From positions 1-64,000 of the forward strand of contig CP070666.1 in the NCBI GenBank assembly GCA_020351775.1: a DNA stretch of 64,000 nt, read 5' to 3'. The stretch's first letter is position 1, and each line of letters begins with the position of its first letter. Below the pieces are notes generated by a model. That model did not search any database, was not told where the DNA came from, and saw only the letters and a program-made list of their open reading frames with translations. Shown in pieces: positions 1 to 64,000 of the stretch. Made by a program: the position numbers and the translations under genes. This DNA is from Gemmatimonadota bacterium (GTDB lineage Bacteria; Gemmatimonadota; Gemmatimonadetes; Gemmatimonadales; GWC2-71-9).

Positions 1-1208
1 TCGTATCTCAATGCCTCGATCGGATCCAACTGCGACGCGCGCCGAGCCGGCCACAGTCCGAAGAAGATCCCAACTGCTCCTGAGAAGATGACGGCGATGA
101 CCACCGCCTGCCACGATACCAAGGTGTTCCAGTTGGCCAAGTGCGACAGGGCGACGGCTCCAGCTGTCCCGGCGAAGATTCCGACCACTCCTCCCATGAG
201 GCACAAGACCAATGCTTCTACCAGGAACTGCAGCATTATGTTCTGGCGCGTTGCGCCCAGTGCCTTGCGCACCCCGATCTCCCGGGTGCGCTCAGTGACC
301 GATACCAGCATGATGTTCATGATGCCGATGCCCCCCACCAGCAGGCTCACTGCAGCTATGCCACCGAGGAGGAACGTGAACGTCTGTGTCGTTTCCTCGA
401 ACGTCGTGAGAAACTCGGAACGATTGCGAATCTGGAAGTTGTTGGGCCGTCCCGGAGCGATGCCGTGTTCGCGACGCAAGGCCTTCTCGATTTCGATCAT
501 CGCCATGGTCATGGAATCGGGGTGCGATACCTGGACTGTTATCGAATTCACCCGGTCAGATCCCATGATGCGATATTGCGCTGTCTGCAGCGGGACGAGG
601 ATCTGCTCATCCGGGTTGTTGAAGCCGCTAGTGGTACCCTTCTCCTTGAGCACTCCGATGACTTCGAACGGGATGCCCCTGATCAAAACTTGCTGCCCGA
701 TCATCGCAGCACTGTTGGCTCCCAGCTGCTGCGGCACGGCGTAGCCGAGTACGGCAACGCGCTTGCGGGCCATCGCATCACCGCTGGTGAACAGACGGCC
801 GTACTCCAGCTCGTAGTTGTTGACCGGAACGAATTCCGGCACCGTACCCATGATCGTGACGTTTATGTTCATGTTGCCGTATTCGACCTGCTGGTTCCGC
901 CGCAACTCGGGAATGACCGCCTTTAGTCCCCTTGCACTCTCGAGTGCCGTCGCGTCGTCAGTCGTGAGGCTGACGCGGTCGGCGCCGGCTATACCACGAT
1001 GCCAGGATTGACCAGGGTAAACGGAGAGTAGATCAGTGCCCAAGGCCTGAATCTGGTCCTGCACCGACTTCTGAGCGCCAGTGCCCAGAGCCACCATCGT
1101 GATGACTGCGCCTACGCCGATTACGATGCCCAGCATGGTCAGAAACGAGCGCAACTTGTTCGCCCGGATTGCGCCAAGGGCAACGTTGATGATTTCTCCT
1201 AAGAGCAT
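1..1208 (-). CDS. MacB-type ABC transporter permease (FtsX family), 3' end at window edge
   Basis: Inner-membrane permease of a MacAB-TolC-like exporter. The ATG is at 1206-1208 on the complement. The protein opens with a short cytoplasmic stretch and a first membrane helix (LRSFLTMLGIVIGVGAVI). A long periplasmic MacB_PCD-like region follows (roughly residues 45-270), then three C-terminal helices with the FtsX-type segment VTERTREIGVRKALGA. It reads to IEALRYE at the edge, which is the usual end of this family, so only the stop codon is probably missing. It lies 43 bp after the adaptor gene in the order TolC, ATPase, MacA, MacB, so the whole exporter is encoded in one operon. The ATP-binding domain is on a separate gene, unlike E. 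coli MacB. The substrate is unknown. Confidence 0.93.
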   Translation of the reverse strand, partial: MLLGEIINVALGAIRANKLRSFLTMLGIVIGVGAVITMVALGTGAQKSVQDQIQALGTDLLSVYPGQSWHRGIAGADRVSLTTDDATALESARGLKAVIPELRRNQQVEYGNMNINVTIMGTVPEFVPVNNYELEYGRLFTSGDAMARKRVAVLGYAVPQQLGANSAAMIGQQVLIRGIPFEVIGVLKEKGTTSGFNNPDEQILVPLQTAQYRIMGSDRVNSITVQVSHPDSMTMAMIEIEKALRREHGIAPGRPNNFQIRNRSEFLTTFEETTQTFTFLLGGIAAVSLLVGGIGIMNIMLVSVTERTREIGVRKALGATRQNIMLQFLVEALVLCLMGGVVGIFAGTAGAVALSHLANWNTLVSWQAVVIAVIFSGAVGIFFGLWPARRASQLDPIEALRY

Positions 1209-1251
1209 GAGTGCTTCCTTCCTCGTTCCCTACTTAGCTTGGTGCTGGACG

Positions 1252-2757
1252 CTAGTTCCGGGAGATACCCGGTATACCACCGCCTCGAAACCTGCTCATA
1301 CGTTCCTGCATCTCTTGCTGACTTTCGATGAGACTGGTGCTCGGGAGTATCAGGACGGTGTCGGATTGTGTCAGGCCTGACACGATCTCGGAATAGTCGA
1401 GATCAGTTATCCCGGTCGTGACCGGCACCGGTTGGGGAATCCCGCCCTGCAGCGCGAACACCACGTATCTGCCGCCCATCAAAGCTGCGTCTGTGGAGCT
1501 GACCTCCTCCCGGCTTTGCGCACCGCCACCCATCCCTGGGCCGCCACCCATCAGTCTCTGCATCAGCTGTCTCTCCTCGGCCGAGAGGCTCTGGAAAACA
1601 GATCTCGGATCGCTGGCTCCCTCCAGTTTGGCCGCCAGTGCTCTAGCCTGTTCCGCATCCACCCCTTCGGGAATCGGGACGCGCCTGCCACGAAGCTCGA
1701 TGGTTTCGCCGGAGGAGGTGGCTTCTGCACCATCGCTAGCCACTCCGCTGGCTCCATCCGTCTCCGCCTGTCTCGCTTCCGCGATCTGTTGTTGCACCAC
1801 TTCAATATCTAGACCCAAGACCTGGGTCGCGGAAAGTACGTCTGCGTCCGTGCGCAGCGCTGCGTTAGGGATGGCCAAGACTCCCTCCCGGAACCCCACG
1901 TGGAACTCCGCCTCCACGTTCATACCGGGCTTGAGCAATGCGTCACTGTTGGGAATCCGTACCAACACCGGGAACATGGTGACGTTTTGCGCCACGGTCG
2001 ACTGTGGTTCGATCTTCAACACCTTGCCATCGAACGGCCGGTTCTTGAAAGCATCGACCGTTATGGTGACATCGAGACCAGGTCTGATCTTCCCGATATC
2101 GGTCTCGTCTACCAAGGCGCGTACCTGTACCGTGTCCAGGTTGGCCATCTGCAGCAGGATGGTGCCGCCGCTTACGCCCATCGTCGCGGAAGTGATCACG
2201 GTGCCTTCCTCGACGAACTTCTGGATTATGACACCGTTTATGGGTGCCCTGACCTCGGTGTCTTCGGCGGCAATCCGAGCATCCTCCAGAGACCGCTCGG
2301 CCCGGACCAGCTGGGCTCGTGCACTCGCCACGGAGAGCTTGGCCGTGTCGTATTCCTGCTCCGTTATCGATTCCGTCTCGAACAGCCCTTCGGCGCGCCT
2401 CAGCTGAGCTTCTGCGTTCTCGAGCTGAGCCTGTGCCAGCGTGAGATCGGCTTCAGCCTGCCGCAGCGTCGCCTGCGGCACGCGGGGATCGACGCGGGCG
2501 AGTAACTGACCTGTTGTCACTGCGTCACCGGTCTCGACTGGCATCTCGAAGATTTCTCCGGAGGCCTTCGACTTGACCTCCACTGTCCTGATCGGCTCCA
2601 CCGTCCCAGCGGCACTGGCCGAGACGACGATGTCTCGTCGCGTTACGCTGGCCAGCTGGTACATCGGTGCCAGTGCTTCGTGGCCGTTCCGCAGCACAGC
2701 AAAGGCAGTGGCGACAACCGCCACCATGAGGATAAGGATGATTCCAAAGCGCTTCAT
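1252..2757 (-). CDS. MacA-like periplasmic adaptor (HlyD/RND adaptor family)
   Basis: Membrane-anchored periplasmic adaptor joining the permease to TolC. It has one N-terminal anchor helix (residues about 4-22), a biotinyl-lipoyl-like half ([18 protein letters not shown]), a coiled-coil hairpin at about 95-165 rich in [20 protein letters not shown]-type heptads, the second lipoyl half ([11 protein letters not shown]) and a beta-barrel domain. At 501 residues it is longer than E. coli MacA (about 370). The extra part, about residues 325-430, is rich in Glu, Ala, Gly and Met and carries a [10 protein letters not shown] stretch. This insert is unusual and of unknown role. The start overlaps the ATPase stop by 4 bp, so the two are translationally coupled. 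Confidence 0.92.
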
Positions 2758-3497
2758 GCTGTTCTCGCTGTGATGACGTCTTGTTCAATCTGGCCGTCCA
2801 ATAGATGGATCTGGCGGCCCGCGTGTGCTGCAATGTCATGCTCGTGCGTGATGAGCACGATCGTCTGTCCCCCGTCATGGAGCCGCTCCAGCACCTCCAT
2901 GATCTCAGAACTCGTTTTGCTGTCCAAGTTGCCGGTCGGCTCGTCCGCCAGCAGGATGCTCGGGTTGTTGACCAGAGCGCGTGCGATGGCAACGCGCTGC
3001 CGCTCACCACCGGATATCTCGCTGGGTCGGTGCTGCATTCTGTCGCCCAACCCCACCTTATCCAGAGACTCGGCGGCATGCTCCCGTCGCTGCTTTGCTG
3101 CGACGCCAGCGTATATCAATGGCAGTTCAACGTTGTGCAGGGCTGTGGCCCGAGGCAGCAAATTGAACGTCTGGAATACGAACCCAATCTCCTTGTTGCG
3201 GATCCGGGCGAGTTCGTCGTCGTCCAGTTCACTGACTTTCTGGGAGTTGAGCCAGTACTCTCCCGCGGTGGGAGTATCGAGGCACCCCAGGAGATTCATC
3301 AGGGTCGATTTGCCCGACCCGGAAGGGCCCATGATTGCCGTGAATTCGTTGCGTTTGATCTGGAGATCCACGCCTCGCAACGCATGTACGACCTCGGCAC
3401 CGAGCACGTAGTCGCGCGTGAGCTTGTGTGCGAGAATGATGATGTCCTCGGTCGGCATGTCGCCGGTGCGGAACTCCATATGTCTGATACTGGTCAT
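2754..3497 (-). CDS. ABC transporter ATP-binding protein, MacB/LolD type
   Basis: Cytoplasmic ATPase that powers the adjacent MacB-type permease. It carries Walker A (GPSGSGKS), a Q-loop ([10 protein letters not shown]), a signature motif in variant form (ISGGERQR), Walker B with the catalytic Glu ([13 protein letters not shown]) and the switch His (LITHEHD). The length of 247 residues is normal for the LolD/MacB ATPase family. The ATG overlaps the tolC-like stop by 4 bp, and the gene overlaps the adaptor by 4 bp downstream. An N-terminal extension of about 18 residues precedes the first beta strand. Internal ATGs (MEFRTGD or MPTEDI) are possible alternative starts. Confidence 0.94.
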
Positions 3498-4786
3498 AGC
3501 TCTCTTCCTATCAGGGCCTCGATTTGTGCCTTAGTCACCAGGTAGTCCAACCGGGCCTGAACCATACTCACCTCGGCGTTGTCCAGGCTCCCTTGAGCAA
3601 CCAGAACCTCTACGAGCGTCGCCGCACCGAGCCGGTAGCGTTCGCGCTGCACCCGCAGGTCTTCCTCGCCGGCAGCTCGGTTGGCTTCTGCAGTCCCGAG
3701 CTGAGCCTGTGCCTGTGCTAGCGCGGTCAGATATTGGGTGAGCAGAGTGTTCACGTTGCGCCGGGCGTCGTCGGCCTGAGCCCGCGCGTTGTCGCGGCTA
3801 ACTCGGGCGCGTGACCTGCTGGCCTCCCTGGCGAATCCGTTGAACAGGGTCCACGAGGCGCTCACCCGGGCCGACCAACTGGGATTCATCTCAAAGACCT
3901 CGCTACCTGCCCAGGAGCGCGAGTACGAAGCCGAGATCCGCGGGAAATAAGTACCGTATGATGCTGAGAGTGATGCACTCGCCGCCCGCAGCGACGCATC
4001 GGCTTGATAGACCGTCGGAGAGCGTTCCAGAGCTTCGAGCCGTAACCCGGTGGTGTCGATCTCGGCCAACTGGAGCAGGCGGTCTTCCCTGATCGCCTTG
4101 ACGGGTCCATCAATCCCTATCAGCCGTGCCAGGCTGGCTTCCGCGTTGGCCAGCTGCGCCTCGGCGTTGAGCTTCTGGAGCCGCGCGTTGGCCAGGTCGA
4201 CGCTGGAGCGCAAGGTGTCCGACCGTGTGGCCGTACCCGCAGCGAGCTTGTCCTTGGATATCTGGTGTTGTTCGAGCGATCGCTCGATTTGAGTCTCGCT
4301 GACACGGACCAACTCCTCAGCGGCAAGCGCATTGAAGAACGCCTGCTTCGCTTGCAGCGTAGTCTGGAACTCCTGGTTGATCAGGGTTGCCTCAGCCGCG
4401 TCCGCATCCGCGTTCGCCACACGGTTGTCGTACACGCGTGAAAGGCCGTCGAAGATCGTCAGATTGGCGCTGATGCTGCTGCTAAACGATGTCGAAGAGC
4501 CTTCGACGAATATCTGGTTGTTCTGGTCGAACCGCCTCGTCGAATTGGTGCTCATGCCCGAACCGGCAGATAGACTCGGCAACCAGCCGCCGACCGCCTG
4601 TAATCTGGCGGCGCTTGCGTTCTGTACTTGGCCGCGTGCCTGCACCATGGCAGGCTGTGACCGCAGCGCCATGTCGATCGCTTGCTCCAACGTGACCGAC
4701 TGTGTTTGTGCTACCAGCGATGCTGTTGCCGTAGCAGCAGCCAATAGCATCACTGCGGTGGATTTAGTTATGAGTCCTGTTTTCAC
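3494..4786 (-). CDS. TolC-family outer membrane efflux protein
   Basis: Outer-membrane channel of the tripartite exporter. It has a signal peptide (residues 1-26, cleavage near LVAQTQS) and then two repeats of the outer membrane efflux protein family, each beginning with the typical start ([16 protein letters not shown]; later an [16 protein letters not shown] segment). Long Ala/Gln-rich amphipathic helices (for example [16 protein letters not shown]) form the periplasmic tunnel. The length of 430 residues is typical. The 5' end overlaps the Spy-like gene by 23 bp and the 3' end overlaps the ATPase gene by 4 bp, so all belong to one transcript. Confidence 0.94.
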
Positions 4787-5180
4787 GATCCCTCTCTCCC
4801 CTGCGACTACCGTGCTCTAGGAGTTCGCGATACTTCTGCTGTTGTTCCTCAGTAAGTACATCCATGATCTTGGTTCGAATGGTGTCTCGCAGCGCATCGA
4901 ACCTCGGTTGTATATCCTGCCATAGCTGCTGCATGTCCGACTCGCGCCGAGCTAAGATTGTGTCGACGGCTGCGCGCTGCTCTGGCGTCAGGTTCAAGTC
5001 CACCTCGATACGGTCGGCGTAGCTGGGCGGCCGACTGCGGTCGCTGGACCCTCGGCCTCTGTAATCGGTTGGGTCGTCATTCCTCATCCAGGCTTGCGTG
5101 ATTCCCCCGCCGACGGCGGCTCCAGTCACGAACATCGCGATCAGTAAACCGCTCGCCCAGAGTTTCGATCTATTCAGCAT
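4764..5180 (-). CDS. Spy/CpxP-like periplasmic protein (LTxxQ type)
   Basis: Small protein of 138 residues with one N-terminal membrane anchor or uncleaved signal (residues 6-30, Gly/Ala-rich) and a charged helical periplasmic region. The segment LNLTPEQRAAVDTIL followed by LTEEQQQKYRELLE matches the paired LTxxQ helices of the Spy/CpxP/heavy-metal-sensor group, which act as chaperones or stress sensors in the periplasm. The tail is strongly Arg/Glu-rich. It lies between an ECF sigma/anti-sigma pair and the efflux operon and overlaps the tolC-like gene, which suggests that envelope stress and export are controlled together. That link is inference. Confidence 0.75.
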   Translation of the reverse strand: MLNRSKLWASGLLIAMFVTGAAVGGGITQAWMRNDDPTDYRGRGSSDRSRPPSYADRIEVDLNLTPEQRAAVDTILARRESDMQQLWQDIQPRFDALRDTIRTKIMDVLTEEQQQKYRELLEHGSRRGERDRENRTHN

Positions 5181-5293
5181 TGGAACACCACCTTGGACGT
5201 GCCTCTATCCGTATCTTCATGACAGTCCGCTCAACTGTCGCGTTATTCCCGTGACTGGCTCGGTTGGCAGGTTCCTCTCACCATACGATGATC

Positions 5294-5680
5294 CTACCTC
5301 CCGGGTTCGAACCCTATTGCCAGAACGTTGTCCAGGTTCGGGGGCTGCGTCGTTGCCAGGAAAGCCGCCGGCATACCCGTGTCGCCCACCGACTGTAGTG
5401 GGTCTCCGAGCGCAGTCGCGGGTTGGTCGCCGGACCTGAGGCTGGCAGCCCATATCATCGCACCCACGACCAGTCCCAGAGCCGCCGCGGCCAGGCCCGG
5501 TCGGGCCCATGCCCCGAGCACCTCCCACCAAAGGAGCCCGATCGAGCCTCCCTCTTGCAGCTCGGAGACCCGAGCCATCACACGCTTCACGAACGCCGCC
5601 TCGTCCTGGCCCGACAGCGCTGTACGCAGCGCCTTTCCCAATTCTCGATCCGGCCTATGATCGAACGGTGACCCTCTCAT
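5294..5680 (-). CDS. Probable anti-sigma factor (single membrane helix)
   Basis: Membrane protein of 128 residues. I chose the ATG at 5678-5680 because it overlaps the sigma-factor stop as ATGA; a longer frame starting at 5707 exists but would overlap the sigma gene more. The N-terminal third is charged and cytoplasmic (DRELGKALRTALSGQDEAAF, residues about 9-28). A membrane helix lies at about 55-75 (PGLAAAALGLVVGAMIWAA) and a short low-complexity periplasmic tail follows. No zinc-binding HxxxCxxC motif is visible, so it is not a ZAS-type anti-sigma. The assignment rests on size, topology and coupling to the ECF gene. Confidence 0.65.
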   Translation of the reverse strand: MRGSPFDHRPDRELGKALRTALSGQDEAAFVKRVMARVSELQEGGSIGLLWWEVLGAWARPGLAAAALGLVVGAMIWAASLRSGDQPATALGDPLQSVGDTGMPAAFLATTQPPNLDNVLAIGFEPGR

Positions 5681-6243
5681 ACGATTTCCTCCTTCAGGTC
5701 CTCCCACTCAGCCAGCTTGCTGCGCAGAGCCCGGCGAGCATGGAAGACATCCGATCGTACGGTCCCAACCGGCACGTTCAGCACATCCGCTATATCCTGA
5801 TGCGAGTAGCCCTCTACGTCGAACAGCACTACAGCAATGCGTCGTCTCTCTGGCAGCGATGCCAGGGCAGCCGTGAGGGCCGCCCGGAACTGGCGTCGGA
5901 AGGCTTCCCGATCCGGTAGCGGCCCAGCTGACGGCGTCTGTGACGAGATCTGATCGGCTGCACGGACCTTCTGTCTCCTGCGCCGATCGGTCGCCGCGTT
6001 GGCAACGATTCTCATCAACCACGGTCCAAACGGCCTGCGAGGATCGTAGCGGCCCATGTTTCGCAACGCACTCAGGAACCCGTCCTGCGCCGCATCGTCC
6101 GCGTCGGCCTCGTTGGCCAGCACCGCCCGCGCTACTCGCCTAGCCTGACCAGCGTAGCGTTGCACCAGTTCGCCGAACGCCTCTCGGTCGCCGGCGTGCG
6201 CCAGAGCAGCTAGCTCAGCGTCCTCCATGCCTTTACTACGCAC
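5677..6243 (-). CDS. ECF-type RNA polymerase sigma factor
   Basis: Sigma-70 family protein of 188 residues with region 2 (FGELVQRYAGQARRVARAVL, then DADDAAQDGFLSAL and PFGPWLMRIVANAATDRRRR) and region 4 (LPERRRIAVVLFDVEGYSHQ, then VPVGTVRSDVFHARRAL). The frame opens with GTG at 6243. An ATG five codons later (MEDAELAAL) is an equally good start, and neither has a strong ribosome binding site. It is coupled to the membrane anti-sigma gene. Its likely targets include the Spy-like and efflux genes just downstream, but no promoter was identified to prove this. Confidence 0.92.
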   Translation of the reverse strand: MRSKGMEDAELAALAHAGDREAFGELVQRYAGQARRVARAVLANEADADDAAQDGFLSALRNMGRYDPRRPFGPWLMRIVANAATDRRRRQKVRAADQISSQTPSAGPLPDREAFRRQFRAALTAALASLPERRRIAVVLFDVEGYSHQDIADVLNVPVGTVRSDVFHARRALRSKLAEWEDLKEEIV

Positions 6244-6342
6244 GATGGTAGGTCGGTGTTGAGGCTCTACTGCGCCAGTGCCGCTCCCGGAGAGTGGGTG
6301 GGAGAGGCAGAGGGTGCAGAGTGGGTGAAAGGAGTAGGAGAC

Positions 6343-6921
6343 TCACCCAGTGCCGAGTCCGAGTTCCTTCTCGACCGGGTGAAGAGAATCGATCACGAAC
6401 TGGACGTGTTCGTCGAACGGGACCCTGATTTCATCGGGGCCCTGGCGGACCTCCTCTCGACTGACCGCACGGGCGAAGGCCTTGTCTTTGAGCTTCTTCT
6501 TCACACTCTTGACCTTGAGATCGCCAAAGCTCTTGGATGGTCTGACCAGAACGCACGCTGTGAGAAAGCCACAGAGTTCATCGACTGAAAACAGGGTCTT
6601 TGCCATGAGCGACTCGCGTTGCACCCCGGTGTAACTGGCGTGGCCCATGATGGCGTCACAGGTATCGTCGGGCATGCCGCGTTCTCGCAGCAGATTCACT
6701 CCGAAAGAGGGATGCTCCTCGGTGGGTGAGCGCGCGTCGTTGGGATAGCGCTCGTAGTCGAAGTCGTGCAGCAGCCCCACGATTCCCCACTTTTCCTCGT
6801 CCTCGCCGAACTTCCTGGCATAGGCGCGCATCGCAGCCTCGACGGCGTACATGTGTTTCCGCAGTGCGTCCGATGGCGTGTACTCGTGCATTAGATCCAG
6901 CGCTTCGTCTCTCGTCATCAT
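6343..6921 (-). CDS. HD-domain hydrolase
   Basis: Cytoplasmic protein of 192 residues with the HD metal-binding layout: H23 (LRKHMYAVEAAM), the HD pair in GLLHDFDYERYP (about residue 52), a further His (EEHPSFG) and a late Asp (SVDELCGF). This is the family commonly annotated as HDIG/HD phosphohydrolase in many phyla, and the exact substrate is unknown. The C-terminal part is rich in Lys and Glu. It lies 7 bp after asnB and is probably the last gene of the nth-DUF6941-glycosyltransferase-asnB run on this strand. Confidence 0.85.
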   Translation of the reverse strand: MMTRDEALDLMHEYTPSDALRKHMYAVEAAMRAYARKFGEDEEKWGIVGLLHDFDYERYPNDARSPTEEHPSFGVNLLRERGMPDDTCDAIMGHASYTGVQRESLMAKTLFSVDELCGFLTACVLVRPSKSFGDLKVKSVKKKLKDKAFARAVSREEVRQGPDEIRVPFDEHVQFVIDSLHPVEKELGLGTG

Positions 6922-6928
6922 AGGGCTT

Positions 6929-8782
6929 TCAGTCCTCCGTAATCCAGCGTTCGATCCAGTACTCCAACATCAGTAATGCCCAGATGGCTCTGCTGTGATT
7001 GGCTCTACCGCACCGATGTTCCAATACAAGTTGCTGCACTTTCCTGCCATGCAAAAGCCCCCTGCCCTCGATGCGGTCCGTATGCAGGAGGCGATCGACC
7101 TCCCTTGCGAGACCTCCGTTGAGCCACTGAGCGATGGGTACGCTCAGGCCCCGTTTCTTGCGATGCACGATGCTACGAGGAAGCCAACGGCCCGCTACCT
7201 GCTTCAGCAGCCACTTTGTCGTGGTACGTCGGATCTTGAGAGAGGAAGGTATCGCCAGCGCGAAACGGACGACTGCTTGATCCAGATACGGCGCTCGCGA
7301 CTCCAGAGAGTTTAGCATGGTAGCGCGGTCTACTTTGGCCAGGAGGTTGTCCCGCAAGTAAGTGCGGAAGTCGAACAACATGGCGCGGTTCATGTCATCA
7401 CCGAACTCGGGGAAGGGCGGTTGACGGTATTGCGCATCCAGCTCACCTTGAAACATGTCCGTTGTAAGGCCGGTCCCGAACCAGTGGATGTGGCGTTCAG
7501 ACAGGTCTTCCTCTGCACAGGCCACGAACCGTCTCAGCAGGTACTCGAGCGGTACCTTGGCCTCCAGCGAGACCGGCAGTGCGTTGGCCGCTTTACGGAG
7601 TGTGCTCCGCATCGATATCGGAAGACGCTGGTAGAGCCGTGCCGCTCGGTGTCCCAAATACGTCGGGTACCCGCCGAACAACTCGTCGGCACCTTCGCCA
7701 CTCAGAACCACCTTCACATAATCCCGAGCCGCTCGAGCGAGAAGGTAGGTGGGCAGAGTCGCTGGATCAGCCATGGGCTCCGCAACCTGTGCTACGACCG
7801 TGTGCAGCGATTCGGCAAGAGAGGATTCGTCAACCTCCAGCGTGACGTGCCGGACCTGGAGCAGGTCGGCCAGCCGTCGGGCATGACGACTCTCGTCGAA
7901 TGGTCTCTGCGAGAAACCGACGCCAAACGTCTGAATGCGGTTTGCGCCGACTGACCTGACGGCGAGCGCTGTGAGCAGCGCGGAATCGATACCACCGCTC
8001 GAAAAGACTCCGACGGGCACGTCGGCGGTCAATTGTTTGTCCACCGCCCGGCGCAGCAATCGCTCCAACCGCTCCATTGCTCCTGAGGTCGGCACAGTCT
8101 CGCGGGCAACAGCATCGCAATCCCAATAGCGGAAAATCCTGCGTCCCGTTTCGTCGATGACCAGCGCAGTGCCGGCCTGGACTCTCCGGATGTGCCGGAA
8201 CATGGTCTCCGGCTCTGAGATGTAACCCAGTGTGAGAAAGTCGAGCATTGCCGCTTTGTTCAGCGAGCCACGTTGTGGGGCACCGGTCAGCAGCGCCTGC
8301 ACTTCCGAGGCAAACCAGACCTCTTCGCCGACGGACGTGTAGAACAGCGGCTTCTCGCCTGCCCGGTCACGAGCCAGCACCAGCTCATGTGTGCGAGCGT
8401 CGTAGATCGCGATGGCGAACATGCCATCCAGGTCTGCCAATCCCTCGTGTCCCCGCTCGAGATACAGAGGCAGCACCGGCTCTACGTCGGACCGTGATCG
8501 GAATGGAAAGGCGGCATAGCGTCGCCGTAACTCTGGCGCGTTGTAAATCGCACCATTCATGACAAGAAGCACGTTCCCGTCCAAGGCGGTGAACGGTTGG
8601 TCAGCGGCAGGAGTTGTGTCGATTACCCTGAGTCGCTCAGCACCGAAAGCAGCTCCCTGGATGGTAGCCAGGCCGTGCGCGTCAGGACCGCGATGCCGTA
8701 GCAGTGCGGCCATGCGGCTCACCGCACTCGATTGGGCAAGCGCTGTGCCCCGTGGGGCTACCATGCCGTAGATGCCGCACAC
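6929..8782 (-). CDS. asnB: Asparagine synthase (glutamine-hydrolysing)
   Basis: Makes asparagine, or amidates a related acid, from aspartate, ATP and glutamine. The N-terminal Ntn amidotransferase domain starts with the catalytic Cys2 (MCGIYGMV), followed by RHRGPDAHG (29-37) and MNGAIYN. The synthetase domain has the PP-loop SSGGIDS at 261-267 and SGEGADELFGGYP. At 617 residues it is of the long bacterial type also found in polysaccharide and exosortase gene clusters. It follows the ArnT-like glycosyltransferase by 3 bp, so a cell-surface role is possible, but a housekeeping role is equally likely. Confidence 0.92.
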   Translation of the reverse strand: MCGIYGMVAPRGTALAQSSAVSRMAALLRHRGPDAHGLATIQGAAFGAERLRVIDTTPAADQPFTALDGNVLLVMNGAIYNAPELRRRYAAFPFRSRSDVEPVLPLYLERGHEGLADLDGMFAIAIYDARTHELVLARDRAGEKPLFYTSVGEEVWFASEVQALLTGAPQRGSLNKAAMLDFLTLGYISEPETMFRHIRRVQAGTALVIDETGRRIFRYWDCDAVARETVPTSGAMERLERLLRRAVDKQLTADVPVGVFSSGGIDSALLTALAVRSVGANRIQTFGVGFSQRPFDESRHARRLADLLQVRHVTLEVDESSLAESLHTVVAQVAEPMADPATLPTYLLARAARDYVKVVLSGEGADELFGGYPTYLGHRAARLYQRLPISMRSTLRKAANALPVSLEAKVPLEYLLRRFVACAEEDLSERHIHWFGTGLTTDMFQGELDAQYRQPPFPEFGDDMNRAMLFDFRTYLRDNLLAKVDRATMLNSLESRAPYLDQAVVRFALAIPSSLKIRRTTTKWLLKQVAGRWLPRSIVHRKKRGLSVPIAQWLNGGLAREVDRLLHTDRIEGRGLLHGRKVQQLVLEHRCGRANHSRAIWALLMLEYWIERWITED

Positions 8783-8785
8783 CGG

Positions 8786-10603
8786 TCAGTGGGCTGCCAG
8801 GGCGAGGCTGGTGATACCGCAAGGGCCAAAGACCGCATACTTGTGTGTCTCGAGCATGACATCGAGGCTCACGCTTAGGATCTCTCGTGCCTCGCGGTCT
8901 CCGGTGGCTATGACGAAAACAGTGGGTTCGTGACACTCGATCAAGGCAGTTCTCCACCAATCAAGCTGTCGGAGCGTGGCCTTCCCGGCATATTGGTCGA
9001 AATGGCGGACGATGTAGTTACTGGTCAACTCGGACCCGTCCACTGTAGCGAGCAGAACAGTACGCTGGAGATAGAACGGTAGCGACAGGGGGAAGGCTTT
9101 CACACCTATGACTCGTGCTTCTGGGCCAGCGACCGATTCGACTACTTCTGCCATTGCGGCTGCAGAACGGTCCTCGCCAATTGCTTCCATGAGATCGAGA
9201 CTGCCGATCGGCACGGCGGCCACGGGTATCGAGAACGCCAACAGCACGACGCCACGCCGGTGAGCTGCCAACCAGCCTAGAAGACCTGACAGGATGCACG
9301 CAAGCCCGAGGATGATTGCAGTGTCCGGAATCGCCCGCGCGACGCCGTCGCTGGCGGGTAGCAGGCTGGGAATAATCCCGCTTCCAGTGAGCATGAAGGT
9401 GCCCAGCAACGTGGTCCCTACTGCTGCGAATCTCGCACCCGGTAATCGACCAAGCGAACCATTCCATGCGGCGGCCACCAACAGCGCGATGGGGGCCATT
9501 AGGGGCAAGATGTACTGTGGTCTCTTGGATTGTGACAGGGTGAAGAATACCATTGGTATCACGACCCACAGCAACAGGTAAACGACTCTACCGTCCATCT
9601 TACCGTCGCTGTCGCGCCACCGGATGATCGCGCGCCAAGCCCCCAGTGCGACGAGTGACCAGGGAAGAGCAGCAGCAGGGAGGATGGCCAAGAAGTACCA
9701 GATCGGGCCAGTGCGCTGTAGCTCGGAGGAGGTCAGTCGACGGGCAGTCTCGGTGACCAGAGCGTAATGCATGAAGTCCGGTATCTGTCGTGATACGGCG
9801 AACAGCCACGGTGCTATCAGAGCCGCAAAGAGCAGGATCGATACCGGGTCGGCAATGGCGCGCCACGCCCGGCGCCAAGCGGCAAACGGCACCGCGATCA
9901 TCAATGGCAGTGCCAGTGCAATGGGACCCTTGGTGAGGACACCCAACGCCATCGCAGCCCAAGCGAGCGTCGTCCACCCCTCACTCCCTCTGCGGACTGG
10001 TGGCGCCGCTCGGACTTCCGTCTGGTCGGGGGCGCTCTTGTCCGTCGAGTGTGAACCCGCCGGCACGTTCGCCATCCGGCCGACCGCCTCGGTCGCCAGG
10101 TAGAACGCGCCCACTGCCAGCAGCACGAAGAACGTGAGGGCGCTGTCGAAGATTACGGTTCTCGAGTATGCCAGAGTGAACGGCATCGCAGTAGTCGCAA
10201 TGATTGCCGTCCAAGCTGCCGTAGGTCCAAGCAACCTGGCACCAAACCAGCCCACGAGCGCTAGAGTAGCGAGAGTGAACAGGAGCGAGGGCAGGCGCGC
10301 CGCGAATACCGTAGGACCCAGCAACTTGATGCTCACGGCACCGGCAGCGAAGAAGAGTATTGGCTTGTCCAGGTAGGGAAGGCTGTTCAGCCGGGGAAGA
10401 ACATAGCCGCTTCCGGCCGCCATCTCACGTGCCACCTCTGCATTGCGGCCCTCGTCGGGGTCCAACAACGGATAGCCGCTGAAGTTGAATGCCAGCGCGA
10501 AACCACACAGGGCGACACATGGGATGACCCAGAGATACTTGCGGCCCGCGGCCCGGAGGGAGTGCCAATCGATTCGCGAGAGAGGCTCGATGAATCGCAT
10601 CAT
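8786..10603 (-). CDS. ArnT-like polyprenyl-phosphate-dependent glycosyltransferase
   Basis: Polytopic inner-membrane enzyme of 605 residues, GT-C fold, which transfers a sugar from a polyprenyl phosphate donor to lipid A or another periplasmic acceptor. The first periplasmic loop carries the diagnostic DPDEGRNAEVAREM (about residues 50-63) with the catalytic acidic pair, followed by LPYLDKPILFF, both characteristic of the PMT/ArnT group. About 11-12 hydrophobic helices follow. A hydrophilic loop at about 183-210 (SHSTDKSAPDQTEVR) is an odd insertion. The acceptor cannot be told from sequence. It is coupled to the DUF6941-like gene upstream and asnB downstream. Confidence 0.88.
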   Translation of the reverse strand: MMRFIEPLSRIDWHSLRAAGRKYLWVIPCVALCGFALAFNFSGYPLLDPDEGRNAEVAREMAAGSGYVLPRLNSLPYLDKPILFFAAGAVSIKLLGPTVFAARLPSLLFTLATLALVGWFGARLLGPTAAWTAIIATTAMPFTLAYSRTVIFDSALTFFVLLAVGAFYLATEAVGRMANVPAGSHSTDKSAPDQTEVRAAPPVRRGSEGWTTLAWAAMALGVLTKGPIALALPLMIAVPFAAWRRAWRAIADPVSILLFAALIAPWLFAVSRQIPDFMHYALVTETARRLTSSELQRTGPIWYFLAILPAAALPWSLVALGAWRAIIRWRDSDGKMDGRVVYLLLWVVIPMVFFTLSQSKRPQYILPLMAPIALLVAAAWNGSLGRLPGARFAAVGTTLLGTFMLTGSGIIPSLLPASDGVARAIPDTAIILGLACILSGLLGWLAAHRRGVVLLAFSIPVAAVPIGSLDLMEAIGEDRSAAAMAEVVESVAGPEARVIGVKAFPLSLPFYLQRTVLLATVDGSELTSNYIVRHFDQYAGKATLRQLDWWRTALIECHEPTVFVIATGDREAREILSVSLDVMLETHKYAVFGPCGITSLALAAH

Positions 10604-10605
10604 CC

Positions 10606-11031
10606 TCAGTCTGGCTCGGTTGTCTCGCGGGACTGCGAGCGGGGGCCCAATGACACTGTGATCGGCACGGCCGTTCGTACCGCGGCATCGACCTCAATCT
10701 CGAACTGGTACTTACCGGCGTTCTCGAATGGCACGTCAAAGACGAGAACCGCCCCCGCCTCGACCTCGAGCACCCCAGCTGGTGGCTCGGAGAAGCTGAC
10801 TTCGCCGTCACCAGTGATGATCTCGCGGCCGTCTGCATCGATGAGCTTGATTTGTACCTTGTGCTCCCCGATCTCGGTGCGCGCCCCCCTCAAGCGGAGC
10901 ACCAAGTGCAGCCTCGGATGCACGGTCGGAAACTGACTAACCCATATGTGATGGAAGATGCCGAGCACCGACAGCTTGCCGTAGCGGTCGATCAGTGCGT
11001 AGTCACATACAACGGCGAAATCGATTTTCAT
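10606..11031 (-). CDS. DUF6941-like protein
   Basis: Soluble protein of 141 residues beginning MKIDFAVVCDYALIDRYGKL and continuing SVLGIFHHI. This opening is typical of a widespread uncharacterised family that I recognise as DUF6941. It is followed by an all-beta region (LHLVLRLRG, then HKVQIKLIDADG) with a predicted immunoglobulin-like layout and a late segment AGKYQFEIEVD, like a bacterial C2/Ig-type sandwich. No signal peptide is visible. It lies between nth and the glycosyltransferase (2 bp gap to the latter). The function is unknown. Confidence 0.7.
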   Translation of the reverse strand: MKIDFAVVCDYALIDRYGKLSVLGIFHHIWVSQFPTVHPRLHLVLRLRGARTEIGEHKVQIKLIDADGREIITGDGEVSFSEPPAGVLEVEAGAVLVFDVPFENAGKYQFEIEVDAAVRTAVPITVSLGPRSQSRETTEPD

Positions 11032-11076
11032 GGGACGATTACCACGTTCCGTTCCTAGGTGTTTGGGTCCGCCTGC

Positions 11077-11712
11077 TCAGGACGAACGGGACGGACAAAG
11101 TGAGTTGATGGTGCACAGCTCGCACTTGGGCGCCCGTGCCTGACAGACGGCTCGGCCATGGTGAATGAGGAGATGCGGCCAGAGCGTCCAGTCAGACTTG
11201 GGGACGAGTTGCATCAGCTCCTGCTCGACCTTGTCGGGATCCTTCTGGCCGGAGAGCGCCAGCCGATTGGAGATGCGCTTGACGTGCGTGTCGACCACGA
11301 TCCCCTCGTCGATCCCGAAGGCGTTGCCAAGGACCACGTTTGCCGTCTTACGCCCCACACCGTGGAGTCTGACCATTTCGTCCATTGTCTGGGGAACCTC
11401 GCCCTGATGCTTCTCGACTAGGTCTTGTGCCATCGAAATAATCGATCTGGTCTTGTTGCGATAGAAACCGGTCGACTTTATTTCCTGCTCGAATACTCCG
11501 GGATCTGCGTTTGCGAAGTCACTCGCTGTCTTGTACTTGCGGAACAGGCTCTTGGTTACGATGTTGACCCGCTCATCGGTACACTGCGCGCTGAGAATAG
11601 TCGCGACCAGTAGCTGCAACGGGCTCCGGTGCGTGAGCGAGCATTGCGCTTCCGGGTACTGCTTCTTCAGCCTGGCTATTATCTGTCTGATGCGGACCTT
11701 GGCACCCTTCAC
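11077..11712 (-). CDS. nth: Endonuclease III
   Basis: DNA glycosylase/AP lyase of base excision repair acting on oxidised pyrimidines. At 211 residues it is normal length. The helix-hairpin-helix with the catalytic Lys is present (LHGVGRKTANVVLG), as is the catalytic Asp (GIVVDTHVKRISNRL). The four-cysteine loop that binds a 4Fe-4S cluster is complete at the C-terminus with spacing C-x6-C-x2-C-x5-C (CQARAPKCELCTINSLC). The frame has a Lys/Arg-rich N-terminus (MKGAKVRIRQIIARLKKQYP). It is the first gene of the run toward the HD hydrolase. Confidence 0.96.
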   Translation of the reverse strand: MKGAKVRIRQIIARLKKQYPEAQCSLTHRSPLQLLVATILSAQCTDERVNIVTKSLFRKYKTASDFANADPGVFEQEIKSTGFYRNKTRSIISMAQDLVEKHQGEVPQTMDEMVRLHGVGRKTANVVLGNAFGIDEGIVVDTHVKRISNRLALSGQKDPDKVEQELMQLVPKSDWTLWPHLLIHHGRAVCQARAPKCELCTINSLCPSRSS

Positions 11713-11814
11713 TCTATCCCTTCCGTGCCTGTGAGTTTGCTAGCCCAGCTGCCTGAGCGCTCCGGTTGATGTCCGGGCAGCTAGGCTGCCGACGGAGTTC
11801 CTCAGCGGCTCAAA

Positions 11815-12480
11815 CTACCTTGTGGTCTGGACCAACGCGAGGAGAGACAACAGCAGTAAGTCGGCCGCCGACTGTACGGACCTGAATCCTGCCTCGGTTC
11901 CGCCGTCCATTACCGGCGCGAACAGGGGAGTGCTGGCCTCAGCCAAAGCCTCCTTGAGGTCCGAGACTGCGACCGTCAGGGAGACCTGGCTGAAGCCTGC
12001 TCTCCCGACTCGGAATCCCAATACGGCTAGCAATACCAGTTGCCGGCCGTCTGCGGACTGAGCCAGGAAGATGCCGTCGAGCGGCTCGTGCGGGGCACTC
12101 GCATCGATCTGAGTCCAAAACCAGCGCTCGGGGAACTGCAGGTAACAGGCACCCGACGGGATTTCAATGAGTTCGTGCAATGCTGCCGGGGCCGCTTCGT
12201 TCCAGTCTTCACGGTCGAGCTGCAGCACCGGTTTTCCGGCTTGCCAGAATCGGAATGCCGCATAGAGGAGTGTCAAGTATTCGGCCGCTGCCGCGGGATG
12301 CTCATCGAGCAGTGAAGGTGACTCGATATCGGTGAGGATACGTTGCACGGTTGGGAGAGAGGCGAACTGCGCGGGATCCGTGGCATCTTTCCGGGCGAGC
12401 TGAGCCTCTCGCTGCACGGACGGGAACCGTGTCTCGATGGCATCGCCGAAGGCGAACTCATACGGGTTCAACCGGGTCAC
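11815..12480 (-). CDS. Conserved-looking protein of unknown function
   Basis: Soluble protein of 221 residues that I do not recognise. It is acidic, Leu/Ala-rich and predicted mainly helical in its N-terminal half (ESPSLLDEHPAAAAEYLTLL). An aromatic segment follows (ACYLQFPERWFWTQIDASAP), then a beta-rich part (DGRQLVLLAVLGFRVG). The layout suggests a small enzyme-associated domain, but no catalytic motif stands out. Its ATG overlaps the stop of the alpha/beta hydrolase gene by 4 bp, so it is very likely a real gene translated together with the hydrolase. Confidence 0.75.
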   Translation of the reverse strand: MTRLNPYEFAFGDAIETRFPSVQREAQLARKDATDPAQFASLPTVQRILTDIESPSLLDEHPAAAAEYLTLLYAAFRFWQAGKPVLQLDREDWNEAAPAALHELIEIPSGACYLQFPERWFWTQIDASAPHEPLDGIFLAQSADGRQLVLLAVLGFRVGRAGFSQVSLTVAVSDLKEALAEASTPLFAPVMDGGTEAGFRSVQSAADLLLLSLLALVQTTR

Positions 12481-13367
12481 GGCTCTTCACGCGGCAGGAA
12501 CTCATCGAGTACCGCGACGAATCGATCGAACTCCTCGATAAATGGCATGTGTCCCGAGTTCTCCAGGACTTCGAACCGGGCGCCCAGCAGGGTGGCGATG
12601 CGTTCTGCTGCCGCCAACGGGATTGGGTCGTGTCGTCCGTGCAGGACTAGAGCCGGCAGACTGAGTGTGACCAGGTCTTGCGCGATATCGTATCGGCCCA
12701 GGCTCCGCCAGACCGCTTCGCGTACCCTGGCAGATACGAGGGACTGGCTCAGCCCCACAGAGTCGGCTGGATTCTTGAAGTAGGGCGCCACCGTAAGCTC
12801 GAATGCTCTTTGACGAAACGCTGCCGGGTCGGCGTAGCGTAGACCCGAGCCCTCCAGCTGCCGGCGCTGGGTCACTATCCAAGGATGGTCCATGCGTGCG
12901 GAAAGGCGCTGCAGAAAGTCGGTGCGTTCCCGAAACGTCGCGGGCGCTGGGGAGATGAGCGCGAGGCTAGCCACGCGATCCTTATGGGCAATGGCAAACA
13001 GTAGGGCCAGGAGTCCACCCCAAGAGTACCCTGCGACATGGGCGGCGCTGATCTCCCAACAGTCCAGCAAGCCTACCAGGTCAGCGACATGCTGCCGCCA
13101 ATCCAACGGCGCGCCACCGGGAGCACGGGACCCGCCGCAGCCGCGCTGGTCGTAGTAGATGAGCCGCCTGGAGCGGGCGAGTGAGTCGAACTGCGGCAGC
13201 AGCGACCTGAGGTCTGCACCTGGTCCGCCATGAAGCACTACGACATCCGGACCCCTGCCCTTGTACCGTACGCAGATATCGATCCCACCTACAGCGATTC
13301 GCTCGGTTTCCTCGGCGTCGTACACTGTTGCTTCGAGGCTAGAGGAGAGCGGCGAGCGCATCGGCAA
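12477..13367 (-). CDS. Alpha/beta hydrolase, proline-iminopeptidase-like
   Basis: Hydrolase of 296 residues with the complete alpha/beta-fold set: oxyanion region HGGPGADLRSL (46-56), YYDQRGCGGS (71-80), nucleophile Ser115 in GYSWGG, the acid in LHGRHDPIPL (about 245) and the catalytic His in NSGHMPFIEE (about 272). The HGGPG and DQRGCGGS motifs are typical of the S33 proline iminopeptidase/tricorn-associated group, which would fit the neighbouring peptidase genes. Esterase activity cannot be excluded. It overlaps the GAF-like gene upstream by 29 bp. Confidence 0.88.
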   Translation of the reverse strand: MPMRSPLSSSLEATVYDAEETERIAVGGIDICVRYKGRGPDVVVLHGGPGADLRSLLPQFDSLARSRRLIYYDQRGCGGSRAPGGAPLDWRQHVADLVGLLDCWEISAAHVAGYSWGGLLALLFAIAHKDRVASLALISPAPATFRERTDFLQRLSARMDHPWIVTQRRQLEGSGLRYADPAAFRQRAFELTVAPYFKNPADSVGLSQSLVSARVREAVWRSLGRYDIAQDLVTLSLPALVLHGRHDPIPLAAAERIATLLGARFEVLENSGHMPFIEEFDRFVAVLDEFLPREEP

Positions 13368-13815
13368 CCTCCGCTACAGCCGTTTGCTCCGCCTTGCCGA
13401 ACCCGTCGGGAAGCTCGCTCTCGATATGGACCGCGCCGAGAATCTCGTCGTGGCGGCGAATCAGCACTACGAGCATGGATCCCGTGACATCTTCGTGCGG
13501 GACATGTTGCCCGTGCTGGCCGACCTGGGGCACGTACACGTTGGCTTTGTCGATTCTAGCTTGGTCGCGAATTGCCGCGGTGGACGCAATCGCAGTGAGA
13601 CCAGCGGGCTGCCCGCTCTGTGCCATGGGTTGAAGATCGCCGGTCGGACTCAGCGAGAACATACAGACAGAGTCGTAAGGAGAACCTGCTGCGCACATCT
13701 TGGTGGCTGCGAGTTTGAACAGCTCGTGGCTCGGTTCTCCACGGCAGAAGGCGCCGTGGAGAGCCCTTGCGATTGCCTCCGCTCTCAGAGTTGGTCTAGC
13801 CGCCACGCTTTCCAA
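13339..13815 (-). CDS. GAF-domain-like protein
   Basis: Soluble protein of 158 residues that fits a single small GAF domain: an N-terminal helix, a beta strand with SVCMFSLSPTGDLQPMAQSG, a helix with STAAIRDQARIDKANVYVPQ, then SMLVVLIRRHDEILGAVHIE and a final helix (GFGKAEQTAVAEVADALAAL). The segment EILGAVHIESELPDGFGKAE closely follows the common GAF ending. No attached kinase, cyclase or HTH domain is present, so it may be a stand-alone sensor or a free methionine sulfoxide reductase-like fold. It overlaps the M28 gene by 20 bp and the hydrolase gene by 29 bp. Confidence 0.72.
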   Translation of the reverse strand: MESVAARPTLRAEAIARALHGAFCRGEPSHELFKLAATKMCAAGSPYDSVCMFSLSPTGDLQPMAQSGQPAGLTAIASTAAIRDQARIDKANVYVPQVGQHGQHVPHEDVTGSMLVVLIRRHDEILGAVHIESELPDGFGKAEQTAVAEVADALAALL

Positions 13816-15085
13816 ATGTAACCCTCATCTCGACGCGCTCGCCGTCGCGCATTACGGCCACGGTGGTGACGTCACCCGGTTTGAACGACCTCAAGGCCTC
13901 GGTCATTGCATACAGGTCCTTCACCTCGAAGTCGCCTATCTGCACGATTATGTCCCCACCCTTGATGCCGGCTGTTTGTGCTGGACCGCCCTCGCGCACT
14001 CCCGTGAGCCGGACGCCGCCCGGCGAGCCGCTCATGTCGGGGATCGTGCCAAGCCACGCTCCACCACCGCCGCTGGTCGCCATGACCGGCTGTGGGACGT
14101 CGACATAGGTGAGCGGTGTCCTCCGAGTGGCTAACGACCACGCGAGGTCAGTGGCGTACATTGCCACGCGCTCGATGCCAGCCACGTTGATCTTGTCCCA
14201 GTCATCGGTAGTCCGGTGATAGTCCTCATGGGTATCGGTGAGGAAGTGGATCACCGGGATACCCGCCGCATAGAACGAGGAGTGATCGCTGCGGCCCCAC
14301 GGGTCGTCCATTGCGCTCAGGGTCAGTCCGTAGCCGGTATTCACCGAGTCCAGCAGCTGGGGGAGTTCGGGTGCGGAGCCGGTTCCACCGGTGATTAGCT
14401 TGTTGTCCCTCAGCCGACCCACCATGTCGAAATTCAACATTGCATAGGTCGAATCGTTGGCGATGCTTGGGTTCTTCACATAGTGGTCCGATCCGATCAA
14501 CCCCAGCTCCTCAGCCGTAAACGCTACGAAGACGATGGTACGCATGTTTGCGGAGGATCGCCGGTTGAGCATTCGGGCCGTTTCCATCAGTGCGACCGTT
14601 CCCGATGCATTGTCATCGGCGCCGTTGTGCACGACTCCGAGGCTGTCCGAATCCAGGCTGCTAGGTCCGCCCAGCCCGAGGTGGTCATAGTGCGCGCCGA
14701 GCACCACTGCCTGTGCGGACAGGTCGCCGCGCCCCGGGATTAGGCCCACCACGTTCTTGACAGCAGCACCTCCTAGCCCGGAGTGTGCCACCGCGGGTGC
14801 GGAGGGATCGATCGTGAATGGTTGTAGGAACCCCTCACTGCCGGCAGGCATCAATCCGGCGGCCGCGAACTGCCGTACCACGTAAGCGGCTGCCGAGTCC
14901 AGTCCAGCTGTGCCGACTCCGCGGCCCTCCCTGGCGTCGGCTGCGAGGTAACGCACGCCTGCCAGGATCCGCTCTTGCGCAGATTGGGCACGGGCCTGCG
15001 GGGCCAGTATTCCGGCTAACACGGTGGTCAAAATGGCCAGGGCCTCTACACGTAACCTTCTGTCAATCCAATACATACGTCTCAC
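13796..15085 (-). CDS. Secreted M28 metallopeptidase with C-terminal PDZ domain
   Basis: Zinc aminopeptidase of 429 residues exported by an N-terminal signal (residues about 12-34, ending AQARAQS). A complete M28 metal-binding set is visible: H132 (GAHYDH), D157 (NGADDNASG), E192/E193 (TAEELGLIG), D220 (NFDMVG) and H290 (DYHRTTDDWDKIN). A PDZ domain follows at about 335-425 (GVRLTGVREGGPAQTAGIKG, then GDIIVQIGDFEV). The family trims peptides in the periplasm or outside the cell, which matches the neighbouring M42 and PepD peptidases and the OPT transporter. Confidence 0.93.
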   Translation of the reverse strand: MRRMYWIDRRLRVEALAILTTVLAGILAPQARAQSAQERILAGVRYLAADAREGRGVGTAGLDSAAAYVVRQFAAAGLMPAGSEGFLQPFTIDPSAPAVAHSGLGGAAVKNVVGLIPGRGDLSAQAVVLGAHYDHLGLGGPSSLDSDSLGVVHNGADDNASGTVALMETARMLNRRSSANMRTIVFVAFTAEELGLIGSDHYVKNPSIANDSTYAMLNFDMVGRLRDNKLITGGTGSAPELPQLLDSVNTGYGLTLSAMDDPWGRSDHSSFYAAGIPVIHFLTDTHEDYHRTTDDWDKINVAGIERVAMYATDLAWSLATRRTPLTYVDVPQPVMATSGGGGAWLGTIPDMSGSPGGVRLTGVREGGPAQTAGIKGGDIIVQIGDFEVKDLYAMTEALRSFKPGDVTTVAVMRDGERVEMRVTFGKRGG

Positions 15086-15256
15086 TCGTGGGCTCGGTTC
15101 CGCTCTGTACCCAAGTAGGGTGACTGAAAGAGAACGAGAAAACTAACAGGAAGGCTGTTTAAGCGGGCCCTGTCGCGATCCTGTGAGCTTGCGCTCGGGT
15201 CGCCGGGCACTAGCCGCTGGACTGCCCACGCCAACCTATGCCAGCCTGAGAGCGCC

Positions 15257-16324
15257 TCAGCGTGGAGTGAAATCGGTCCGGGCCGTCACTTTCCGGGCAA
15301 ATGCCGCCATCAGGCCTGCCGTGCGATCGAGGTCGGCGAGGGCAACCATCTCGTTGGGGCTGTGCATGTAGCGGTTGGGTATCGAGACCAATCCCGTTGC
15401 GATACCCTGCCGTGCAGAGTAGATGGCGTCTGCGTCTGTTCCGGTGTCGCTTGGTGCCGCGGCCAGGGTAAACGGGATCTTCTTCTCTTCGGCAGTGGCG
15501 ATCAGCAGCTCGACTACCTTGGGGTTGGTGGCTGAGCCGCGAGAGATGATGGGACCGCCACCTAGCTTGAAGTCGCCGTACTTCTTCTTGTCGGCGTTGG
15601 GGTGGTCGGTGGCGTGGGTTACGTCAACGATGAGGGCCACATCGGGGTCGATCCGAGTGGCGCTGGTGCGAGCTCCTCCTCCCGTCCATGAGATTTCCTC
15701 TTGGCTCGTCGCAACGGCGAAAACGGCCGCCCTGGGCTTGCGTGGCGTGAGTCGGCGGAGAGCCTCCAAGACCACGAATGCACCCATCCGGTTGTCGATG
15801 CTTCGGGAGACCAATCGGTCATTGGGCAACTGCACGGTCGGGGCTGCGACCACCGCGGGATCCCCTACCCTGACCCTTCTCAGCGCGTCCTTCTTCGACT
15901 TGGCCCCGATATCAATCCAGAGCGCCGATACCTTCGAGACTTGATCCCGCTCCTCTTCATCCAACATGTGAACGGCACGTTTGCCGATCACGCCCTCAAC
16001 CAGTCGGTTCCTCGCCGCGATGAGGACTCGCTGCCCGACTAGCACCTGGGGATCCCAGCCGCCGATGGTCGAGAAGTACAGGAAGCCATCGTCGTCGATG
16101 TGCACGATCATGAGGCCGATCTCGTCAATGTGGCCGGCTAACATGATGCGTGGTGTCCCCTCGGGGTTCAGCACGGCTACAGAGTTGCCGCTGACGTCAG
16201 CCGAAACCTCGTCAGCAATTGTGGCGGCTTCCTCGCGCCAGACTCGCGCGGGAGCTGTCTCGAATCCTGATGGCCCGGGCGAATCGAGCAGCCGCTTCAA
16301 GAATGTCAAGGATTTCTTGTGCAT
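15257..16324 (-). CDS. M42-family metallo-aminopeptidase
   Basis: Cytosolic dinuclear-zinc aminopeptidase of 355 residues, TET-peptidase type. Zinc and catalytic residues are in place: H65 and D67 (AGHIDEIG), the bridging Asp in SRSIDNRMGA (about 180), the Glu pair in SQEEISWTGG (about 212), Asp in IVDVTHATDHP (about 236) and the late His in YMHSPNEMV. The usual VQEE-VGxRGA motif is changed to SQEE-ISWTGG. No ribosome binding site is visible before the ATG, and a perfect inverted repeat lies 4 bp upstream (16328-16342), so the mRNA may be leaderless and controlled there. Confidence 0.92.
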   Translation of the reverse strand: MHKKSLTFLKRLLDSPGPSGFETAPARVWREEAATIADEVSADVSGNSVAVLNPEGTPRIMLAGHIDEIGLMIVHIDDDGFLYFSTIGGWDPQVLVGQRVLIAARNRLVEGVIGKRAVHMLDEEERDQVSKVSALWIDIGAKSKKDALRRVRVGDPAVVAAPTVQLPNDRLVSRSIDNRMGAFVVLEALRRLTPRKPRAAVFAVATSQEEISWTGGGARTSATRIDPDVALIVDVTHATDHPNADKKKYGDFKLGGGPIISRGSATNPKVVELLIATAEEKKIPFTLAAAPSDTGTDADAIYSARQGIATGLVSIPNRYMHSPNEMVALADLDRTAGLMAAFARKVTARTDFTPR

Positions 16325-16327
16325 GAT

Positions 16328-16342
16328 CTGTTACAATAACAG
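16328..16342. promoter_or_regulatory. Inverted repeat abutting the M42 peptidase start
   Basis: CTGTTA-CAA-TAACAG is a perfect 6-bp-arm palindrome with a 3-base spacer, just before the M42 peptidase ATG on the complement. It overlaps the position where a -10 element would lie if the message were leaderless. It could be an operator. No cognate regulator is in view, and short arms like these also occur by chance. Confidence 0.35.
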
Positions 16343-16394
16343 CTGTAGTCTTAGAACCTCAACGCTTTGTTTGACATTGAGTTAGAGGCCGTGA

Positions 16395-16625
16395 ATGCGG
16401 ACAGTCAAGGATTCCAGCGACGCCGCCTGGAGGGTACAAATAGTCAGTCACGGACGAACCTCGGCGTACCTCAGCCAAAAAGTCCATCGGCCTGTGGTCG
16501 AGTTCACCTGTACTAGTCCGGTCCGGGTGCGGCTCTATGCAACGCTTCCCACCGATGTGGACTCGCTCGAGGGCCTGGACGACGATCGGCTATTGAGGCT
16601 GTTGGAAGAGGCCAAGCCGTACTGA
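16395..16625 (+). CDS. Small conserved-looking protein (76 aa)
   Basis: Short frame with a GAGG ribosome-binding-like element 6 bases before the ATG. The protein has the pattern of a compact beta-rich domain (AAWRVQIVSHGRTSAYLSQK, then HRPVVEFTCTS), ending in an acidic helix (LEGLDDDRLLRLLEEAKPY). The mix of residues is unlike a random frame: it is not Arg/Ser/Pro-biased like the shadow frames in this window. I have the impression that small proteins of this kind occur in Gemmatimonadota, but cannot check. It lies alone between two minus-strand peptidase genes. Confidence 0.6.
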   Translation: MRTVKDSSDAAWRVQIVSHGRTSAYLSQKVHRPVVEFTCTSPVRVRLYATLPTDVDSLEGLDDDRLLRLLEEAKPY

Positions 16626-16670
16626 CGCCCCTGTTTGGCCTTTCCAGCGGCTCACGCGGTCAAGGAGGAA

Positions 16671-18125
16671 TCAGGTGCCGGCGGCCAGCTCTTCCAGCGT
16701 CGCCGTCAGCAGCTTGTAGAACCTCCCGACTGAGTCGATCTTGACCCGCTCGTCGGGCGAGTGTGGAAACTCGATCTGGGGTCCGATCGAGATCATGTCC
16801 ATGCCGCTTACCTTCTCGCCAATGAGCCCGCACTCCAGACCGGCGTGGATCGCCTTGATCTGCGGCTCCACCCCGAACTCCCTGACGTGTATGCGCTTGA
16901 CCACCTCGAGCAGGTGCGAGTCCAGGTTGGGCTTCCAGCCGGGATAGGCGTTGCCTTCCACCACGGTGGCTCCGGCCAGCTCGCCCGTGGCCCTGATACG
17001 CTGCCGGAGTGCTACCAAGGCGGAATCAACAGACGACCTGCTGCTCATTCCTATCACTAGGTCTCGGCCTTGTGGGATTACTGTGGCCAGATTGGTGCTG
17101 GTCTCTACCAGGTCCGGGATGTCGTAGCTCATGCTCATCACCCCGTGTGGCAGTCCCGTGATCAGTCGCGTCACGGTGTTCGTGGTGTTTTGGTCCCATG
17201 CCGTCGGCGGAGTCTCGCTGTCCGTCAGCTCGAGCTTCATGTTTGGCTCAGCCGGACGGAACTCATCTGCGATTTCGGCGAGCTCCGCCCTGAGCGCATC
17301 GGCAAATTCGTCTGCATGCTGAGTCACAACTTGCGCGAAGGCCTCTCTGGGGATGGCGTTGTGAGCGCTGCCACCCTCTAGCCTCGCGAGCTGAAACGGA
17401 GACCTGAGGGCCACAGCGTTGAGCGCGCGCAGCAGCAGCTTGATAGCGTTCCCGCGCTGCAAGTGGATGTCTACTCCGGAGTGTCCGCCTTTCAGTCCGT
17501 GAAGCCTGATGTTGAGTGCTCTCGCGCCGGTTGGCGTTTCGGTCGTGGCGAGGGGAACGGTCAGGCTGGAGTCGGCTCCCCCCGCGCAGCCGACATAGAG
17601 TGCGCCTTCCTCCTCTGAGTCCATGTTGATCAGCTGCCTGCCTCGCAGCATTTCGCCGCTGAGGCCGGCTGCGCCTGTCAGTCCAGTCTCTTCATCGATC
17701 GTGAACAACAATTCGAGCGGTCCGTGCGCCATGTCGGTCGCTTCCATTACCGCGAGGGCTGCGGCAACGCCGATCCCGTTGTCAGATCCCAGAGTGGTTC
17801 CGTTGGCGGTGAGATAGTCGCCGTCGCGTTGGGGCTCAATGGGGTCCTCTTCGAAGTCGTGTTCCACGTCGGAGTTCTTTTCGTTTACCATGTCCAGGTG
17901 AGCCTGGAGGATCGTGGTCGCGGCGTCCTCGCGGCCCGGGGTGCCCGGTTTGCGAACCAGTACATTTCCCGTGGCGTCCATTTCGTGAGAGAGCCCGGTC
18001 CGTTCGGCGATATCTATCACGTGCTGCCGGATCTTGGCTTCATTCTTCGATCCGCGTGGGATCGTGAGTATCTGATCGAAGTGCAGCCACAGCGATTCGG
18101 GTGCCAACGTTGCCACAAATGTCAT
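16671..18125 (-). CDS. pepD: Aminoacyl-histidine / cytosol non-specific dipeptidase (M20C)
   Basis: Cytosolic zinc dipeptidase of 484 residues that splits many dipeptides including Xaa-His. M20 landmarks are TTILQAHLDMVNEKNSD (first zinc His and Asp, about residue 92), LGSDNGIGVAAAL (bridging Asp), TIDEETGLTGAAGL (catalytic Glu) and MDSEEEGALYVGCAGG. The lid domain is full (HGLKGGHSGVDIHLQRGNA) and a late His is in IKAIHAGLECG. A strong ribosome binding site (GAGGAGG) lies just before the ATG. It is divergent from the OPT transporter gene, so peptide import and dipeptide cleavage are likely controlled from one intergenic region. Confidence 0.95.
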   Translation of the reverse strand: MTFVATLAPESLWLHFDQILTIPRGSKNEAKIRQHVIDIAERTGLSHEMDATGNVLVRKPGTPGREDAATTILQAHLDMVNEKNSDVEHDFEEDPIEPQRDGDYLTANGTTLGSDNGIGVAAALAVMEATDMAHGPLELLFTIDEETGLTGAAGLSGEMLRGRQLINMDSEEEGALYVGCAGGADSSLTVPLATTETPTGARALNIRLHGLKGGHSGVDIHLQRGNAIKLLLRALNAVALRSPFQLARLEGGSAHNAIPREAFAQVVTQHADEFADALRAELAEIADEFRPAEPNMKLELTDSETPPTAWDQNTTNTVTRLITGLPHGVMSMSYDIPDLVETSTNLATVIPQGRDLVIGMSSRSSVDSALVALRQRIRATGELAGATVVEGNAYPGWKPNLDSHLLEVVKRIHVREFGVEPQIKAIHAGLECGLIGEKVSGMDMISIGPQIEFPHSPDERVKIDSVGRFYKLLTATLEELAAGT

Positions 18126-18199
18126 TTTGCCTCCTCTGCGCAGTGATATTCTAAGTCTTGGGGTCCTGCCGCACGAGGCCTGGGGACGAGCTACGGAAT

Positions 18200-18225
18200 C
18201 TAGCGATCGCTAGCGGAATTCCGTG
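18200..18225. promoter_or_regulatory. Palindrome between divergent pepD and OPT transporter genes
   Basis: A perfect 14-bp palindrome, CTAGCGATCGCTAG (18200-18213), is flanked by further arms ACGGAAT (18193-18199) and ATTCCGT (18219-18225). It lies just upstream of the OPT -35 element and in the leader of neither gene, so it is better explained as an operator than as a terminator. The binding protein is unknown. Confidence 0.5.
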
Positions 18226-18230
18226 GCTGT

Positions 18231-18260
18231 TTGACAGGTGTTCGTGTAAGCGGCTAAAAT
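18231..18260 (+). promoter_or_regulatory. Sigma-70-type promoter of the OPT transporter gene
   Basis: TTGACA (18231-18236) and TAAAAT (18255-18260) are separated by 18 bases, near-consensus for a vegetative sigma factor. Predicted transcription starts about 7 bases later, which leaves about 30 bases of leader before the ATG at 18297. Confidence 0.7.
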
Positions 18261-18296
18261 GGGCCAATTCCTTACTCATTTTCTCGGGATACACAC

Positions 18297-20282
18297 ATGG
18301 ACAGCAAACCGTTTGAGCCGTTCGTCCCGGCAGCTAAGAGCATGCCCGAACTCACAGGCAAGGCTATTGGACTCGGCGTACTGATGGCGGTCGCACTGGG
18401 GGCCGCCAACGCATATGTGGGAATGACTGCGGGTCTTACGGTGGCGGCGACGTTCCCGGCCGCTGTGGTCGCCATGGCCGCGCTCCGCGGGTTCGGCGGG
18501 ACGATTCTGGAAGAGAACATCGCACGTACGACGGCGTCGGTGGGTGAAGCGCTCGTGGCTGGTGCAATATTCACGATACCGGCGTTCGTGATAAGCGGAG
18601 CGTGGGACGAGCTACAGTATCTGCAAAGCACAGCCATCATGCTGATCGGTGGGGTCCTGGGCGTTCTCTTCGTGATCGTGTTGCGTAGGACGCTGGTCGT
18701 CGAGGCCGATTTGCCGTTCCCCGAAGCGGTGGCGGCGTCGGAGATCGTGAAGGCGGGTCAAGGCGGTCAAACCGGTGCCTCCTTTCTCTTCAGTGCCATG
18801 GGAGTTGCGGCAGTATGGGAGTTGTTGAAGAACTCGAATGGCATCCAGTACGTACAAGCCAGCACGCAACGCTTCGTCGAATTCGGGAGGAGCCAGATTG
18901 ATATCCTCCAGGAGAGGTTCGAGTATACAGGCGGTGTGCTGCTCTCCACCTCATCTGCGTCTCCAATGTTGATGGGCGTCGGGTTCATCGTCGGGACCAA
19001 GATCTCAGCCGTGTTGTTCGCGGGAGCGGTCAGCGGGTGGCTGTTGCTGGTGCCCCTAGCGTTGTTCCTGAATCCCGGCTTGACAGCAGCCTTGGGGCCG
19101 GACGACAACATGATCGGACTCGCCACGGAAGTATGGTCGAAGCAGATCCGGCCGCTCGCGGTCGGTACCATGATCGTGGCTGCGTTCTATACGCTGTTCA
19201 ATCTGCGCCAATCCTTGGTGGCCGGGATCAGCAAGGCATTACATCACATTGGAGCCGGCGGGGGCCAAGCCGCATCCGATCGCACGGAGATCGATCTCAA
19301 TCTCAAGAAGATCTTGGTTGCCATTGGTGCCATGGCGATCGCGACATTCTTCCTGTACTACCACTTCGCACAGTCATTCAAAGGTGCCCTTGTTCTCACA
19401 CTGGTGATGGTGATCATTGGGTTTCTTTTCGCGGCCGTAGCAGGCTACCTAGTCGCGCTGATCGGCAGCTCCAACAATCCAATCTCCGGCCTCACGCTCA
19501 GCGCTTTGCTGATCGCGGCCATACTGATGGTGTTCCTTGGGGTGACTGACGTGCACGGTGTGGCAGCAGTGCTAGGAGTTGCGGGAGTTGTTTGCTGTGC
19601 TGCGGGGATCGCAGGCGACATGATGCAGGACCTGAAGGTGGGTCACATCCTGGGTGGTACTCCGTACAAGATGCAGATCGGCGAACTGGTGGGCGTCTTC
19701 TTTGCCGCGCTCGTCCTCACATTTCCGTTAATAGCATTGGACCGCGCGTACGAGATTGGCTCCCAGGCTCTTCCGGCTCCACAGGCGGGATTGATGGCAC
19801 TCATGGCCAACGGAATTGTTGCTGGAGAGATGGCCTGGGGGCTTGTCATTTGCGGCATGCTCCTGGCGCTGGCGTTGATCCTGATAAGGGCACCAGCGCC
19901 GATGCTGGTGGCAGTCGGCATGTACCTCCCGTTCCAGTCAACCGCTGCGATCTTTGTGGGCGGATTGATCAGGTGGGTGTTCCAATTGGGGTTGGACAAG
20001 CAGCGTGCCAGTGAGGAAGAAAGGACACGGGCACAGAACACGGGAATACTGATATCCTCTGGGTTCATTGCAGGTGAATCACTCATGGCGGTGTTGCTTG
20101 CGCTGCTCGTAATCGGAGCCGACCTCTACCCTGCGATACAGAGGTTCCAGACCCTCACGTTTGGGTTCGAGGCAACTCCGTGGCTAAGTATCCTCGCATA
20201 TCCTCTGGTTATCTACATGCTTGTGTGGGTCCCGATCAGCAGGATGAGGCAAGGCGGTCTACCCTCGACGAGAATCGAGTGA
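18297..20282 (+). CDS. OPT-family oligopeptide transporter
   Basis: Inner-membrane proton-coupled importer of 661 residues with about 16 hydrophobic helices. Family features are the N-terminal ELTGKAIGLGVLMAVALGAA and NAYVGMTAGLTVAATFPAAV segments, the early acidic helix (DLPFPEAVAASEIVKAGQGG), the central SSNNPISGLTLSALL stretch and DLKVGHILGGTPYKMQIGEL. These match bacterial OPT members (OPT/TIGR00728-33 type) that import peptides or metal-peptide complexes. A strong hairpin terminator follows directly. Its partner in physiology is probably the divergent PepD dipeptidase. Confidence 0.94.
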   Translation: MDSKPFEPFVPAAKSMPELTGKAIGLGVLMAVALGAANAYVGMTAGLTVAATFPAAVVAMAALRGFGGTILEENIARTTASVGEALVAGAIFTIPAFVISGAWDELQYLQSTAIMLIGGVLGVLFVIVLRRTLVVEADLPFPEAVAASEIVKAGQGGQTGASFLFSAMGVAAVWELLKNSNGIQYVQASTQRFVEFGRSQIDILQERFEYTGGVLLSTSSASPMLMGVGFIVGTKISAVLFAGAVSGWLLLVPLALFLNPGLTAALGPDDNMIGLATEVWSKQIRPLAVGTMIVAAFYTLFNLRQSLVAGISKALHHIGAGGGQAASDRTEIDLNLKKILVAIGAMAIATFFLYYHFAQSFKGALVLTLVMVIIGFLFAAVAGYLVALIGSSNNPISGLTLSALLIAAILMVFLGVTDVHGVAAVLGVAGVVCCAAGIAGDMMQDLKVGHILGGTPYKMQIGELVGVFFAALVLTFPLIALDRAYEIGSQALPAPQAGLMALMANGIVAGEMAWGLVICGMLLALALILIRAPAPMLVAVGMYLPFQSTAAIFVGGLIRWVFQLGLDKQRASEEERTRAQNTGILISSGFIAGESLMAVLLALLVIGADLYPAIQRFQTLTFGFEATPWLSILAYPLVIYMLVWVPISRMRQGGLPSTRIE

Positions 20283-20297
20283 GGTCTGCGAGTGCAA

Positions 20298-20335
20298 CGA
20301 AACCGCCTCCCCTGGGGGGGCGGTTTCGCTTCTGT
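20298..20335 (+). terminator. Hairpin terminator after the OPT transporter gene
   Basis: A perfect 10-bp stem, CGAAACCGCC (20298-20307) with GGCGGTTTCG (20319-20328), has an 11-base GC-rich loop and a short pyrimidine tail (CTTCT). It lies 16 bases after the OPT stop and before the PqqD-like start, which separates the two genes. Confidence 0.75.
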
Positions 20336-20357
20336 GCGACTAGCGGATGAGTCAGCG

Positions 20358-20732
20358 ATGTTCAAGCGGCGCAAGCTGAAAGAACTGGAAGCCGTCAACC
20401 TGCTAGAAATCAGGCCGGTGCGGGTAGCGCAGTGGGAGGAACGGGGCGACCGGATAGTCGTGGTGCGGCCGCGCCCGAGGGGCCGGATGCCAGGGGTCCT
20501 GCTGGAGCGCTTCTTTCACCTGCTTGCCGCTCAGCGGCTGCGGTTAGATGAGATCGGAAGTGCCAGCTGGCTGCTGCTGGATGGGGAACGGAGTGTGGCA
20601 GAGGCTGCCGCCACACTGCGGGAACGGTTCGGTGAGCGTGTCGAGCCAGCGGAAGAGAGACTGGGTCACCTGGTGCGCGTGCTCCATCGGGAAGGGTTTG
20701 TCGTGTATCCGGAGTGGGACGACAACACTTGA
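20358..20732 (+). CDS. PqqD-like protein
   Basis: Protein of 124 residues starting MFKRRKLKELEAVNL (ATG at 20358, after the OPT terminator). An upstream in-frame start would run through the terminator stem and is rejected. The C-terminal part, DEIGSASWLLLDGERSVAEA and onward to GHLVRVLHREGFV, follows the PqqD winged-helix pattern, where D(E/A)xGxxxWxLxDG is typical. PqqD relatives are peptide chaperones for radical-SAM maturases, but no such maturase or precursor peptide is nearby. A stand-alone or diverged role is therefore likely. Confidence 0.72.
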   Translation: MFKRRKLKELEAVNLLEIRPVRVAQWEERGDRIVVVRPRPRGRMPGVLLERFFHLLAAQRLRLDEIGSASWLLLDGERSVAEAAATLRERFGERVEPAEERLGHLVRVLHREGFVVYPEWDDNT

Positions 20733-20753
20733 TCGCAGACTGCTATGATCACT

Positions 20754-21584
20754 TCAGACTGCGGGTCGACCTTCTTCCCTGCGTTCCTCGGCTCTCGCCC
20801 ATTTGAAAAACAGTACCGATGCCGTTCCCAACACGATGAATCCGCCGACGATCTTCATGATCATCCCCGCGATCTGCTGGTCTTCGACGGCGGTGAGGCT
20901 TCCGATGGGAGGTGCCAGCTCATAGAGAGCGTAGATCGGATACGTGGCGTAGGTGAGGAACGCTGCAGGCACCGTGGGGATGAACACGTTCGCGATCAGA
21001 TAGACGATGCGGCCAGGATACGGCATCGGGTTGAGTTCGGGGAGGGGCCCGAGAATCGGCCACCAGAGAACGAGTCCGGCGGTGAGCCATGACATGTCAA
21101 CCGCGAATGATCCTAGCTGAGAGGCAGTGAGGCCGTCTACCACGGATGGTAGGTGGGTGGCCAGCAGCACGACGTTGAAAATCAGGAACGCAACCAGCGG
21201 TCTGCTGACTGTCCGGGCGATGTTGGAGGCCCAGTGCCGCCGGATCATGTGTCGCAGCAGCCACCGGGGTGTGCCCGCAATCAACAGTGGTGGGGCAACG
21301 AAGGCGAACACGATGTATTGGATTGTGTGAACACTCAGCAGGTATCCCGCTCCGAGGGGACCAATCGGCCAGTCGGCGGCGATCCAGAGGACTGCAACAC
21401 CAGTCAGGTAGAGCGGTAACCGGCGGCCCCGCTTGTCCGTGTGGTCCAGAGACGCACCTGGCGCCCAAAGTGACTCTGCCAGCAGCCTGCAGAGAACCAG
21501 GGCTGCAACCAATACCCAGACACCGACATACGGTTGCCAGGTCCAGCCCCAAGCGGTGTCCTGTGCCGCGCACCACCAGCTCAA
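20754..21584 (-). CDS. ctaG: CtaG-like cytochrome c oxidase assembly protein (caa3 type)
   Basis: Inner-membrane protein of 276 residues with about seven helices. It matches the caa3_CtaG family: WTWQPYVGVWVLVAAL near the start, FLIFNVVLLATHLPSVVDGL in the middle and WWPILGPLPELNPMPYPGRI with a His/Met/Pro-rich loop. This family helps metallate the copper centres of terminal oxidases. It follows PCuAC and SCO genes on the same strand with 4-bp overlaps, forming a coherent copper-insertion operon. The oxidase subunits themselves are not in this window. Confidence 0.9.
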   Translation of the reverse strand: MSWWCAAQDTAWGWTWQPYVGVWVLVAALVLCRLLAESLWAPGASLDHTDKRGRRLPLYLTGVAVLWIAADWPIGPLGAGYLLSVHTIQYIVFAFVAPPLLIAGTPRWLLRHMIRRHWASNIARTVSRPLVAFLIFNVVLLATHLPSVVDGLTASQLGSFAVDMSWLTAGLVLWWPILGPLPELNPMPYPGRIVYLIANVFIPTVPAAFLTYATYPIYALYELAPPIGSLTAVEDQQIAGMIMKIVGGFIVLGTASVLFFKWARAEERREEGRPAV

Positions 21585-22081
21585 CGCTCGCTGCCTCCGT
21601 AATCCCCCAGTAATCGGACCACGTCCGTGTACATCAACACAGGAGCGTCAAACTCGATGGCGCCAGCACGAGCGAAGCTGAGCACTACCGTTATTGTGTC
21701 ACCCACTCGAGGTTGCCGCGACAGATCCGAGAGCATCACGTGGTATCCCCCCGGCGCCAATCTCAAGGAATCGTGCGGTGTTATTGGCATCGGCCCGGTA
21801 GGATGCATCCGCGTCAGGCCGCCTTCGTGGATCATGTCGTGGAGCGTCGCGCTGCCGCCAGCCGAGGTCTCGATTGCAGTGAGCGTGTCGGCGGTTGATC
21901 CCCTGTTGACTACGGTGAAGTAGAGCGATCCCACATCAGGCGCGGCAGGTGCAGGAGCGTAGGCATCATAGATCTCGAGACCTGCAGCGTCGGCCGCCGG
22001 CTGTCGTGTGTTCGAAGCTTCAGGGTCGCCACACCCGATCAACAGCACCATTACGAGCTGCCCGATTTCGCGTATGGTCAA
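21581..22081 (-). CDS. PCu(A)C-type periplasmic copper chaperone (lipoprotein)
   Basis: Protein of 166 residues with a lipoprotein signal ending LLIGC (Cys18). The PCuAC copper site is readable as HDMIHEGGLTRMH followed by GGYHVMLSDL, the H-M ... M ... H-M set that binds Cu(I). The fold begins YDAYAPAPAAPDVGSLYFTV, as in other members. In known systems PCuAC and SCO together deliver copper to the CuA site of cytochrome oxidase. It overlaps ctaG and the SCO gene by 4 bp each. Confidence 0.92.
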   Translation of the reverse strand: MTIREIGQLVMVLLIGCGDPEASNTRQPAADAAGLEIYDAYAPAPAAPDVGSLYFTVVNRGSTADTLTAIETSAGGSATLHDMIHEGGLTRMHPTGPMPITPHDSLRLAPGGYHVMLSDLSRQPRVGDTITVVLSFARAGAIEFDAPVLMYTDVVRLLGDYGGSER

Positions 22082-22701
22082 TTTGCCTCCCAGTTCGGTT
22101 TCACCAGCAGCGGCAGGTCGTGAGCCCAGTCGTTCTGGCGCGTGCCAAAGGGATATGACACGTGAGCGCGATTGTCCGCCGTGAACGCGATTACCCGGGC
22201 CGAATGTCCCACTGTATAGCTACGGTCATCGTCCCCGTACCTGTTTGCCGGAGGCAGGTTGAGCTGGATCTGTATCTCATTCACCTCGGCGAGGGGACCG
22301 ATCAGTCCTACGAACGAAGGATCGAAGTTCTTCAACCACGCCCCAAACCGCTCGGGTGTGTCCCGCTCGGGATCTGTCGTGACCATTACCACCTTGACCC
22401 GCCTACTTACATCCGGCGGCAGGGTACGGAGCACTGCAGCGATATTCCCCATGTGGATTGGGCAGATGTCGGGACAGCTGGTGTACCCGAAGAACAACAG
22501 TGTGACAACGCCGTCAGTCTCGGTGCGGAAGTCAAAGCTGTCCCCATCCGTCGTGCGCAGCGTGAAGTCCGGTTTCTGCATTGGCTGAGCGTAGCTCGTG
22601 CCCCGCAGGTCCTCAGGTCGAGGAGGCTGGTCTGCGACGCACGCAGCGGCAACCACGACGGCCAGAATCGCAGTAGCGTTGAGGTTGGCGGTTAGGTTCA
22701 T
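22078..22701 (-). CDS. SCO1/SenC-family copper metallochaperone
   Basis: Thioredoxin-fold protein of 207 residues. The copper-binding Cys pair is in YTSCPDICPIHMGN (about residue 76-80) and the third ligand His in YTVGHSARVIAF (about 164). The segment VKVVMVTTDPERDTPERF is typical of SCO. The N-terminus is hydrophobic and ends AAACVADQ, a weak lipobox. Its role is to reduce and metallate the CuA site of cytochrome c oxidase. First gene of the copper operon. 158 bp separates it from the pilin operon end. Confidence 0.93.
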   Translation of the reverse strand: MNLTANLNATAILAVVVAAACVADQPPRPEDLRGTSYAQPMQKPDFTLRTTDGDSFDFRTETDGVVTLLFFGYTSCPDICPIHMGNIAAVLRTLPPDVSRRVKVVMVTTDPERDTPERFGAWLKNFDPSFVGLIGPLAEVNEIQIQLNLPPANRYGDDDRSYTVGHSARVIAFTADNRAHVSYPFGTRQNDWAHDLPLLVKPNWEAN

Positions 22702-22859
22702 GACAGACTCCAGGGCCAGCGGTTGGCTGTACGGGATCGCACTGCAATCGCACCGAATCCTACGGGGAACATGATAACCGGGCGGGATGCCGCAAGCGCA
22801 AGTGAATGGGGTCTACGCCAAGTGTGATACCGTCGTGACTACAGCGACCGATCTCTCAT

Positions 22860-23909
22860 CTAGTAGGTTGCCCAGTTGTCGACCCAGGCGTTGCGAATGG
22901 GGTCGAAGCCGCGGAACCGCGCGAGTGCACGAGCCACGTTGCACGAGTTGTAGTACAGGTAGATGTTCTTATCGATCTTGTCGAACTCGCTCCCGGCTGT
23001 CGGCTGGCCGATGATCTCGTCCAGCCCTGTGACGACCAGGCCACGTACGATGGTCGTGTCTGCTGTGGGATCGATGTCGTCACCGACGAGAATGACTCCA
23101 TCCCACTCGAACCGTGCGCCCATCGTGTCGAGCTTGTTCAGTATGATCAGGAGTCCCGTGCCCGTTATGTCAGTGAGGACCACTTCACTCCCGTCTATGA
23201 TGTAGGTGGCGAAGGTGGTGTCTCCGTTGACGATGCTGGTATAGTCGGCCTTGAGGTCCCCGTTCTCAATGGCATCCCAGTCGATACCGGTTTCCTCCGC
23301 AACCACGGACCAGTGATCCTGTCGCTTCCAGCCGGGTGTGCCGGTGGGAGTACCCGGTACGTCTGAATCGCCTGCTGCCCTGAAACCCGTGATCGCGCCG
23401 GCAGTGCAGCCGTCAAATCCGTCGATAATCACATCGGTGTCCACTTGGGAAGCGTAGTACATGCGGTTGATGGAGGTCAGCGCTGCAACTGCCCGGATCC
23501 CGCCCTGAAGCCAGCGGGCGAACTGCGCCACAGTCCTGACTGCCTGGGGTTCTTGACCTTGAGTGGGGTCTATTACCGTCCCGCGCGAGCGGACGATGTA
23601 CATATGAGGTTGGAACGAATCGACTGGGACCTGGACCAGACGTGCCACGACGTCGGCATAACCTCCCGGTACATTGACTCTGAGCGAGTCGCCGTCCACC
23701 GGCCGCACTTGGGTGGAGTCGTAGAAGGCCATGTATCGGTGCAGACCACTGCTGGCAACCGCCAGGGCGTCCACTGTCGCACCGCTGCTTTCGGCCATAC
23801 GCCGGTCCACCTGGGCTCGGACGAATGCCGAGGTCAACATCAGCGTGATGACCGTGACCAGGAGAATGGTGAGCGGGAGGGCAGAGCCTCGTTCGTTGCC
23901 GTGCATCAT
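22860..23909 (-). CDS. PilX-like minor pilin/assembly protein
   Basis: Protein of 349 residues with one N-terminal membrane helix (GSALPLTILLVTVITLMLTS, about 8-27) and a large extracytoplasmic region. The short basic leader ending NERGSALPLT resembles PilX N-terminal segments rather than a classical FTLIEL prepilin. The remainder has many Asp/Thr-rich loops and a CTAGAITGFR segment. It ends the four-gene pilin-like operon, lying 2 bp after the PilW-like gene. Related proteins in other bacteria prime or tip type IV pili. The exact role here is not known. Confidence 0.68.
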   Translation of the reverse strand: MMHGNERGSALPLTILLVTVITLMLTSAFVRAQVDRRMAESSGATVDALAVASSGLHRYMAFYDSTQVRPVDGDSLRVNVPGGYADVVARLVQVPVDSFQPHMYIVRSRGTVIDPTQGQEPQAVRTVAQFARWLQGGIRAVAALTSINRMYYASQVDTDVIIDGFDGCTAGAITGFRAAGDSDVPGTPTGTPGWKRQDHWSVVAEETGIDWDAIENGDLKADYTSIVNGDTTFATYIIDGSEVVLTDITGTGLLIILNKLDTMGARFEWDGVILVGDDIDPTADTTIVRGLVVTGLDEIIGQPTAGSEFDKIDKNIYLYYNSCNVARALARFRGFDPIRNAWVDNWATY

Positions 23910-23911
23910 TG

Positions 23912-24730
23912 CTAGTTCGCCTTGTTCAGGAAGACGACCTGTAGGGGGAGTTCGAACAACTGGAATTCAGATTGCCCCTGTGGCGGTTCATAGCTCTGTG
24001 CCACGATGCTGAGTTCCAGTCCGTTGACCGTCGTCAGATCAGCTGGTGGTGTGCCGGTTCGTTGAAGATTGGGGCCCACTAGAAAGCGAAACCTGGCCGT
24101 CGAATCGAATGGTGCTGCGAGTTCCTCGTAGGCACCCAAGCCAGCACGACGCCATAAGGCGATGCGCCCGGGCATGTCGGTGGACGCCATGAATTTGTAG
24201 GCGACGTTCTGGTACAGGTACACTAGCTCACCGGACAGTGCCGCTGTATCTGGAGTGACCGCAACCAGACTTCCGTCTGGTACGATTCGCACGCTGTCGG
24301 CGGTGCATGGTGTGGCGTCGGCTGAGGCCGCGACAGTGATCCCGTCGAGGAAGCTGTACTGTCCGCCGGCGCGGCGCCGCGCGATCCCACTGGGGACTGC
24401 CGATGCGTACATGGCCGAGTCAGCTGGCATCAGAGAGACTGCCCTTGCGCCACTGGCCACGCCACAGGCGACTCCGTATGCGTAGGGACTGCGGAAGAAC
24501 ACGCTGTCCGCCCCTGCGGCCAGTAGTCCGCCATCCGACACCATGCGCAGCTCGACGCTCATCACGTTCATTGCCGCGCGCGCCGTCTGCCGGGCTGTGA
24601 TCAGGGCCTCCTGCTTGCTCACGAAACGCGAGTCGCTCAGTAGAATTCGGGTCAATGCAGTGGCCAGCACGGCCAGAGTTACGATGCCGATCAATAGCTC
24701 GATCAGCGTGAATCCTCGGTGTCTCGTCAT
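23912..24730 (-). CDS. PilW-like type IV prepilin
   Basis: Prepilin of 272 residues if begun at the ATG 24728-24730, which gives the short leader MTRHRG before FTLIELLIGIVTLAVLATAL. This is a textbook prepilin peptidase site: Gly before Phe+1, Glu at +5. The longer open frame upstream is discarded because it would place about 50 residues before the leader. The C-terminal domain is large (KFMASTDMPGRIALWRRAGL, then YEELAAPFDSTARFRFLVG), as in PilW. The ATG overlaps the preceding stop as TGATG. Confidence 0.85.
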   Translation of the reverse strand: MTRHRGFTLIELLIGIVTLAVLATALTRILLSDSRFVSKQEALITARQTARAAMNVMSVELRMVSDGGLLAAGADSVFFRSPYAYGVACGVASGARAVSLMPADSAMYASAVPSGIARRRAGGQYSFLDGITVAASADATPCTADSVRIVPDGSLVAVTPDTAALSGELVYLYQNVAYKFMASTDMPGRIALWRRAGLGAYEELAAPFDSTARFRFLVGPNLQRTGTPPADLTTVNGLELSIVAQSYEPPQGQSEFQLFELPLQVVFLNKAN

Positions 24731-25161
24731 CACAAGGCGAATGGCGATGACGCACGGGCCCTGGTGCGTTCGACCGTGACAGTATCGGGTCGTGCCTGTA
24801 GCACGCCGGTTGGTGCTATGATGATTCGGGCCAGGCGAGAGGTGGTCGTGCTGGACACCAGCTCGACGCAACGCGTGTACTCCAGCAGTCCCGTCGTGAG
24901 GCTGTCAGTGCACCCGACCACCGTCGGCAGGCTGTCCCAAGGCAGCGCCTGTATCCAAGATGTCGCCGATTCCAGCGCAGCGCTGCGATATGCCACGGCA
25001 GTTGAGCGACGTGAGTGCCTAGCCACGTCAAACATCAGTCCACCCAAGGCCAGCAGCACTACACTCAGTATGCTGAGCGCGATCATGATCTCGATGAGAG
25101 ATACGCCCCTTTCGGGGGTGGAGCGCCTAAGGGCTCCTAGTAATCCTGATCTGGCCTGCAC
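24730..25161 (-). CDS. PilV-like type IV prepilin
   Basis: Prepilin of 143 residues with leader up to STPERG and then VSLIEIMIALSILSVVLLAL, with Glu+5 in place and a Val+1 rather than the usual Phe. The body is small, with two cysteines (VVGCTD and YTRCVEL) that could form the usual C-terminal disulfide. It overlaps the GspH-like gene by 35 bp and the PilW-like gene by 3 bp (TGATG), so translation is coupled. It probably forms part of the minor pilin tip complex with its neighbours. Confidence 0.83.
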   Translation of the reverse strand: MQARSGLLGALRRSTPERGVSLIEIMIALSILSVVLLALGGLMFDVARHSRRSTAVAYRSAALESATSWIQALPWDSLPTVVGCTDSLTTGLLEYTRCVELVSSTTTSRLARIIIAPTGVLQARPDTVTVERTRARASSPFAL

Positions 25162-25582
25162 GGCTAATTCGGACGTGACGACGGTAGTCGTTTATCTCGA
25201 CAGTGAAGTCCCCAGCGGCACGCACTACACCGTTGGGAAAGACTTCCAGTGTGGTGGGACTGGCATCGAGCACGTCGAGCCCGAACTCAGTGTCTTCGCC
25301 GAGGTAGCGCTCGCGGAAGATCGTAGCAGTATCGGCATCACGAATGATGTAGCTCTTGAGTGGCTCGCTGACTATGATGACGACAGGCCTGCGCTGTCGG
25401 GCGGCTACGAGCTGGGCGTACTGCAGGTCGGCGGCCACTGTACTGGCCGATCGGTTGACCTTGGCCCGACGGATGCTGGGCCCCAGCCTCCAGAAAGCGA
25501 CCGCCGTCAGGATCGCGATGATGGCAAGTACGACGACGAGCTCGACGAGCGTGAAGCCCCTATAGCTTTTCGAGAGATTCAT
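25127..25582 (-). CDS. GspH/FimT-like pseudopilin
   Basis: Prepilin of 151 residues with start ATG at 25580-25582, giving leader MNLSKSYRG before FTLVELVVVLAIIAILTAVA. An in-frame ATG 16 codons upstream lies above the predicted sigma-54 transcription start and is rejected. The C-terminal GspH-like domain ends with FTVEINDYRRHVRISRAGQI, the typical final strands of FimT/GspH minor pseudopilins. First gene of the four-gene pilin operon. No pilus ATPase, secretin or platform gene is in the window. Confidence 0.85.
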   Translation of the reverse strand: MNLSKSYRGFTLVELVVVLAIIAILTAVAFWRLGPSIRRAKVNRSASTVAADLQYAQLVAARQRRPVVIIVSEPLKSYIIRDADTATIFRERYLGEDTEFGLDVLDASPTTLEVFPNGVVRAAGDFTVEINDYRRHVRISRAGQIRITRSP

Positions 25583-25633
25583 CACAGGGCCTAGCCTGGC
25601 CAATCGGTGCGCACGAGTCAATCCCTTCACGAT

Positions 25634-25649
25634 TGCAAGAGCTACACCA
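25634..25649 (-). promoter_or_regulatory. Sigma-54 (-24/-12) promoter of the pilin operon
   Basis: On the complement the sequence is TGGTGTAGCTCTTGCA. It has the invariant GG and GC 10 bases apart, a perfect TTGCA at -12 and TGG at -24. The predicted start is about 25623, 41 bases before the GspH-like ATG. Sigma-54 control of pilin genes is common (PilR-dependent pilA). A TTGTCAGACAA palindrome lies just upstream at 25675-25685. Confidence 0.6.
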
Positions 25650-25674
25650 GCTCAGGTATCGACAATATAAGTGA

Positions 25675-25685
25675 TTGTCAGACAA
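25675..25685. promoter_or_regulatory. Short palindrome upstream of pilin promoter
   Basis: TTGTC-A-GACAA forms an 11-bp palindrome. An overlapping wider pair, GACAAT (25661-25666) and ATTGTC (25674-25679), is also present. It lies about 26-36 bp above the -24 element, nearer than usual for an enhancer, so the role is uncertain. Confidence 0.3.
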
Positions 25686-25819
25686 CTGGTTAGCCATCTG
25701 AAGTCTGGAGCTACCCCGCTCTCCCTGCGCACGGCAAACCGCGTGGGTATTCGCCAACTGCGGTAGGAGTTCGGTTGACGGGGGCCGGGTTTACTGCGGT
25801 GCGCATCCCGTGCCCGGAC

Positions 25820-27214
25820 CTAGGCTTCTGGGTCTTCGGTTCCCCGCTTCTCTCGCTGCTCCCGTTCCGGAGCTCGTTTGATCGGTATGCGGAGGCGGGC
25901 CCGGCATCCCGAACGGTCCTTGCGGTTCTCGACCGTGATACTACCTCGGTGCGCCTCGGCGATCTGCAGACAGAGTGCGAGGCCGATCCCTGAGCCCTTC
26001 TCTTTGGTGGTATAGAACGGCACGAAGAGATTGGATGTGTCGGGGACGCCAGGCCCCTCGTCTTCGACGAGCACCTCGAGGTGACCATTGGACGTGCGCC
26101 AGCCAACTCGGACCGCTCCGCCGGTCTCCAGCGCGGCGTCGACGGCGTTGTCCACCAGATTGATCAGTAGTTGGTCCAGTTGATCGCCGTCAGCCATGAT
26201 GTCCACGTCCCGTCCGGGGAGCACCTGCACTGAGAGACGTGTCTCGAGGCCAGCGATGCGGCGAATCCACGTCTCCACTTGCAGTGGTTTGAGAACCGGA
26301 GCAGGTAAGCGAGCCAGTCGCGCGTACGACGCCATGAATCTGCTCAAAGCGTCGGCGCGTGAGGCAATGATCGACAGGCCTTGTTGCAGGTCTTCGCCGG
26401 TCTCCGACTGTGCAGAAGCATTCCTGACGATTCTGGTCAGGCTATCTGCGATGGACCTGATAGGAGCCAGGGAGTTGTTGATCTCGTGACTGAGAACCCG
26501 AATCAGGCGTTTCCAGGCCTGGCGCTCTTCTTCACGTAGCACTCGGCTCAGATCGGACAACACGAGCAGATGGTGCGGACGGCCGTCCTGTCGGAACGTG
26601 CTGGTGCGCAGCTCCCAGCGACCCGATCCTCCTGGAAAACCGCGCTCCACGATGCGAGGTGTCTCTCCCTCGAGGCAGTCGGATATTCCGAGTTCTTCTG
26701 CGCTGAGCCCCTTCATACTGAGTGCTGAACGCGCCAGGATTCGCTCGCCACCGCGATTGACCAGCCGCAGTTTCCCGCTGTCGTCGAACGCCAGTACAGC
26801 GACATCGATTTCCTCCATGACTTTGCGCAGTAGTGCGGATGCCTCCAGTGCACCCAGTCGCTGCTGCCGCAGCGTCTCGCCCAAGGTGTTCGCCTCCAAC
26901 ATGGCGAGGCCGAGCGAGTCGTCGGTGCGGCGGCTGTGGGCACGCATCGAGTAGTCGCCTTCGTGAAGGGCGGCCAGCATGTTAGACAGCGTCTGCAGGG
27001 AACGGACGACTCGCTGACGGAGAGCAACTGCACACCCGATCCATGCTCCCCCCACCAGTATTGTGAGCGTCCATTGCACCTTGGCGGCGTATTCGCCGAT
27101 CCAGAGCAGGATGAGTGCAACCACGCTGCCGGGCAGCCCGGCCAGCAACGCTAGAGCGAGGATCAGTACGTCATAAGAGAGGCGCGACCGTCCCTGTTCC
27201 GATTGGTTTTTCAC
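25820..27214 (-). CDS. Sensor histidine kinase, NtrB/NtrY-like
   Basis: Inner-membrane kinase of 464 residues. Two helices close together (about 13-38 and 45-66) leave almost no periplasmic loop, which suggests sensing in the membrane or cytoplasm. A PAS-like domain follows at about 130-225. The phospho-acceptor is H243 in RVLSHEINNSLAP, the NtrB/NtrY type. The ATP-binding domain has the N box (INLVDNAVDAAL), G1 (VEDEGPGVPD), F box (FVPFYTTKEKG) and G2 (GSGIGLALCL). It overlaps the response regulator by 4 bp and is the last gene of the kinase-ATPase-regulator run. Confidence 0.93.
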   Translation of the reverse strand: MKNQSEQGRSRLSYDVLILALALLAGLPGSVVALILLWIGEYAAKVQWTLTILVGGAWIGCAVALRQRVVRSLQTLSNMLAALHEGDYSMRAHSRRTDDSLGLAMLEANTLGETLRQQRLGALEASALLRKVMEEIDVAVLAFDDSGKLRLVNRGGERILARSALSMKGLSAEELGISDCLEGETPRIVERGFPGGSGRWELRTSTFRQDGRPHHLLVLSDLSRVLREEERQAWKRLIRVLSHEINNSLAPIRSIADSLTRIVRNASAQSETGEDLQQGLSIIASRADALSRFMASYARLARLPAPVLKPLQVETWIRRIAGLETRLSVQVLPGRDVDIMADGDQLDQLLINLVDNAVDAALETGGAVRVGWRTSNGHLEVLVEDEGPGVPDTSNLFVPFYTTKEKGSGIGLALCLQIAEAHRGSITVENRKDRSGCRARLRIPIKRAPEREQREKRGTEDPEA

Positions 27215-28578
27215 AGGTCATAGCGTTGGAGTCGGCGATATAGAGCGCTCCGGCTCAGACCGAGCGCGTCGGCAGCATGACTGACGTTGCCCTCGTGCCG
27301 CTCGAGGGCCTTCTCGATAAGTAGCTTCTCCACCTCTTCCAGCGTGAGGTCCTCCATCCGGGAGCTATGACCAGCACTGGCGGCCAGGCCGAGATCGGGG
27401 CCCTGAACCTGATCGCCTTGGGCCAGCAGCACGGCACGCTCTACTGCATGCTCCAGTTCCCTTACGTTGCCCGGCCATGGGTGATCGAGCAGGAGTTGCG
27501 TTGCATCCGGCGTGAAGCCACGCATCTCCTTTCGATAGCGCGTCGCCTGCCGTCTCAGGAAGTGCATGGCGAGAATTGGTATGTCCTCGCGGCGGTCCCG
27601 CAGCGGTGGGATACGAACCTCGACTGTGTTCAAGCGATACAGCAGATCCTCGCGGAACCTGCCTGCAGCGACCTCCTCCTGAGGATTGGCGTTGGTCGCG
27701 GAGAGGATCCTCGCGTCGACACGACGGGTCTTGGAGGATCCAACTCGCTGCACTTCGCCGGTCTCGATTACACGGAGCAACGTTGCCTGCTGCTTCAATG
27801 GAACGTTCGCTATCTCATCCAGGAACAGCGTGCCACCGTCGGCCAGTTCAAACCTACCGACTCTGTCGCTCTTGGCGTCGGTGTACGCTCCCTTAACGTG
27901 CCCGAACAACTCGCTCTCAAAGACTCCCTCCGAGAGTCCCCCTACGTTCACGGCGACCAATCGTTTTGCGGAACGCTCGGAGGCGGCATGAAGCCAGCGC
28001 GCCACCACCTCTTTGCCGGTCCCGTGCTCACCGGTTATGAGCACGTTGGCTTCGGACGGACCGATTCGTTCCATTATTCTCAGCACTGGCTGCATGGCGC
28101 GTGATTCCGCGATGAGCTCCGGGAATCCCTCTTTGCGGAGCAGCCGATTCTCGTCTTCCAGCAACTGACTCCTTCGCAGCGCCTTCCCCAGCTCAACTTG
28201 CGTGTTGATGGTGGCGAGTAGTCGCGCGTTGTGCCACGGCTTCTCGATGTAGTCCTTTGCGCCGTGGCGCATAGCCTCGACCGCCCCCTCCACGCTGCCC
28301 CACGCAGTTATCACGATCACTGGCAGGCTCGCGTCCATCATCTGTAGCCGCGACAGCAGATCCATGCCCTCCAATCCTGAGGTTGTGTCGCGGGTGTAGT
28401 TCATGTCCATGAGGACGGCGTCGAAATCATTGCCCTCGACCGCTCTCAGTACACCACCCGGTGAAGTAGCGGTCTCTATGGCGTATCCTTCGCTCTTAAG
28501 CAAGAGACGCAACGCCTCCAGTACGTCTTGCTGATCGTCAGCGACGAGAATCCTGTGGGCAGGAGATCTATTCGACAG
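27211..28578 (-). CDS. Sigma-54-dependent response regulator (NtrC family), CTG start proposed
   Basis: Enhancer-binding activator with a receiver domain, AAA+ domain and Fis-type HTH. The first standard start codon in frame is TTG at 28512, but it would cut away the conserved start of the receiver. Above it the frame reads HRILVADDQQDVLEALRLLL, with the acidic pair, and stays open to 28590. No ATG, GTG or TTG occurs there; a CTG at 28576-28578 lies 6 bases after GAGGGGAG, so I extend to it (455 residues). The phospho-Asp lies in VLMDMNYTRD. AAA+ motifs: GEHGTGKE (Walker A), GAYTDA in place of GAFTGA, and GGTLFLDEI (Walker B). The HTH is VSHAADALGLSRSALYRRLQ. A sequence error that removed an ATG is the main alternative. 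Confidence 0.9.
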   Translation of the reverse strand: MSNRSPAHRILVADDQQDVLEALRLLLKSEGYAIETATSPGGVLRAVEGNDFDAVLMDMNYTRDTTSGLEGMDLLSRLQMMDASLPVIVITAWGSVEGAVEAMRHGAKDYIEKPWHNARLLATINTQVELGKALRRSQLLEDENRLLRKEGFPELIAESRAMQPVLRIMERIGPSEANVLITGEHGTGKEVVARWLHAASERSAKRLVAVNVGGLSEGVFESELFGHVKGAYTDAKSDRVGRFELADGGTLFLDEIANVPLKQQATLLRVIETGEVQRVGSSKTRRVDARILSATNANPQEEVAAGRFREDLLYRLNTVEVRIPPLRDRREDIPILAMHFLRRQATRYRKEMRGFTPDATQLLLDHPWPGNVRELEHAVERAVLLAQGDQVQGPDLGLAASAGHSSRMEDLTLEEVEKLLIEKALERHEGNVSHAADALGLSRSALYRRLQRYDL

Positions 28579-28593
28579 CGCTAGCTCCCCTCA

Positions 28594-29265
28594 CTAGCCG
28601 GCCGCGAGCCAACCGTCGTGCAGTTGAATGATGCGATTGCCGTACTTGGCGTAGTCTTCGTTGTGCGTGACCTGGATGATGGTGGTACCACCGTCATTCA
28701 GGTTCTTGAGCAAGTCCATGATCATCGTGCCCTGCGAAGAGTGCAGGGCCCCACATGGCTCGTCCGCGAGGATGAGCTTGGGGCTGGCCACCATCGCCCG
28801 TGCCACTGCTACCAGTTGTTGCTGTCCACCCGACAACTGAGTCGGGTAGAGATCCTTCTTCCCGACTATCTGAAACTTGTCCAGCGTGTCAGCCACGATT
28901 GCCTGACGCTCCGAGCGGCGCACGTTGCGGTACGAGAGGGGAATGTCGAGATTCTCGTACACGGTGAGATTGTCCAGCAGGTGGTATTGTTGGAAGACAA
29001 AACCGATGTACTGCTTGTGCAACTCGTTACGATACTTCGTCTTGAGTTCATGCACCGGGTTGTCGACGAAGTAGTACTCGCCGGACCACGCGCCGTCCAA
29101 CATCCCGAGGATGCCCAACAGGGTCGATTTGCCCGCCCCCGACGGCCCCATGATAGTCACGAACTCACCGTCTCTGATATCCAGCGTGATTTGCCGAAGC
29201 ACGTACTGCTTGGTCGCTCCGAGAGGATAGAACTTCTCAACGTTATGCAGCGAAATCATCGACAT
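28594..29265 (-). CDS. ABC transporter ATP-binding protein, LolD/MacB type, unusual D-loop
   Basis: ATPase of 223 residues with Walker A GPSGAGKS, Q-loop FVFQQYHLLD, signature LSGGQQQ, Walker B LILADEPCGALHSSQG and switch His in QVTHNED. The D-loop, normally NLDS after DEPTG, reads ALHS here, so the conserved Asp is replaced by His. The motif may be a lineage trait, as LHS-type D-loops seem to recur in relatives, but this is from memory. No permease gene is adjacent. It lies between the Ser/Thr kinase gene (79 bp gap) and the response regulator (about 15 bp gap), so it is probably in the same sigma-54 operon. Confidence 0.9.
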   Translation of the reverse strand: MSMISLHNVEKFYPLGATKQYVLRQITLDIRDGEFVTIMGPSGAGKSTLLGILGMLDGAWSGEYYFVDNPVHELKTKYRNELHKQYIGFVFQQYHLLDNLTVYENLDIPLSYRNVRRSERQAIVADTLDKFQIVGKKDLYPTQLSGGQQQLVAVARAMVASPKLILADEPCGALHSSQGTMIMDLLKNLNDGGTTIIQVTHNEDYAKYGNRIIQLHDGWLAAG

Positions 29266-29344
29266 GATCCTGGAGTGGTACGAAGAGGAATTTTAAGTGC
29301 GGGGCGCCGATTTTTCGACACCCGATGTTCGACAGGGCCCATTG

Positions 29345-30337
29345 CTAGCCCACTGTCAGGAGAGTCGCAGCGAGCATCGCTGTCCGTAACCACTTCGCGA
29401 TCCTCGGGCGGACACCGTGGTCCTCGGGGCCCGGTGGTGAGGCAGGACGCGGCTCTTGCAGCCCACGAGTCAGGGCCAGGGCGAATGATCGCGCTGCACG
29501 GAATCTCTGGTTGGGATCTACCGCAAGCGATCTGGCAACGGCCGCAGCGACCGAGTGGGGGATGTCGGACTGCTCTGTGCTTAGCTGCGGCACCGGGTCG
29601 CTGAACTTCTTGGCGACCACCGCCAGGGTAGTAGACCCCGTGAATATCGGCGACCCCGTCAGCATTTCGTACAAGACGCAGCCAAGACTATACAGATCAC
29701 TCCTGCCATCGATGTCACCCGCCCCGCCGGCCTGTTCGGGACTCATATAGGCGGGACTTCCCCAGACCTCGTCCGGATCACGGCGACTCATCGCCGTCAT
29801 GGTGGTGGCAATGCCGAAGTCCGCGAGCACAGCGTGTCCGTGGGACAGCAGAATGTTCTCAGGCTTGATATCGCGGTGCACGACACCTTGGTTGTGTGCG
29901 TAATCCAACGCCTCCAGCACGTCGAGTGCTATGCATACCGCTCGCCGGAGCGAAATCCTGCCCTCGCTGCGAAGCAGTGAGTGAAGCGATCCTTCGCTGA
30001 GGTAAGGAGTTATGTAATACAGCACCCCGTCGCGACAGTCGGAATCCAGCACCGGAAGGATGTGGGGGTGTTGCAGTCCGGCGGTCAACCGTATCTCGCC
30101 TAGGAATCGCTGCGGGTCTATGCGATCGGTGATCTCAGGGTGGAGTACCTTGATGGCGACCGGTCTTCCCAACTTCGCGTCGCGTGCCAGGTATACCGAT
30201 CCCATGCCTCCGTGGCCGAGTTGCCGATCGACCACGTAGCGGCCTGACAGTTGAGAGAGAAGGCGCGAGGTCGCAGCAGTCGGCTGCGGGCTCGATCCGG
30301 CGCTCCAGTTATTCCCGGCCGGTTCTACAGTGATCAT
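29345..30337 (-). CDS. Serine/threonine protein kinase, C-terminally short
   Basis: Hanks-type kinase with all core motifs: glycine loop (GHGGMGSVYLARD), ATP Lys (VAIKVLHP), catalytic loop (VVHRDIKPENILL), DFG (LADFGIA) and GSPAYMSPEQA. I begin it at ATG 30335-30337, behind AAAGGAAG. A longer frame to 30385 would start inside the predicted sigma-54 promoter and is rejected. After the kinase domain there is a short basic linker and the start of a membrane helix (TAMLAATLLTVG), then a stop. Relatives usually continue into a full helix and an extracytoplasmic sensor or TPR region, so this gene looks cut short. Confidence 0.88.
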   Translation of the reverse strand: MITVEPAGNNWSAGSSPQPTAATSRLLSQLSGRYVVDRQLGHGGMGSVYLARDAKLGRPVAIKVLHPEITDRIDPQRFLGEIRLTAGLQHPHILPVLDSDCRDGVLYYITPYLSEGSLHSLLRSEGRISLRRAVCIALDVLEALDYAHNQGVVHRDIKPENILLSHGHAVLADFGIATTMTAMSRRDPDEVWGSPAYMSPEQAGGAGDIDGRSDLYSLGCVLYEMLTGSPIFTGSTTLAVVAKKFSDPVPQLSTEQSDIPHSVAAAVARSLAVDPNQRFRAARSFALALTRGLQEPRPASPPGPEDHGVRPRIAKWLRTAMLAATLLTVG

Positions 30338-30380
30338 AGCTTCCTTTGGTGTGCTTGCGGCAACGGACGAAACCAATTGG

Positions 30381-30396
30381 CGCAATCGTCATGCCG
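30381..30396 (-). promoter_or_regulatory. Sigma-54 (-24/-12) promoter of the kinase-ATPase-NtrC-NtrB operon
   Basis: On the complement the sequence is CGGCATGACGATTGCG: GG-N10-GC with GGCA at -24 and TTGC at -12. The predicted start is about 30370, 33 bases before the kinase ATG. Because it would drive the activator gene itself, it implies autoregulation. It closely resembles the promoter at 34448-34463. Confidence 0.68.
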
Positions 30397-30470
30397 CGAT
30401 GATCGTTTGACCTAAGTGCTTATTTTTCAGCGACTTAACTGGCGAGGGGTCAGCTGGCGAACGGGATCTC

Positions 30471-30513
30471 GTGTCCATTCGCGGTATGTCGCAATCCCAA
30501 AACCGGACACTGT
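30471..30513 (-). promoter_or_regulatory. Putative enhancer (activator binding block) for the kinase operon
   Basis: Block 75-117 bp above the -24 element. It contains TGTCC (30472-30476) and GGACA (30505-30509) as inverted half-sites. The part ATCCCAAAACCGGACACTGT (30494-30513) matches 16 of 20 positions of the block at 34559-34578, which sits at nearly the same distance from the other sigma-54 promoter. GGTATGTCGCA (30483-30493) also matches its counterpart at 8 of 11. Distance and symmetry fit NtrC-type upstream activating sites. Confidence 0.6.
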
Positions 30514-30904
30514 CCCCGGTCGGACCAACCTGGAACGCTGCGGTGCCGGATCCAGATGCGCCCGCGGCACTACGCCGCTAATCTGGCGCTTCGTTCAGCC
30601 TGGAGACCCGACTCTACTGACGAGGATGGCCTACGCTCGCTTCCGGCTCAGCAGCTTTGCTCGCGCTATCGATGGTGATAGGTGGGCTCGCACCACCGGC
30701 GATGGCGTGACGCTACCGCTCGAGTGGGGGCACACACCAGGGTGATGATCCCGACGAAGCCTGCCAGCTAGACCCGCGACCGCGACCAGATGGTGGCTCG
30801 CAGGTTCCACGAGCTGTCGAACGCCGAACCGGTCGGGCCACTGCCACCAGCGCGTAGTGATCCCTGTCACTGTGGATTTACCGCCGTCGCTGCAACTAGG
30901 GGTA
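30514..30904. other. Apparent non-coding stretch
   Basis: Between the enhancer block and the OmpW/barrel-type gene I see no believable gene. Open frames of about 110 residues on either strand (30416-30745 plus; 30631-31026 minus) are Arg/Ser/Pro-rich, lack ribosome binding sites and show no motif. A decayed gene cannot be excluded. Confidence 0.5.
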
Positions 30905-30920
30905 TCGGATCTCGATCCGA
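30905..30920. promoter_or_regulatory. Inverted repeat upstream of the outer-membrane protein gene
   Basis: TCGGATC-TC-GATCCGA is a perfect 7-bp-arm palindrome 75 bp before the ATG at 30996. It could be an operator for the barrel gene. No clear -10/-35 pair was found beside it. Confidence 0.3.
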
Positions 30921-30995
30921 CTTTGGATAACGGCAATATCGGCCACTGCCGCGATGATGCGCTGGCGGCCGCCTCTGTCCACAGGGGGAGTAACG

Positions 30996-31637
30996 ATGCT
31001 GGAAATACTACGCAGCAGGTGCACATCTGTCCTTGCGGCAGCCCTCGTCACTGTTTGTCTGGCAGCGGGTTCAGTCCAGGGGCAGCGGATCGCATTAATT
31101 CCTGATATTGGTGTGTACATCCCAACTCAGGAGCTGATCAACGTTGTTGATGGAGGCACACTGCAGCAACAGATCAGTTTATCGGTCGGCGGCAAGCTGG
31201 ACATCTGGTTTGGCAACCGGGTAGGAATTCAAGCAACGGGCTCATACGCTCCGTCACAGCTATCGCTGACTGTCTCAGAGTTCGGTGTGAGTCCCGTCCA
31301 GGAGGATGCCAACATCTTCATGGGTAGCGGACGGTTGATGGTATACTTGATCCCGCCCACGAGTCCGGTGTCATTCTTGATCAACGGGGGAGTCGGGTTG
31401 GTGAACCGTAGTGGTGAAGCATATGCCGACCTGGACGATCAGACGGATGTTGGTGGTACGGTAGGTGCGACTATTGGCTTCCATCTAGGTAGGCTGATCC
31501 AGCTGAGGCTCTCAGGAGAAAGCTACATCTACAATCCCAGCTTCTACGACCAGACGGAGTTCCAGGGCTCCACGCAGAACGACATCAATCTGTCGTTCGG
31601 ATTTGGAATTCCGCTCTTGGGTCTAGGTTCAGGATAG
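30996..31637 (+). CDS. Outer-membrane beta-barrel protein
   Basis: Protein of 213 residues. The ATG at 30996 follows an AGGGGGAG ribosome binding site by 5 bases; an in-frame ATG 14 codons earlier lacks one. The signal peptide ends near GSVQGQR (about residue 30). The mature part alternates polar and hydrophobic residues in strands such as KLDIWFGNRVGIQATGSYA, GRLMVYLIPP and GRLIQLRLSGESYIYN, and it ends in a short hydrophobic strand (FGFGIPLLGLG). The size fits an 8-stranded barrel of the OmpA/OmpW-like class. It is the only plus-strand gene among the efflux and two-component genes. Confidence 0.8.
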   Translation: MLEILRSRCTSVLAAALVTVCLAAGSVQGQRIALIPDIGVYIPTQELINVVDGGTLQQQISLSVGGKLDIWFGNRVGIQATGSYAPSQLSLTVSEFGVSPVQEDANIFMGSGRLMVYLIPPTSPVSFLINGGVGLVNRSGEAYADLDDQTDVGGTVGATIGFHLGRLIQLRLSGESYIYNPSFYDQTEFQGSTQNDINLSFGFGIPLLGLGSG

Positions 31638-31744
31638 TGCTCGGTCCCGGTATCCCGTATCCTCGGTGCCCCGCGCTCTGGGATGCTAGAGTCGGGAAAG
31701 AACAGTCGCCGGGGCAGCGGGCTACCGGGACCACTGTACTGTCT

Positions 31745-32236
31745 TCAACGCACTCCGAATCGTCTCAGGATTGATGCCTCGGGTTGCTGCCGGGCCAGGA
31801 TCTGATGGCAGGCAGTGCAGCTGTCGTTGGTCTTCCTACCCTCTGCCGACTCGTGCCTCTCGAAGTGACAGCGAAAGCACCCGGTGAAGCCGGTATGGCC
31901 GATATTGTCCGGGTACATAGCCCACTCAATACTCATGGCTGGGAAGACGTTCCGCTTGTACACTCCCAGGAGTCCTGCTCCCGACTTCTCGATGTCGACC
32001 CGTCTTGATTCGGGGATATCCGGATGTTCTTCTTGGCAGAATTGCAGCAGTATTGCCGGCATGCGCACCAGCCAACCTTTCTTGGGAGCGAAGTGCATAC
32101 GTTGAGGCTCCGGTTCCGCTTCTCTCGTGTGCCCGCGGTGTTGCAGCGGACGGCGATTTTCGGCAACGTATGGCTGACGTGGCGTCGGCGAAACCGCTGC
32201 TGCAGGAGTGCTCTGGCACCGGTTAGAGAAAGCCAC
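31745..32236 (-). pseudogene. Remnant of a NapC/NirT-like multihaem cytochrome c
   Basis: The last 70 or so residues of this frame are clearly from a cytochrome c: LLGVYKRNVFPAMSIEWAMY, then DNIGHTGFTGCFRCHFERHE and DSCTACHQILA, with two CxxCH haem motifs. In family members this is the C-terminal end of a protein with four or more haems and an N-terminal membrane anchor. Here the sequence upstream (about 32100-32340) has no haem motif, no anchor and no good start, so the front is missing or decayed. The frame's own first codon at 32236 is not convincing. It lies 104 bp after the ATPase gene of the HlyD operon. Confidence 0.6.
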
Positions 32237-32340
32237 CGGTAGCCGCCGTTTCGGTGACTACCCGTGGCTTGCGATAGCGGGGGCAAGCTGGTGACCCACC
32301 GCCTCCCACGGCGGATCACCGTACGGCGTCTCGCCCTCGA

Positions 32341-33090
32341 CTAAGTCATTTCGAAGCCGCTCTCCTCGAGCTTGTGCTCGTGTTCCTTGGCTTTCTCGCC
32401 GGCCTCATCTTCAACGACACGGCCATCGAACAGGTGGATGGTGCGATCTGCATACTCGGCATAGCGTGGATCGTGCGTGACCATGCAGATCGTGGCTCCT
32501 TCGCGATGCAGATCGCGCAGGAGTTCCATTACAGCTTCTCCGTTGGTCGAGTCGAGGTTTCCTGTCGGCTCGTCTGCCAAGAGAATCGCAGGATCGCCGG
32601 CAACGGAGCGCGCTACTGCAACACGCTGCTGCTGGCCGCCCGAAAGCTGCGACGGGTAGTGCTTCATGCGATGGGACATACCTACCTTCTCCAGCGATTC
32701 CTGCACACGCTTCTTCCGCTCGGCCGACGGCATGTCGCGGTAGGTCAATGGCAGTTCGACATTCTCGTATACAGTCAGGTCGCCAATCAGGTTGAAGGCC
32801 TGAAAGATGAACCCGATCTGTCGATTCCTGATTCTGGCTCGCTGGGAAGCAGAGATGTTTGCCACCGGCGTTCCCGCCAGCGTGTATTGGCCAGCGGTCG
32901 GCGTATCCAGAAGTCCCAGGATAGACAACAGTGTCGTCTTGCCACATCCCGAGGGGCCAGCGATCGAGACGTACTCGCCTTCGCTGATGTCGAGATGAAT
33001 GTCGGAGAGTGCATGAGTCTCGACTTCTTCGGTATAGAAGACCTTCTTCACGCCCTCGAGTTTTATCAGTCCACCGTTTTGTTGCTCCAT
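32341..33090 (-). CDS. ABC transporter ATP-binding protein, LolD/MacB type
   Basis: ATPase of 249 residues with canonical motifs: Walker A GPSGCGKT, Q-loop FIFQAFNLIG, signature LSGGQQQR, Walker [14 protein letters not shown] and switch His in VTHDPRY. A charged tail (EKAKEHEHKLEESGFEMT) extends past the usual end. A GGAG ribosome binding site precedes the ATG. It follows the HlyD adaptor by 34 bp and surely works with it, but the FtsX-type permease that such pairs need is not next to them; after the ATPase only a cytochrome remnant is found. Confidence 0.93.
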   Translation of the reverse strand: MEQQNGGLIKLEGVKKVFYTEEVETHALSDIHLDISEGEYVSIAGPSGCGKTTLLSILGLLDTPTAGQYTLAGTPVANISASQRARIRNRQIGFIFQAFNLIGDLTVYENVELPLTYRDMPSAERKKRVQESLEKVGMSHRMKHYPSQLSGGQQQRVAVARSVAGDPAILLADEPTGNLDSTNGEAVMELLRDLHREGATICMVTHDPRYAEYADRTIHLFDGRVVEDEAGEKAKEHEHKLEESGFEMT

Positions 33091-33124
33091 AGCGTTCTCC
33101 GTCTAGCATCCCATGGTTGTTTCG

Positions 33125-34378
33125 CTATCCCCGAATCCGCACCCGATCGTATGCATCCCATTGAGACATGTCAGTCAGGACTACCACGTCTCCGACGTGC
33201 AGACCTTCCACTATCTCGATGTAGTTGACGGAGCTGCGACCCAGCCGAACGTTGACCCGCTCAGCGTGACTGCCTCCGTCGACTAGCTTGAACAGGCCCA
33301 CCGTGTTGTGAGCTTGCCCGTATGCCGGGCGGCCGACGAAGAGGACATCTTCGAGCCGCTCGATCTCGATGATCCCTTCAACCGCTAGTCCTGGCCGTGC
33401 GCTGCGGGGCAGCTCTGCTGGTAGCGCCACGTCCACAACTACGACTCCGCCCTGAGCGGCCGGATCGATACGGACCACTTGACCTTGAATCGTGTCGGTG
33501 CGAGTGTCGACTAGCGCCGCCTGGCCCAGCGCTACATTCGTTGCCTGAGTCTGTGGAATCCTGAGCTCGGCCTTGAGTCGCTCCGGCACCACTACGCGTG
33601 CCAGGGTCTGACCGTTCATGACCCACTGACCTTCCTCCAGATCCATCTCCTGCAAGACGCCGTTTATGCCGGCCCGAACCTGCATTGAGGCGATGCGCTG
33701 TTTCTGAAACTCTACAATGCCGGTTAGCCGCTCGATCTGGTCCTGCTGTACGCGGAGCTGAGGTTCTTCAGAGTCCTGGAGGATCTCGAGGCGCCGGGCT
33801 TCGATTCCCGTCCTAACCTCCAACTCGTGAGCTCGTTCGCGGGCTGTCTGAAGCTCAGAGTCCGAGACGTATCCTTCACCTTTCCTCGCCAGCTCCTCAA
33901 GATCCTCCACGTTGCGCTTCGCTTCGAGGTACTGCGAGTGCAACTGGGCAATCAAGCTTTCTTGGTTGAGACGTTGCGTCTGCAAGTTGCTTCTCAGCAT
34001 CACCAGCTCCTGCTGAGCAGCCGAGAGTTGCCGTTCCGATTCGAGCAGCTGTAACTGCACGTCGGGATTGCTCAGCTCAACCAGGATCGTATTGGCGGTA
34101 ACTTCTGTGCCGGGCTGCACTAGCTTGCGTTCGACACGCCCTTGTACCTCGGCGGGAATCCACCGTATCTGTTCGGGCACCAAATTGCCGGGTCCGGAGA
34201 CGCGAATGAGCATGAGGCCTTGCTCTACCGTATCCATCCAGATGGTCGCTCCGTCTACCGATGGCGCTGCCGGTTTGAGGCGCGACAAGCCGAAAGTGGT
34301 GAGCACGATCGCCGCCAGGGCTATGCCCGCGGGCAGGTATTTCTTGCGCTTTGGTGGTGGTTCTCTCGCGATATCCAA
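33125..34378 (-). CDS. HlyD-family periplasmic adaptor
   Basis: Adaptor of 417 residues with an N-terminal anchor helix (LPAGIALAAIVLTTFGLSRL, about 16-35), first lipoyl half (AEVQGRVERKLVQPGTEVTA), a long coiled coil (about 105-225), second lipoyl half (VRAGINGVLQEMDLEEGQWV) and a beta-barrel domain. The start is TTG at 34376-34378 with AGGAGAG about 8 bases before it; the nearest upstream ATG is followed by a stop. It is preceded by a sigma-54 promoter and an enhancer-like palindrome, so it is a likely target of the NtrC-type regulator 6 kb away. Confidence 0.9.
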   Translation of the reverse strand: MDIAREPPPKRKKYLPAGIALAAIVLTTFGLSRLKPAAPSVDGATIWMDTVEQGLMLIRVSGPGNLVPEQIRWIPAEVQGRVERKLVQPGTEVTANTILVELSNPDVQLQLLESERQLSAAQQELVMLRSNLQTQRLNQESLIAQLHSQYLEAKRNVEDLEELARKGEGYVSDSELQTARERAHELEVRTGIEARRLEILQDSEEPQLRVQQDQIERLTGIVEFQKQRIASMQVRAGINGVLQEMDLEEGQWVMNGQTLARVVVPERLKAELRIPQTQATNVALGQAALVDTRTDTIQGQVVRIDPAAQGGVVVVDVALPAELPRSARPGLAVEGIIEIERLEDVLFVGRPAYGQAHNTVGLFKLVDGGSHAERVNVRLGRSSVNYIEIVEGLHVGDVVVLTDMSQWDAYDRVRIRG

Positions 34379-34447
34379 GGACCAGCTCTCCTAAGCCATG
34401 GAGGCTCACATCTCTATTGGACGATTGAAGTCTGCGGTTGGTTTCAT

Positions 34448-34463
34448 CGCAACGGCTATGCCA
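34448..34463 (-). promoter_or_regulatory. Sigma-54 (-24/-12) promoter of the HlyD-ATPase operon
   Basis: On the complement the sequence is TGGCATAGCCGTTGCG: TGGCA at -24, TTGC at -12, GG-N10-GC spacing. Predicted start about 34437, giving a leader of about 60 bases before the TTG start. The best sigma-54 match in the window. Confidence 0.72.
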
Positions 34464-34509
34464 CCGACGCACATGTTCTAAATTGTTGATTGAGTGAGAG
34501 TTAGCATAG

Positions 34510-36351
34510 TTAAACCAGGCGCCGGCTTCCCGACCCCTGTTCGGAAGTGGGATGCTGCATCCCAGGACCGAACAGTGTGTTGTTTCTACGGCCCGATTCG
34601 AAATACAGGGCAAGGAATGCGACGCTCGCTCCGCTGACGCCAAGTTTCGCTGCGACTGGCGCGTCAGAGGCGGACAGGAAACCTTCGATCACTCCCGCCA
34701 GTAGCAACAGCGTTGCCGCAGCGCCCACCAAGCGGGCTGCCAACCGGCTCTGCACGATTAGCGCATCCTTGCGTGCCATGTCGCCCGGCGCGATGACGGC
34801 CCTTGCTACCACCAAACCAGCTCCACCTGCAATGAAGATGGCCGTGAGCTCGAGCACTCCGTGACCGGCCACGAAGATGAGTAGCCAATCAGCGAGTCCG
34901 TAATTGGCAAACATCCCCAACACGGATCCGAAGAACAGACCGTTGAAGGCCAACACGAGAACCGTTCCCACTCCAGCCGTGATTCCGAAGGCAAACGCTG
35001 CAATGGCGACCTGGACGTTGTTTGCGATGATACTGGTAGCTACCAGCGGCAGGTATGGTGACGGCGTCTCGGCGTAACCGATCCCCTCAGCCAGTTGCCG
35101 CTGACCGGATTCGGCGCGCGCCAACATTTGCGCCGGCATGATCTCGGTTGCCAGTTCGGGCCGCTCGCGCAGGAGGGAGTAACCCACGATCCCGGGTATC
35201 GTGAACAGCAACGCTGCAGCCAGAACGTACCCGCGCGCCACTATGACCGCTGCAGGGAAATGGCGCAGCACAAGCTCGTGCCATCGAGTCGTGTGTTGTT
35301 TTCTCACTCCGTACAGGACATGATGCCCGGCTGTTGCCACGCGCTCCAGATGGTCAAGGACACGGGTATCCACTCCATACGTGCGGGCGCGGGCCAGGTC
35401 GGCAGCGATCTCGCGGTATTCCGCGGCGAACCCTATCACTTCTGTGCCGGATGCGTTCTTGAGGCCTCGCTGTTGCAGGCCCGCCGCGTGGCGCCTCAGC
35501 GATTCCCATTTCTCTCTGCGCAGTGCCACAAACCGATGTGCCAGGCTAGGCCGACAAGCACCAGCCGCTGCGCGGCGGGACGCTGCAGGACTCTGTCGCC
35601 GCGCCAGCTCCGATGCGTAGAGTTCCGCCAGAGCCAGCTCTGGATGTGTCCCTCCGGTGAGAAGCCGATCTCGGAATTGTCGCTGCAGCTGGCCCACGAA
35701 ACGCCGACGAATCTCCAGCTGCATCGTGTCGATTCGGCCCAAAACTCTGCCGAGGAGATCGAACTCCATATCCGTCAGCAGCGGAGGTCGCACGTCAGGT
35801 TCGGCAGGCTGCGGATGCAGCGGCGGCAAGGCAGTGATCTCTTCCGGCTGGTCCCTTACGACGATGGTCCCAGCCACCAAGTCACCGAGACGTCTGTTGT
35901 GTTGCTGGAAGAATACGAACGCCAGACCCACGAGGGATGCTCCAGCAGGTTGGATGTCGACCAAGCGAATCAAATTGCGCACGGCCGCAGCTCGAATCGA
36001 AATCGGGTGACCGGAATCCATTACCACACGCAATCCGACGCGCCGCTTGCCAGGGGTACGGCCACCTCTGAATGCTTCAAAAAGCAGAAAGTATCCCCAG
36101 ATGATTCCAAACCAGATCAAGACGAGCAGAGACATCGCCCATGCCCCAGATAGCGCAGGCAGCAGATCGACGAGGCTGACTGCGAGCGACACCAGGAGGA
36201 TGAGTGCGAACACCAGCAGGGCATCGTATGCTGCAGCCGCGGCACGTGAGCCGATGCCCGCCAGCTCGAATTCGAGCACGACGTGCTCCGGGGTCTCTAC
36301 TGCGAGTCGGCGCGAGAACTGAGGAAGTGTAGGGGGTCGCGTCTCAGCCAT
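34510..36351 (-). CDS. RDD domain - SpoIIM domain fusion membrane protein
   Basis: Membrane protein of 613 residues. The N-terminal part (about 20-165) is an RDD domain: RAAAAAYDALLVFALILLVS, then RGGRTPGKRRVGLRVV and RNLIRLVDI. A charged middle (about 190-350) lacks helices. The C-terminal part (about 360-600) is a stage II sporulation protein M-like domain with five or so helices (VLAFNGLFFGSVLGMFANYG, then VAGHGVLELTAIFIAGGAGL). The two parts are separate genes in many bacteria. It is divergent, with 31 bp between starts, from a MoxR/DUF58 block with which SpoIIM-like genes usually associate. A membrane-transport or envelope-remodelling role is inferred. Confidence 0.87.
   Translation of the reverse strand: MAETRPPTLPQFSRRLAVETPEHVVLEFELAGIGSRAAAAAYDALLVFALILLVSLAVSLVDLLPALSGAWAMSLLVLIWFGIIWGYFLLFEAFRGGRTPGKRRVGLRVVMDSGHPISIRAAAVRNLIRLVDIQPAGASLVGLAFVFFQQHNRRLGDLVAGTIVVRDQPEEITALPPLHPQPAEPDVRPPLLTDMEFDLLGRVLGRIDTMQLEIRRRFVGQLQRQFRDRLLTGGTHPELALAELYASELARRQSPAASRRAAAGACRPSLAHRFVALRREKWESLRRHAAGLQQRGLKNASGTEVIGFAAEYREIAADLARARTYGVDTRVLDHLERVATAGHHVLYGVRKQHTTRWHELVLRHFPAAVIVARGYVLAAALLFTIPGIVGYSLLRERPELATEIMPAQMLARAESGQRQLAEGIGYAETPSPYLPLVATSIIANNVQVAIAAFAFGITAGVGTVLVLAFNGLFFGSVLGMFANYGLADWLLIFVAGHGVLELTAIFIAGGAGLVVARAVIAPGDMARKDALIVQSRLAARLVGAAATLLLLAGVIEGFLSASDAPVAAKLGVSGASVAFLALYFESGRRNNTLFGPGMQHPTSEQGSGSRRLV
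34537..34578 (-). promoter_or_regulatory. Putative enhancer palindrome for the HlyD operon, inside the RDD-SpoIIM gene
   Basis: A 39-bp symmetrical element (34537-34575): CTGTTCGG, three bases, TGGGATGC, T, GCATCCCA, three bases, CCGAACAG. It lies 74-115 bp above the -24 element and overlaps the last codons of the neighbouring gene. ATCCCAGGACCGAACAGTGT (34559-34578) matches 16 of 20 bases of the block before the kinase operon. Confidence 0.62.
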
Positions 36352-36382
36352 CGGGATTGCATCTTATCGCCGCAGAGGATCT

Positions 36383-37252
36383 ATGGCCACCTATCAGATA
36401 CGTGAGCTGTCCTTCGGAGAGATACTAGACGGTGCTTTCGCTGTCTACCGGGCACACTTCGGGCTCCTCGTCGGCATCGCGGTCATCTGTACCGGACTTC
36501 CAGCGGTCATCTATATGTACATGACCATGGTGGGAATCGAGTTCGTTTCCGCCGGAACAGTCCTAGTGTGGCTGGTGCTTTACGGTGTGGGCGGACTCAT
36601 GGCTGCCGGCGCTACCATCCACGTGATCTCGCAGGCCTATCTCGGCCAGATGCCTCGGTTGGGAGAAGCCATTCGGTTCGCCTTGGGCAAGATTGGCAAG
36701 ATCTTCGTCGCGGGTTTAGCCAAGTATCTGATCATTCTTCTGGCGTCATTCGTGCCGCTGACGATCGGATTCGTAGTGGCAATGGTTGTTGCTGACCCCA
36801 TAGTCGGTGCAGCAGTGCTTGGCGTCACCCTGGTTGTGGCGACAGGCGTTGCAGTTGTGTTCTCGGCCGCTTACGCGGTAGTGACGCAGGTGGTTGTGCT
36901 CGAGCAGGAAACACCTGCCACTCAGGGCCTCAGGCGATCGTGGATACTGACGCGCGGATTCAGGTTCAAGGCATTCGGAGTCGGGGTTGTCCTCGGAGTC
37001 CTGATGAGCCTTCCTTTCTTGGCTGCAGGCGTGCTCGAGGCCGTTCTTCCCGACTTCGCGGTGTTGTTCAGCGGCGGCTCCTCCCTCCTGCAGTTCATCA
37101 TCTACCCGGTGCTGCCGAGCGCTCTCACACTGCTGTATTACGATCTCCGGGTCAGGCAGGAGGCATTCGACATCGCGTTCCTGAGCCGACAGCTGGGTGT
37201 CGTGACCGAGGGGTGGGACAGACACCTCGACTCGTCTTCTGAGCCGGAATGA
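36383..37252 (+). CDS. Multipass membrane protein (YciC/GpdP-membrane-domain-like)
   Basis: Inner-membrane protein of 289 residues with about six helices. The N-terminus YQIRELSFGEILDGAFAVYR and the segment PATQGLRRSWILTRGFRFKA are typical of the family of uncharacterised membrane proteins resembling the membrane domain of glycerophosphodiester phosphodiesterase. The C-terminal end LTLLYYDLRVRQEAFDIAFL is also characteristic. First gene of the five-gene plus-strand block, overlapping the DUF4129 gene by 4 bp. Its function is not known. Confidence 0.8.
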   Translation: MATYQIRELSFGEILDGAFAVYRAHFGLLVGIAVICTGLPAVIYMYMTMVGIEFVSAGTVLVWLVLYGVGGLMAAGATIHVISQAYLGQMPRLGEAIRFALGKIGKIFVAGLAKYLIILLASFVPLTIGFVVAMVVADPIVGAAVLGVTLVVATGVAVVFSAAYAVVTQVVVLEQETPATQGLRRSWILTRGFRFKAFGVGVVLGVLMSLPFLAAGVLEAVLPDFAVLFSGGSSLLQFIIYPVLPSALTLLYYDLRVRQEAFDIAFLSRQLGVVTEGWDRHLDSSSEPE

Positions 37253-37872
37253 TGTCCCCCGGGCCAGCACAGTCATCGGAGGCCATCAGGGATGCTCTGC
37301 AACAGGTGTTCTCGGGCCCGGAGTATCAGTGGGATCAGCCGCGCAGCCTGTTCGATGTGGTAGGCGGATGGCTGAACGACGTGGTTGAGGCCCTGCAGCG
37401 CCTCCACGCTAGCCACCCACTTGGATACTACATCCTAGTAGGTCTGCTCACGGCCGTACTCCTGGCAGTGCTCACGCATTTTGCTTACGTGCTGTGGCAG
37501 GTTGTCAAGCCGCAGCCTAAGCCGACCCCACAGGCTACAGACAGAACCTCTGGCAGTCGCGGACCTAGATGGTACCTGCACCGAGCCCACCAACTAATGC
37601 TATCCGGTCAGTACGTCGAAGCCCTCGGGTTTCGCTTTCGATCTCTGGTGTTGACGCTTGACCGGCGTCAGGTACTCAGCTTTCATCCCTCCAAAACCCC
37701 GGCAGAGTATCTCAGTGAGGTGAAATTGGACTCTGAGGCTGAGAACGCCTTCATGTACCTGGTGATGGAATTGTATCGCCATGTGTTTGGGGCTGTGCCG
37801 TGCACTGCGGCCGACGTACAACGGTTCCACGCCACGGCTGCGGCTCTGGAGGGACATGCTCCGTCGCGCTGA
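37249..37872 (+). CDS. DUF4129-domain membrane protein
   Basis: Protein of 207 residues with one central membrane helix (YYILVGLLTAVLLAVLTHFA, about 60-79). The C-terminal DUF4129 domain contains AHQLMLSGQYVEALGFRFRS and later FMYLVMELYRHVFGAVPCTA. DUF4129 proteins are often next to MoxR, DUF58 and transglutaminase genes. The start overlaps the previous stop as ATGA, and the 3' end overlaps the DUF4350 gene by 17 bp. Confidence 0.85.
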   Translation: MMSPGPAQSSEAIRDALQQVFSGPEYQWDQPRSLFDVVGGWLNDVVEALQRLHASHPLGYYILVGLLTAVLLAVLTHFAYVLWQVVKPQPKPTPQATDRTSGSRGPRWYLHRAHQLMLSGQYVEALGFRFRSLVLTLDRRQVLSFHPSKTPAEYLSEVKLDSEAENAFMYLVMELYRHVFGAVPCTAADVQRFHATAAALEGHAPSR

Positions 37873-39097
37873 ATTCTGGCTCTTGTTGGCAGTCGCTGCT
37901 GCGATGTTCGGCGCGGCTACTATCGGGCGTCGGGTCGCACCCAGCGTCGGCTTGCTCGACGAGCGGAGGTCCGCTTCGCTCAGTGGACCACTGGGAGCCA
38001 AGGCGCTGGCCGAGCTGCTGGAACGCCTCGGACTGGAGGTGGAACTACGCCGCCGGCCGCTGTTTGACTGGGGATCGGACAGCGTGGAATTCCGTGGTCC
38101 CGACTACTTGGCGCTGCTGGACGTAGACATACCACTGACCGATGCGGAGCAACGCGCCTTGCGCAACGCGGTGGCTCGGGGCCACTCGCTGCTCTTGGCT
38201 GGTGCAAACGGTGTTGAAAGGTGCTTCGGGTATCAGACGAGACACCTGGGCCGGTTCGAATCAGATTCCAGTACTGCGCTGGCTGTCCCTCGGGCAATTG
38301 ACTCGCTGCCTGACGTTGCAGTGATACTGGAGCGTGTTACCACAGACTCGCTCAGAGAAGCGCTGAGTTCCTTGGGTTGTGACATCCTCTTCCCAATGAA
38401 GACCGATACTCTGTTGGCTACGCTCAGCGGGCAGACAGTGGCTGCGAGGCTCTGGTTCAGCCATGGTGGAACAGTCACTCTCATTGCAGACTCGTGGTTG
38501 GTGACGAACCGGGCACTGAGGGAGACCGACGTAGGGCTGTTGATCGTTCCGTGGATTCTGGAGCTTGAGCCGAACCGCATGGAGATCGACGAATACCATC
38601 ACGGTTTTCAGGATCGGACCTCGATCTTCACTGCTGCTTGGGGCTGGCTATACCGGTCGCCACTGGGGTGGGGCATACTGCAGCTTTCAGGTGTCGCGCT
38701 TCTGACTCTGGCCGTGGCGGCGGTCCGCTTCGGTCCGGTGCGGGCTGTTGTCAAACGAGAGCGAAGGTCTGCGCTGGAGCACGTCGACGCGTTGGCGGCT
38801 GGATTGCAGCGGGCACAAAGCGGAAGCACGGCTGTTACACTGATTGCTGGTGGGCTGCGACGCAGGCTGAGCCGTATTGGAACTATGCAGCGAGGACACG
38901 AGACACTGGCTGACTGGTTGGTGAGGCTGGCATTTCCCGTACGCACTGCCGAGGCGCGCCGGAAGGTGAAGCGACTCGCGTGGCTAGTCCGTGAACCCGG
39001 CGGCGATCAGCACGTACTCGAGGCCGCCACAGCAGTGGAGGACGTGTGGGAAGCACTGGGGCAACACTACAAGCCAGACGGATCCTCGAAGCCGTAA
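37856..39097 (+). CDS. DUF4350-domain membrane-anchored protein
   Basis: Protein of 413 residues. The ATG at 37856 gives an N-terminal anchor (MLRRAEFWLLLAVAAAMFGA); a longer frame starts 25 codons earlier inside the previous gene and is not supported. The DUF4350 part holds GPLGAKALAELLERLGLEVE and PLTDAEQRALRNAVARGHSL, a Rossmann-like layout. EIDEYHHGF (about 243) is conserved in this family, followed by a second membrane helix (about 275-295) and a helical tail. It belongs to the MoxR-DUF58 block; the molecular role is unknown. Confidence 0.85.
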   Translation: MLRRAEFWLLLAVAAAMFGAATIGRRVAPSVGLLDERRSASLSGPLGAKALAELLERLGLEVELRRRPLFDWGSDSVEFRGPDYLALLDVDIPLTDAEQRALRNAVARGHSLLLAGANGVERCFGYQTRHLGRFESDSSTALAVPRAIDSLPDVAVILERVTTDSLREALSSLGCDILFPMKTDTLLATLSGQTVAARLWFSHGGTVTLIADSWLVTNRALRETDVGLLIVPWILELEPNRMEIDEYHHGFQDRTSIFTAAWGWLYRSPLGWGILQLSGVALLTLAVAAVRFGPVRAVVKRERRSALEHVDALAAGLQRAQSGSTAVTLIAGGLRRRLSRIGTMQRGHETLADWLVRLAFPVRTAEARRKVKRLAWLVREPGGDQHVLEAATAVEDVWEALGQHYKPDGSSKP

Positions 39098-40002
39098 GGC
39101 AGGTCGTATTGGGGCAGGAGGAGGCCACCCGTGATTGTCTGGTGGCCCTGTTGGCGCGCGGGCACGTGCTACTGGAGGGGGTCCCAGGAACGGCGAAGAC
39201 GTTGCTGGTACGGACATTGGCGCGCGCGCTCAACGTGAGCTATGCGCGCATTCAGTTCACGCCCGATTTGATGCCGTCAGACATCACAGGTATCTCGGTT
39301 CTGAGCACGGGACACGAGTTCATCTTCCGGCCCGGTCCCGTGTTCCACGATCTCATCCTCGCCGACGAGGTCAACCGGGCTCCTGCCAAAACGCAGGCCG
39401 CGCTGCTCGAGGCGATGCAAGAGCGAACTGTAACGGTCGATGGAACCTCACACACGCTTTCCCAGACATTCATGGTGTTCGCGACCCAAAACCCGATCGA
39501 GTTTGAGGGAACCTACCCCCTGCCAGAAGCGGAGCTCGACCGCTTCATGCTGAAAGCCACGCTGGGGTATCCAGCGGAGGAAGTGGAACAGGGAATACTC
39601 GGCAAGTACATGGAGGGTTTTGAGGCCGATATCCCCGATACGTACGGTGTTTCTACCGTAGTGGATGCGGGGGGCCTGGAAGCACTGCGGGAGACGGTTC
39701 GCACAATCAGGGTTGAAGCGCAGGTCGCCAGGTATATGGTGCGCATCGTGCGCGCAACTCGGGAGACCCCATCGTTAACACTGGGGGCGAGTCCCCGTGG
39801 GGGCATTGCGCTACTGAAAGCAGCGCGGGCCCTGGCGCTGCTTGAGGGACGCGAGTTTGTAGTTCCGGACGATGTCAAGCTCTTGGCTCCTGCGGTGCTC
39901 AGGCATCGTGTAACCGTGGCACCGGAGCTCGAGTTGGAGGGGGTATCCTCCGATCAAGCTTTGAGGTCGATACTCGAGCAGATCGAGGTCCCACCGACGT
40001 GA
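39046..40002 (+). CDS. MoxR-type AAA+ ATPase
   Basis: Cytoplasmic chaperone-like ATPase of 318 residues. Start is GTG at 39046, inside the 3' end of the DUF4350 gene (52-bp overlap); it keeps the conserved helix ARRILEAVRQVVLGQEEA. Walker A is GVPGTAKT, Walker B LILADEVNRAPAKTQAALLE, sensor 1 VFATQNPIEFEGTYPLPEAE, with the C-terminal lid SPRGGIALLKAARAL. MoxR proteins fold or activate partner complexes, commonly through the adjacent DUF58/VWA proteins. Confidence 0.93.
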   Translation: MGSTGATLQARRILEAVRQVVLGQEEATRDCLVALLARGHVLLEGVPGTAKTLLVRTLARALNVSYARIQFTPDLMPSDITGISVLSTGHEFIFRPGPVFHDLILADEVNRAPAKTQAALLEAMQERTVTVDGTSHTLSQTFMVFATQNPIEFEGTYPLPEAELDRFMLKATLGYPAEEVEQGILGKYMEGFEADIPDTYGVSTVVDAGGLEALRETVRTIRVEAQVARYMVRIVRATRETPSLTLGASPRGGIALLKAARALALLEGREFVVPDDVKLLAPAVLRHRVTVAPELELEGVSSDQALRSILEQIEVPPT

Positions 40003-41312
40003 TGCTCCCGACACCGCGGGCTTTGCTGTTGCTGGGTTGTGTCGCGGCACTCGGTCTATTCGGGTTTCTCACGCCCCGCGCCCTGGACGTATTGCTGACT
40101 GTTGATGCCGCTTTGCTCCTGGCTGTGGTCATCGATGCACGGCTTGCGGTCGATCCGCGGCGTCTTACGGTGACGCGTCAGGGGCCAGCCGGCTTCTCAG
40201 TCGGCCGACCGGTGGACTATGTGTACAGATGGGAGAACCACGCGAGGAGAGATGCGAGTCTCGTCCTGCGGGAGGTTCGCCCGCAGCTGCTCGGTGGCGT
40301 TCTTCAGCCCCGGCATCTGCGCGTCGCCGCCCGGGGCAGGGTGCTCGATTCGGTGAGAGCAACACCGATACGGCGGGGTCGGGAGACCGCCGGGTGGTTT
40401 GCGGTGCGCAGTCGCGGCCCGCTCGGATTGGGTCAGAGACAGAGACGGCTGGACGCACCTTGGACTGTCACCGTCTACCCAAGCCTGCCAATATCCCGCC
40501 TGAAAGCCTCGATTGCAGACGCGGCCCGTCGCCCCGAGGCGGGCCTGAGACAAGCTCGCCGACTGGGTGAGGGAAGTCAGTTCGAGAGCCTGCGCGAGTG
40601 GGTCCCGGGCGATGATACACGGCACATCGATTGGAAGGCGACTGCTCGTAGAAGCAAGGTTATTGCACGCCAGTTCGAGGAAGAGCGGCGACAACAGGTC
40701 TTGCTGGTGCTGGATGCAGGACGACTGCTCACCGCAGATGTCGGCGGCGAATCCCGCATGGAGCACAGCGTCCGAGCGGCGTTGTGGCTAGCTCTCGCCG
40801 CGTATCACCATGACGACAACATCGGGATCATGGTGTTAGCTGACGAGATCATGCACTATGTGGCGCCGCAGCGTGGCAAGCGCGGCTTGCGTCAGGTGCT
40901 GGACGTGTTGGCCGTGGCCCAACCCAGGCTGGTTGAGCCGGACTACCCGGCCGCGTTCCGTTATCTCGCGATCAAGAACCGTAAGCGTGCACTGACGATC
41001 TTCTTCACCGACGTTATCGACAGGATGGCTTCCGAGGTGCTGCTCGTCCACGTTGGGTCGCTGCGGCCGCGGCATCTTCCACTTGTGGTCACGCTGCGCG
41101 ATCCTGAGCTGGAGCGGGTGGCGGACGGGCGTCCCGCCGCCATAGGTGATGCCTACCGCAAGGCTGCGGCCGAGGAGCTGCTCACAGCACGGGACGAAGC
41201 CCTAGCTCAGATGCGACGCCTGGGAGCGGTTGTGCTGGACGTGTGTCCGAACCGTGCCAGCGCAGCGGTGGTCGACAAGTACCTGGAGTTGAAGCGGAGA
41301 GGGAGGCTGTAG
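39999..41312 (+). CDS. DUF58-domain protein
   Basis: Membrane-associated protein of 437 residues with two N-terminal helices (about 8-45) and the DUF58 core GDDTRHIDWKATARRSKVIA (about 205-224), next to a VWA-like part (LLVLDAGRLLTADVGG). The start is GTG followed directly by ATG (39999 or 40002); both overlap the moxR-type stop. DUF58 proteins are the usual partners of MoxR ATPases. This gene closes the plus-strand block, 1 bp from the convergent DUF4173 gene. Confidence 0.92.
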   Translation: MMLPTPRALLLLGCVAALGLFGFLTPRALDVLLTVDAALLLAVVIDARLAVDPRRLTVTRQGPAGFSVGRPVDYVYRWENHARRDASLVLREVRPQLLGGVLQPRHLRVAARGRVLDSVRATPIRRGRETAGWFAVRSRGPLGLGQRQRRLDAPWTVTVYPSLPISRLKASIADAARRPEAGLRQARRLGEGSQFESLREWVPGDDTRHIDWKATARRSKVIARQFEEERRQQVLLVLDAGRLLTADVGGESRMEHSVRAALWLALAAYHHDDNIGIMVLADEIMHYVAPQRGKRGLRQVLDVLAVAQPRLVEPDYPAAFRYLAIKNRKRALTIFFTDVIDRMASEVLLVHVGSLRPRHLPLVVTLRDPELERVADGRPAAIGDAYRKAAAEELLTARDEALAQMRRLGAVVLDVCPNRASAAVVDKYLELKRRGRL

Positions 41313-41313
41313 A

Positions 41314-42813
41314 TCACCCGCCGTTCGTGACTCTGTCCGCCGTTTGCAGATCGCCACAGCCGTGATTCACGCCTTCGGAGTCTCGAAGCATCCGTCGCGC
41401 CCTGTGCCGCGCCAGGTTCCAAGTGCGCCAATCGGCCCGCTGACTCGCCCAGCGCTGTTCCGCCATCACGGCAGCGACCGTGCATCTGTCCGCTTCCGTC
41501 AGTATCGGGAATCTCGACAGGATCGTCGGCGCAGCATCAGCGCCCAGCATGGCGAGGTGAGGGACGTCCAGGGAATGACCCGATTGGGCCCGCCCCAGGT
41601 TCGTGCGCGCAATTACCGCCGCAGGATTGAGGATGTTCAGTGCTGCCACGACCAAAAGCCCGCTGACGACCGTTCCATAGGCGAAGCGGTGATACCTGCC
41701 TCGCAACACGGTGATGGCAAGCCATGCCAGCACGAACGCGATCCACACCAAGAATGCTGTGGCGTAGAGTCGATCTTCAGTCAGGCCGTACACCTCGACG
41801 TAGAGCTGCATGCGCTTGAGTGCCGAAAGCAGCACGACTGCTATGAGCAGGAGGAGCACTGTCGCTAGAGCGGCAAAGCTCTGCCGGTTCTTGTGACTAC
41901 TCGTGTCCAACATCCAGTCGGCCACCAGAAGCACAGGAACGATCAACGCTGCTGCTGTGACAGTTTCGAAGAACCCGCGGCGGGCATACTCTGCATAGCT
42001 CAGACCCAGTGAATCTTGGACCAACTGCTCGCCACCGAAGAGGTACTGGATCTGTATGGTTACAAAGATGGTGAAGATCAGAGTGGTCGTACCCAAGGCG
42101 ATCCCGATTTCCACCATGCCGAGCGCCGGCGACTTGGGCTCAGGCAGGGATGCAGCAAACGATTGATGCGTGAAGACGAGATATCTCAAGTATCCAGCGA
42201 CCAACCAGGCGATCCCGCAACCAACGAAGACATGAGAGGTGATGCTGGCGAAGTTCCAGTCGAATACGGACGCCACGGTGTTCGCGAACACGGGATCGGC
42301 CGCTGTTAGCAGAGTCCCGAATACCAGAACCAGAGGTGTTGCCAGCGCCACACCAACCAACACCGGGCGAGACCGCGTCAGCGGGTTCCGGGCTGCGCTG
42401 TCCCACTTCACGTCCCCGAAAACGAGGAGCAATGAGCCGACTGCCGCGCTCCACGCCGTGTCCAGGGCGCCGCTGAGATAGCGGAATATTGTGGCAGCGG
42501 GGAGCCGTACCTGATGGGTCTGGAGTGCGACCAGCGTGAGGCACGTGACCGCCGCGAGGAAGTTCCAGAAATTGAGGAAGGCTGAGGCACGCCAGGCCAT
42601 GAATGCAGCGAAGGCCCATGCAGCCATGAGCCATGGTCCGGTGCCCTTCTGGCTAGCCGGTGACGTCATGCGCGATGCTGTCCCCACTGCTGCCGCCCAG
42701 AGACCGACGTTCAGTCCCCAGGGGGTGGTGTGAAGCAGAGCATCGCCCATTGCGCCGAGTAGCCCGGCCACGAGGAGGATGCGGAGCGGCGATCGGGTAT
42801 GCTCGCAAGTCAT
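41314..42813 (-). CDS. DUF4173-like multipass membrane protein
   Basis: Inner-membrane protein of 499 residues with about 12 helices. YARRGFFETVTAAALIVPVL and MQLYVEVYGLTEDRLYATAF are the hallmark segments of DUF4173. The soluble C-terminal tail (about 440-499) is rich in Ala and Arg. A strong sigma-70 promoter with an operator palindrome lies immediately upstream, and a GCAGGAG ribosome binding site precedes the ATG. Its function is unknown. The operator suggests it is held silent until a signal appears. Confidence 0.85.
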   Translation of the reverse strand: MTCEHTRSPLRILLVAGLLGAMGDALLHTTPWGLNVGLWAAAVGTASRMTSPASQKGTGPWLMAAWAFAAFMAWRASAFLNFWNFLAAVTCLTLVALQTHQVRLPAATIFRYLSGALDTAWSAAVGSLLLVFGDVKWDSAARNPLTRSRPVLVGVALATPLVLVFGTLLTAADPVFANTVASVFDWNFASITSHVFVGCGIAWLVAGYLRYLVFTHQSFAASLPEPKSPALGMVEIGIALGTTTLIFTIFVTIQIQYLFGGEQLVQDSLGLSYAEYARRGFFETVTAAALIVPVLLVADWMLDTSSHKNRQSFAALATVLLLLIAVVLLSALKRMQLYVEVYGLTEDRLYATAFLVWIAFVLAWLAITVLRGRYHRFAYGTVVSGLLVVAALNILNPAAVIARTNLGRAQSGHSLDVPHLAMLGADAAPTILSRFPILTEADRCTVAAVMAEQRWASQRADWRTWNLARHRARRMLRDSEGVNHGCGDLQTADRVTNGG

Positions 42814-42835
42814 TCATCCACTCCTGCTGCCAAGT

Positions 42836-42865
42836 ATTATAAAGTACTTTGTATTACAAAGTCAA
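42836..42865 (-). promoter_or_regulatory. Near-consensus sigma-70 promoter of the DUF4173 gene
   Basis: On the complement TTGACT (42865-42860) and TATAAT (42841-42836) are 18 bases apart. Predicted start is about 42829, some 15 bases before the start codon. Confidence 0.75.
42846..42862. promoter_or_regulatory. Operator palindrome in the DUF4173 promoter spacer
   Basis: ACTTTGTA-T-TACAAAGT is a perfect 17-bp palindrome filling the spacer and touching the -35 element, the expected place for a repressor. I recall similar ACTTTGTA/TACAAAGT sites upstream of genes tied to small winged-helix (PadR/HTH_34-type) repressors. No such regulator gene is in this window. Confidence 0.65.
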
Positions 42866-42926
42866 TTCCGCGAGGTTCCCCTTCCCGTAATCCGGTGCCG
42901 CGGTGGTTGTCTAGATTTGGGTAGCT

Positions 42927-42963
42927 AGGTGGTAAGTGCTTTCAAGCAAAGCACTTACCACCT
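42927..42963. terminator. Long perfect hairpin between the S41 protease and DUF4173 genes
   Basis: AGGTGGTAAGTGCTTT (42927-42942), loop CAAGC, AAAGCACTTACCACCT (42948-42963): a 16-bp perfect stem. It lies 13 bp past the S41 protease stop, so a terminator is the simple reading, but there is no T-run on either strand. The inner arms AAGTGCTTT and AAAGCACTT resemble the flank of the operator at 42842-42862 (AAGTACTTT and AAAGT), so it may be a second operator. Confidence 0.6.
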
Positions 42964-42976
42964 GCACCAGTGACGG

Positions 42977-44563
42977 CTACTGCTGCCGGGCAAGCTGGAG
43001 CAGTTGCTGTGGCGTTTCGGCCTGGCTCAGCAGCTCGATGGCGCGGCGCACCTGGACGTCGCTTCGCACGCGGCGTCTGATCTCAGCGGCCCGGCCGAAC
43101 ACGTAGCGTGTGATCTCGTAGCCCAGTTCTTCAGCGACGAAGTCGCGACCGCCGACCCAGATGCTGTCGGGCATCTCCACTCCCCGGTTTCGGAGGCGGC
43201 GGAGGAACTCCGCGGTCATTTCGCTAGTCACTTGGAAGTCGTCGCCCGCAAAGGTCGTGGAACCCTTGAGATCGAGAGAATACCGGGCGAGCACATCGCG
43301 GTATTTAGGGATGTCAGTTCCCAGAGCCCGGGCGAAGGCCTGCTCGCGCTGCGACAGCGTATCGGGCAGCTCAATGTCGGGTTTGATGCCGCCACCATCG
43401 CCCAGGAGGCGCCCGGAGTCGGAGCGGTACTGTGCAGAGTCCGCCGTGGCCGAGTCCATGGTTCCAGTGGCCCGAGCGACTGCTGGTGAGGCAAACCGGT
43501 GGACCGGTCTGTCGATCGACCGCCCGCTCGGTGTATACCAGCGCGAGGTGGTGACCGATAGCGCCTCGGTTTCAGATAGCGGCAGCACTACATACGCCAC
43601 GCCCTTGCCAAATGTTCTGGTGCCCAAGACGAGAGCCCGATCGTGATCTTGCAGTGCGCCTGATACGATCTCTGCAGCGCTGGCCGTGCGCGGGCCAACC
43701 AGGACCACCATTGGCATTTCGCTCCAGGATTCGCCGGTCTGGGCCGCGAACGTACGGCTGGCTCCGCGCGCCCGCCCCTTCATCTCGACAACTACCTCGG
43801 CCGAATCGAGAAACAGATCGGCAATCGCTACACCCTCCTCCAGGATGCCACCGGGATTCAGTCTCAGATCCAGAATGAGAGATCTAGCGCCCACGGATCG
43901 GAGACTGTCGATTGCCGCCTTCAACTCTTGCGGCGCCTCACGGCTGACCGAATTCAGCTGCAAGTAGCCGATCCCGGGGGCTACAATATCCTGGCCTTCC
44001 ACGTAGTTGACGTGGATCTGGGCTCGAGTGATGGTGAATTGCAGGGGTTCCTCGAACCCTGCGCGCGCTACTGCCAGCTCCACCTCGGTCCCAGGCTTAC
44101 CGCGCATGACGTCGGCGGCTTGCTGGGTAGTCCATCCCTTAGTGGACATGCCGTTGATCTCGATGATCTGGTCACCAGCCTGCAGGCCGGCCCGGTCGCC
44201 TGGAGTGTCTGCCAGGGGGCTTACAATCGTGATCCACTGATCGCGTGACTCGATCCGGATGCCGACTCCACCGTAGTCACCTGTGGTGCTGAGATTCAGT
44301 TCCTCGTAGACTTCCGGTCTCAGGAATGCGGTATAGGGATCGTTCAAGCGGTCCAACATTCCCTCGATAGCCATGTCGTAGAGGTCGCCGACACCGACCG
44401 TGTCGACGTAGTAGCGAGCCACCAAGCCCAGTATTTCCTGGAACAGGCGTTCCCTCTCATACGTATTTTGTGTCTGGGTGTCGGATCGCTGCATCAGCCA
44501 GCCACCCGAGACGAACGCCAAAACGACCACTGCTGAAACGAGCAAGACTCGCCGATACCTCAT
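42977..44563 (-). CDS. S41 C-terminal processing peptidase with PDZ domain
   Basis: Periplasmic, membrane-anchored tail-specific protease (CtpA/Prc group) of 528 residues. An anchor helix lies at 6-23. A PDZ domain follows at about 90-180 (GDYGGVGIRIESRDQWITIV, then AGLQAGDQIIEINGMSTKGW). The protease domain has the catalytic Ser in PRTASAAEIVSGAL (about 294) and Lys in TRTFGKGVAYVVLP (about 320). A GGAGG ribosome binding site precedes the ATG. The C-terminal 130 residues are helical and charged. It is divergent from the MTHFR-like gene. Confidence 0.94.
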   Translation of the reverse strand: MRYRRVLLVSAVVVLAFVSGGWLMQRSDTQTQNTYERERLFQEILGLVARYYVDTVGVGDLYDMAIEGMLDRLNDPYTAFLRPEVYEELNLSTTGDYGGVGIRIESRDQWITIVSPLADTPGDRAGLQAGDQIIEINGMSTKGWTTQQAADVMRGKPGTEVELAVARAGFEEPLQFTITRAQIHVNYVEGQDIVAPGIGYLQLNSVSREAPQELKAAIDSLRSVGARSLILDLRLNPGGILEEGVAIADLFLDSAEVVVEMKGRARGASRTFAAQTGESWSEMPMVVLVGPRTASAAEIVSGALQDHDRALVLGTRTFGKGVAYVVLPLSETEALSVTTSRWYTPSGRSIDRPVHRFASPAVARATGTMDSATADSAQYRSDSGRLLGDGGGIKPDIELPDTLSQREQAFARALGTDIPKYRDVLARYSLDLKGSTTFAGDDFQVTSEMTAEFLRRLRNRGVEMPDSIWVGGRDFVAEELGYEITRYVFGRAAEIRRRVRSDVQVRRAIELLSQAETPQQLLQLARQQ

Positions 44564-44787
44564 ATACTGCCTCCGCCTGATTGGTACTCCCTCGATGCTT
44601 CAACCCCCGCCAGGGTCGCTTGGTTCCTGGCCTTCTTTGCGACCGAGCCGATAACGATACTCGATTGGACGGGGCAGGCGCAAACCTCGCGAGGCCGGGA
44701 CGCCGTCGAAACCCTGGTGGGCGGCCATCGGGTCTTGTATGTGGACATCGCCGTTTCTCGCTGGTGTTAGTATGTTGATCCGTTCCG

Positions 44788-45651
44788 ATGCTGCAATCTG
44801 AGTTCCATCTATTAGATCGCCTGCGGGATTCACGCCTGCTGGTCGCCGCTGAGCTGAGACCCCCACGGAGTGGTGGATCCCATGCTGCCAGCATGGACAG
44901 TTGGATCGATATGTATCACTCGATTCGCAAGCTCGGGCGCAGCGATACGGTCGTGTTTCTGACTGACAACGCGGTGGGACAGGAGGAAGAAGAGAACCTG
45001 CAGCATTTGACGGCCAACCTGGCTGGTGAAGTCGATCCGGCCAAGGTGGTGCCGTTTCTCACGTGCAAGCATTCGCTCGAATACTGCCTGCTGTACGCGA
45101 CGCGCGCCGCGTCTCACGGCATTCAGGCTTTGACCGTTCTGGGTGGTGATCGCTCAGTCGGCCCACCTCGTTGCCTACCGCGCGCCTACCAGTTACGGAG
45201 GGCCGTCCGAGCACGTGTGCCTGGGCTCACCTTGGGTGGCTGGGCCAATCCGCACAGAGATGCAGCCGAGCAAGTGGATTTCCTGCTGCGGCAGGATAAC
45301 ACAGCCGAGTTCTTTCTTACGCAGATTGTGTCGCACCACAGTATCGCATCGGTCGACCGGTTTGTGACTGAAGTTGAGCGGCGCAACGTGCCCCAGCCGG
45401 GAGTATTCGGGGTCTTCTACTACAGGAGCGCCAACGCCACGACGCTCAGCCGGTTAGGCGAGTTTTTCCCGGTGCCGGCTAGTGAGATCACAAGGGATTT
45501 CGATTCGGGCCTGACCGCCGCCCACATCTGCGCCCGCAGCATTCGCGAGCTGTACCGAGTCGGTGTACGCAATGTCTACGTCAGCAATCTGGGGTTTCGG
45601 CGGGTCGGCCAGCGCTACGCCGAGATTGTAGCGGCTTTGGCCGACCTCTAG
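44788..45651 (+). CDS. Methylenetetrahydrofolate-reductase-like protein
   Basis: Protein of 287 residues with a TIM-barrel pattern recalling MetF. It opens with RLLVAAELRPPRSG, then PFLTCKHSLEYCLLYATRAA, ALTVLGGDRSVGPPRCLPRA, a TLGGWANPHRDAAEQVDFLL segment and FFLTQIVSHHSIASV. These mirror the MetF order (PPR/K, GD, the cofactor loop and the final Q(P/I)xF). It differs from the MTHFR half of the YitJ-type protein next door, so the locus carries two such folds. No strong ribosome binding site is seen before the ATG. Its substrate is unproven. Confidence 0.72.
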   Translation: MLQSEFHLLDRLRDSRLLVAAELRPPRSGGSHAASMDSWIDMYHSIRKLGRSDTVVFLTDNAVGQEEEENLQHLTANLAGEVDPAKVVPFLTCKHSLEYCLLYATRAASHGIQALTVLGGDRSVGPPRCLPRAYQLRRAVRARVPGLTLGGWANPHRDAAEQVDFLLRQDNTAEFFLTQIVSHHSIASVDRFVTEVERRNVPQPGVFGVFYYRSANATTLSRLGEFFPVPASEITRDFDSGLTAAHICARSIRELYRVGVRNVYVSNLGFRRVGQRYAEIVAALADL

Positions 45652-45656
45652 GGTGG

Positions 45657-47492
45657 CTACCGTCCCAGCACCTCGAGTGCGCGTTCGACTTGGCCGGATG
45701 ACCCAGTCATCTGGATTCCTTGAATCGCATCACCGATCTCCTGCATTACCTCACGTGCGATTTCGATGCCTTCAGCGGCTGCGGCCTCATCACTGGTATC
45801 ATTGGCTTTTCGCATCCGCCTCAGAACAGATTCCGGGACGACCACTCCGGGTACCTCGTTAGCCAGGAATTCAGCGTTACGTAGCGATCGTAGCGGCCAG
45901 ATCCCGGCGATTATCGGTATTCCGAACTCCCCGGTGCGCTTGAGGAAACCCTGAAACTGTCGGGGATCGAAGACCGGCTGGGTGACGGCGAACTCCGCCC
46001 CCGCATCAACCTTCCAGTAGAACCGCTTCAGTTCCCGGTCGAGATCGGCTGCACTGTGATTCACTGCGACGCCGATCACGTAGGGCGTGGCGTTGCCGAC
46101 CGTATTGCCACCGGGGTCGAGGCCGTGGTTCAGGTGGTAGACCACATTCGTGAGGCCGATGCTGTCAATGTCGAACACACCGGTGAATTCATAGGTTCCC
46201 ATCCTCGGAGGGTCGCCCGTCACTATCAGCAGGTTGCGCAGCCCGGCGGCTGCCGCACCGAGCAGATCGCTAATCATACCCAACATGTTGCGATCGCGGC
46301 ACGTGTAGTGCACTACGGTCTCAATCCCCACCTCTCGCTCGACGATGATCGCCGACGCAAGCGCACCCATGCGACTCTGCGATAGGGGCGCATCGAGAAT
46401 GTTGACGGCGTCCACGCCTGCGATCTTGAGGGTGCGACATTTCTCCAGCATCTCTGCTGTCTGCCAGCCTCGGGGTGGAAGTATCTCAACACTCTGAACG
46501 AACTCCCGTGCCGCGATCTTGCGGCCCCAGCGGGACCGTTTCTCCAGCGGCACAGGATCGAGTCCTTTCGTGGGCGCAATTGCCTCTCGCGACACGTATA
46601 CGGTCGGCTTGCGCGGTCGTGCCGCGGCGACGAATTCGGCGATTCTTTCGGTGTGCTCGGGTGTAGTGCCACAACATCCTCCAACGAATGACACACCGGC
46701 GTCTACCATCCTCCGGGCATAGCGCGCCATGTACTCCGGGGCAGCGAGATAGATCTTGCGGTTGCCGACGTCTCGCGGGAGGCCCGCATTGGGTAGTGCG
46801 GAAATCGGGAGGTTGGTGACCTGCACCAAGCGCTCAATGGCGTCGAGCATCGCGGCGGGGCCGACGGAGCAGTTCAATCCGACGACGTCAGCACCCCATT
46901 CGGTGATCGCCTGCGCGGCAGTTTCTACGCTGGTGCCGTAAGATGTGGTGCCGTCCTCTCCAAACGACATCTGGGCGATGATTGGGAGGTCGGTCGCTTT
47001 GCGAACAGCCCGATAGGCGGCATGGAGTTCATCCAGATCTGCGAACGTTTCCAGGATGAATCCGTCCACCTCTCCGTCGAGCAGACCCCTGACCTGGCGC
47101 TGGAAGAACTCGGCCGCTTCATCCCGGGACGTGGGTCCCCATGGTTCGATGCGGATGCCGAGAGGGCCAATGGCACCGACTACGCAGGCTCGCCCGCTCG
47201 CAGCACGGCGAGCAATCTCGGCTGCGGCTCGATTCACCTCCTCTGTCTTTGTGTCGAGATTGAATGCGGACAGCTTGACCGGGTTTGCACCGAACGTGTT
47301 GGTCTCCAGGATTTCGGCGCCAGCCCGCACGTAACGCTCGTGGACCTCATAGACCAAGTCGCTGTCGGTGAGATTCAACTCGTCGTAGCAAACGTTCACG
47401 AACACACCTTTGCTGTACAGCATGGTGCCCATGGCCCCATCGATGACGTGCACGTGGCCGTCCGCGATCAAGTCTTTCAGTCTGGCGGTCAT
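45657..47492 (-). CDS. Bifunctional homocysteine S-methyltransferase / methylenetetrahydrofolate reductase (YitJ type)
   Basis: Protein of 611 residues. The N-terminal half (1-290) is a cobalamin-type homocysteine-binding barrel with zinc Cys residues in VGLNCSVGP (about 205) and [13 protein letters not shown]. The C-terminal half (about 310-600) is an MTHFR barrel with [48 protein letters not shown]-like loops and [14 protein letters not shown]. Such fusions can supply methyl-THF and a methyltransferase unit to MetH. It overlaps the metH stop by 4 bp and ends 5 bp from the convergent MTHFR-like gene. Confidence 0.9.
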
Positions 47493-50400
47493 GACATCGC
47501 CACTGGACAGGGGTCGTAGCCCAGATTGGGAGCGAGCCAGCGCTCGATGTCCTTCACGTCCATACCCTTTCTGTCGGCGTAGCTCTGCACCTGATCGGCG
47601 TCGATCTTACCGACGCCGAAGTAGAGAGACTGCGGATGTGAGTAGTACCAGCCGCACACCGAAGCGCTAGGATTCATGGCGCAGCTCTCCGTCAACGAGA
47701 TGCCCGTGTTCTCGTTGACGTCCAGTAGGTCGAACAATGTGCGCTTCTCGCTGTGATCGGGGCACGCCGGATAGCCGGGCGCAGGCCTTATGCCAGCGTA
47801 CTCCTCGCGGATGAGCTGCTCGTTAGTCAACGTCTCGTGCGGTGCGAATCCCCAGAATTCGGTTCTCACACTCTTGTGTAGCGCCTCCGCGAGAGCTTCA
47901 GCTAGTCTATCGGATAGCGCCTTGGCCATGATGCTGTGATAGTCATCGTCATCCCGCAGGAACCTGGCGCAGAGTTCCTCGACGCCGATGCCTGCGGTGA
48001 CCGCGAAAGCACCTATGTAGTCGTCGACTCCTGACTCCTTCGGTGCAATGAAGTCAGTGAGGCAGAAGTTTGGCCGGCCTGCAGGTTTCTGCTGTTGCTG
48101 GCGTAGGTTGTGCAGGATCGTTCGAACCTCACGACGGCTGTCGTCCGTGTAGACCTCCAGATCATCAACATGGACTGCGTTGGCAGGGAACAGACCGACG
48201 ACTGCATGGGCGGTGAGCAACTGGTCAGCGATGATCTGCTCCAGCAGTGACGTGGCGTCGGCGTGCAGGGTCTTTGCCTCGCTGCCCACGACAGGATCAT
48301 CCAAGATCCCAGGATAGAGCCCCCGCAGCTCCCATGTCTTGAAGAAGGGAGACCAGTCTATGTACTGGACCAAATCAGCCAACGGATAGTCCCTGATCGT
48401 GTGGATGCCGACCATACGCGGTGGTGGCGGTTGATACGCGCTCCAGTCTAGGTCCACCTTGCGTCTTCGTGCTTCTTCGAGTGGCAGGAGTCGTTTTTCG
48501 GCACTGCGTGAATCGTGAGATTGACGGAGCTTGCGATACTCATCACGTACCGCACTGGAGAACGCGGTCCGTTGTGATGGGTTCAGCAACTGGCTCACCA
48601 CGCCCACGCTGCGGGATGCGTCGGGGACGTGCACCGTCGAGCCGCCGTACTGCTGCTCAATCTTCACTGCGGTGTGGGTCCTTGAAGTGGTTGCCCCGCC
48701 GATCAGCAGAGGGATATCGAAACCTGCACGTTCCATCTCTCGCGCGACGTTCACCATCTCGTCGAGCGATGGGGTGATGAGGCCGCTCAAGCCGATGATG
48801 TCCGCCCGCTCGCGGCGAGCCGTTTCCAAGATCTTGGCTGCCGGCACCATCACGCCGAGGTCGATCACCTCGTAGTTATTGCACGCCAGCACGACAGCGA
48901 CGATGTTCTTGCCAATGTCGTGTACGTCTCCTTTCACTGTGGCGAGCACCAACTTTCCATTGGGCTTCTGGGCCGCACCACTCTCAGACTGCTCTCGCTC
49001 AATATGAGGGACGAGGTAGGCAACCGCCTTCTTCATGACCCGGGCGCTCTTGACCACCTGTGGTAGGAACATCTTGCCGCTGCCAAACAGGTCGCCTACG
49101 ACATTCATGCCGTCCATCAGAGGACCTTCGATGACGGTCATGGGCCGGCCGAGCTTGATGCGTGCCTCCTCGACGTCCTCCTCGATATGATCGAGGATTC
49201 CCTCGACCAAGGCGTGACAGAGCCGCTGCTCCACGCCGAGCGCGCGCCATTCCGGATCCCGGGATACTGCCGGTTCTGCGCTTTGGACCCTGGACGCTAG
49301 GTCCGTGAGCCGTTCGGTTGCGTCTGGACGGCGGTCGAAAAGCACATCCTCCACCGCAGTCATTAGTTCTGTGGCAATGTCATCGTACACTGCCAGCTGC
49401 CCGGCATTGACTATTCCCATATCCATGCCAGCCTGCACTGCGTGGTATAGAAAGGCCGCGTGCATTGCCTGACGGACAGCTTCGTTGCCGCGGAATGAGA
49501 ACGAAAGATTGCTCACACCACCGCTCACGAGACTGAGCGGCAGGGTTTCTTTTATTATGCGGCAAGCATCGATGTAGTTGAGAGCATAGCGGTTGTGCTC
49601 TGGGATTCCAGTGGCCACGGCGAAGATGTTGGGGTCGAAGATGATGTCCTGTGGCGGGAAGCCCACCTGCTCTGTGAGGATGCGGTAGGCCCGCTTCGAG
49701 ATCTCGACCTTCTTCCCGACGGTGTCAGCCTGCCCTTCCTCATCAAATGCCATGACGATCACCGCTGCGCCATAGTAGCGAGCCTGTCGCGCGTGCTCTA
49801 TGAACTGTGCCTCACCTTCCTTGAGGCTGAGCGAGTTAACGACCCCCTTTCCCTGAATGCACTTCAAGCCGGCCTCGATCACATCCCACTTTGAGGAATC
49901 GATCACGATGGGGACCTTGCAGATGTCGGGCTCAGCTGCAACGAGGTTCAAGAACTTCACCATTGCTGTGCGGGAGTCGAGGAGACCCTCGTCCATGTTC
50001 ACATCTATCATCTGAGCGCCGCTGGCAACTTGTTGTCGTGCTACATTGAGCGCCGATTCGTAGTTGTCTTCCTGGATCAGCTTCGCGAACCGACGAGAAC
50101 CTGTCACATTTGTGCGCTCTCCAATGTTGACGAACAGGCTATCAGGTCGAATCACCAAGGGCTCCAGTCCGCTCAACCGTGTGTGTGGCTCTACAGCAGG
50201 CACCTTGCGAGGCTCAAGGTTCTCAACCGCGGCCGCAATTGCCTCTATGTGCGCTGGGGTCGTGCCGCAGCAGCCACCCACCATGTTGACGAGACCGCTG
50301 CGGGCGAACTCACCGATGATATCCGCCATTTCATCCGGCGTCTCGTCATATTGCCCAAACTCATTTGGCAGGCCGGCGTTGGGATGGCAGGAGACGAACG

Positions 50401-51208
50401 TGTCGCATAGTCTGGACATCTCTGCCAGATAAGGGCGTAATTCGCTCGCCCCGAGCGCGCAGTTGAGTCCGATCGTGAATGGCTGAATGTGGCTCACCGA
50501 GTACCAGAACGCCTCCGCCGTCTGACCCGACAGGGTCCTACCACTCGCATCAGTAATGGTGCCGGACACGCTTACTGGCAGGCAGACACCGAGTTCATTC
50601 ATGACTTGGCGAATGGCATACAACGCGGCCTTACAGTTGAGCGTGTCGAACACTGTCTCGACCATCAGCAGGTCGACACCCCCCTCGATCAGCGCTGCGG
50701 CCTGCTCGGCGTAGGCGGCAGCCAATTGGTCGAAGGTGATGTTGCGGAAGCCGGGATCGTTCACATCGGGCGACATCGAGACGGTTCGGTTGGTCGGCCC
50801 GATGCTGCCAGCAACGAAACGAGGCTTGGCTGGCTCGCGGGATGTGAACTCGTCTGCCACCTCACGTGCAATCCCAGCTGCAGCAAGGTTCATGTCGCGC
50901 ACTGCGGATTCGGCGGCATAGTCAGCCTGTGAGATGGCCGAGGCGCTGAATGAATTGGTCTCGACTATGTCGGCACCGGCTTCGAAAAAAGCACGGTGGA
51001 TTGCCGCTACTATGTCGGGTCGCGTCAGCGACAGGAGATCGTTGTTGCCCCGTAGCGGCAGCGAGTGATTGACGAACCGCTCGCCCCGGAAATCCGCCTC
51101 CTCCAGCTCGTGCCGCTGGATCATGGTCCCCATGGCGCCGTCCAGAACGAGGATTCGCTGCTGGAGCGCGTCCCGGAGCAGGTACGTGCGGTCACTTAGA
51201 GGAGTCAT
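47489..51208 (-). CDS. metH: Cobalamin-dependent methionine synthase
   Basis: Full-length MetH, 1239 residues. In order: homocysteine/zinc domain with [20 protein letters not shown] (about 300-325), pterin-binding domain starting [18 protein letters not shown] (about 360), helical cap, B12-binding domain with the base-off motif DVHDIG (D761-H763-G766) and the [12 protein letters not shown] loop, and the AdoMet activation domain near the C-terminus ([20 protein letters not shown]). All catalytic parts are present. The ATG has no clear ribosome binding site, and the leader holds a terminator-like structure, so expression is probably controlled there. It transfers the methyl group from methyl-THF to homocysteine. 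Confidence 0.97.
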
Positions 51209-51352
51209 ACGCGGTTGTCGGTCTCGCAGGTTGACGGTGATCGGTGATCAGGATCCAGTCATCACAGTTTCAGTGATCGGCATTTGAGAGTCGGTGTCGG
51301 CTCCTCATTGGCTCGTGCATACGCATGAATCGTTGCTGCGTGCCTGAAGCCC

Positions 51353-51468
51353 AAAAAACCCGGTCGCTAGTAGCGCACCGGGCGGGCTTTTTAGCGACTT
51401 GTTTTACGTGGCTGCAATATGCCGCAAATGACCACGGGCATCGATTGTGCTTTTCAATCTACCTCCTT
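51353..51468 (-). promoter_or_regulatory. Putative attenuator leader upstream of metH
   Basis: On the complement, in order: AAGGAGG (51468-51462), a short frame from TTG 51457 to TAA 51404 (17 residues, few special codons), the segment GTCGCTA (51398-51392), then a hairpin CCCGGTGCGCT-ACT-AGCGACCGGG (51382-51359, one bulge) and TTTTTT. GTCGCTA can pair with TAGCGAC in the hairpin's second arm, which would break the terminator. This is the layout of an attenuator. The hairpin also fits a terminator on the opposite strand (outer AAGCCC/GGGCTT stem and TTTTT). Confidence 0.5.
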
Positions 51469-51512
51469 GAAGGGAAAAGAGAAGGGTAGCAGGAGCAGTG
51501 CGGATGTTTCAC

Positions 51513-51537
51513 CAGCATCCGATTGGGAAGGATGCTG
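51513..51537 (-). terminator. Hairpin after the MFS transporter gene
   Basis: CAGCATCC (51513-51520) pairs with GGATGCTG (51530-51537), 8-bp stem, 9-base loop, 36 bp after the MFS stop. There is no T-run, so it is a weak or Rho-assisted terminator, or simply a stabilising 3' stem. Confidence 0.4.
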
Positions 51538-51572
51538 TTCGCGAATCGCAGCTTGCCGGTCCCAGCGCCGGC

Positions 51573-52763
51573 CTACTGCCTAGTGAAGGTACCGGCGGCC
51601 ACGAGAACTGCGCCCAGGCCGGCGCTGAGATTTAATGCGATGACCCCACCCGCCGCTGCATAGATCGCCCCGAATGTCAATCCACCCACCAGGCCCGCAA
51701 CACCCACACCCGCATGGTAGATGCCGAAACGGGTGCCGCGGCGGCGGGCCGTGAACCCGGTGACGAATGCGCGCTCGGGCGATTCGGTGAGAGTCGTGAC
51801 CGCGCCGAATCCGAGGAACCATGCGGTTGCCACGAGAGGCCTGGCCGCCAGCGCCAGGCCAAGGCATACGATGGCATATGATGCCCAACCGAGCAGCATC
51901 GTGAGCCGAGGGCCGATTCGATCCGACAGCCAGCCGCCCGGATAACTCCCCAGAGCCCTCACGACATGTAGTGCCGCCCACAACGCGGGCACGAGAGCTA
52001 CCGCCACGCCGACGTCCTGGAGACGAAGGAGGAACAGGGTTTCGGGGAACCGCGCAAGGGCGAATAGCATGATGAGACTGAGCAGGGATTTGGAGGAGTG
52101 AATCGCGGGTGCCGGCTCATCGGTGTTGCTGCTGGACTCGGGTGCGGCGCGATCCCCAAGCTCGCTGCGGACTTTTCCGATGTGGCGCGTGGCCCAGACG
52201 ACTACGGCAACCGCCAACGCTCCCGGGACGATACTCCATGCGATCACTTGGGAGGGTGTCATGCCCGCTGCAGAGAGCAGGATCCAGGCGATCAGCGGCC
52301 CCGCCACCGCGCCGGCATGGTCCATCGATCTGTGGTAGCCGAAAGCACGGCCGCGGATTGCAGGCGGCGACGCATCGGCGATTACAGCATCGCGTGGCGG
52401 ATTCCTCATGCCTTTGCCGGTCCGGTCAGCGGCGCGCAGGGCGATCACCTGCCAGGCGGACGCAGCGTGGGCCATGATCGGTCTGGCAACCGCGGCCACC
52501 GCGTAGCCCCAAACCACCGTCGGCCGGCGCCGTCGCACGTTGTCCGCCACGCGCCCGGCCATCAGCTTCGTGCCGGCTGCCACTGCCTCGGCAATACCGT
52601 CGAGCGCGCCCAGAGCCAGTGCGCCGGCGCCCAGGCGGCTGGTGATCAGCGCCGGCAGCAGGGGGTAGACCATCTCGCTGGCGAGGTCGTTGAGGAAGGA
52701 TACCACGCCGAACTGTCTGACGACCGGAGGGAGGGACTTGCGGTTGGCGGTCTCCGCCGGCAT
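51573..52763 (-). CDS. MFS transporter
   Basis: Inner-membrane carrier of 396 residues with about 12 helices. Helix 1-2 begins QFGVVSFLNDLASEMVYPLL and the loop 2-3 motif is KLMAGRVADNVRRR. LRAADRTGKGMRNPPRDAVI (about 110-130) is diagnostic of a common bacterial MFS group of unknown substrate. A hydrophilic central loop (GDRAAPESSSNTDEPAPAIH) separates two six-helix halves. The stop lies 364 bp before metH. It abuts DUF167 with no gap. Confidence 0.88.
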   Translation of the reverse strand: MPAETANRKSLPPVVRQFGVVSFLNDLASEMVYPLLPALITSRLGAGALALGALDGIAEAVAAGTKLMAGRVADNVRRRRPTVVWGYAVAAVARPIMAHAASAWQVIALRAADRTGKGMRNPPRDAVIADASPPAIRGRAFGYHRSMDHAGAVAGPLIAWILLSAAGMTPSQVIAWSIVPGALAVAVVVWATRHIGKVRSELGDRAAPESSSNTDEPAPAIHSSKSLLSLIMLFALARFPETLFLLRLQDVGVAVALVPALWAALHVVRALGSYPGGWLSDRIGPRLTMLLGWASYAIVCLGLALAARPLVATAWFLGFGAVTTLTESPERAFVTGFTARRRGTRFGIYHAGVGVAGLVGGLTFGAIYAAAGGVIALNLSAGLGAVLVAAGTFTRQ

Positions 52764-53063
52764 CTAGCTCGGCTCCAGCCCCATTGCCCGGAGCGCAGCC
52801 CGTTTCCCGATGCCTGCTAGTGAGACCCGCTTGCTGCGACTGGTCTGACCGCTCAGAATGCGCACGGCTGATCGGGGCACTCCGACTCGCTTGGCAAGGA
52901 AACGCACGAGTTCATCATTGGCGGCGCCGTCAGCGGGTGGAGCTTTCAGCCGGATCTTGATGGAGTCACCATGCCAGCCGACGATTTCGCTCCTACTTGC
53001 GCGCGGCTGGACACGGAATGCGAGGGTCGTGGGCTCGGTCACGTCGTGCGGCTGGCCGGGCAT
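52764..53063 (-). CDS. DUF167 (YggU) family protein
   Basis: Small protein of about 99 residues if started at MPGQPHDVTEPTT (ATG 53061-53063). The open frame runs 22 codons further but the extra part is low-complexity. The core holds RVQPRASRSEIVGWHGDSIK, then LKAPPADGAANDELVRFLAK and SGQTSRSKRV, the complete DUF167 signature. Function unknown; it is very often next to yggT, as here. Confidence 0.9.
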   Translation of the reverse strand: MPGQPHDVTEPTTLAFRVQPRASRSEIVGWHGDSIKIRLKAPPADGAANDELVRFLAKRVGVPRSAVRILSGQTSRSKRVSLAGIGKRAALRAMGLEPS

Positions 53064-53154
53064 GCCGTCGTCCCTGGTTCCCGAATGAGTCCCACTCCCG
53101 TCTTCGTGTTCACCGCCGCATAGCTGCACCGGGCGATCGCGCCTTGCACCGGTT

Positions 53155-53724
53155 TCAGATGACCCTCATGATCAGCGGGAGCAGCAACCACTGTATCAAC
53201 AAGTAGGCCACGAGCGGTGTGATGTCGAACATCCCCACTCGAGGCACGAATCTCCGGAGCGGTTCCACGATCCAATCGGTCAGACGGTAGGCTAACCGCA
53301 TCCACCTACTCGTTCGGCCCTTACCAAACCAGGATCCGATGACCCGGACTACAAGGGCGATCGTTATCAACTGGGCGGCATAGTAGACGAGGAGGCGGAC
53401 GATGCCACGCGGACCGGCCTGGCCTGCTGAGGCCAGACGAACCATCTGTACTATCACCCACTCGGCCATCGTTACCAAGATGATGCCACCGACTACACTG
53501 ATTCCGAGCAGCCACCATCCAGCGTTCTGCGGGTTCGTGCCCCGCGTTATCAGCCATCGCTCTATCGGCTGGAGAACCGGATCCGTCATCCTGCGGATAG
53601 TCTGGCCCAGTGAACCGAACGGATTGACCCGGCGAGTCCTGACCGCCCAAGAACCGAGCGCTGCCAGCGCGCTGAGAGCAAAAACTGCGAACACGAGAAT
53701 CCGCACTACATTGAGCACCATCAT
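53155..53724 (-). CDS. YggT-family membrane protein
   Basis: Inner-membrane protein of 189 residues with two tandem YggT-like units: TDPVLQPIERWLI in the first and TDWIVEPLRRFVPRVGMFDI in the second, each next to helices. The final helix is VAYLLIQWLLLPLIMRVI. Pairing with DUF167 is widespread, and YggT proteins are linked to membrane/division functions in several bacteria. It lies 91 bp before the DUF167 gene. Confidence 0.88.
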   Translation of the reverse strand: MMVLNVVRILVFAVFALSALAALGSWAVRTRRVNPFGSLGQTIRRMTDPVLQPIERWLITRGTNPQNAGWWLLGISVVGGIILVTMAEWVIVQMVRLASAGQAGPRGIVRLLVYYAAQLITIALVVRVIGSWFGKGRTSRWMRLAYRLTDWIVEPLRRFVPRVGMFDITPLVAYLLIQWLLLPLIMRVI

Positions 53725-53877
53725 CTACTTCGTTGGCCTTTCCGTGCGAGTACCAGTGGCTATCCGGATCATGAAAGAATCTTAACCAAAACCGACGATA
53801 GCGGTTTGCTGAGGAAATACTACCATAGTAGCAGAATCGGCCTAGGAGAAGCCGGCCCACTCTGCTGGGAGGCAGAC

Positions 53878-54387
53878 ATGACTGAGAGAGCCAAGCTGGT
53901 CTTAGCCGGAGGGTTGGTCTCGGGACTCATTGGATACGCGACAGTCGTCGCGCTCGTTGGTGCGTTCAACTTGGTGATGGGCCGCTCGCTGTTTCACACT
54001 GCGGCTCTGTTCGGATCGGCCATGTTCTACGGACTTGAGGACCCTGCCGCTCTCCAGATCGAGGCCGGACCGGTTCTGGCTTTCAACATGCTGCACGTCC
54101 TCACCTTCTTGGCCGCGGGCATGCTTGCCTCATGGCTGGTAGCGTTGGCCGAGCGTTTCCCAGCTGCACAATACTTCATCCTCGTGGTTCTCATCTTTGT
54201 GGCATTTCACGTCTTCGCCGCCCTGTTGCTGTTTGCTACCCCGCTGTTGGGCAACGGAGCGTGGCTGATCGTCGGGATCTCCGGAGTGGTCGCTGCAGCG
54301 CTGATGGGATGGTACCTGCTCACGATACACCCGCTACTACGCCAGGAGCTCAAGGAAATACCCATGGGGGCAGTTCCGACTGAATAG
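53878..54387 (+). CDS. Small multipass membrane protein of unknown function
   Basis: Protein of 169 residues; the ATG at 53878 is chosen over a frame start 24 codons upstream that adds a non-hydrophobic stretch. Four hydrophobic helices (about 8-30, 58-80, 95-115, 120-140) and a short charged tail. I do not recognise it. It is 29 bp before the HDAC-like gene and may be co-transcribed with it. Confidence 0.72.
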   Translation: MTERAKLVLAGGLVSGLIGYATVVALVGAFNLVMGRSLFHTAALFGSAMFYGLEDPAALQIEAGPVLAFNMLHVLTFLAAGMLASWLVALAERFPAAQYFILVVLIFVAFHVFAALLLFATPLLGNGAWLIVGISGVVAAALMGWYLLTIHPLLRQELKEIPMGAVPTE

Positions 54388-54416
54388 ATGCGAGTAGCTC
54401 GGGAGGAACAGCGCGC

Positions 54417-56231
54417 TTGATCAAGCTCGGCGGCGGCGCTCTGAGGCTGCTGCGGCGACTACGATATTCACTTCGCGGTCGTGTGGCGCTGCTCGTGTAC
54501 CACCGAGCCTATGAGCTACCGGTAGCCGGAGTGCCGCTCGACCCGTTGCGGGGACAGCGTATCCTGGCTTACCTGACCGACCAAGGCGTGGTGAGGCCGA
54601 AGCGGGTGATTGTTCCCCTCCCCGCATCGCTTGAGAACATCTCCCGGGTGCACTCGGCTGAGTACCTGGAGCGCGCGGACCGACCGGAAACCATGGAGGC
54701 CGTACTCGGATTCCGGACCAGTGATGAGACATGGCAGCAATTCATCGACCTGCAGCGGCTAGCTACCGGTGGCACGATACAGGCAACTCGTCTGGCACTT
54801 CGTACTGGTTGCACCACGGTGAACGTTGGAGGTGGTTTCCATCACGCGGATCCCGATCACGGAATGGGATTCTGTATCATCAACGATGTTGCGGTGGCCA
54901 TCAACCGACTCCGGCACAGAGGATTCGCAGAGCCGATCCTGGTGATAGACCTGGACATTCATGATGGCAACGGCACCCGTGTAGTCTTCGCTGAAGATCC
55001 CACGGTCTACACGTTTTCTATACACAACGAAACGTGGGACGACAGGGCTGCCGTGGCAGACTCATGCATCGCATTGGGCTCCGACGTATCGGGGGAGGAA
55101 TACCTGGCCGCGCTCAAAGAGGAGCTACCGCGGGTGATTTCCCTCCACAAGCCAGCACTGGTGTTGTACGTAGCCGGCGTCGACCCCGCGGCTGACGATC
55201 CAGTAGGCAACTGGCAGGTTAGCAGTGAGTGTCTCTTGCAGCGCGATCAGTTCGTGTTTCAGCAGATACGTTCCAAGGCGTCCGGCTGTGCAACTGCGGT
55301 CCTGCTGGGTGGTGGCTATGGTGACAACGCTTGGCGACATTCGGCAGGATTCCTTGATTGGCTGTTCACCGGCCGTGAACAGGTGCCGGTTGAGGATGTG
55401 GACGCCATCATCCGGCGGTTTAGGCGTATCGAGACTGAGCGACGCACGCAGAGGCGAAGTGAGCGCAGAGTGGGTGCCGACTGGGAACTGGACGCAGAGG
55501 ATCTGCAACTGCCAGGCATGACCGGCCGCGGGGATGCACGCGTGCTTGGTGAGTACACCAAACATGGCATCGAACTGCAGCTCGAACGGCTCGGGATTCT
55601 CAACCAGCTTCGTGCCAAGGGCTTCCCGGCCCCGACGCTCACAGTAGACACGCACACGTCCATGGGTCAGACCATACGTGTCTTCGGCGACGTGGAAAGG
55701 ACGGAGCTCGTGCTGGAGCTGCGGGTGCGCCGTGACCGGGCCTCGGTGCCGGACGCCGAGTTGCTCTATGTGGATTGGCTGTTGCTGCAGAACCCGCGAG
55801 GCGAGTTCAAGGAGCGACCTCGGCTACCCGGTCAGGAGCATCCGGGCCTGGGGCTCTTGCGTGAGATCGTGGCGCTGCTAGTGGTCATCTGCGAACAACT
55901 CGGTCTGGACGGCATCATTTTCGTGCCATCCCACTATTACATGGCGGCTCTTGGTCGTCCGCACCTGCGGTTTCTCCGCTGCGCGGACGCTGCGGTGTTC
56001 GCGGCCATGAGCGACGCGCTCGCCGATCTCGATCTCGCCGCCGCAACGCAGGCTATCGCAGATGATCGGCTGGTGGATGTCAAGACCGGCGAGCCAATCC
56101 CGTGGCACACCCCTCAAATGATTCTCCCAGTCAGCAAGAAGCTAAAGGAGCGGTTTGATCAGGCGAGTTCGGAACAGGCGTTCTTGCGTGCCCGCGCGGC
56201 GCTGTCGTATGAACTCAGGCTCGCGACTTGA
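54417..56231 (+). CDS. Histone-deacetylase-fold enzyme with large C-terminal extension
   Basis: Protein of 604 residues, TTG start behind GGGAGGAA. The first ~330 residues form a class I/II HDAC/AcuC-type domain with catalytic and zinc residues present: GGGFHHADPDHGMGF (tandem His about 142), DLDIHDGNGT (Asp/His about 178), AGVDPAADDPVGN (zinc Asp) and GGGYGDNAW (Tyr about 299). Residues about 330-604 (starting at a charged linker) are not part of the known fold. They include YVDWLLLQNPRGEFKERPRL and an LGLLREIVALLVVICEQLGL segment that faintly resembles an acyltransferase, but this is not secure. The 3' end overlaps kgd by 17 bp, convergently. Confidence 0.88.
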   Translation: MIKLGGGALRLLRRLRYSLRGRVALLVYHRAYELPVAGVPLDPLRGQRILAYLTDQGVVRPKRVIVPLPASLENISRVHSAEYLERADRPETMEAVLGFRTSDETWQQFIDLQRLATGGTIQATRLALRTGCTTVNVGGGFHHADPDHGMGFCIINDVAVAINRLRHRGFAEPILVIDLDIHDGNGTRVVFAEDPTVYTFSIHNETWDDRAAVADSCIALGSDVSGEEYLAALKEELPRVISLHKPALVLYVAGVDPAADDPVGNWQVSSECLLQRDQFVFQQIRSKASGCATAVLLGGGYGDNAWRHSAGFLDWLFTGREQVPVEDVDAIIRRFRRIETERRTQRRSERRVGADWELDAEDLQLPGMTGRGDARVLGEYTKHGIELQLERLGILNQLRAKGFPAPTLTVDTHTSMGQTIRVFGDVERTELVLELRVRRDRASVPDAELLYVDWLLLQNPRGEFKERPRLPGQEHPGLGLLREIVALLVVICEQLGLDGIIFVPSHYYMAALGRPHLRFLRCADAAVFAAMSDALADLDLAAATQAIADDRLVDVKTGEPIPWHTPQMILPVSKKLKERFDQASSEQAFLRARAALSYELRLAT

Positions 56232-59200
56232 TCTTCTGCATCGGGCTCAACACATCGGCCACCAACCGCGCTTGTCTGGCGAGGTGCTTGTTCAGGTATC
56301 CCTCGGCAGGCGCCGAGCGTTCGGGCCGCGCCACATAGCGCAACGACACCCACTCAGGTATGAGCTCCGCCAGTTGGGGAACGACCCATTTTCGTGCACC
56401 CATGTTGACGGGTTCTTCTTGGAGCCATACGATCTCACGCACATTGGGGTAGAGGCCGATGAGCCGGATGACTGCGTCCTCAGGGAAAGGATAGAGGAGC
56501 TCGATTCTGGCAATGGCGACGTGGTTGGCGGACGGCCGGTCAGAGGCTGTAATCGCATCGTAGTAGATCTTGCCCGAGCAGAAGACGATTCTCAATACCG
56601 TTTCACGGGGCCCCGGCAGCGAGATATCATCCATTACATATCGGAACTGCCCCTGGGTCAGGTCTGCGACTTGAGAGACCGTGTGCGGATGTCGCAACAG
56701 GCTCTTGGGAGCCATGAGGAACAGGGGCCGCAGCTGCATGTGCTTGGCCTGGCGCCGTAGCAGGTGGAAGTATTGCGCCGGGGTTGAGCAATTGGCCACC
56801 CTTATGTTGCCCTCGGCTCCCAGTGCCAGGTAACGCTCCAAGCGTGCACTTGAGTGTTCGGGTCCCTGTCCTTCATAGCCGTGGGGCAGCAACAACACCA
56901 AGCGGGATGTTTCCCCCCATTTCGCCAGCCCCCCGATGACGAACTGGTCGATGATGACCTCGGCGCTGTTGGCGAAGTCGCCGAACTGCGCCTCCCACAT
57001 CACCAGAGTCTCGGGTGCAGCGACACTGTATCCGTATTCGAATCCCAGAGCCCCGTACTCGGAGAGGGGCGTGTTGTGCAACTCGATCGGGGCTGTAGCC
57101 TTTGCGAGGCTCTTAAGCGGTGTGTACTTCGATCCGGTCTTAGCATCGTGGAGAACTAGATGTCGCTGACTGAAAGTGCCGCGTTCCGTGTCCTGGCCTA
57201 CCATCCGGAGCGGTATTCCGTCCACCAGGAGTGTGCCAAGCGCCAACGCTTCGGCGTGGGCCCAATCTATAGGACCTCCGTCCTCGAAGACCTTGCGTCG
57301 GCGATCGAGAAAACGCTGCAATTTGCGGTTTACAGTGAAGCCATCCGGCGTCTCAATCAACCGCGTATTCACATCATGCAGAGTCTCCAGGGATACTCTG
57401 GTGTCGGGTTCCGCAACGGCGGTCCACTCCGCGGAAGGGCGTAACGAGTTCACACCCGAGTCCGCGTCCGTTCGCGTCTTCACACGGGAGTGTGCGTCAC
57501 TCAATTCTCGGAACGCCTGCTCGGTATCCCGTTCTACCTCCTCTGCCGAGACTACGCCCTCGGCTATCAAAACCCGCGCGTACACGTCCTTGACCGGGGG
57601 ATGTACGTCAATGCGAGCGTACATCATCGGCTGCGTGTACCTTGGCTCATCTCCCTCGTTGTGCCCGTAGCGACGATATCCCACGAGATGGATCAGGCTG
57701 TCTTTGGCGAACCGATCGCGGTACATCATCGCCAGTCGCGCTGCTGCCAAGCATGCGTCCGGATCATCGGCATTCACATGTACGATGGGAACGTCGAAGC
57801 CCTTGGCTAGATCACTGGCAAAATCTGTCGATCTAGCCTCGCAGGGATCCGTAGTGAACCCGATCTGATTGTTGGTGATGACGTGGAGCGTCCCACCTGT
57901 GTTGTATCCTTCGAGACAGGCCAAATTGAAGGTCTCAGCAACGACGCCTTGAGCTGCGAAAGCCGCGTCGCCATGCATCAGGATAGGCAGCACGCGCCTC
58001 GGATCGTGCCTGATCCGCTCGCCGGAGCGGTCGGTCTGGGATGCCCTTACGTGTCCCTCTACCACGGGATTCACGGCTTCCAGATGACTAGGATTGGGCA
58101 TGAGAATCACGTCAACTGTCTGGCCGTAGAGGCACTCGAACACACCATTGGCGCCGTAGTGGTATTTGACATCGCCCGTGCTACGGCCTGCCGCCAGCGT
58201 GTCGTGTGTCTCGTGCCCGCCCTCGAACTCTGCGAGCAGAGATTCGTAGGGCACCCCCAGTATGTGAGTGAGAACGTTGAGCCTGCCGCGGTGCGCCATT
58301 CCCATCACCACCTCACGCACACCCTGTTCGGCTGCCAGGTCGATCGCCGTTTCCAGCACTGGGACCAACATCTCGAGACCTTCGATGCCGAACCGCTTCT
58401 GTCCCAAATAGGTACGGTGCAGGAACTCTTCGAGCGCCGTCACCTTGGTGAGCGTGGTCAGTGTGCGTAGCTTGCGGTCGCTCGTGAGCAAGCGCCGGTG
58501 TACACCCGATTCGATGAGCTGCCTGAGCCAGACCCGCTCTTTATGGTCTGCGATATGTTCGATCTCGTAGGCGATGGTGCCGCAGTACATCTCCTGAAGC
58601 TGCGGCAGGACATCGGCCATGGTCTCCCCCTCAACGTAGACTCCCAGCACCGCTGCCGGGATCTGCCGCATGATCTGCGGTGTCAGTCCGACTGACTTGG
58701 GATGGAGCGCGGGATCCCCGATTGGCTCTGTCCCAAGCGGATCCAACCTGGCGTCCAGGTACCCGTGGGTACGGTACGCGCTCACGAGAGACATGGCAGA
58801 AGCGACGTGCGTCAGCAGACCCCCAGCCGTACTGCTGACCGTGGCGATGTCTCTAGCGGGGGCAGGAGGCGTTGGTTCGGCCGCACGCGGCGCTCCCTCG
58901 ACCCGCACTCCCATTTCCCTCGCAATATCGTCGTAGAAGCCCTCCTCTCCCTGCAACAGCAGGTCGATCTGTCTCAAGAACAGCCCAGACTCGGCACCCT
59001 GAATGATCCGGTGATCGTACGTGCTCGTGACTGTCATCCGTCTCGTCCCGGATACGGTCTGGATTGCGCCAGTCGCGATGATCGAACCTTGTCCTGTCAT
59101 GAGTCGTGGTACTGAAGCCACGGTGCCGATTGTACCCGGGTTTGTGAGCGTGACACTCGCGCCCATATAGGCATCCGGCATGAGCCTGCCGTCCCGTGCC

Positions 59201-59856
59201 CCCACGACCAGGCGTTCGTACTCGTCGTAGAATTGTCGGAAGGTCATTTGGTCGGCATGCTTGACCACAGGGACCAACAGCTTTCGGCGGCCGTCCTTAC
59301 CCTCGGTGTCGACTGCAAGACCCAGATCGACCGAATACCGCTCGACTCGGTGAGGCGAGCCATCACGATCCAGCACGGCAAACCCCATGACTGGGTATTG
59401 CCTCATAGCACGTACAATCGCCCAGCCGATGATGTGGGTGAACGAGAGCTTGATCCCCTGAGACTGGAGCGATTCGTTGAGTGCTCTGCGCACGTCCCAC
59501 AAGCGGCTCACCTCGAGATCGCGAAACGAAGTCGCCGTGGGGATCGTCAGGCTAGCCTCCATGTTTTGCAGCAGACGGAGAGCAGGACCATCGATTGGCC
59601 CTGTCATATCAGACGGCGGGCGGGCAGATGCGGCCGGGTGGGAAATGGACTCCACACCAGGCTCTGGTTCCTCGGGTTTCCCTTGTTCTGCTGCGGCTCC
59701 TTCGACAACGGTTTCAACCACGGGCTGCTCTCCGGTGAGGCCATTGTCGAACAACTCCCTCCACTCATCGGGTACGGAGGACGGATCTCTCAGGTAATCC
59801 TCATATAGTGCCTGTGCGAACCCTGAGTTGACGGTCTCGAAGACGTTCTCAAACAT
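56215..59856 (-). CDS. kgd: Fused 2-oxoglutarate dehydrogenase E2-E1 (kgd-type, multifunctional)
   Basis: Protein of 1213 residues in the TCA cycle. The N-terminus (FENVFETVNSGFAQALYEDY) is the E1 lead segment. An E2 acyltransferase domain follows at about 90-320, with YDHRIIQGAESG (about 285) as the active-site His motif. The thiamine-diphosphate E1 part covers the rest (for example MGMAHRGRLNVLTHILGVPY, IVHVNADDPDACLAAARLAM and VMDDISLPGPRETVLRIVFC). No lipoyl domain is present, as in mycobacterial Kgd, so it must work with another lipoylated subunit or act as a decarboxylase/carboligase. The gene is transcribed toward the HDAC-like gene. Confidence 0.95.
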   Translation of the reverse strand: MFENVFETVNSGFAQALYEDYLRDPSSVPDEWRELFDNGLTGEQPVVETVVEGAAAEQGKPEEPEPGVESISHPAASARPPSDMTGPIDGPALRLLQNMEASLTIPTATSFRDLEVSRLWDVRRALNESLQSQGIKLSFTHIIGWAIVRAMRQYPVMGFAVLDRDGSPHRVERYSVDLGLAVDTEGKDGRRKLLVPVVKHADQMTFRQFYDEYERLVVGARDGRLMPDAYMGASVTLTNPGTIGTVASVPRLMTGQGSIIATGAIQTVSGTRRMTVTSTYDHRIIQGAESGLFLRQIDLLLQGEEGFYDDIAREMGVRVEGAPRAAEPTPPAPARDIATVSSTAGGLLTHVASAMSLVSAYRTHGYLDARLDPLGTEPIGDPALHPKSVGLTPQIMRQIPAAVLGVYVEGETMADVLPQLQEMYCGTIAYEIEHIADHKERVWLRQLIESGVHRRLLTSDRKLRTLTTLTKVTALEEFLHRTYLGQKRFGIEGLEMLVPVLETAIDLAAEQGVREVVMGMAHRGRLNVLTHILGVPYESLLAEFEGGHETHDTLAAGRSTGDVKYHYGANGVFECLYGQTVDVILMPNPSHLEAVNPVVEGHVRASQTDRSGERIRHDPRRVLPILMHGDAAFAAQGVVAETFNLACLEGYNTGGTLHVITNNQIGFTTDPCEARSTDFASDLAKGFDVPIVHVNADDPDACLAAARLAMMYRDRFAKDSLIHLVGYRRYGHNEGDEPRYTQPMMYARIDVHPPVKDVYARVLIAEGVVSAEEVERDTEQAFRELSDAHSRVKTRTDADSGVNSLRPSAEWTAVAEPDTRVSLETLHDVNTRLIETPDGFTVNRKLQRFLDRRRKVFEDGGPIDWAHAEALALGTLLVDGIPLRMVGQDTERGTFSQRHLVLHDAKTGSKYTPLKSLAKATAPIELHNTPLSEYGALGFEYGYSVAAPETLVMWEAQFGDFANSAEVIIDQFVIGGLAKWGETSRLVLLLPHGYEGQGPEHSSARLERYLALGAEGNIRVANCSTPAQYFHLLRRQAKHMQLRPLFLMAPKSLLRHPHTVSQVADLTQGQFRYVMDDISLPGPRETVLRIVFCSGKIYYDAITASDRPSANHVAIARIELLYPFPEDAVIRLIGLYPNVREIVWLQEEPVNMGARKWVVPQLAELIPEWVSLRYVARPERSAPAEGYLNKHLARQARLVADVLSPMQKIKSRA

Positions 59857-59960
59857 GGCAGTTACCTGCTCTCACAGCTCTGAGTGACACCATGTCGGGA
59901 AAGTGAAGATAGGCGTGGCCGTGAGACAAGTCGAGTTGCCTAGCGAGGGCCGGCCTCATT

Positions 59961-60372
59961 ATGCGCTGTCATGTTGGGGCAGTCACGCTCATAGGCAGTC
60001 CTTTGTTCACCACAGTCGGTCACTTCCTGGAAACTTGGGAGCGCGAGTCGGCACAAACTCGGCGCGTATTGGTGCAGCTCACTGACGAATCGCTCCACTG
60101 CCGCGTCGCACCAGGGTACCGGACAGCGGCGGAGATCGCATGGCATATGACCACCGCACCGCGCGAAATCACGGGCAAGACCGGGCTCAGTTTCGAGGCC
60201 CCCACCAATGCCGATGCGCAGCCCGAGACCGCAGCGGCCATGGACGAGTGGGTACACACTGATGGTCCTGCTGCACCATGAGATCCATCATCGAGGCCAA
60301 CTGACGGTGTTGCTGCGTCAGGCGGGCTTGTGAGTACCGGGCGTGTACCGGCCGTCGCGGGATGACAAGTGA
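59961..60372 (+). pseudogene. Broken DinB-family gene
   Basis: The first frame (106 codons) holds GHFLETWERESAQTRRVLVQ and PGYRTAAEIAWHMTTAPREI, the N-terminal part of a DinB fold with the first metal His. It then runs out at 60281. In the next frame, from 60262, the C-terminal part follows: LLHHEIHHRGQLTVLLRQAG, with the HxxxH metal motif, then an in-frame TGA and VPGVYRPSRDD. A stretch of about 30 residues between them is missing. Deletion, frameshift and nonsense together show decay, unless the assembly is wrong. Confidence 0.75.
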
Positions 60373-60475
60373 TCCGGAGGCGGGATTCTGGGTTGCAATA
60401 AACAGCACCAAACACTAACATACATCACGAAAGAGTAGCTGTCCTCGACTATTGATTGAGCCGGAGGGTCGCATC

Positions 60476-61288
60476 ATGGTGCAAAGCGACGACCGACCGG
60501 GGCGGGATGCGTCCAGTTACCACGGTTTCCTGACCGCTCTGCTGTCGGACCGCGAGCGGCTGTTCGAGGAGGTTGTGGAAGGGGTCGAACTGACGCGCAA
60601 ACTCCGCTTCTCGGTCTGCACGCTTCTGGTGCTGACTGCGTTCTACGGTTTGGCAGCGGGGGCGTATGCCGGCCCCCTGCAGGCATTGTCGGCCGCCGTC
60701 AAACTCCCGGTGCTGATAGTCGTCACCTTGGTGATTTGCTTCCCGGCGTTCTTCGTGGTCCAGATCCTCGTCGGCTCACGCTTGCGGCTCTCGCAGGTGC
60801 TGGTTCTGGTGTTGGCGGCGCTAGATCTGACGGCGATTCTGTTGGCTGCGTTCGTACCCGTGACGGTCTTCTTCCTGATCACAGGCGCGAACTACTACTT
60901 CCTCCAGTTGCTGCACGTGCTGGCTGTGTTGGTCGCCGGGGTGTTTGGCATGTACGCCCTGCACGAGGGACTGGCGGTCGTGTGCGAGCAGCGGGGAGTC
61001 TATCCGCGCAAGGCGCTGACGATCATGCGGGCCTGGGCACTACTGTTTGCGTTCGTGGGAATCCAGCTGGCGTGGAATCTGAGGCCGTTCCTAGGAGACA
61101 GGGGAGAACCGTTCCGGGTGTTCCGCAGCTATGAGGGCAACTTCTATGCGGCCATCGTATACTCGGTCAACAAGCTGCTCAAGGGGGAAGGCCAATCCAG
61201 CCAGGAAGGACCAGACGAACGGTCCAGCGTCATCGAAGATCTGTTGGCCCCGCCGGCGGATTCGGTTGAGGGAACCGGGCGGCGATGA
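60476..61288 (+). CDS. Multipass membrane protein of unknown function
   Basis: Protein of 270 residues; start ATG 60476 (behind GGAGGG) preferred over an in-frame start 8 codons earlier. A charged N-terminal part (MVQSDDRPGRDASSYHGFLT) is followed by about five helices spanning 40-200 and a charged C-terminal tail (about 60 residues). The pattern RERLFEEVVEGVELTRKLRF (about 30-50) is seen in Yip1-type membrane proteins that sit near chaperones. Not recognised further. It overlaps the HTH-protein gene as ATGA. Confidence 0.78.
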   Translation: MVQSDDRPGRDASSYHGFLTALLSDRERLFEEVVEGVELTRKLRFSVCTLLVLTAFYGLAAGAYAGPLQALSAAVKLPVLIVVTLVICFPAFFVVQILVGSRLRLSQVLVLVLAALDLTAILLAAFVPVTVFFLITGANYYFLQLLHVLAVLVAGVFGMYALHEGLAVVCEQRGVYPRKALTIMRAWALLFAFVGIQLAWNLRPFLGDRGEPFRVFRSYEGNFYAAIVYSVNKLLKGEGQSSQEGPDERSSVIEDLLAPPADSVEGTGRR

Positions 61289-61524
61289 CCGCTCTTCGAG
61301 GCGGCGCACCGAATCCCGACAATGAGATCCTCACGATTGAGGAGGTTGCCTCGTATCTGCGGCTCAAGCCTCAAACGATCTACAAGTGGGCGCAGGAGAA
61401 ACGGATTCCTGCGGCGAAGCTCGGAAAAGAGTGGCGTTTCCGGAGGAGCGTCATAGATCGCTGGCTCGACGACCAGATGTTCGAGGAGGGATCCGCCTTT
61501 GCACATCTCAGAGAGGGCCGGTAG
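61285..61524 (+). CDS. Helix-turn-helix DNA-binding protein (excisionase/AlpA-like)
   Basis: Protein of 79 residues with the MerR-like/excisionase HTH pattern: ILTIEEVASYLRLKPQTIYK, then WAQEKRIPAAKLGKEWRFRR and SVIDRWLDDQMF. This matches the small family labelled helix-turn-helix domain/excisionase, found as stand-alone regulators as well as in mobile elements. No integrase or phage gene is nearby. Translational coupling (ATGA) to the membrane protein suggests a joint role rather than excision. Confidence 0.86.
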   Translation: MTALRGGAPNPDNEILTIEEVASYLRLKPQTIYKWAQEKRIPAAKLGKEWRFRRSVIDRWLDDQMFEEGSAFAHLREGR

Positions 61525-61609
61525 TTCGGTGCCCGCCGTGTGACTACAGCGCTGGCCCATTGGCGAGCACTGGGCCGATGGCAATCATAAGCGTGAGAAG
61601 GGGAACGTC

Positions 61610-62854
61610 ATGAAGCACGTGGTTTCGAGCAGCGCAGTGGCTTTGCTGATAGTCTTGCTCGGGGCATGTGGGGCTCCCAGTGAGCGGCAAGAGGCGGAGA
61701 TCTCTGAGGCACTCGGTCCAGCCCTGGAGCTCTACTCGCGGAACGAACTGGACCAAGCGCTGGCATTGTTCCAGGACGCTGCCCGCGCCCAACCGGATGA
61801 CCCCGAAGTGCACGCCTGGGTTGCTGAGGCCGCCCGTCGATTGTGGCAGTTCGACTTGGTATCGAGCGAGACAAAAGCCGCCCTCGACATCGATTCCTGT
61901 CACAGCTTTGCCCACACGGTGCTGGGTGATGCGTTTCGTCCGGAGCTGAGCGATTGGGAGGCGACTAACGCTGATTCATCGTGGGCTCACTACCACAGAG
62001 CAGTGGCCTGTGATTCAGCGGACGGTAATCCGTGGATTGGCATCTGGAGCGGGGCAATGCACCGGGGTGACCACGCGATGGAGGAACGTGCGCTGCGACA
62101 GCTCGTGATGACGGGGTTTCTCACACCCACTGTCCTGGCCTTCAACCGATGGGTGCTGCACTCACTCCCTGAGAGATCCATCCTCATCACTAATGGGGAC
62201 TGGGACACGTTTCCGGCCCTGGCCCTGCAGGTCGTCGAAGGCATGCGTGGTGATGTGGGAATCGTGAATCGGTCCCTGCTCAACCTGGCTTGGTACGCTG
62301 ACCTGATGAGTCAGCGGTACGGAGTCACCTTGCCACTGACGGTGACTGCAATGGAAAGCTACGGGCCCGTCCGCGACGACGATGGAATGATGGTCACGCT
62401 ATCCGATGTCACGATTCGCGGTTGGATGGAATCCAGTAACGTGTCAGGGCGACCGCTGGTGTTCGCTCCGACGGTCGACTTGAGGAGTTTCGAGAAGGTC
62501 GCACATCTGCAGTTCGCAGGCGCACACTGGAGATTGCCTCCGGAGGGGGATAGGTCCGAGGTGGATGCCGAGTCGGTTCGTATCGCGATGGCAGCGGCAT
62601 CGGGCAGCGATTTCTCGACTCCTGAGGTGAGCCAGCAGGACCGGAGTGCCATCCGCAGACTGGCGGCTCGCAACCGTAGTCTTGCCAAGGTCGTGCTGTA
62701 CACCGGTTACCGCTACGCCGAGGCGATGTTGCGTGCTGGTGACACAGGGAGAGCAACAGAGGCTTTGGCATGGGCCGAGCGGTTTGCAGATGATGCGCGA
62801 CTGGAAGGGGAGCACAGAGAAATAGTGGAAAGGCTGAGAGCGGTTGTGAGATAG
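61610..62854 (+). CDS. TPR-containing lipoprotein with GT117/DUF2723-like region
   Basis: Protein of 414 residues with a lipoprotein signal (LIVLLGACGAP, Cys20), then TPR-like helices at about 28-110 (ELDQALALFQDAARAQPDDP). The middle has ILITNGDWDTFPALALQVVE and GIVNRSLLNLAWYADLM, a pattern I know from the soluble part of DUF2723/GT117 proteins. A helical C-terminal part closes with ATEALAWAERFADDARL. GAGAAGGGGA before the ATG is a good ribosome binding site. Probably an outer- or inner-membrane lipoprotein of unknown function. Confidence 0.78.
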   Translation: MKHVVSSSAVALLIVLLGACGAPSERQEAEISEALGPALELYSRNELDQALALFQDAARAQPDDPEVHAWVAEAARRLWQFDLVSSETKAALDIDSCHSFAHTVLGDAFRPELSDWEATNADSSWAHYHRAVACDSADGNPWIGIWSGAMHRGDHAMEERALRQLVMTGFLTPTVLAFNRWVLHSLPERSILITNGDWDTFPALALQVVEGMRGDVGIVNRSLLNLAWYADLMSQRYGVTLPLTVTAMESYGPVRDDDGMMVTLSDVTIRGWMESSNVSGRPLVFAPTVDLRSFEKVAHLQFAGAHWRLPPEGDRSEVDAESVRIAMAAASGSDFSTPEVSQQDRSAIRRLAARNRSLAKVVLYTGYRYAEAMLRAGDTGRATEALAWAERFADDARLEGEHREIVERLRAVVR

Positions 62855-63025
62855 CAGATCGTTCGACGGTCCTACCTCAAGCGCTCCGTCTTCCGCTGGG
62901 AGAATTACCATCCACGCAGAACGATACGGAAAGCCGAGAACGGCAAGACTGACTGTACGGGATTGTGCCTGTTGCGGCGCTGCGTGCGGCCGTACCTATT
63001 CGTGTAACGCCTCCGCAAACACCCA

Positions 63026-64000
63026 TCATTCGGCATTCAGTTCCAATCCGGATAGCCGCACTGCAACGACTCCGTGGGCCTTGATCGGGATCAGCGCGCG
63101 TCCGTCGCGTGGCTCGACCGAAGCTCCGCTGTCGCGCTCAAGGTAGTCGACGATGCGGGCCCTTTGGAACCGCATCAGACCCGAGGCAACAGATACCTGC
63201 CGGTCGACACCCACGAGTTCCTGGAGGTAGACGATCGCATCGCCGCCGTCATGTGCCGTCACCATCCCGAGCACCGCAACGCCTACGCGCTCGATGTCCA
63301 GGATGTTCCCAAAGGTGGGCAGCTGCGGTGAATCGCCGGGCTCCACGCGAGCCGTGAGAAAAGGTTCCGTGCCCCATCCGAAAACCCAGGGACTATCCAG
63401 ACCCTCGTAGTTTGTCTCGGAACGGAGGCGGTAGCGGGATCGGCCGGGTGGTGCGTGGCTCAGCAGTGAACCATTTGACTGGACCGACGCGAGGGGAGCA
63501 TCGATGCATCGGACAAGCATCGCATCGTCGGGCCCTGCCAGGCGCAGCCAACGAAGATGTTCGAGCAACTCTACCGGCGCGGGGATTGTCTCACTAGCGG
63601 CCGCCACTTCCCAAGAGACCATCGGTTGGGCGATCGCCAGGTCGAATCGGTACTCTACGGCTCCAGCTCCCACTGCCTCCGCCTCGTTCTCGATGTCCAC
63701 CCAAGGCGAGTTGTCATACACAGTCACTGTGGATCGCAGGTTCCCGCGGCCCGGTGACCAACGGCGAATGACGAGTCGTGTTGCAAGGCCCGGTAGCGTC
63801 CACTGCGAGCTACTGTCCAGTCGTGACGCCGCCACGCCGTTGAGACCGTGACTGCCGCTGCGGACCCACTCCCGACCGTTTTCACTGTCGATCATCGATG
63901 CGATTGATCCCGATGCTCGATCGATCGTGATTCGGAACCGCTCACCCTCGATGCGGTAACCGGTGCCCGATTCGGCCCATCCCTCGTGCTCTCCGGAATT
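63026..64000 (-). CDS. GH38-like alpha-mannosidase C-terminal part, 5' end beyond the window
   Basis: The frame is open from the stop at 63026 to the right edge, so the gene is partial. The visible part starts NSGEHEGWAESGTGYRIEGE, FRITIDRASGSIASMIDSEN, the usual beginning of the beta-sandwich after the catalytic barrel of GH38 alpha-mannosidases. It continues with NLRSTVTVYDNSPWVDIENE and ends in a small C-terminal beta domain. The catalytic residues would lie outside the window. A convergent neighbour of the TPR lipoprotein gene. Confidence 0.82.
   Translation of the reverse strand, partial: NSGEHEGWAESGTGYRIEGERFRITIDRASGSIASMIDSENGREWVRSGSHGLNGVAASRLDSSSQWTLPGLATRLVIRRWSPGRGNLRSTVTVYDNSPWVDIENEAEAVGAGAVEYRFDLAIAQPMVSWEVAAASETIPAPVELLEHLRWLRLAGPDDAMLVRCIDAPLASVQSNGSLLSHAPPGRSRYRLRSETNYEGLDSPWVFGWGTEPFLTARVEPGDSPQLPTFGNILDIERVGVAVLGMVTAHDGGDAIVYLQELVGVDRQVSVASGLMRFQRARIVDYLERDSGASVEPRDGRALIPIKAHGVVAVRLSGLELNAE

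Follow-up and report, generated by a model that had tools for sequence, protein, structure and literature searches.

A class IV HDAC-type deacylase joined to a predicted GNAT-fold domain: a candidate single-chain writer–eraser of acylation

In bacteria, the acyltransferases and deacylases that set lysine acylation are usually separate, and their pairing has to be found by genetics; a fused pair would reveal its own partner, so that target and direction of control could be tested with one protein. Whether such a fusion exists is the question raised by a gene in the first 64,000 nucleotides of contig CP070666.1 of a Gemmatimonadota bacterium (this whole stretch is hereafter called the window), which encodes an HDAC-fold deacylase with a long C-terminal extension. 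An earlier note on this DNA had likened a segment of the extension to the acetyl-CoA loop of GNAT enzymes and had proposed that lysine deacylation and acylation may be joined in one chain. We suggest that the protein may be a writer–eraser (that is, acyl-CoA-dependent acylation and deacylation in one two-domain protein), a reading that we regard as evenly balanced between right and wrong and for which we infer acyl-CoA binding, transferase activity, a shared target and the acyl chain length. If true, acyl-CoA level and hydrolysis would be balanced within one molecule.

The gene and its deacylase half

The fusion gene (Table 1) is a genuine gene, with GGAGG approximately 11 nt 5' of its start codon, a copy number of one in its own genome (5.5 Mb, single contig) and same-genus orthologues whose products are 66–68% identical to that of the window. 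Over 74 relatives, the median identity to the window protein is 49.8% in the HDAC part, 46.9% in residues 372–580 and 21.6% in the linker (residues 321–371); as the extension is nearly as conserved as the HDAC part and the linker far less so, the extension is not chance coding. The full-length AlphaFold2 model has a pLDDT of 88.4. That the second half carries no known domain, as had been stated from the sequence, holds in Pfam, which covers residues 40–309 only (PF00850, E 4.6e-51, 174.4 bits versus a curated cut-off of 27.9), and in NCBIfam, which gives no match to the whole protein.

Table 1 Features of the fusion gene and its convergent neighbour, in window positions
Feature	Positions	Strand	Remarks
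Whole gene, HDAC-fold deacylase and GNAT-fold domain (predicted)	54417..56231	+	604 aa, TTG start
HDAC domain, aa 25-320	54489..55376	+	Class IV (HDAC11-like) branch; Pfam, PDB sequence matches, VIA-align, tree, catalytic residues intact
Variable linker, aa 321-371	55377..55529	+	Partly low pLDDT: aa 353-371 below 50
GNAT-fold domain (predicted), aa 372-580	55530..56156	+	AlphaFold2 model, fold searches, conservation
beta4 motif WLLLQNP, aa 454-460	55776..55796	+	W454 and Q458 kept in 75/75; acidic residue 453 precedes
LPGQEHPGLG, aa 470-479	55824..55853	+	Loop before alpha3, at the position of the acyl-CoA P-loop
Tyr508 on alpha4	55938..55940	+	Candidate general acid
C-terminal tail, aa 581-604	56157..56228	+	Overlaps end of kgd-type gene
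Convergent kgd-type gene	56215..59856	-	Pfam: 2-oxoacid_dh acyltransferase and E1 domains; neighbour, judged outside the system

The earlier note's statement that the deacetylase domain retains its catalytic residues is borne out by H142, H143, D178, D180, H182, D256 and Y301, which are identical in all 75 aligned fused proteins and which include, with roles named after HDAC8 and HDLP, the tandem histidines (H142 and H143), the zinc-binding residues (D180, H182 and D256) and the catalytic tyrosine (Y301). Of a further 19 fused rows that are more divergent, 18 also retain all seven. Because the catalytic residues are invariant to this extent, the deacylase half is most likely active. The nineteenth row (L197), with an apparent loss of HDAC residues, was dropped as uninterpretable, its N-terminal part being misframed through ambiguous bases.

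The HDAC half belongs to the class IV (HDAC11-like) branch. Its top matches among PDB sequences are class IV (9rje, E 2.4e-39; 9gz5, E 2.3e-37), followed by double-domain HDAC6 entries (3.5e-33) and the class IV HdaH of Vibrio cholerae (8.4e-33), with single-domain class I and II chains further down the list at approximately 1e-18; 9RJE and 9RJD are described, in excerpts of PMC13325672, as the class IV HDAC11 homologues of Chlamydomonas reinhardtii and Leptospira interrogans deposited by that study. Superposed on the L. interrogans HDAC11 structure 9gz5, the full-length model gives a VIA-align Z of 40.1 over 292 residues. In a 64-row HDAC tree, in which two class IV references are named and other HDAC classes are unlabelled, the 16 fused rows group in a single clade (100/92) and, together with the split HDACs described below and the two references, share a 100/100 branch that excludes 36 other HDAC rows. 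Another HDAC of the window's own genome (G000:C1:3239142-3239977, outside the window) lies in two frames, covering profile positions 1–79 and 80–298, and looks frameshifted or broken.

Predicted fold and conserved cleft of the C-terminal half

The C-terminal half folds, in an AlphaFold2 model built on an 81-row alignment (pLDDT 88.3), as two helices, four strands, a helix, a strand and a helix, an order that matches alpha1-alpha2-beta2-beta3-beta4-alpha3-beta5-alpha4 of the GNATs. Searched against the PDB with Foldseek, the model has one match below E 0.001 (the KKT23 acetyltransferase, 7.5e-4), and 50 of the 50 matches listed are GNAT-fold proteins, including Naa40, Naa50, Naa10, the ICL2 C-terminal domain, and FeeM and tRNA-acetylating toxins, the last two of which are also GNAT folds. 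The 50 matches listed by VIA-align are likewise all GNAT-fold proteins, with modest Z values (SpNatD, Z 9.3, 138 aligned residues, 3.1 Å; Dehalococcoides mccartyi Elp3, Z 7.8, 106 aligned, 19% identity; ICL2, Z 7.6), and values below 8 can, according to the tool, reflect merely a common arrangement. We consider the uniformity of the two lists a better argument than the Z values themselves. Matches in a viral structure library were weak (none below E 0.001), and its named rows, mostly acetyltransferases, were not used as evidence.

Sequence comparison gives no corresponding signal. Neither a single sequence nor the 81-row profile of the domain found a GNAT among PDB sequences, and Pfam recognized no GNAT family in 81 fused C termini. 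The 81-row alignment and a deeper one were compared by hhalign with 27 local GNAT domains, with three Elp3 KAT sequences and with both sets combined; probabilities stayed below 1% and were no better than those of 40 control families (six control families in a second run). Kinship with GNATs, if any, would thus be too old for detection by sequence, and as these routes are null, the GNAT assignment is drawn from predicted structure, loop position and conservation; we file the domain as GNAT-fold, and not as a proven GNAT enzyme.

Could the GNAT likeness be a coincidence of prediction, the true fold being an unrelated alpha/beta type with another activity? Z values of 7 to 9 are middling by the standard of the tool, Foldseek TM-scores on the query span only 0.24–0.35 and the profile comparison is null, all of which fit that reading; yet every match listed in the two rankings is GNAT-fold, the order of elements is that of a GNAT and the conserved glycine loop is correctly placed, and we therefore consider coincidence very improbable. 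In predicted fold and loop position the earlier GNAT guess is supported; its sequence side is weakened by the null profiles and by a broken P-loop consensus. An unrelated fold, which would have spoken against the guess, was not among the matches listed, though some of these (the ICL2 C-terminal domain) are non-enzymatic.

The segment LPGQEHPGLG sits in the model between beta4 and alpha3, which is the site of the acyl-CoA loop of GNATs, and no other part of the domain is as conserved: in the fused proteins P476, G477 and L478 are kept in 75/75 and G479 in 74/75 (Ala once). The GNAT P-loop consensus given in excerpts of PMC4964394, which also list active enzymes with atypical loops, is Gln/Arg-x-x-Gly-x-Gly/Ala; the strict form is not kept in the window protein (E-H-P-G-L-G), and only 28 of the 75 fused proteins have Gln or Arg at position one of the consensus, whereas the Gly-x-Gly/Ala part is present in all 75. 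Other near-invariant residues are Q473, G499 and A510, besides the two of the beta4 motif. Position 453 is Glu in 68/75 (Asp in the window, Asn or His in some divergent members), and position 508 is mainly His (61/75) or Tyr (11/75), with Tyr in the window. In the predicted structure the invariant residues gather at beta4, the loop, beta5 and alpha4, that is, at the active site of a GNAT. Given that Glu is a common general base and Tyr a common general acid in GNATs (excerpts of PMC4964394), E/D453 and H/Y508 are candidates for such a pair.

This distribution bears on a further alternative, in which the domain is a pseudo-GNAT scaffold that binds neither acyl-CoA nor acceptor and serves substrate recognition or oligomerization. 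It has a precedent in human O-GlcNAcase, a hydrolase fused to a pseudo-acetyltransferase domain argued to be inactive (excerpts of PMC3814719), and it would agree with a P-loop of which the strict form is lost. However, conservation is highest at the cleft rather than on a distant surface and is maintained in solitary proteins, so that we hold the scaffold to be rather improbable.

Fused, split and solitary forms and their neighbours

A single-sequence search found the domain in 19 of 101 relatives and, across the phylum, in 21 of 395 genomes; a profile search found it in 17 of 298 (one of them marginal, with two stops). In plasmids, tblastn with the C-terminal domain gave no match. The best 80 of 326 candidate stretches, in named genomes, come from Gemmatimonadota (25), Acidobacteriota, Myxococcota (four Nannocystis species among them) and one member of Krumholzibacteriia, and 79 of these 80 loci have HDAC sequence in the same open reading frame, in a sample biased towards the fused form because the stretches were found with patterns from fused proteins. 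In the remaining locus (L056:8922-10834) the HDAC part and the GNAT-like part are read from different, overlapping frames of the same strand, probably because of a frameshift or an error in sequencing. The fusion is present in exactly one copy in each of ten genomes checked.

In two further phyla, profile searches around an Acidobacteriota genome and around Nannocystis detected the domain in 34 of 247 genomes and in 77 of 188, respectively, and 25 of the 35 rows of the former lie in open frames of fewer than 450 codons. From such short frames we picked 20 loci by hand (13 from these 25 Acidobacteriota-search rows and 7 from the Nannocystis search), all 20 of which hold a stand-alone domain; ten of the solitary proteins were tested and had no Pfam match (below E 0.01) and no NCBIfam match. 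In three loci (L201, L202 and L203) an HDAC gene (PF00850) lies directly upstream on the same strand, overlapping the GNAT-like gene in L201 and separated from it by 3 bp in L202 and L203, and each of these HDACs carries all seven catalytic residues. The same-strand run around one of them (L202:7638-14790) comprises genes for thiolase, S41 peptidase, acyl-CoA dehydrogenase, MeaB, CoaE, HDAC and the GNAT-like protein. The domain tree unites the 40 fused rows in a single clade (92/90), with the split rows outside it among the solitary ones, and the HDAC tree likewise places the split HDACs outside the fused clade; as both trees agree in this, the fusion arose once in the sampled sequences. Because the pairing with a class IV HDAC also occurs in unfused form, it provides evidence for joint function that is independent of the fusion.

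The solitary proteins also help to weigh the possibility that the GNAT-fold domain is an acyl-CoA sensor (that is, that it binds acyl-CoA without transfer and switches the attached deacylase on or off, in the manner of ICL2). The ICL2 C-terminal domain is indeed among the structural matches (Foldseek rows 7 and 13, besides the VIA-align match), and an atypical P-loop and a null sequence profile would suit a domain that gave up catalysis. Against this, 17 of the 20 short-frame relatives have no HDAC beside them and keep the same residues (W454, Q473, P476, G477 and H508, the last as His, in 20/20), and a solitary sensor would need a partner in trans. We consider the sensor unlikely, if the strongest of the alternatives; the conservation in solitary proteins favours a function of the domain's own, and hence a writer, over a mere appendage.

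In seven of the 20 solitary loci (L205–L211) homologues of rsmD, prfA and prmC occur within approximately 3 kb of the GNAT-like gene and share its strand (Pfam names from L205, L207 and L211), a setting that hints at a link to translation and perhaps at a target in the ribosome or among release factors.

In the window itself the neighbouring gene is kgd-type, and its 17-bp convergent overlap with the fusion gene, reported earlier, is exact. From this overlap had come the speculative proposal that the protein removes and attaches succinyl groups supplied as succinyl-CoA by the kgd product. A convergent downstream kgd does recur in 12 of the 25 Gemmatimonadota loci, but at distances that vary from an overlap (−10 bp) to more than 2,000 bp, and the 55 other loci have no kgd within reach; moreover, the class IV enzymes assayed in PMC13325672 leave succinyl and glutaryl groups in place, as far as excerpts of that paper go. 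We rejected the succinyl link on these two grounds, lineage-limited synteny and assays, and regard its probability as close to negligible.

Other neighbours differ between lineages. Loci of the Thermoanaerobaculia type have an SDR gene (11 loci) and a FAD_binding_4 gene (12 loci) 3' of the fusion on the same strand, the pair of SDR and FAD_binding_4 oxidase occurring in L043, L053, L063, L066, L074, L076, L078, L082, L087, L088 and L092 and resembling a DprE1/DprE2-like pair, and in Nannocystis-type loci a hydantoinase/oxoprolinase gene is near the fusion. As the neighbours vary by lineage, we infer no pathway from them. Elsewhere in the window, a membrane-protein-like open reading frame without a Pfam match (53806-54387) lies 29 bp upstream of the fusion on the same strand, and a few close Gemmatimonadota loci (L032, L071 and L037) contain homologues of it; a metH-type gene stands beside a homocysteine S-methyltransferase/MTHFR fusion gene (45657-51208, both on the minus strand).

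Proposed mechanism and comparison with known systems

In the writer–eraser that we propose, the N-terminal class IV HDAC domain would hydrolyse acyl-amides, most likely short- to medium-chain acyl-lysine; basal class IV homologues, those of Acidobacteriia included, favour short chains from acetyl to octanoyl (excerpts of PMC13325672). The C-terminal domain would hold acyl-CoA above the PGQxxPGLG loop, in the cleft between beta4 and beta5, and would most likely pass the acyl group to an amine, with E/D453 on beta4 and H/Y508 on alpha4 as the putative catalytic pair. The two halves, whether fused or, in another lineage, encoded by neighbouring genes, would then adjust the acylation of a common target or targets to the supply of acyl-CoA, in the manner of AcuA and AcuC in Bacillus. 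Of the earlier proposal of deacylation and acylation in one chain, this retains what the HDAC residues and the predicted GNAT fold support, while the strict P-loop and the profiles, and the non-enzymatic proteins among the structural matches, speak against it. More specifically, we put forward, as a tentative view held with somewhat less than even confidence, that a class IV HDAC and an unnamed family of GNAT-fold acyltransferases (W-x3-Q ... PGQxxPGL ... Y-H-x-A) together make up a single-chain writer–eraser that occurs in fused, split-operon and solitary form in several phyla.

If the second half is active, both halves of a reversible acylation switch would be present in one molecule, and the unnamed family, which cultured Nannocystis species carry as a fusion and other genomes as a free-standing protein, would form a new branch among GNAT-fold proteins, marked by an unusual conserved loop. 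A search of the full text of open PMC papers, with word searches within PMC11532494 and PMC13325672, gave no account of a protein in which HDAC and GNAT are fused; such architectures may stand unremarked in databases.

Among known proteins, the class IV HDACs (HDAC11; liHDAC11/B, 9gz5/9RJD; C. reinhardtii, 9RJE; V. cholerae HdaH, 9gkv/9gky) resemble the N-terminal domain in sequence, structure, catalytic residues and side of the tree, but comprise approximately 300–320 residues without a second domain. The acetyltransferases NatD/Naa40, Naa50 and KKT23 share the C-terminal fold and are the best structural matches, yet they are only 8–12% identical to the window domain, which has an atypical P-loop and no profile relation to them. 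The KAT domain of Elp3 (D. mccartyi 5l7l and 6ia6) also shares the fold, with 19–21% identity over 104–106 residues; in it, as in the window domain, beta4 bears an acidic residue and is separated from the P-loop by a long loop. In Elp3 this loop blocks acetyl-CoA, and an acidic residue, E386, lies in the acetyl-CoA pocket (excerpts of PMC6367351). Unlike Elp3, however, the window protein has a deacylase partner and no Pfam match to a radical SAM domain, hhalign gives no relation between the two, and its own genome has no match to ELP3 (TIGR01211).

By fold and architecture the window protein can also be likened to Mycobacterium tuberculosis ICL2, in which a GNAT-fold domain without recognizable GNAT sequence follows a metabolic enzyme; the ICL2 domain differs in being allosteric, described as an acetyl-CoA domain without sequence homology to GNATs in excerpts of PMC6788997. 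Since GNAT folds that are not transferases exist, as in ICL2 and human O-GlcNAcase, transferase activity should not simply be assumed. A likeness in terms of proposed function is offered by AcuA, a GNAT, and AcuC, an HDAC, of the Bacillus acu operon, an acyltransferase/deacylase pair according to excerpts of PMC13121692 and PMC11255334: in both cases an acyltransferase (here putative) would be paired with an HDAC-type deacylase, the two being encoded by separate genes in Bacillus and by one gene in the window.
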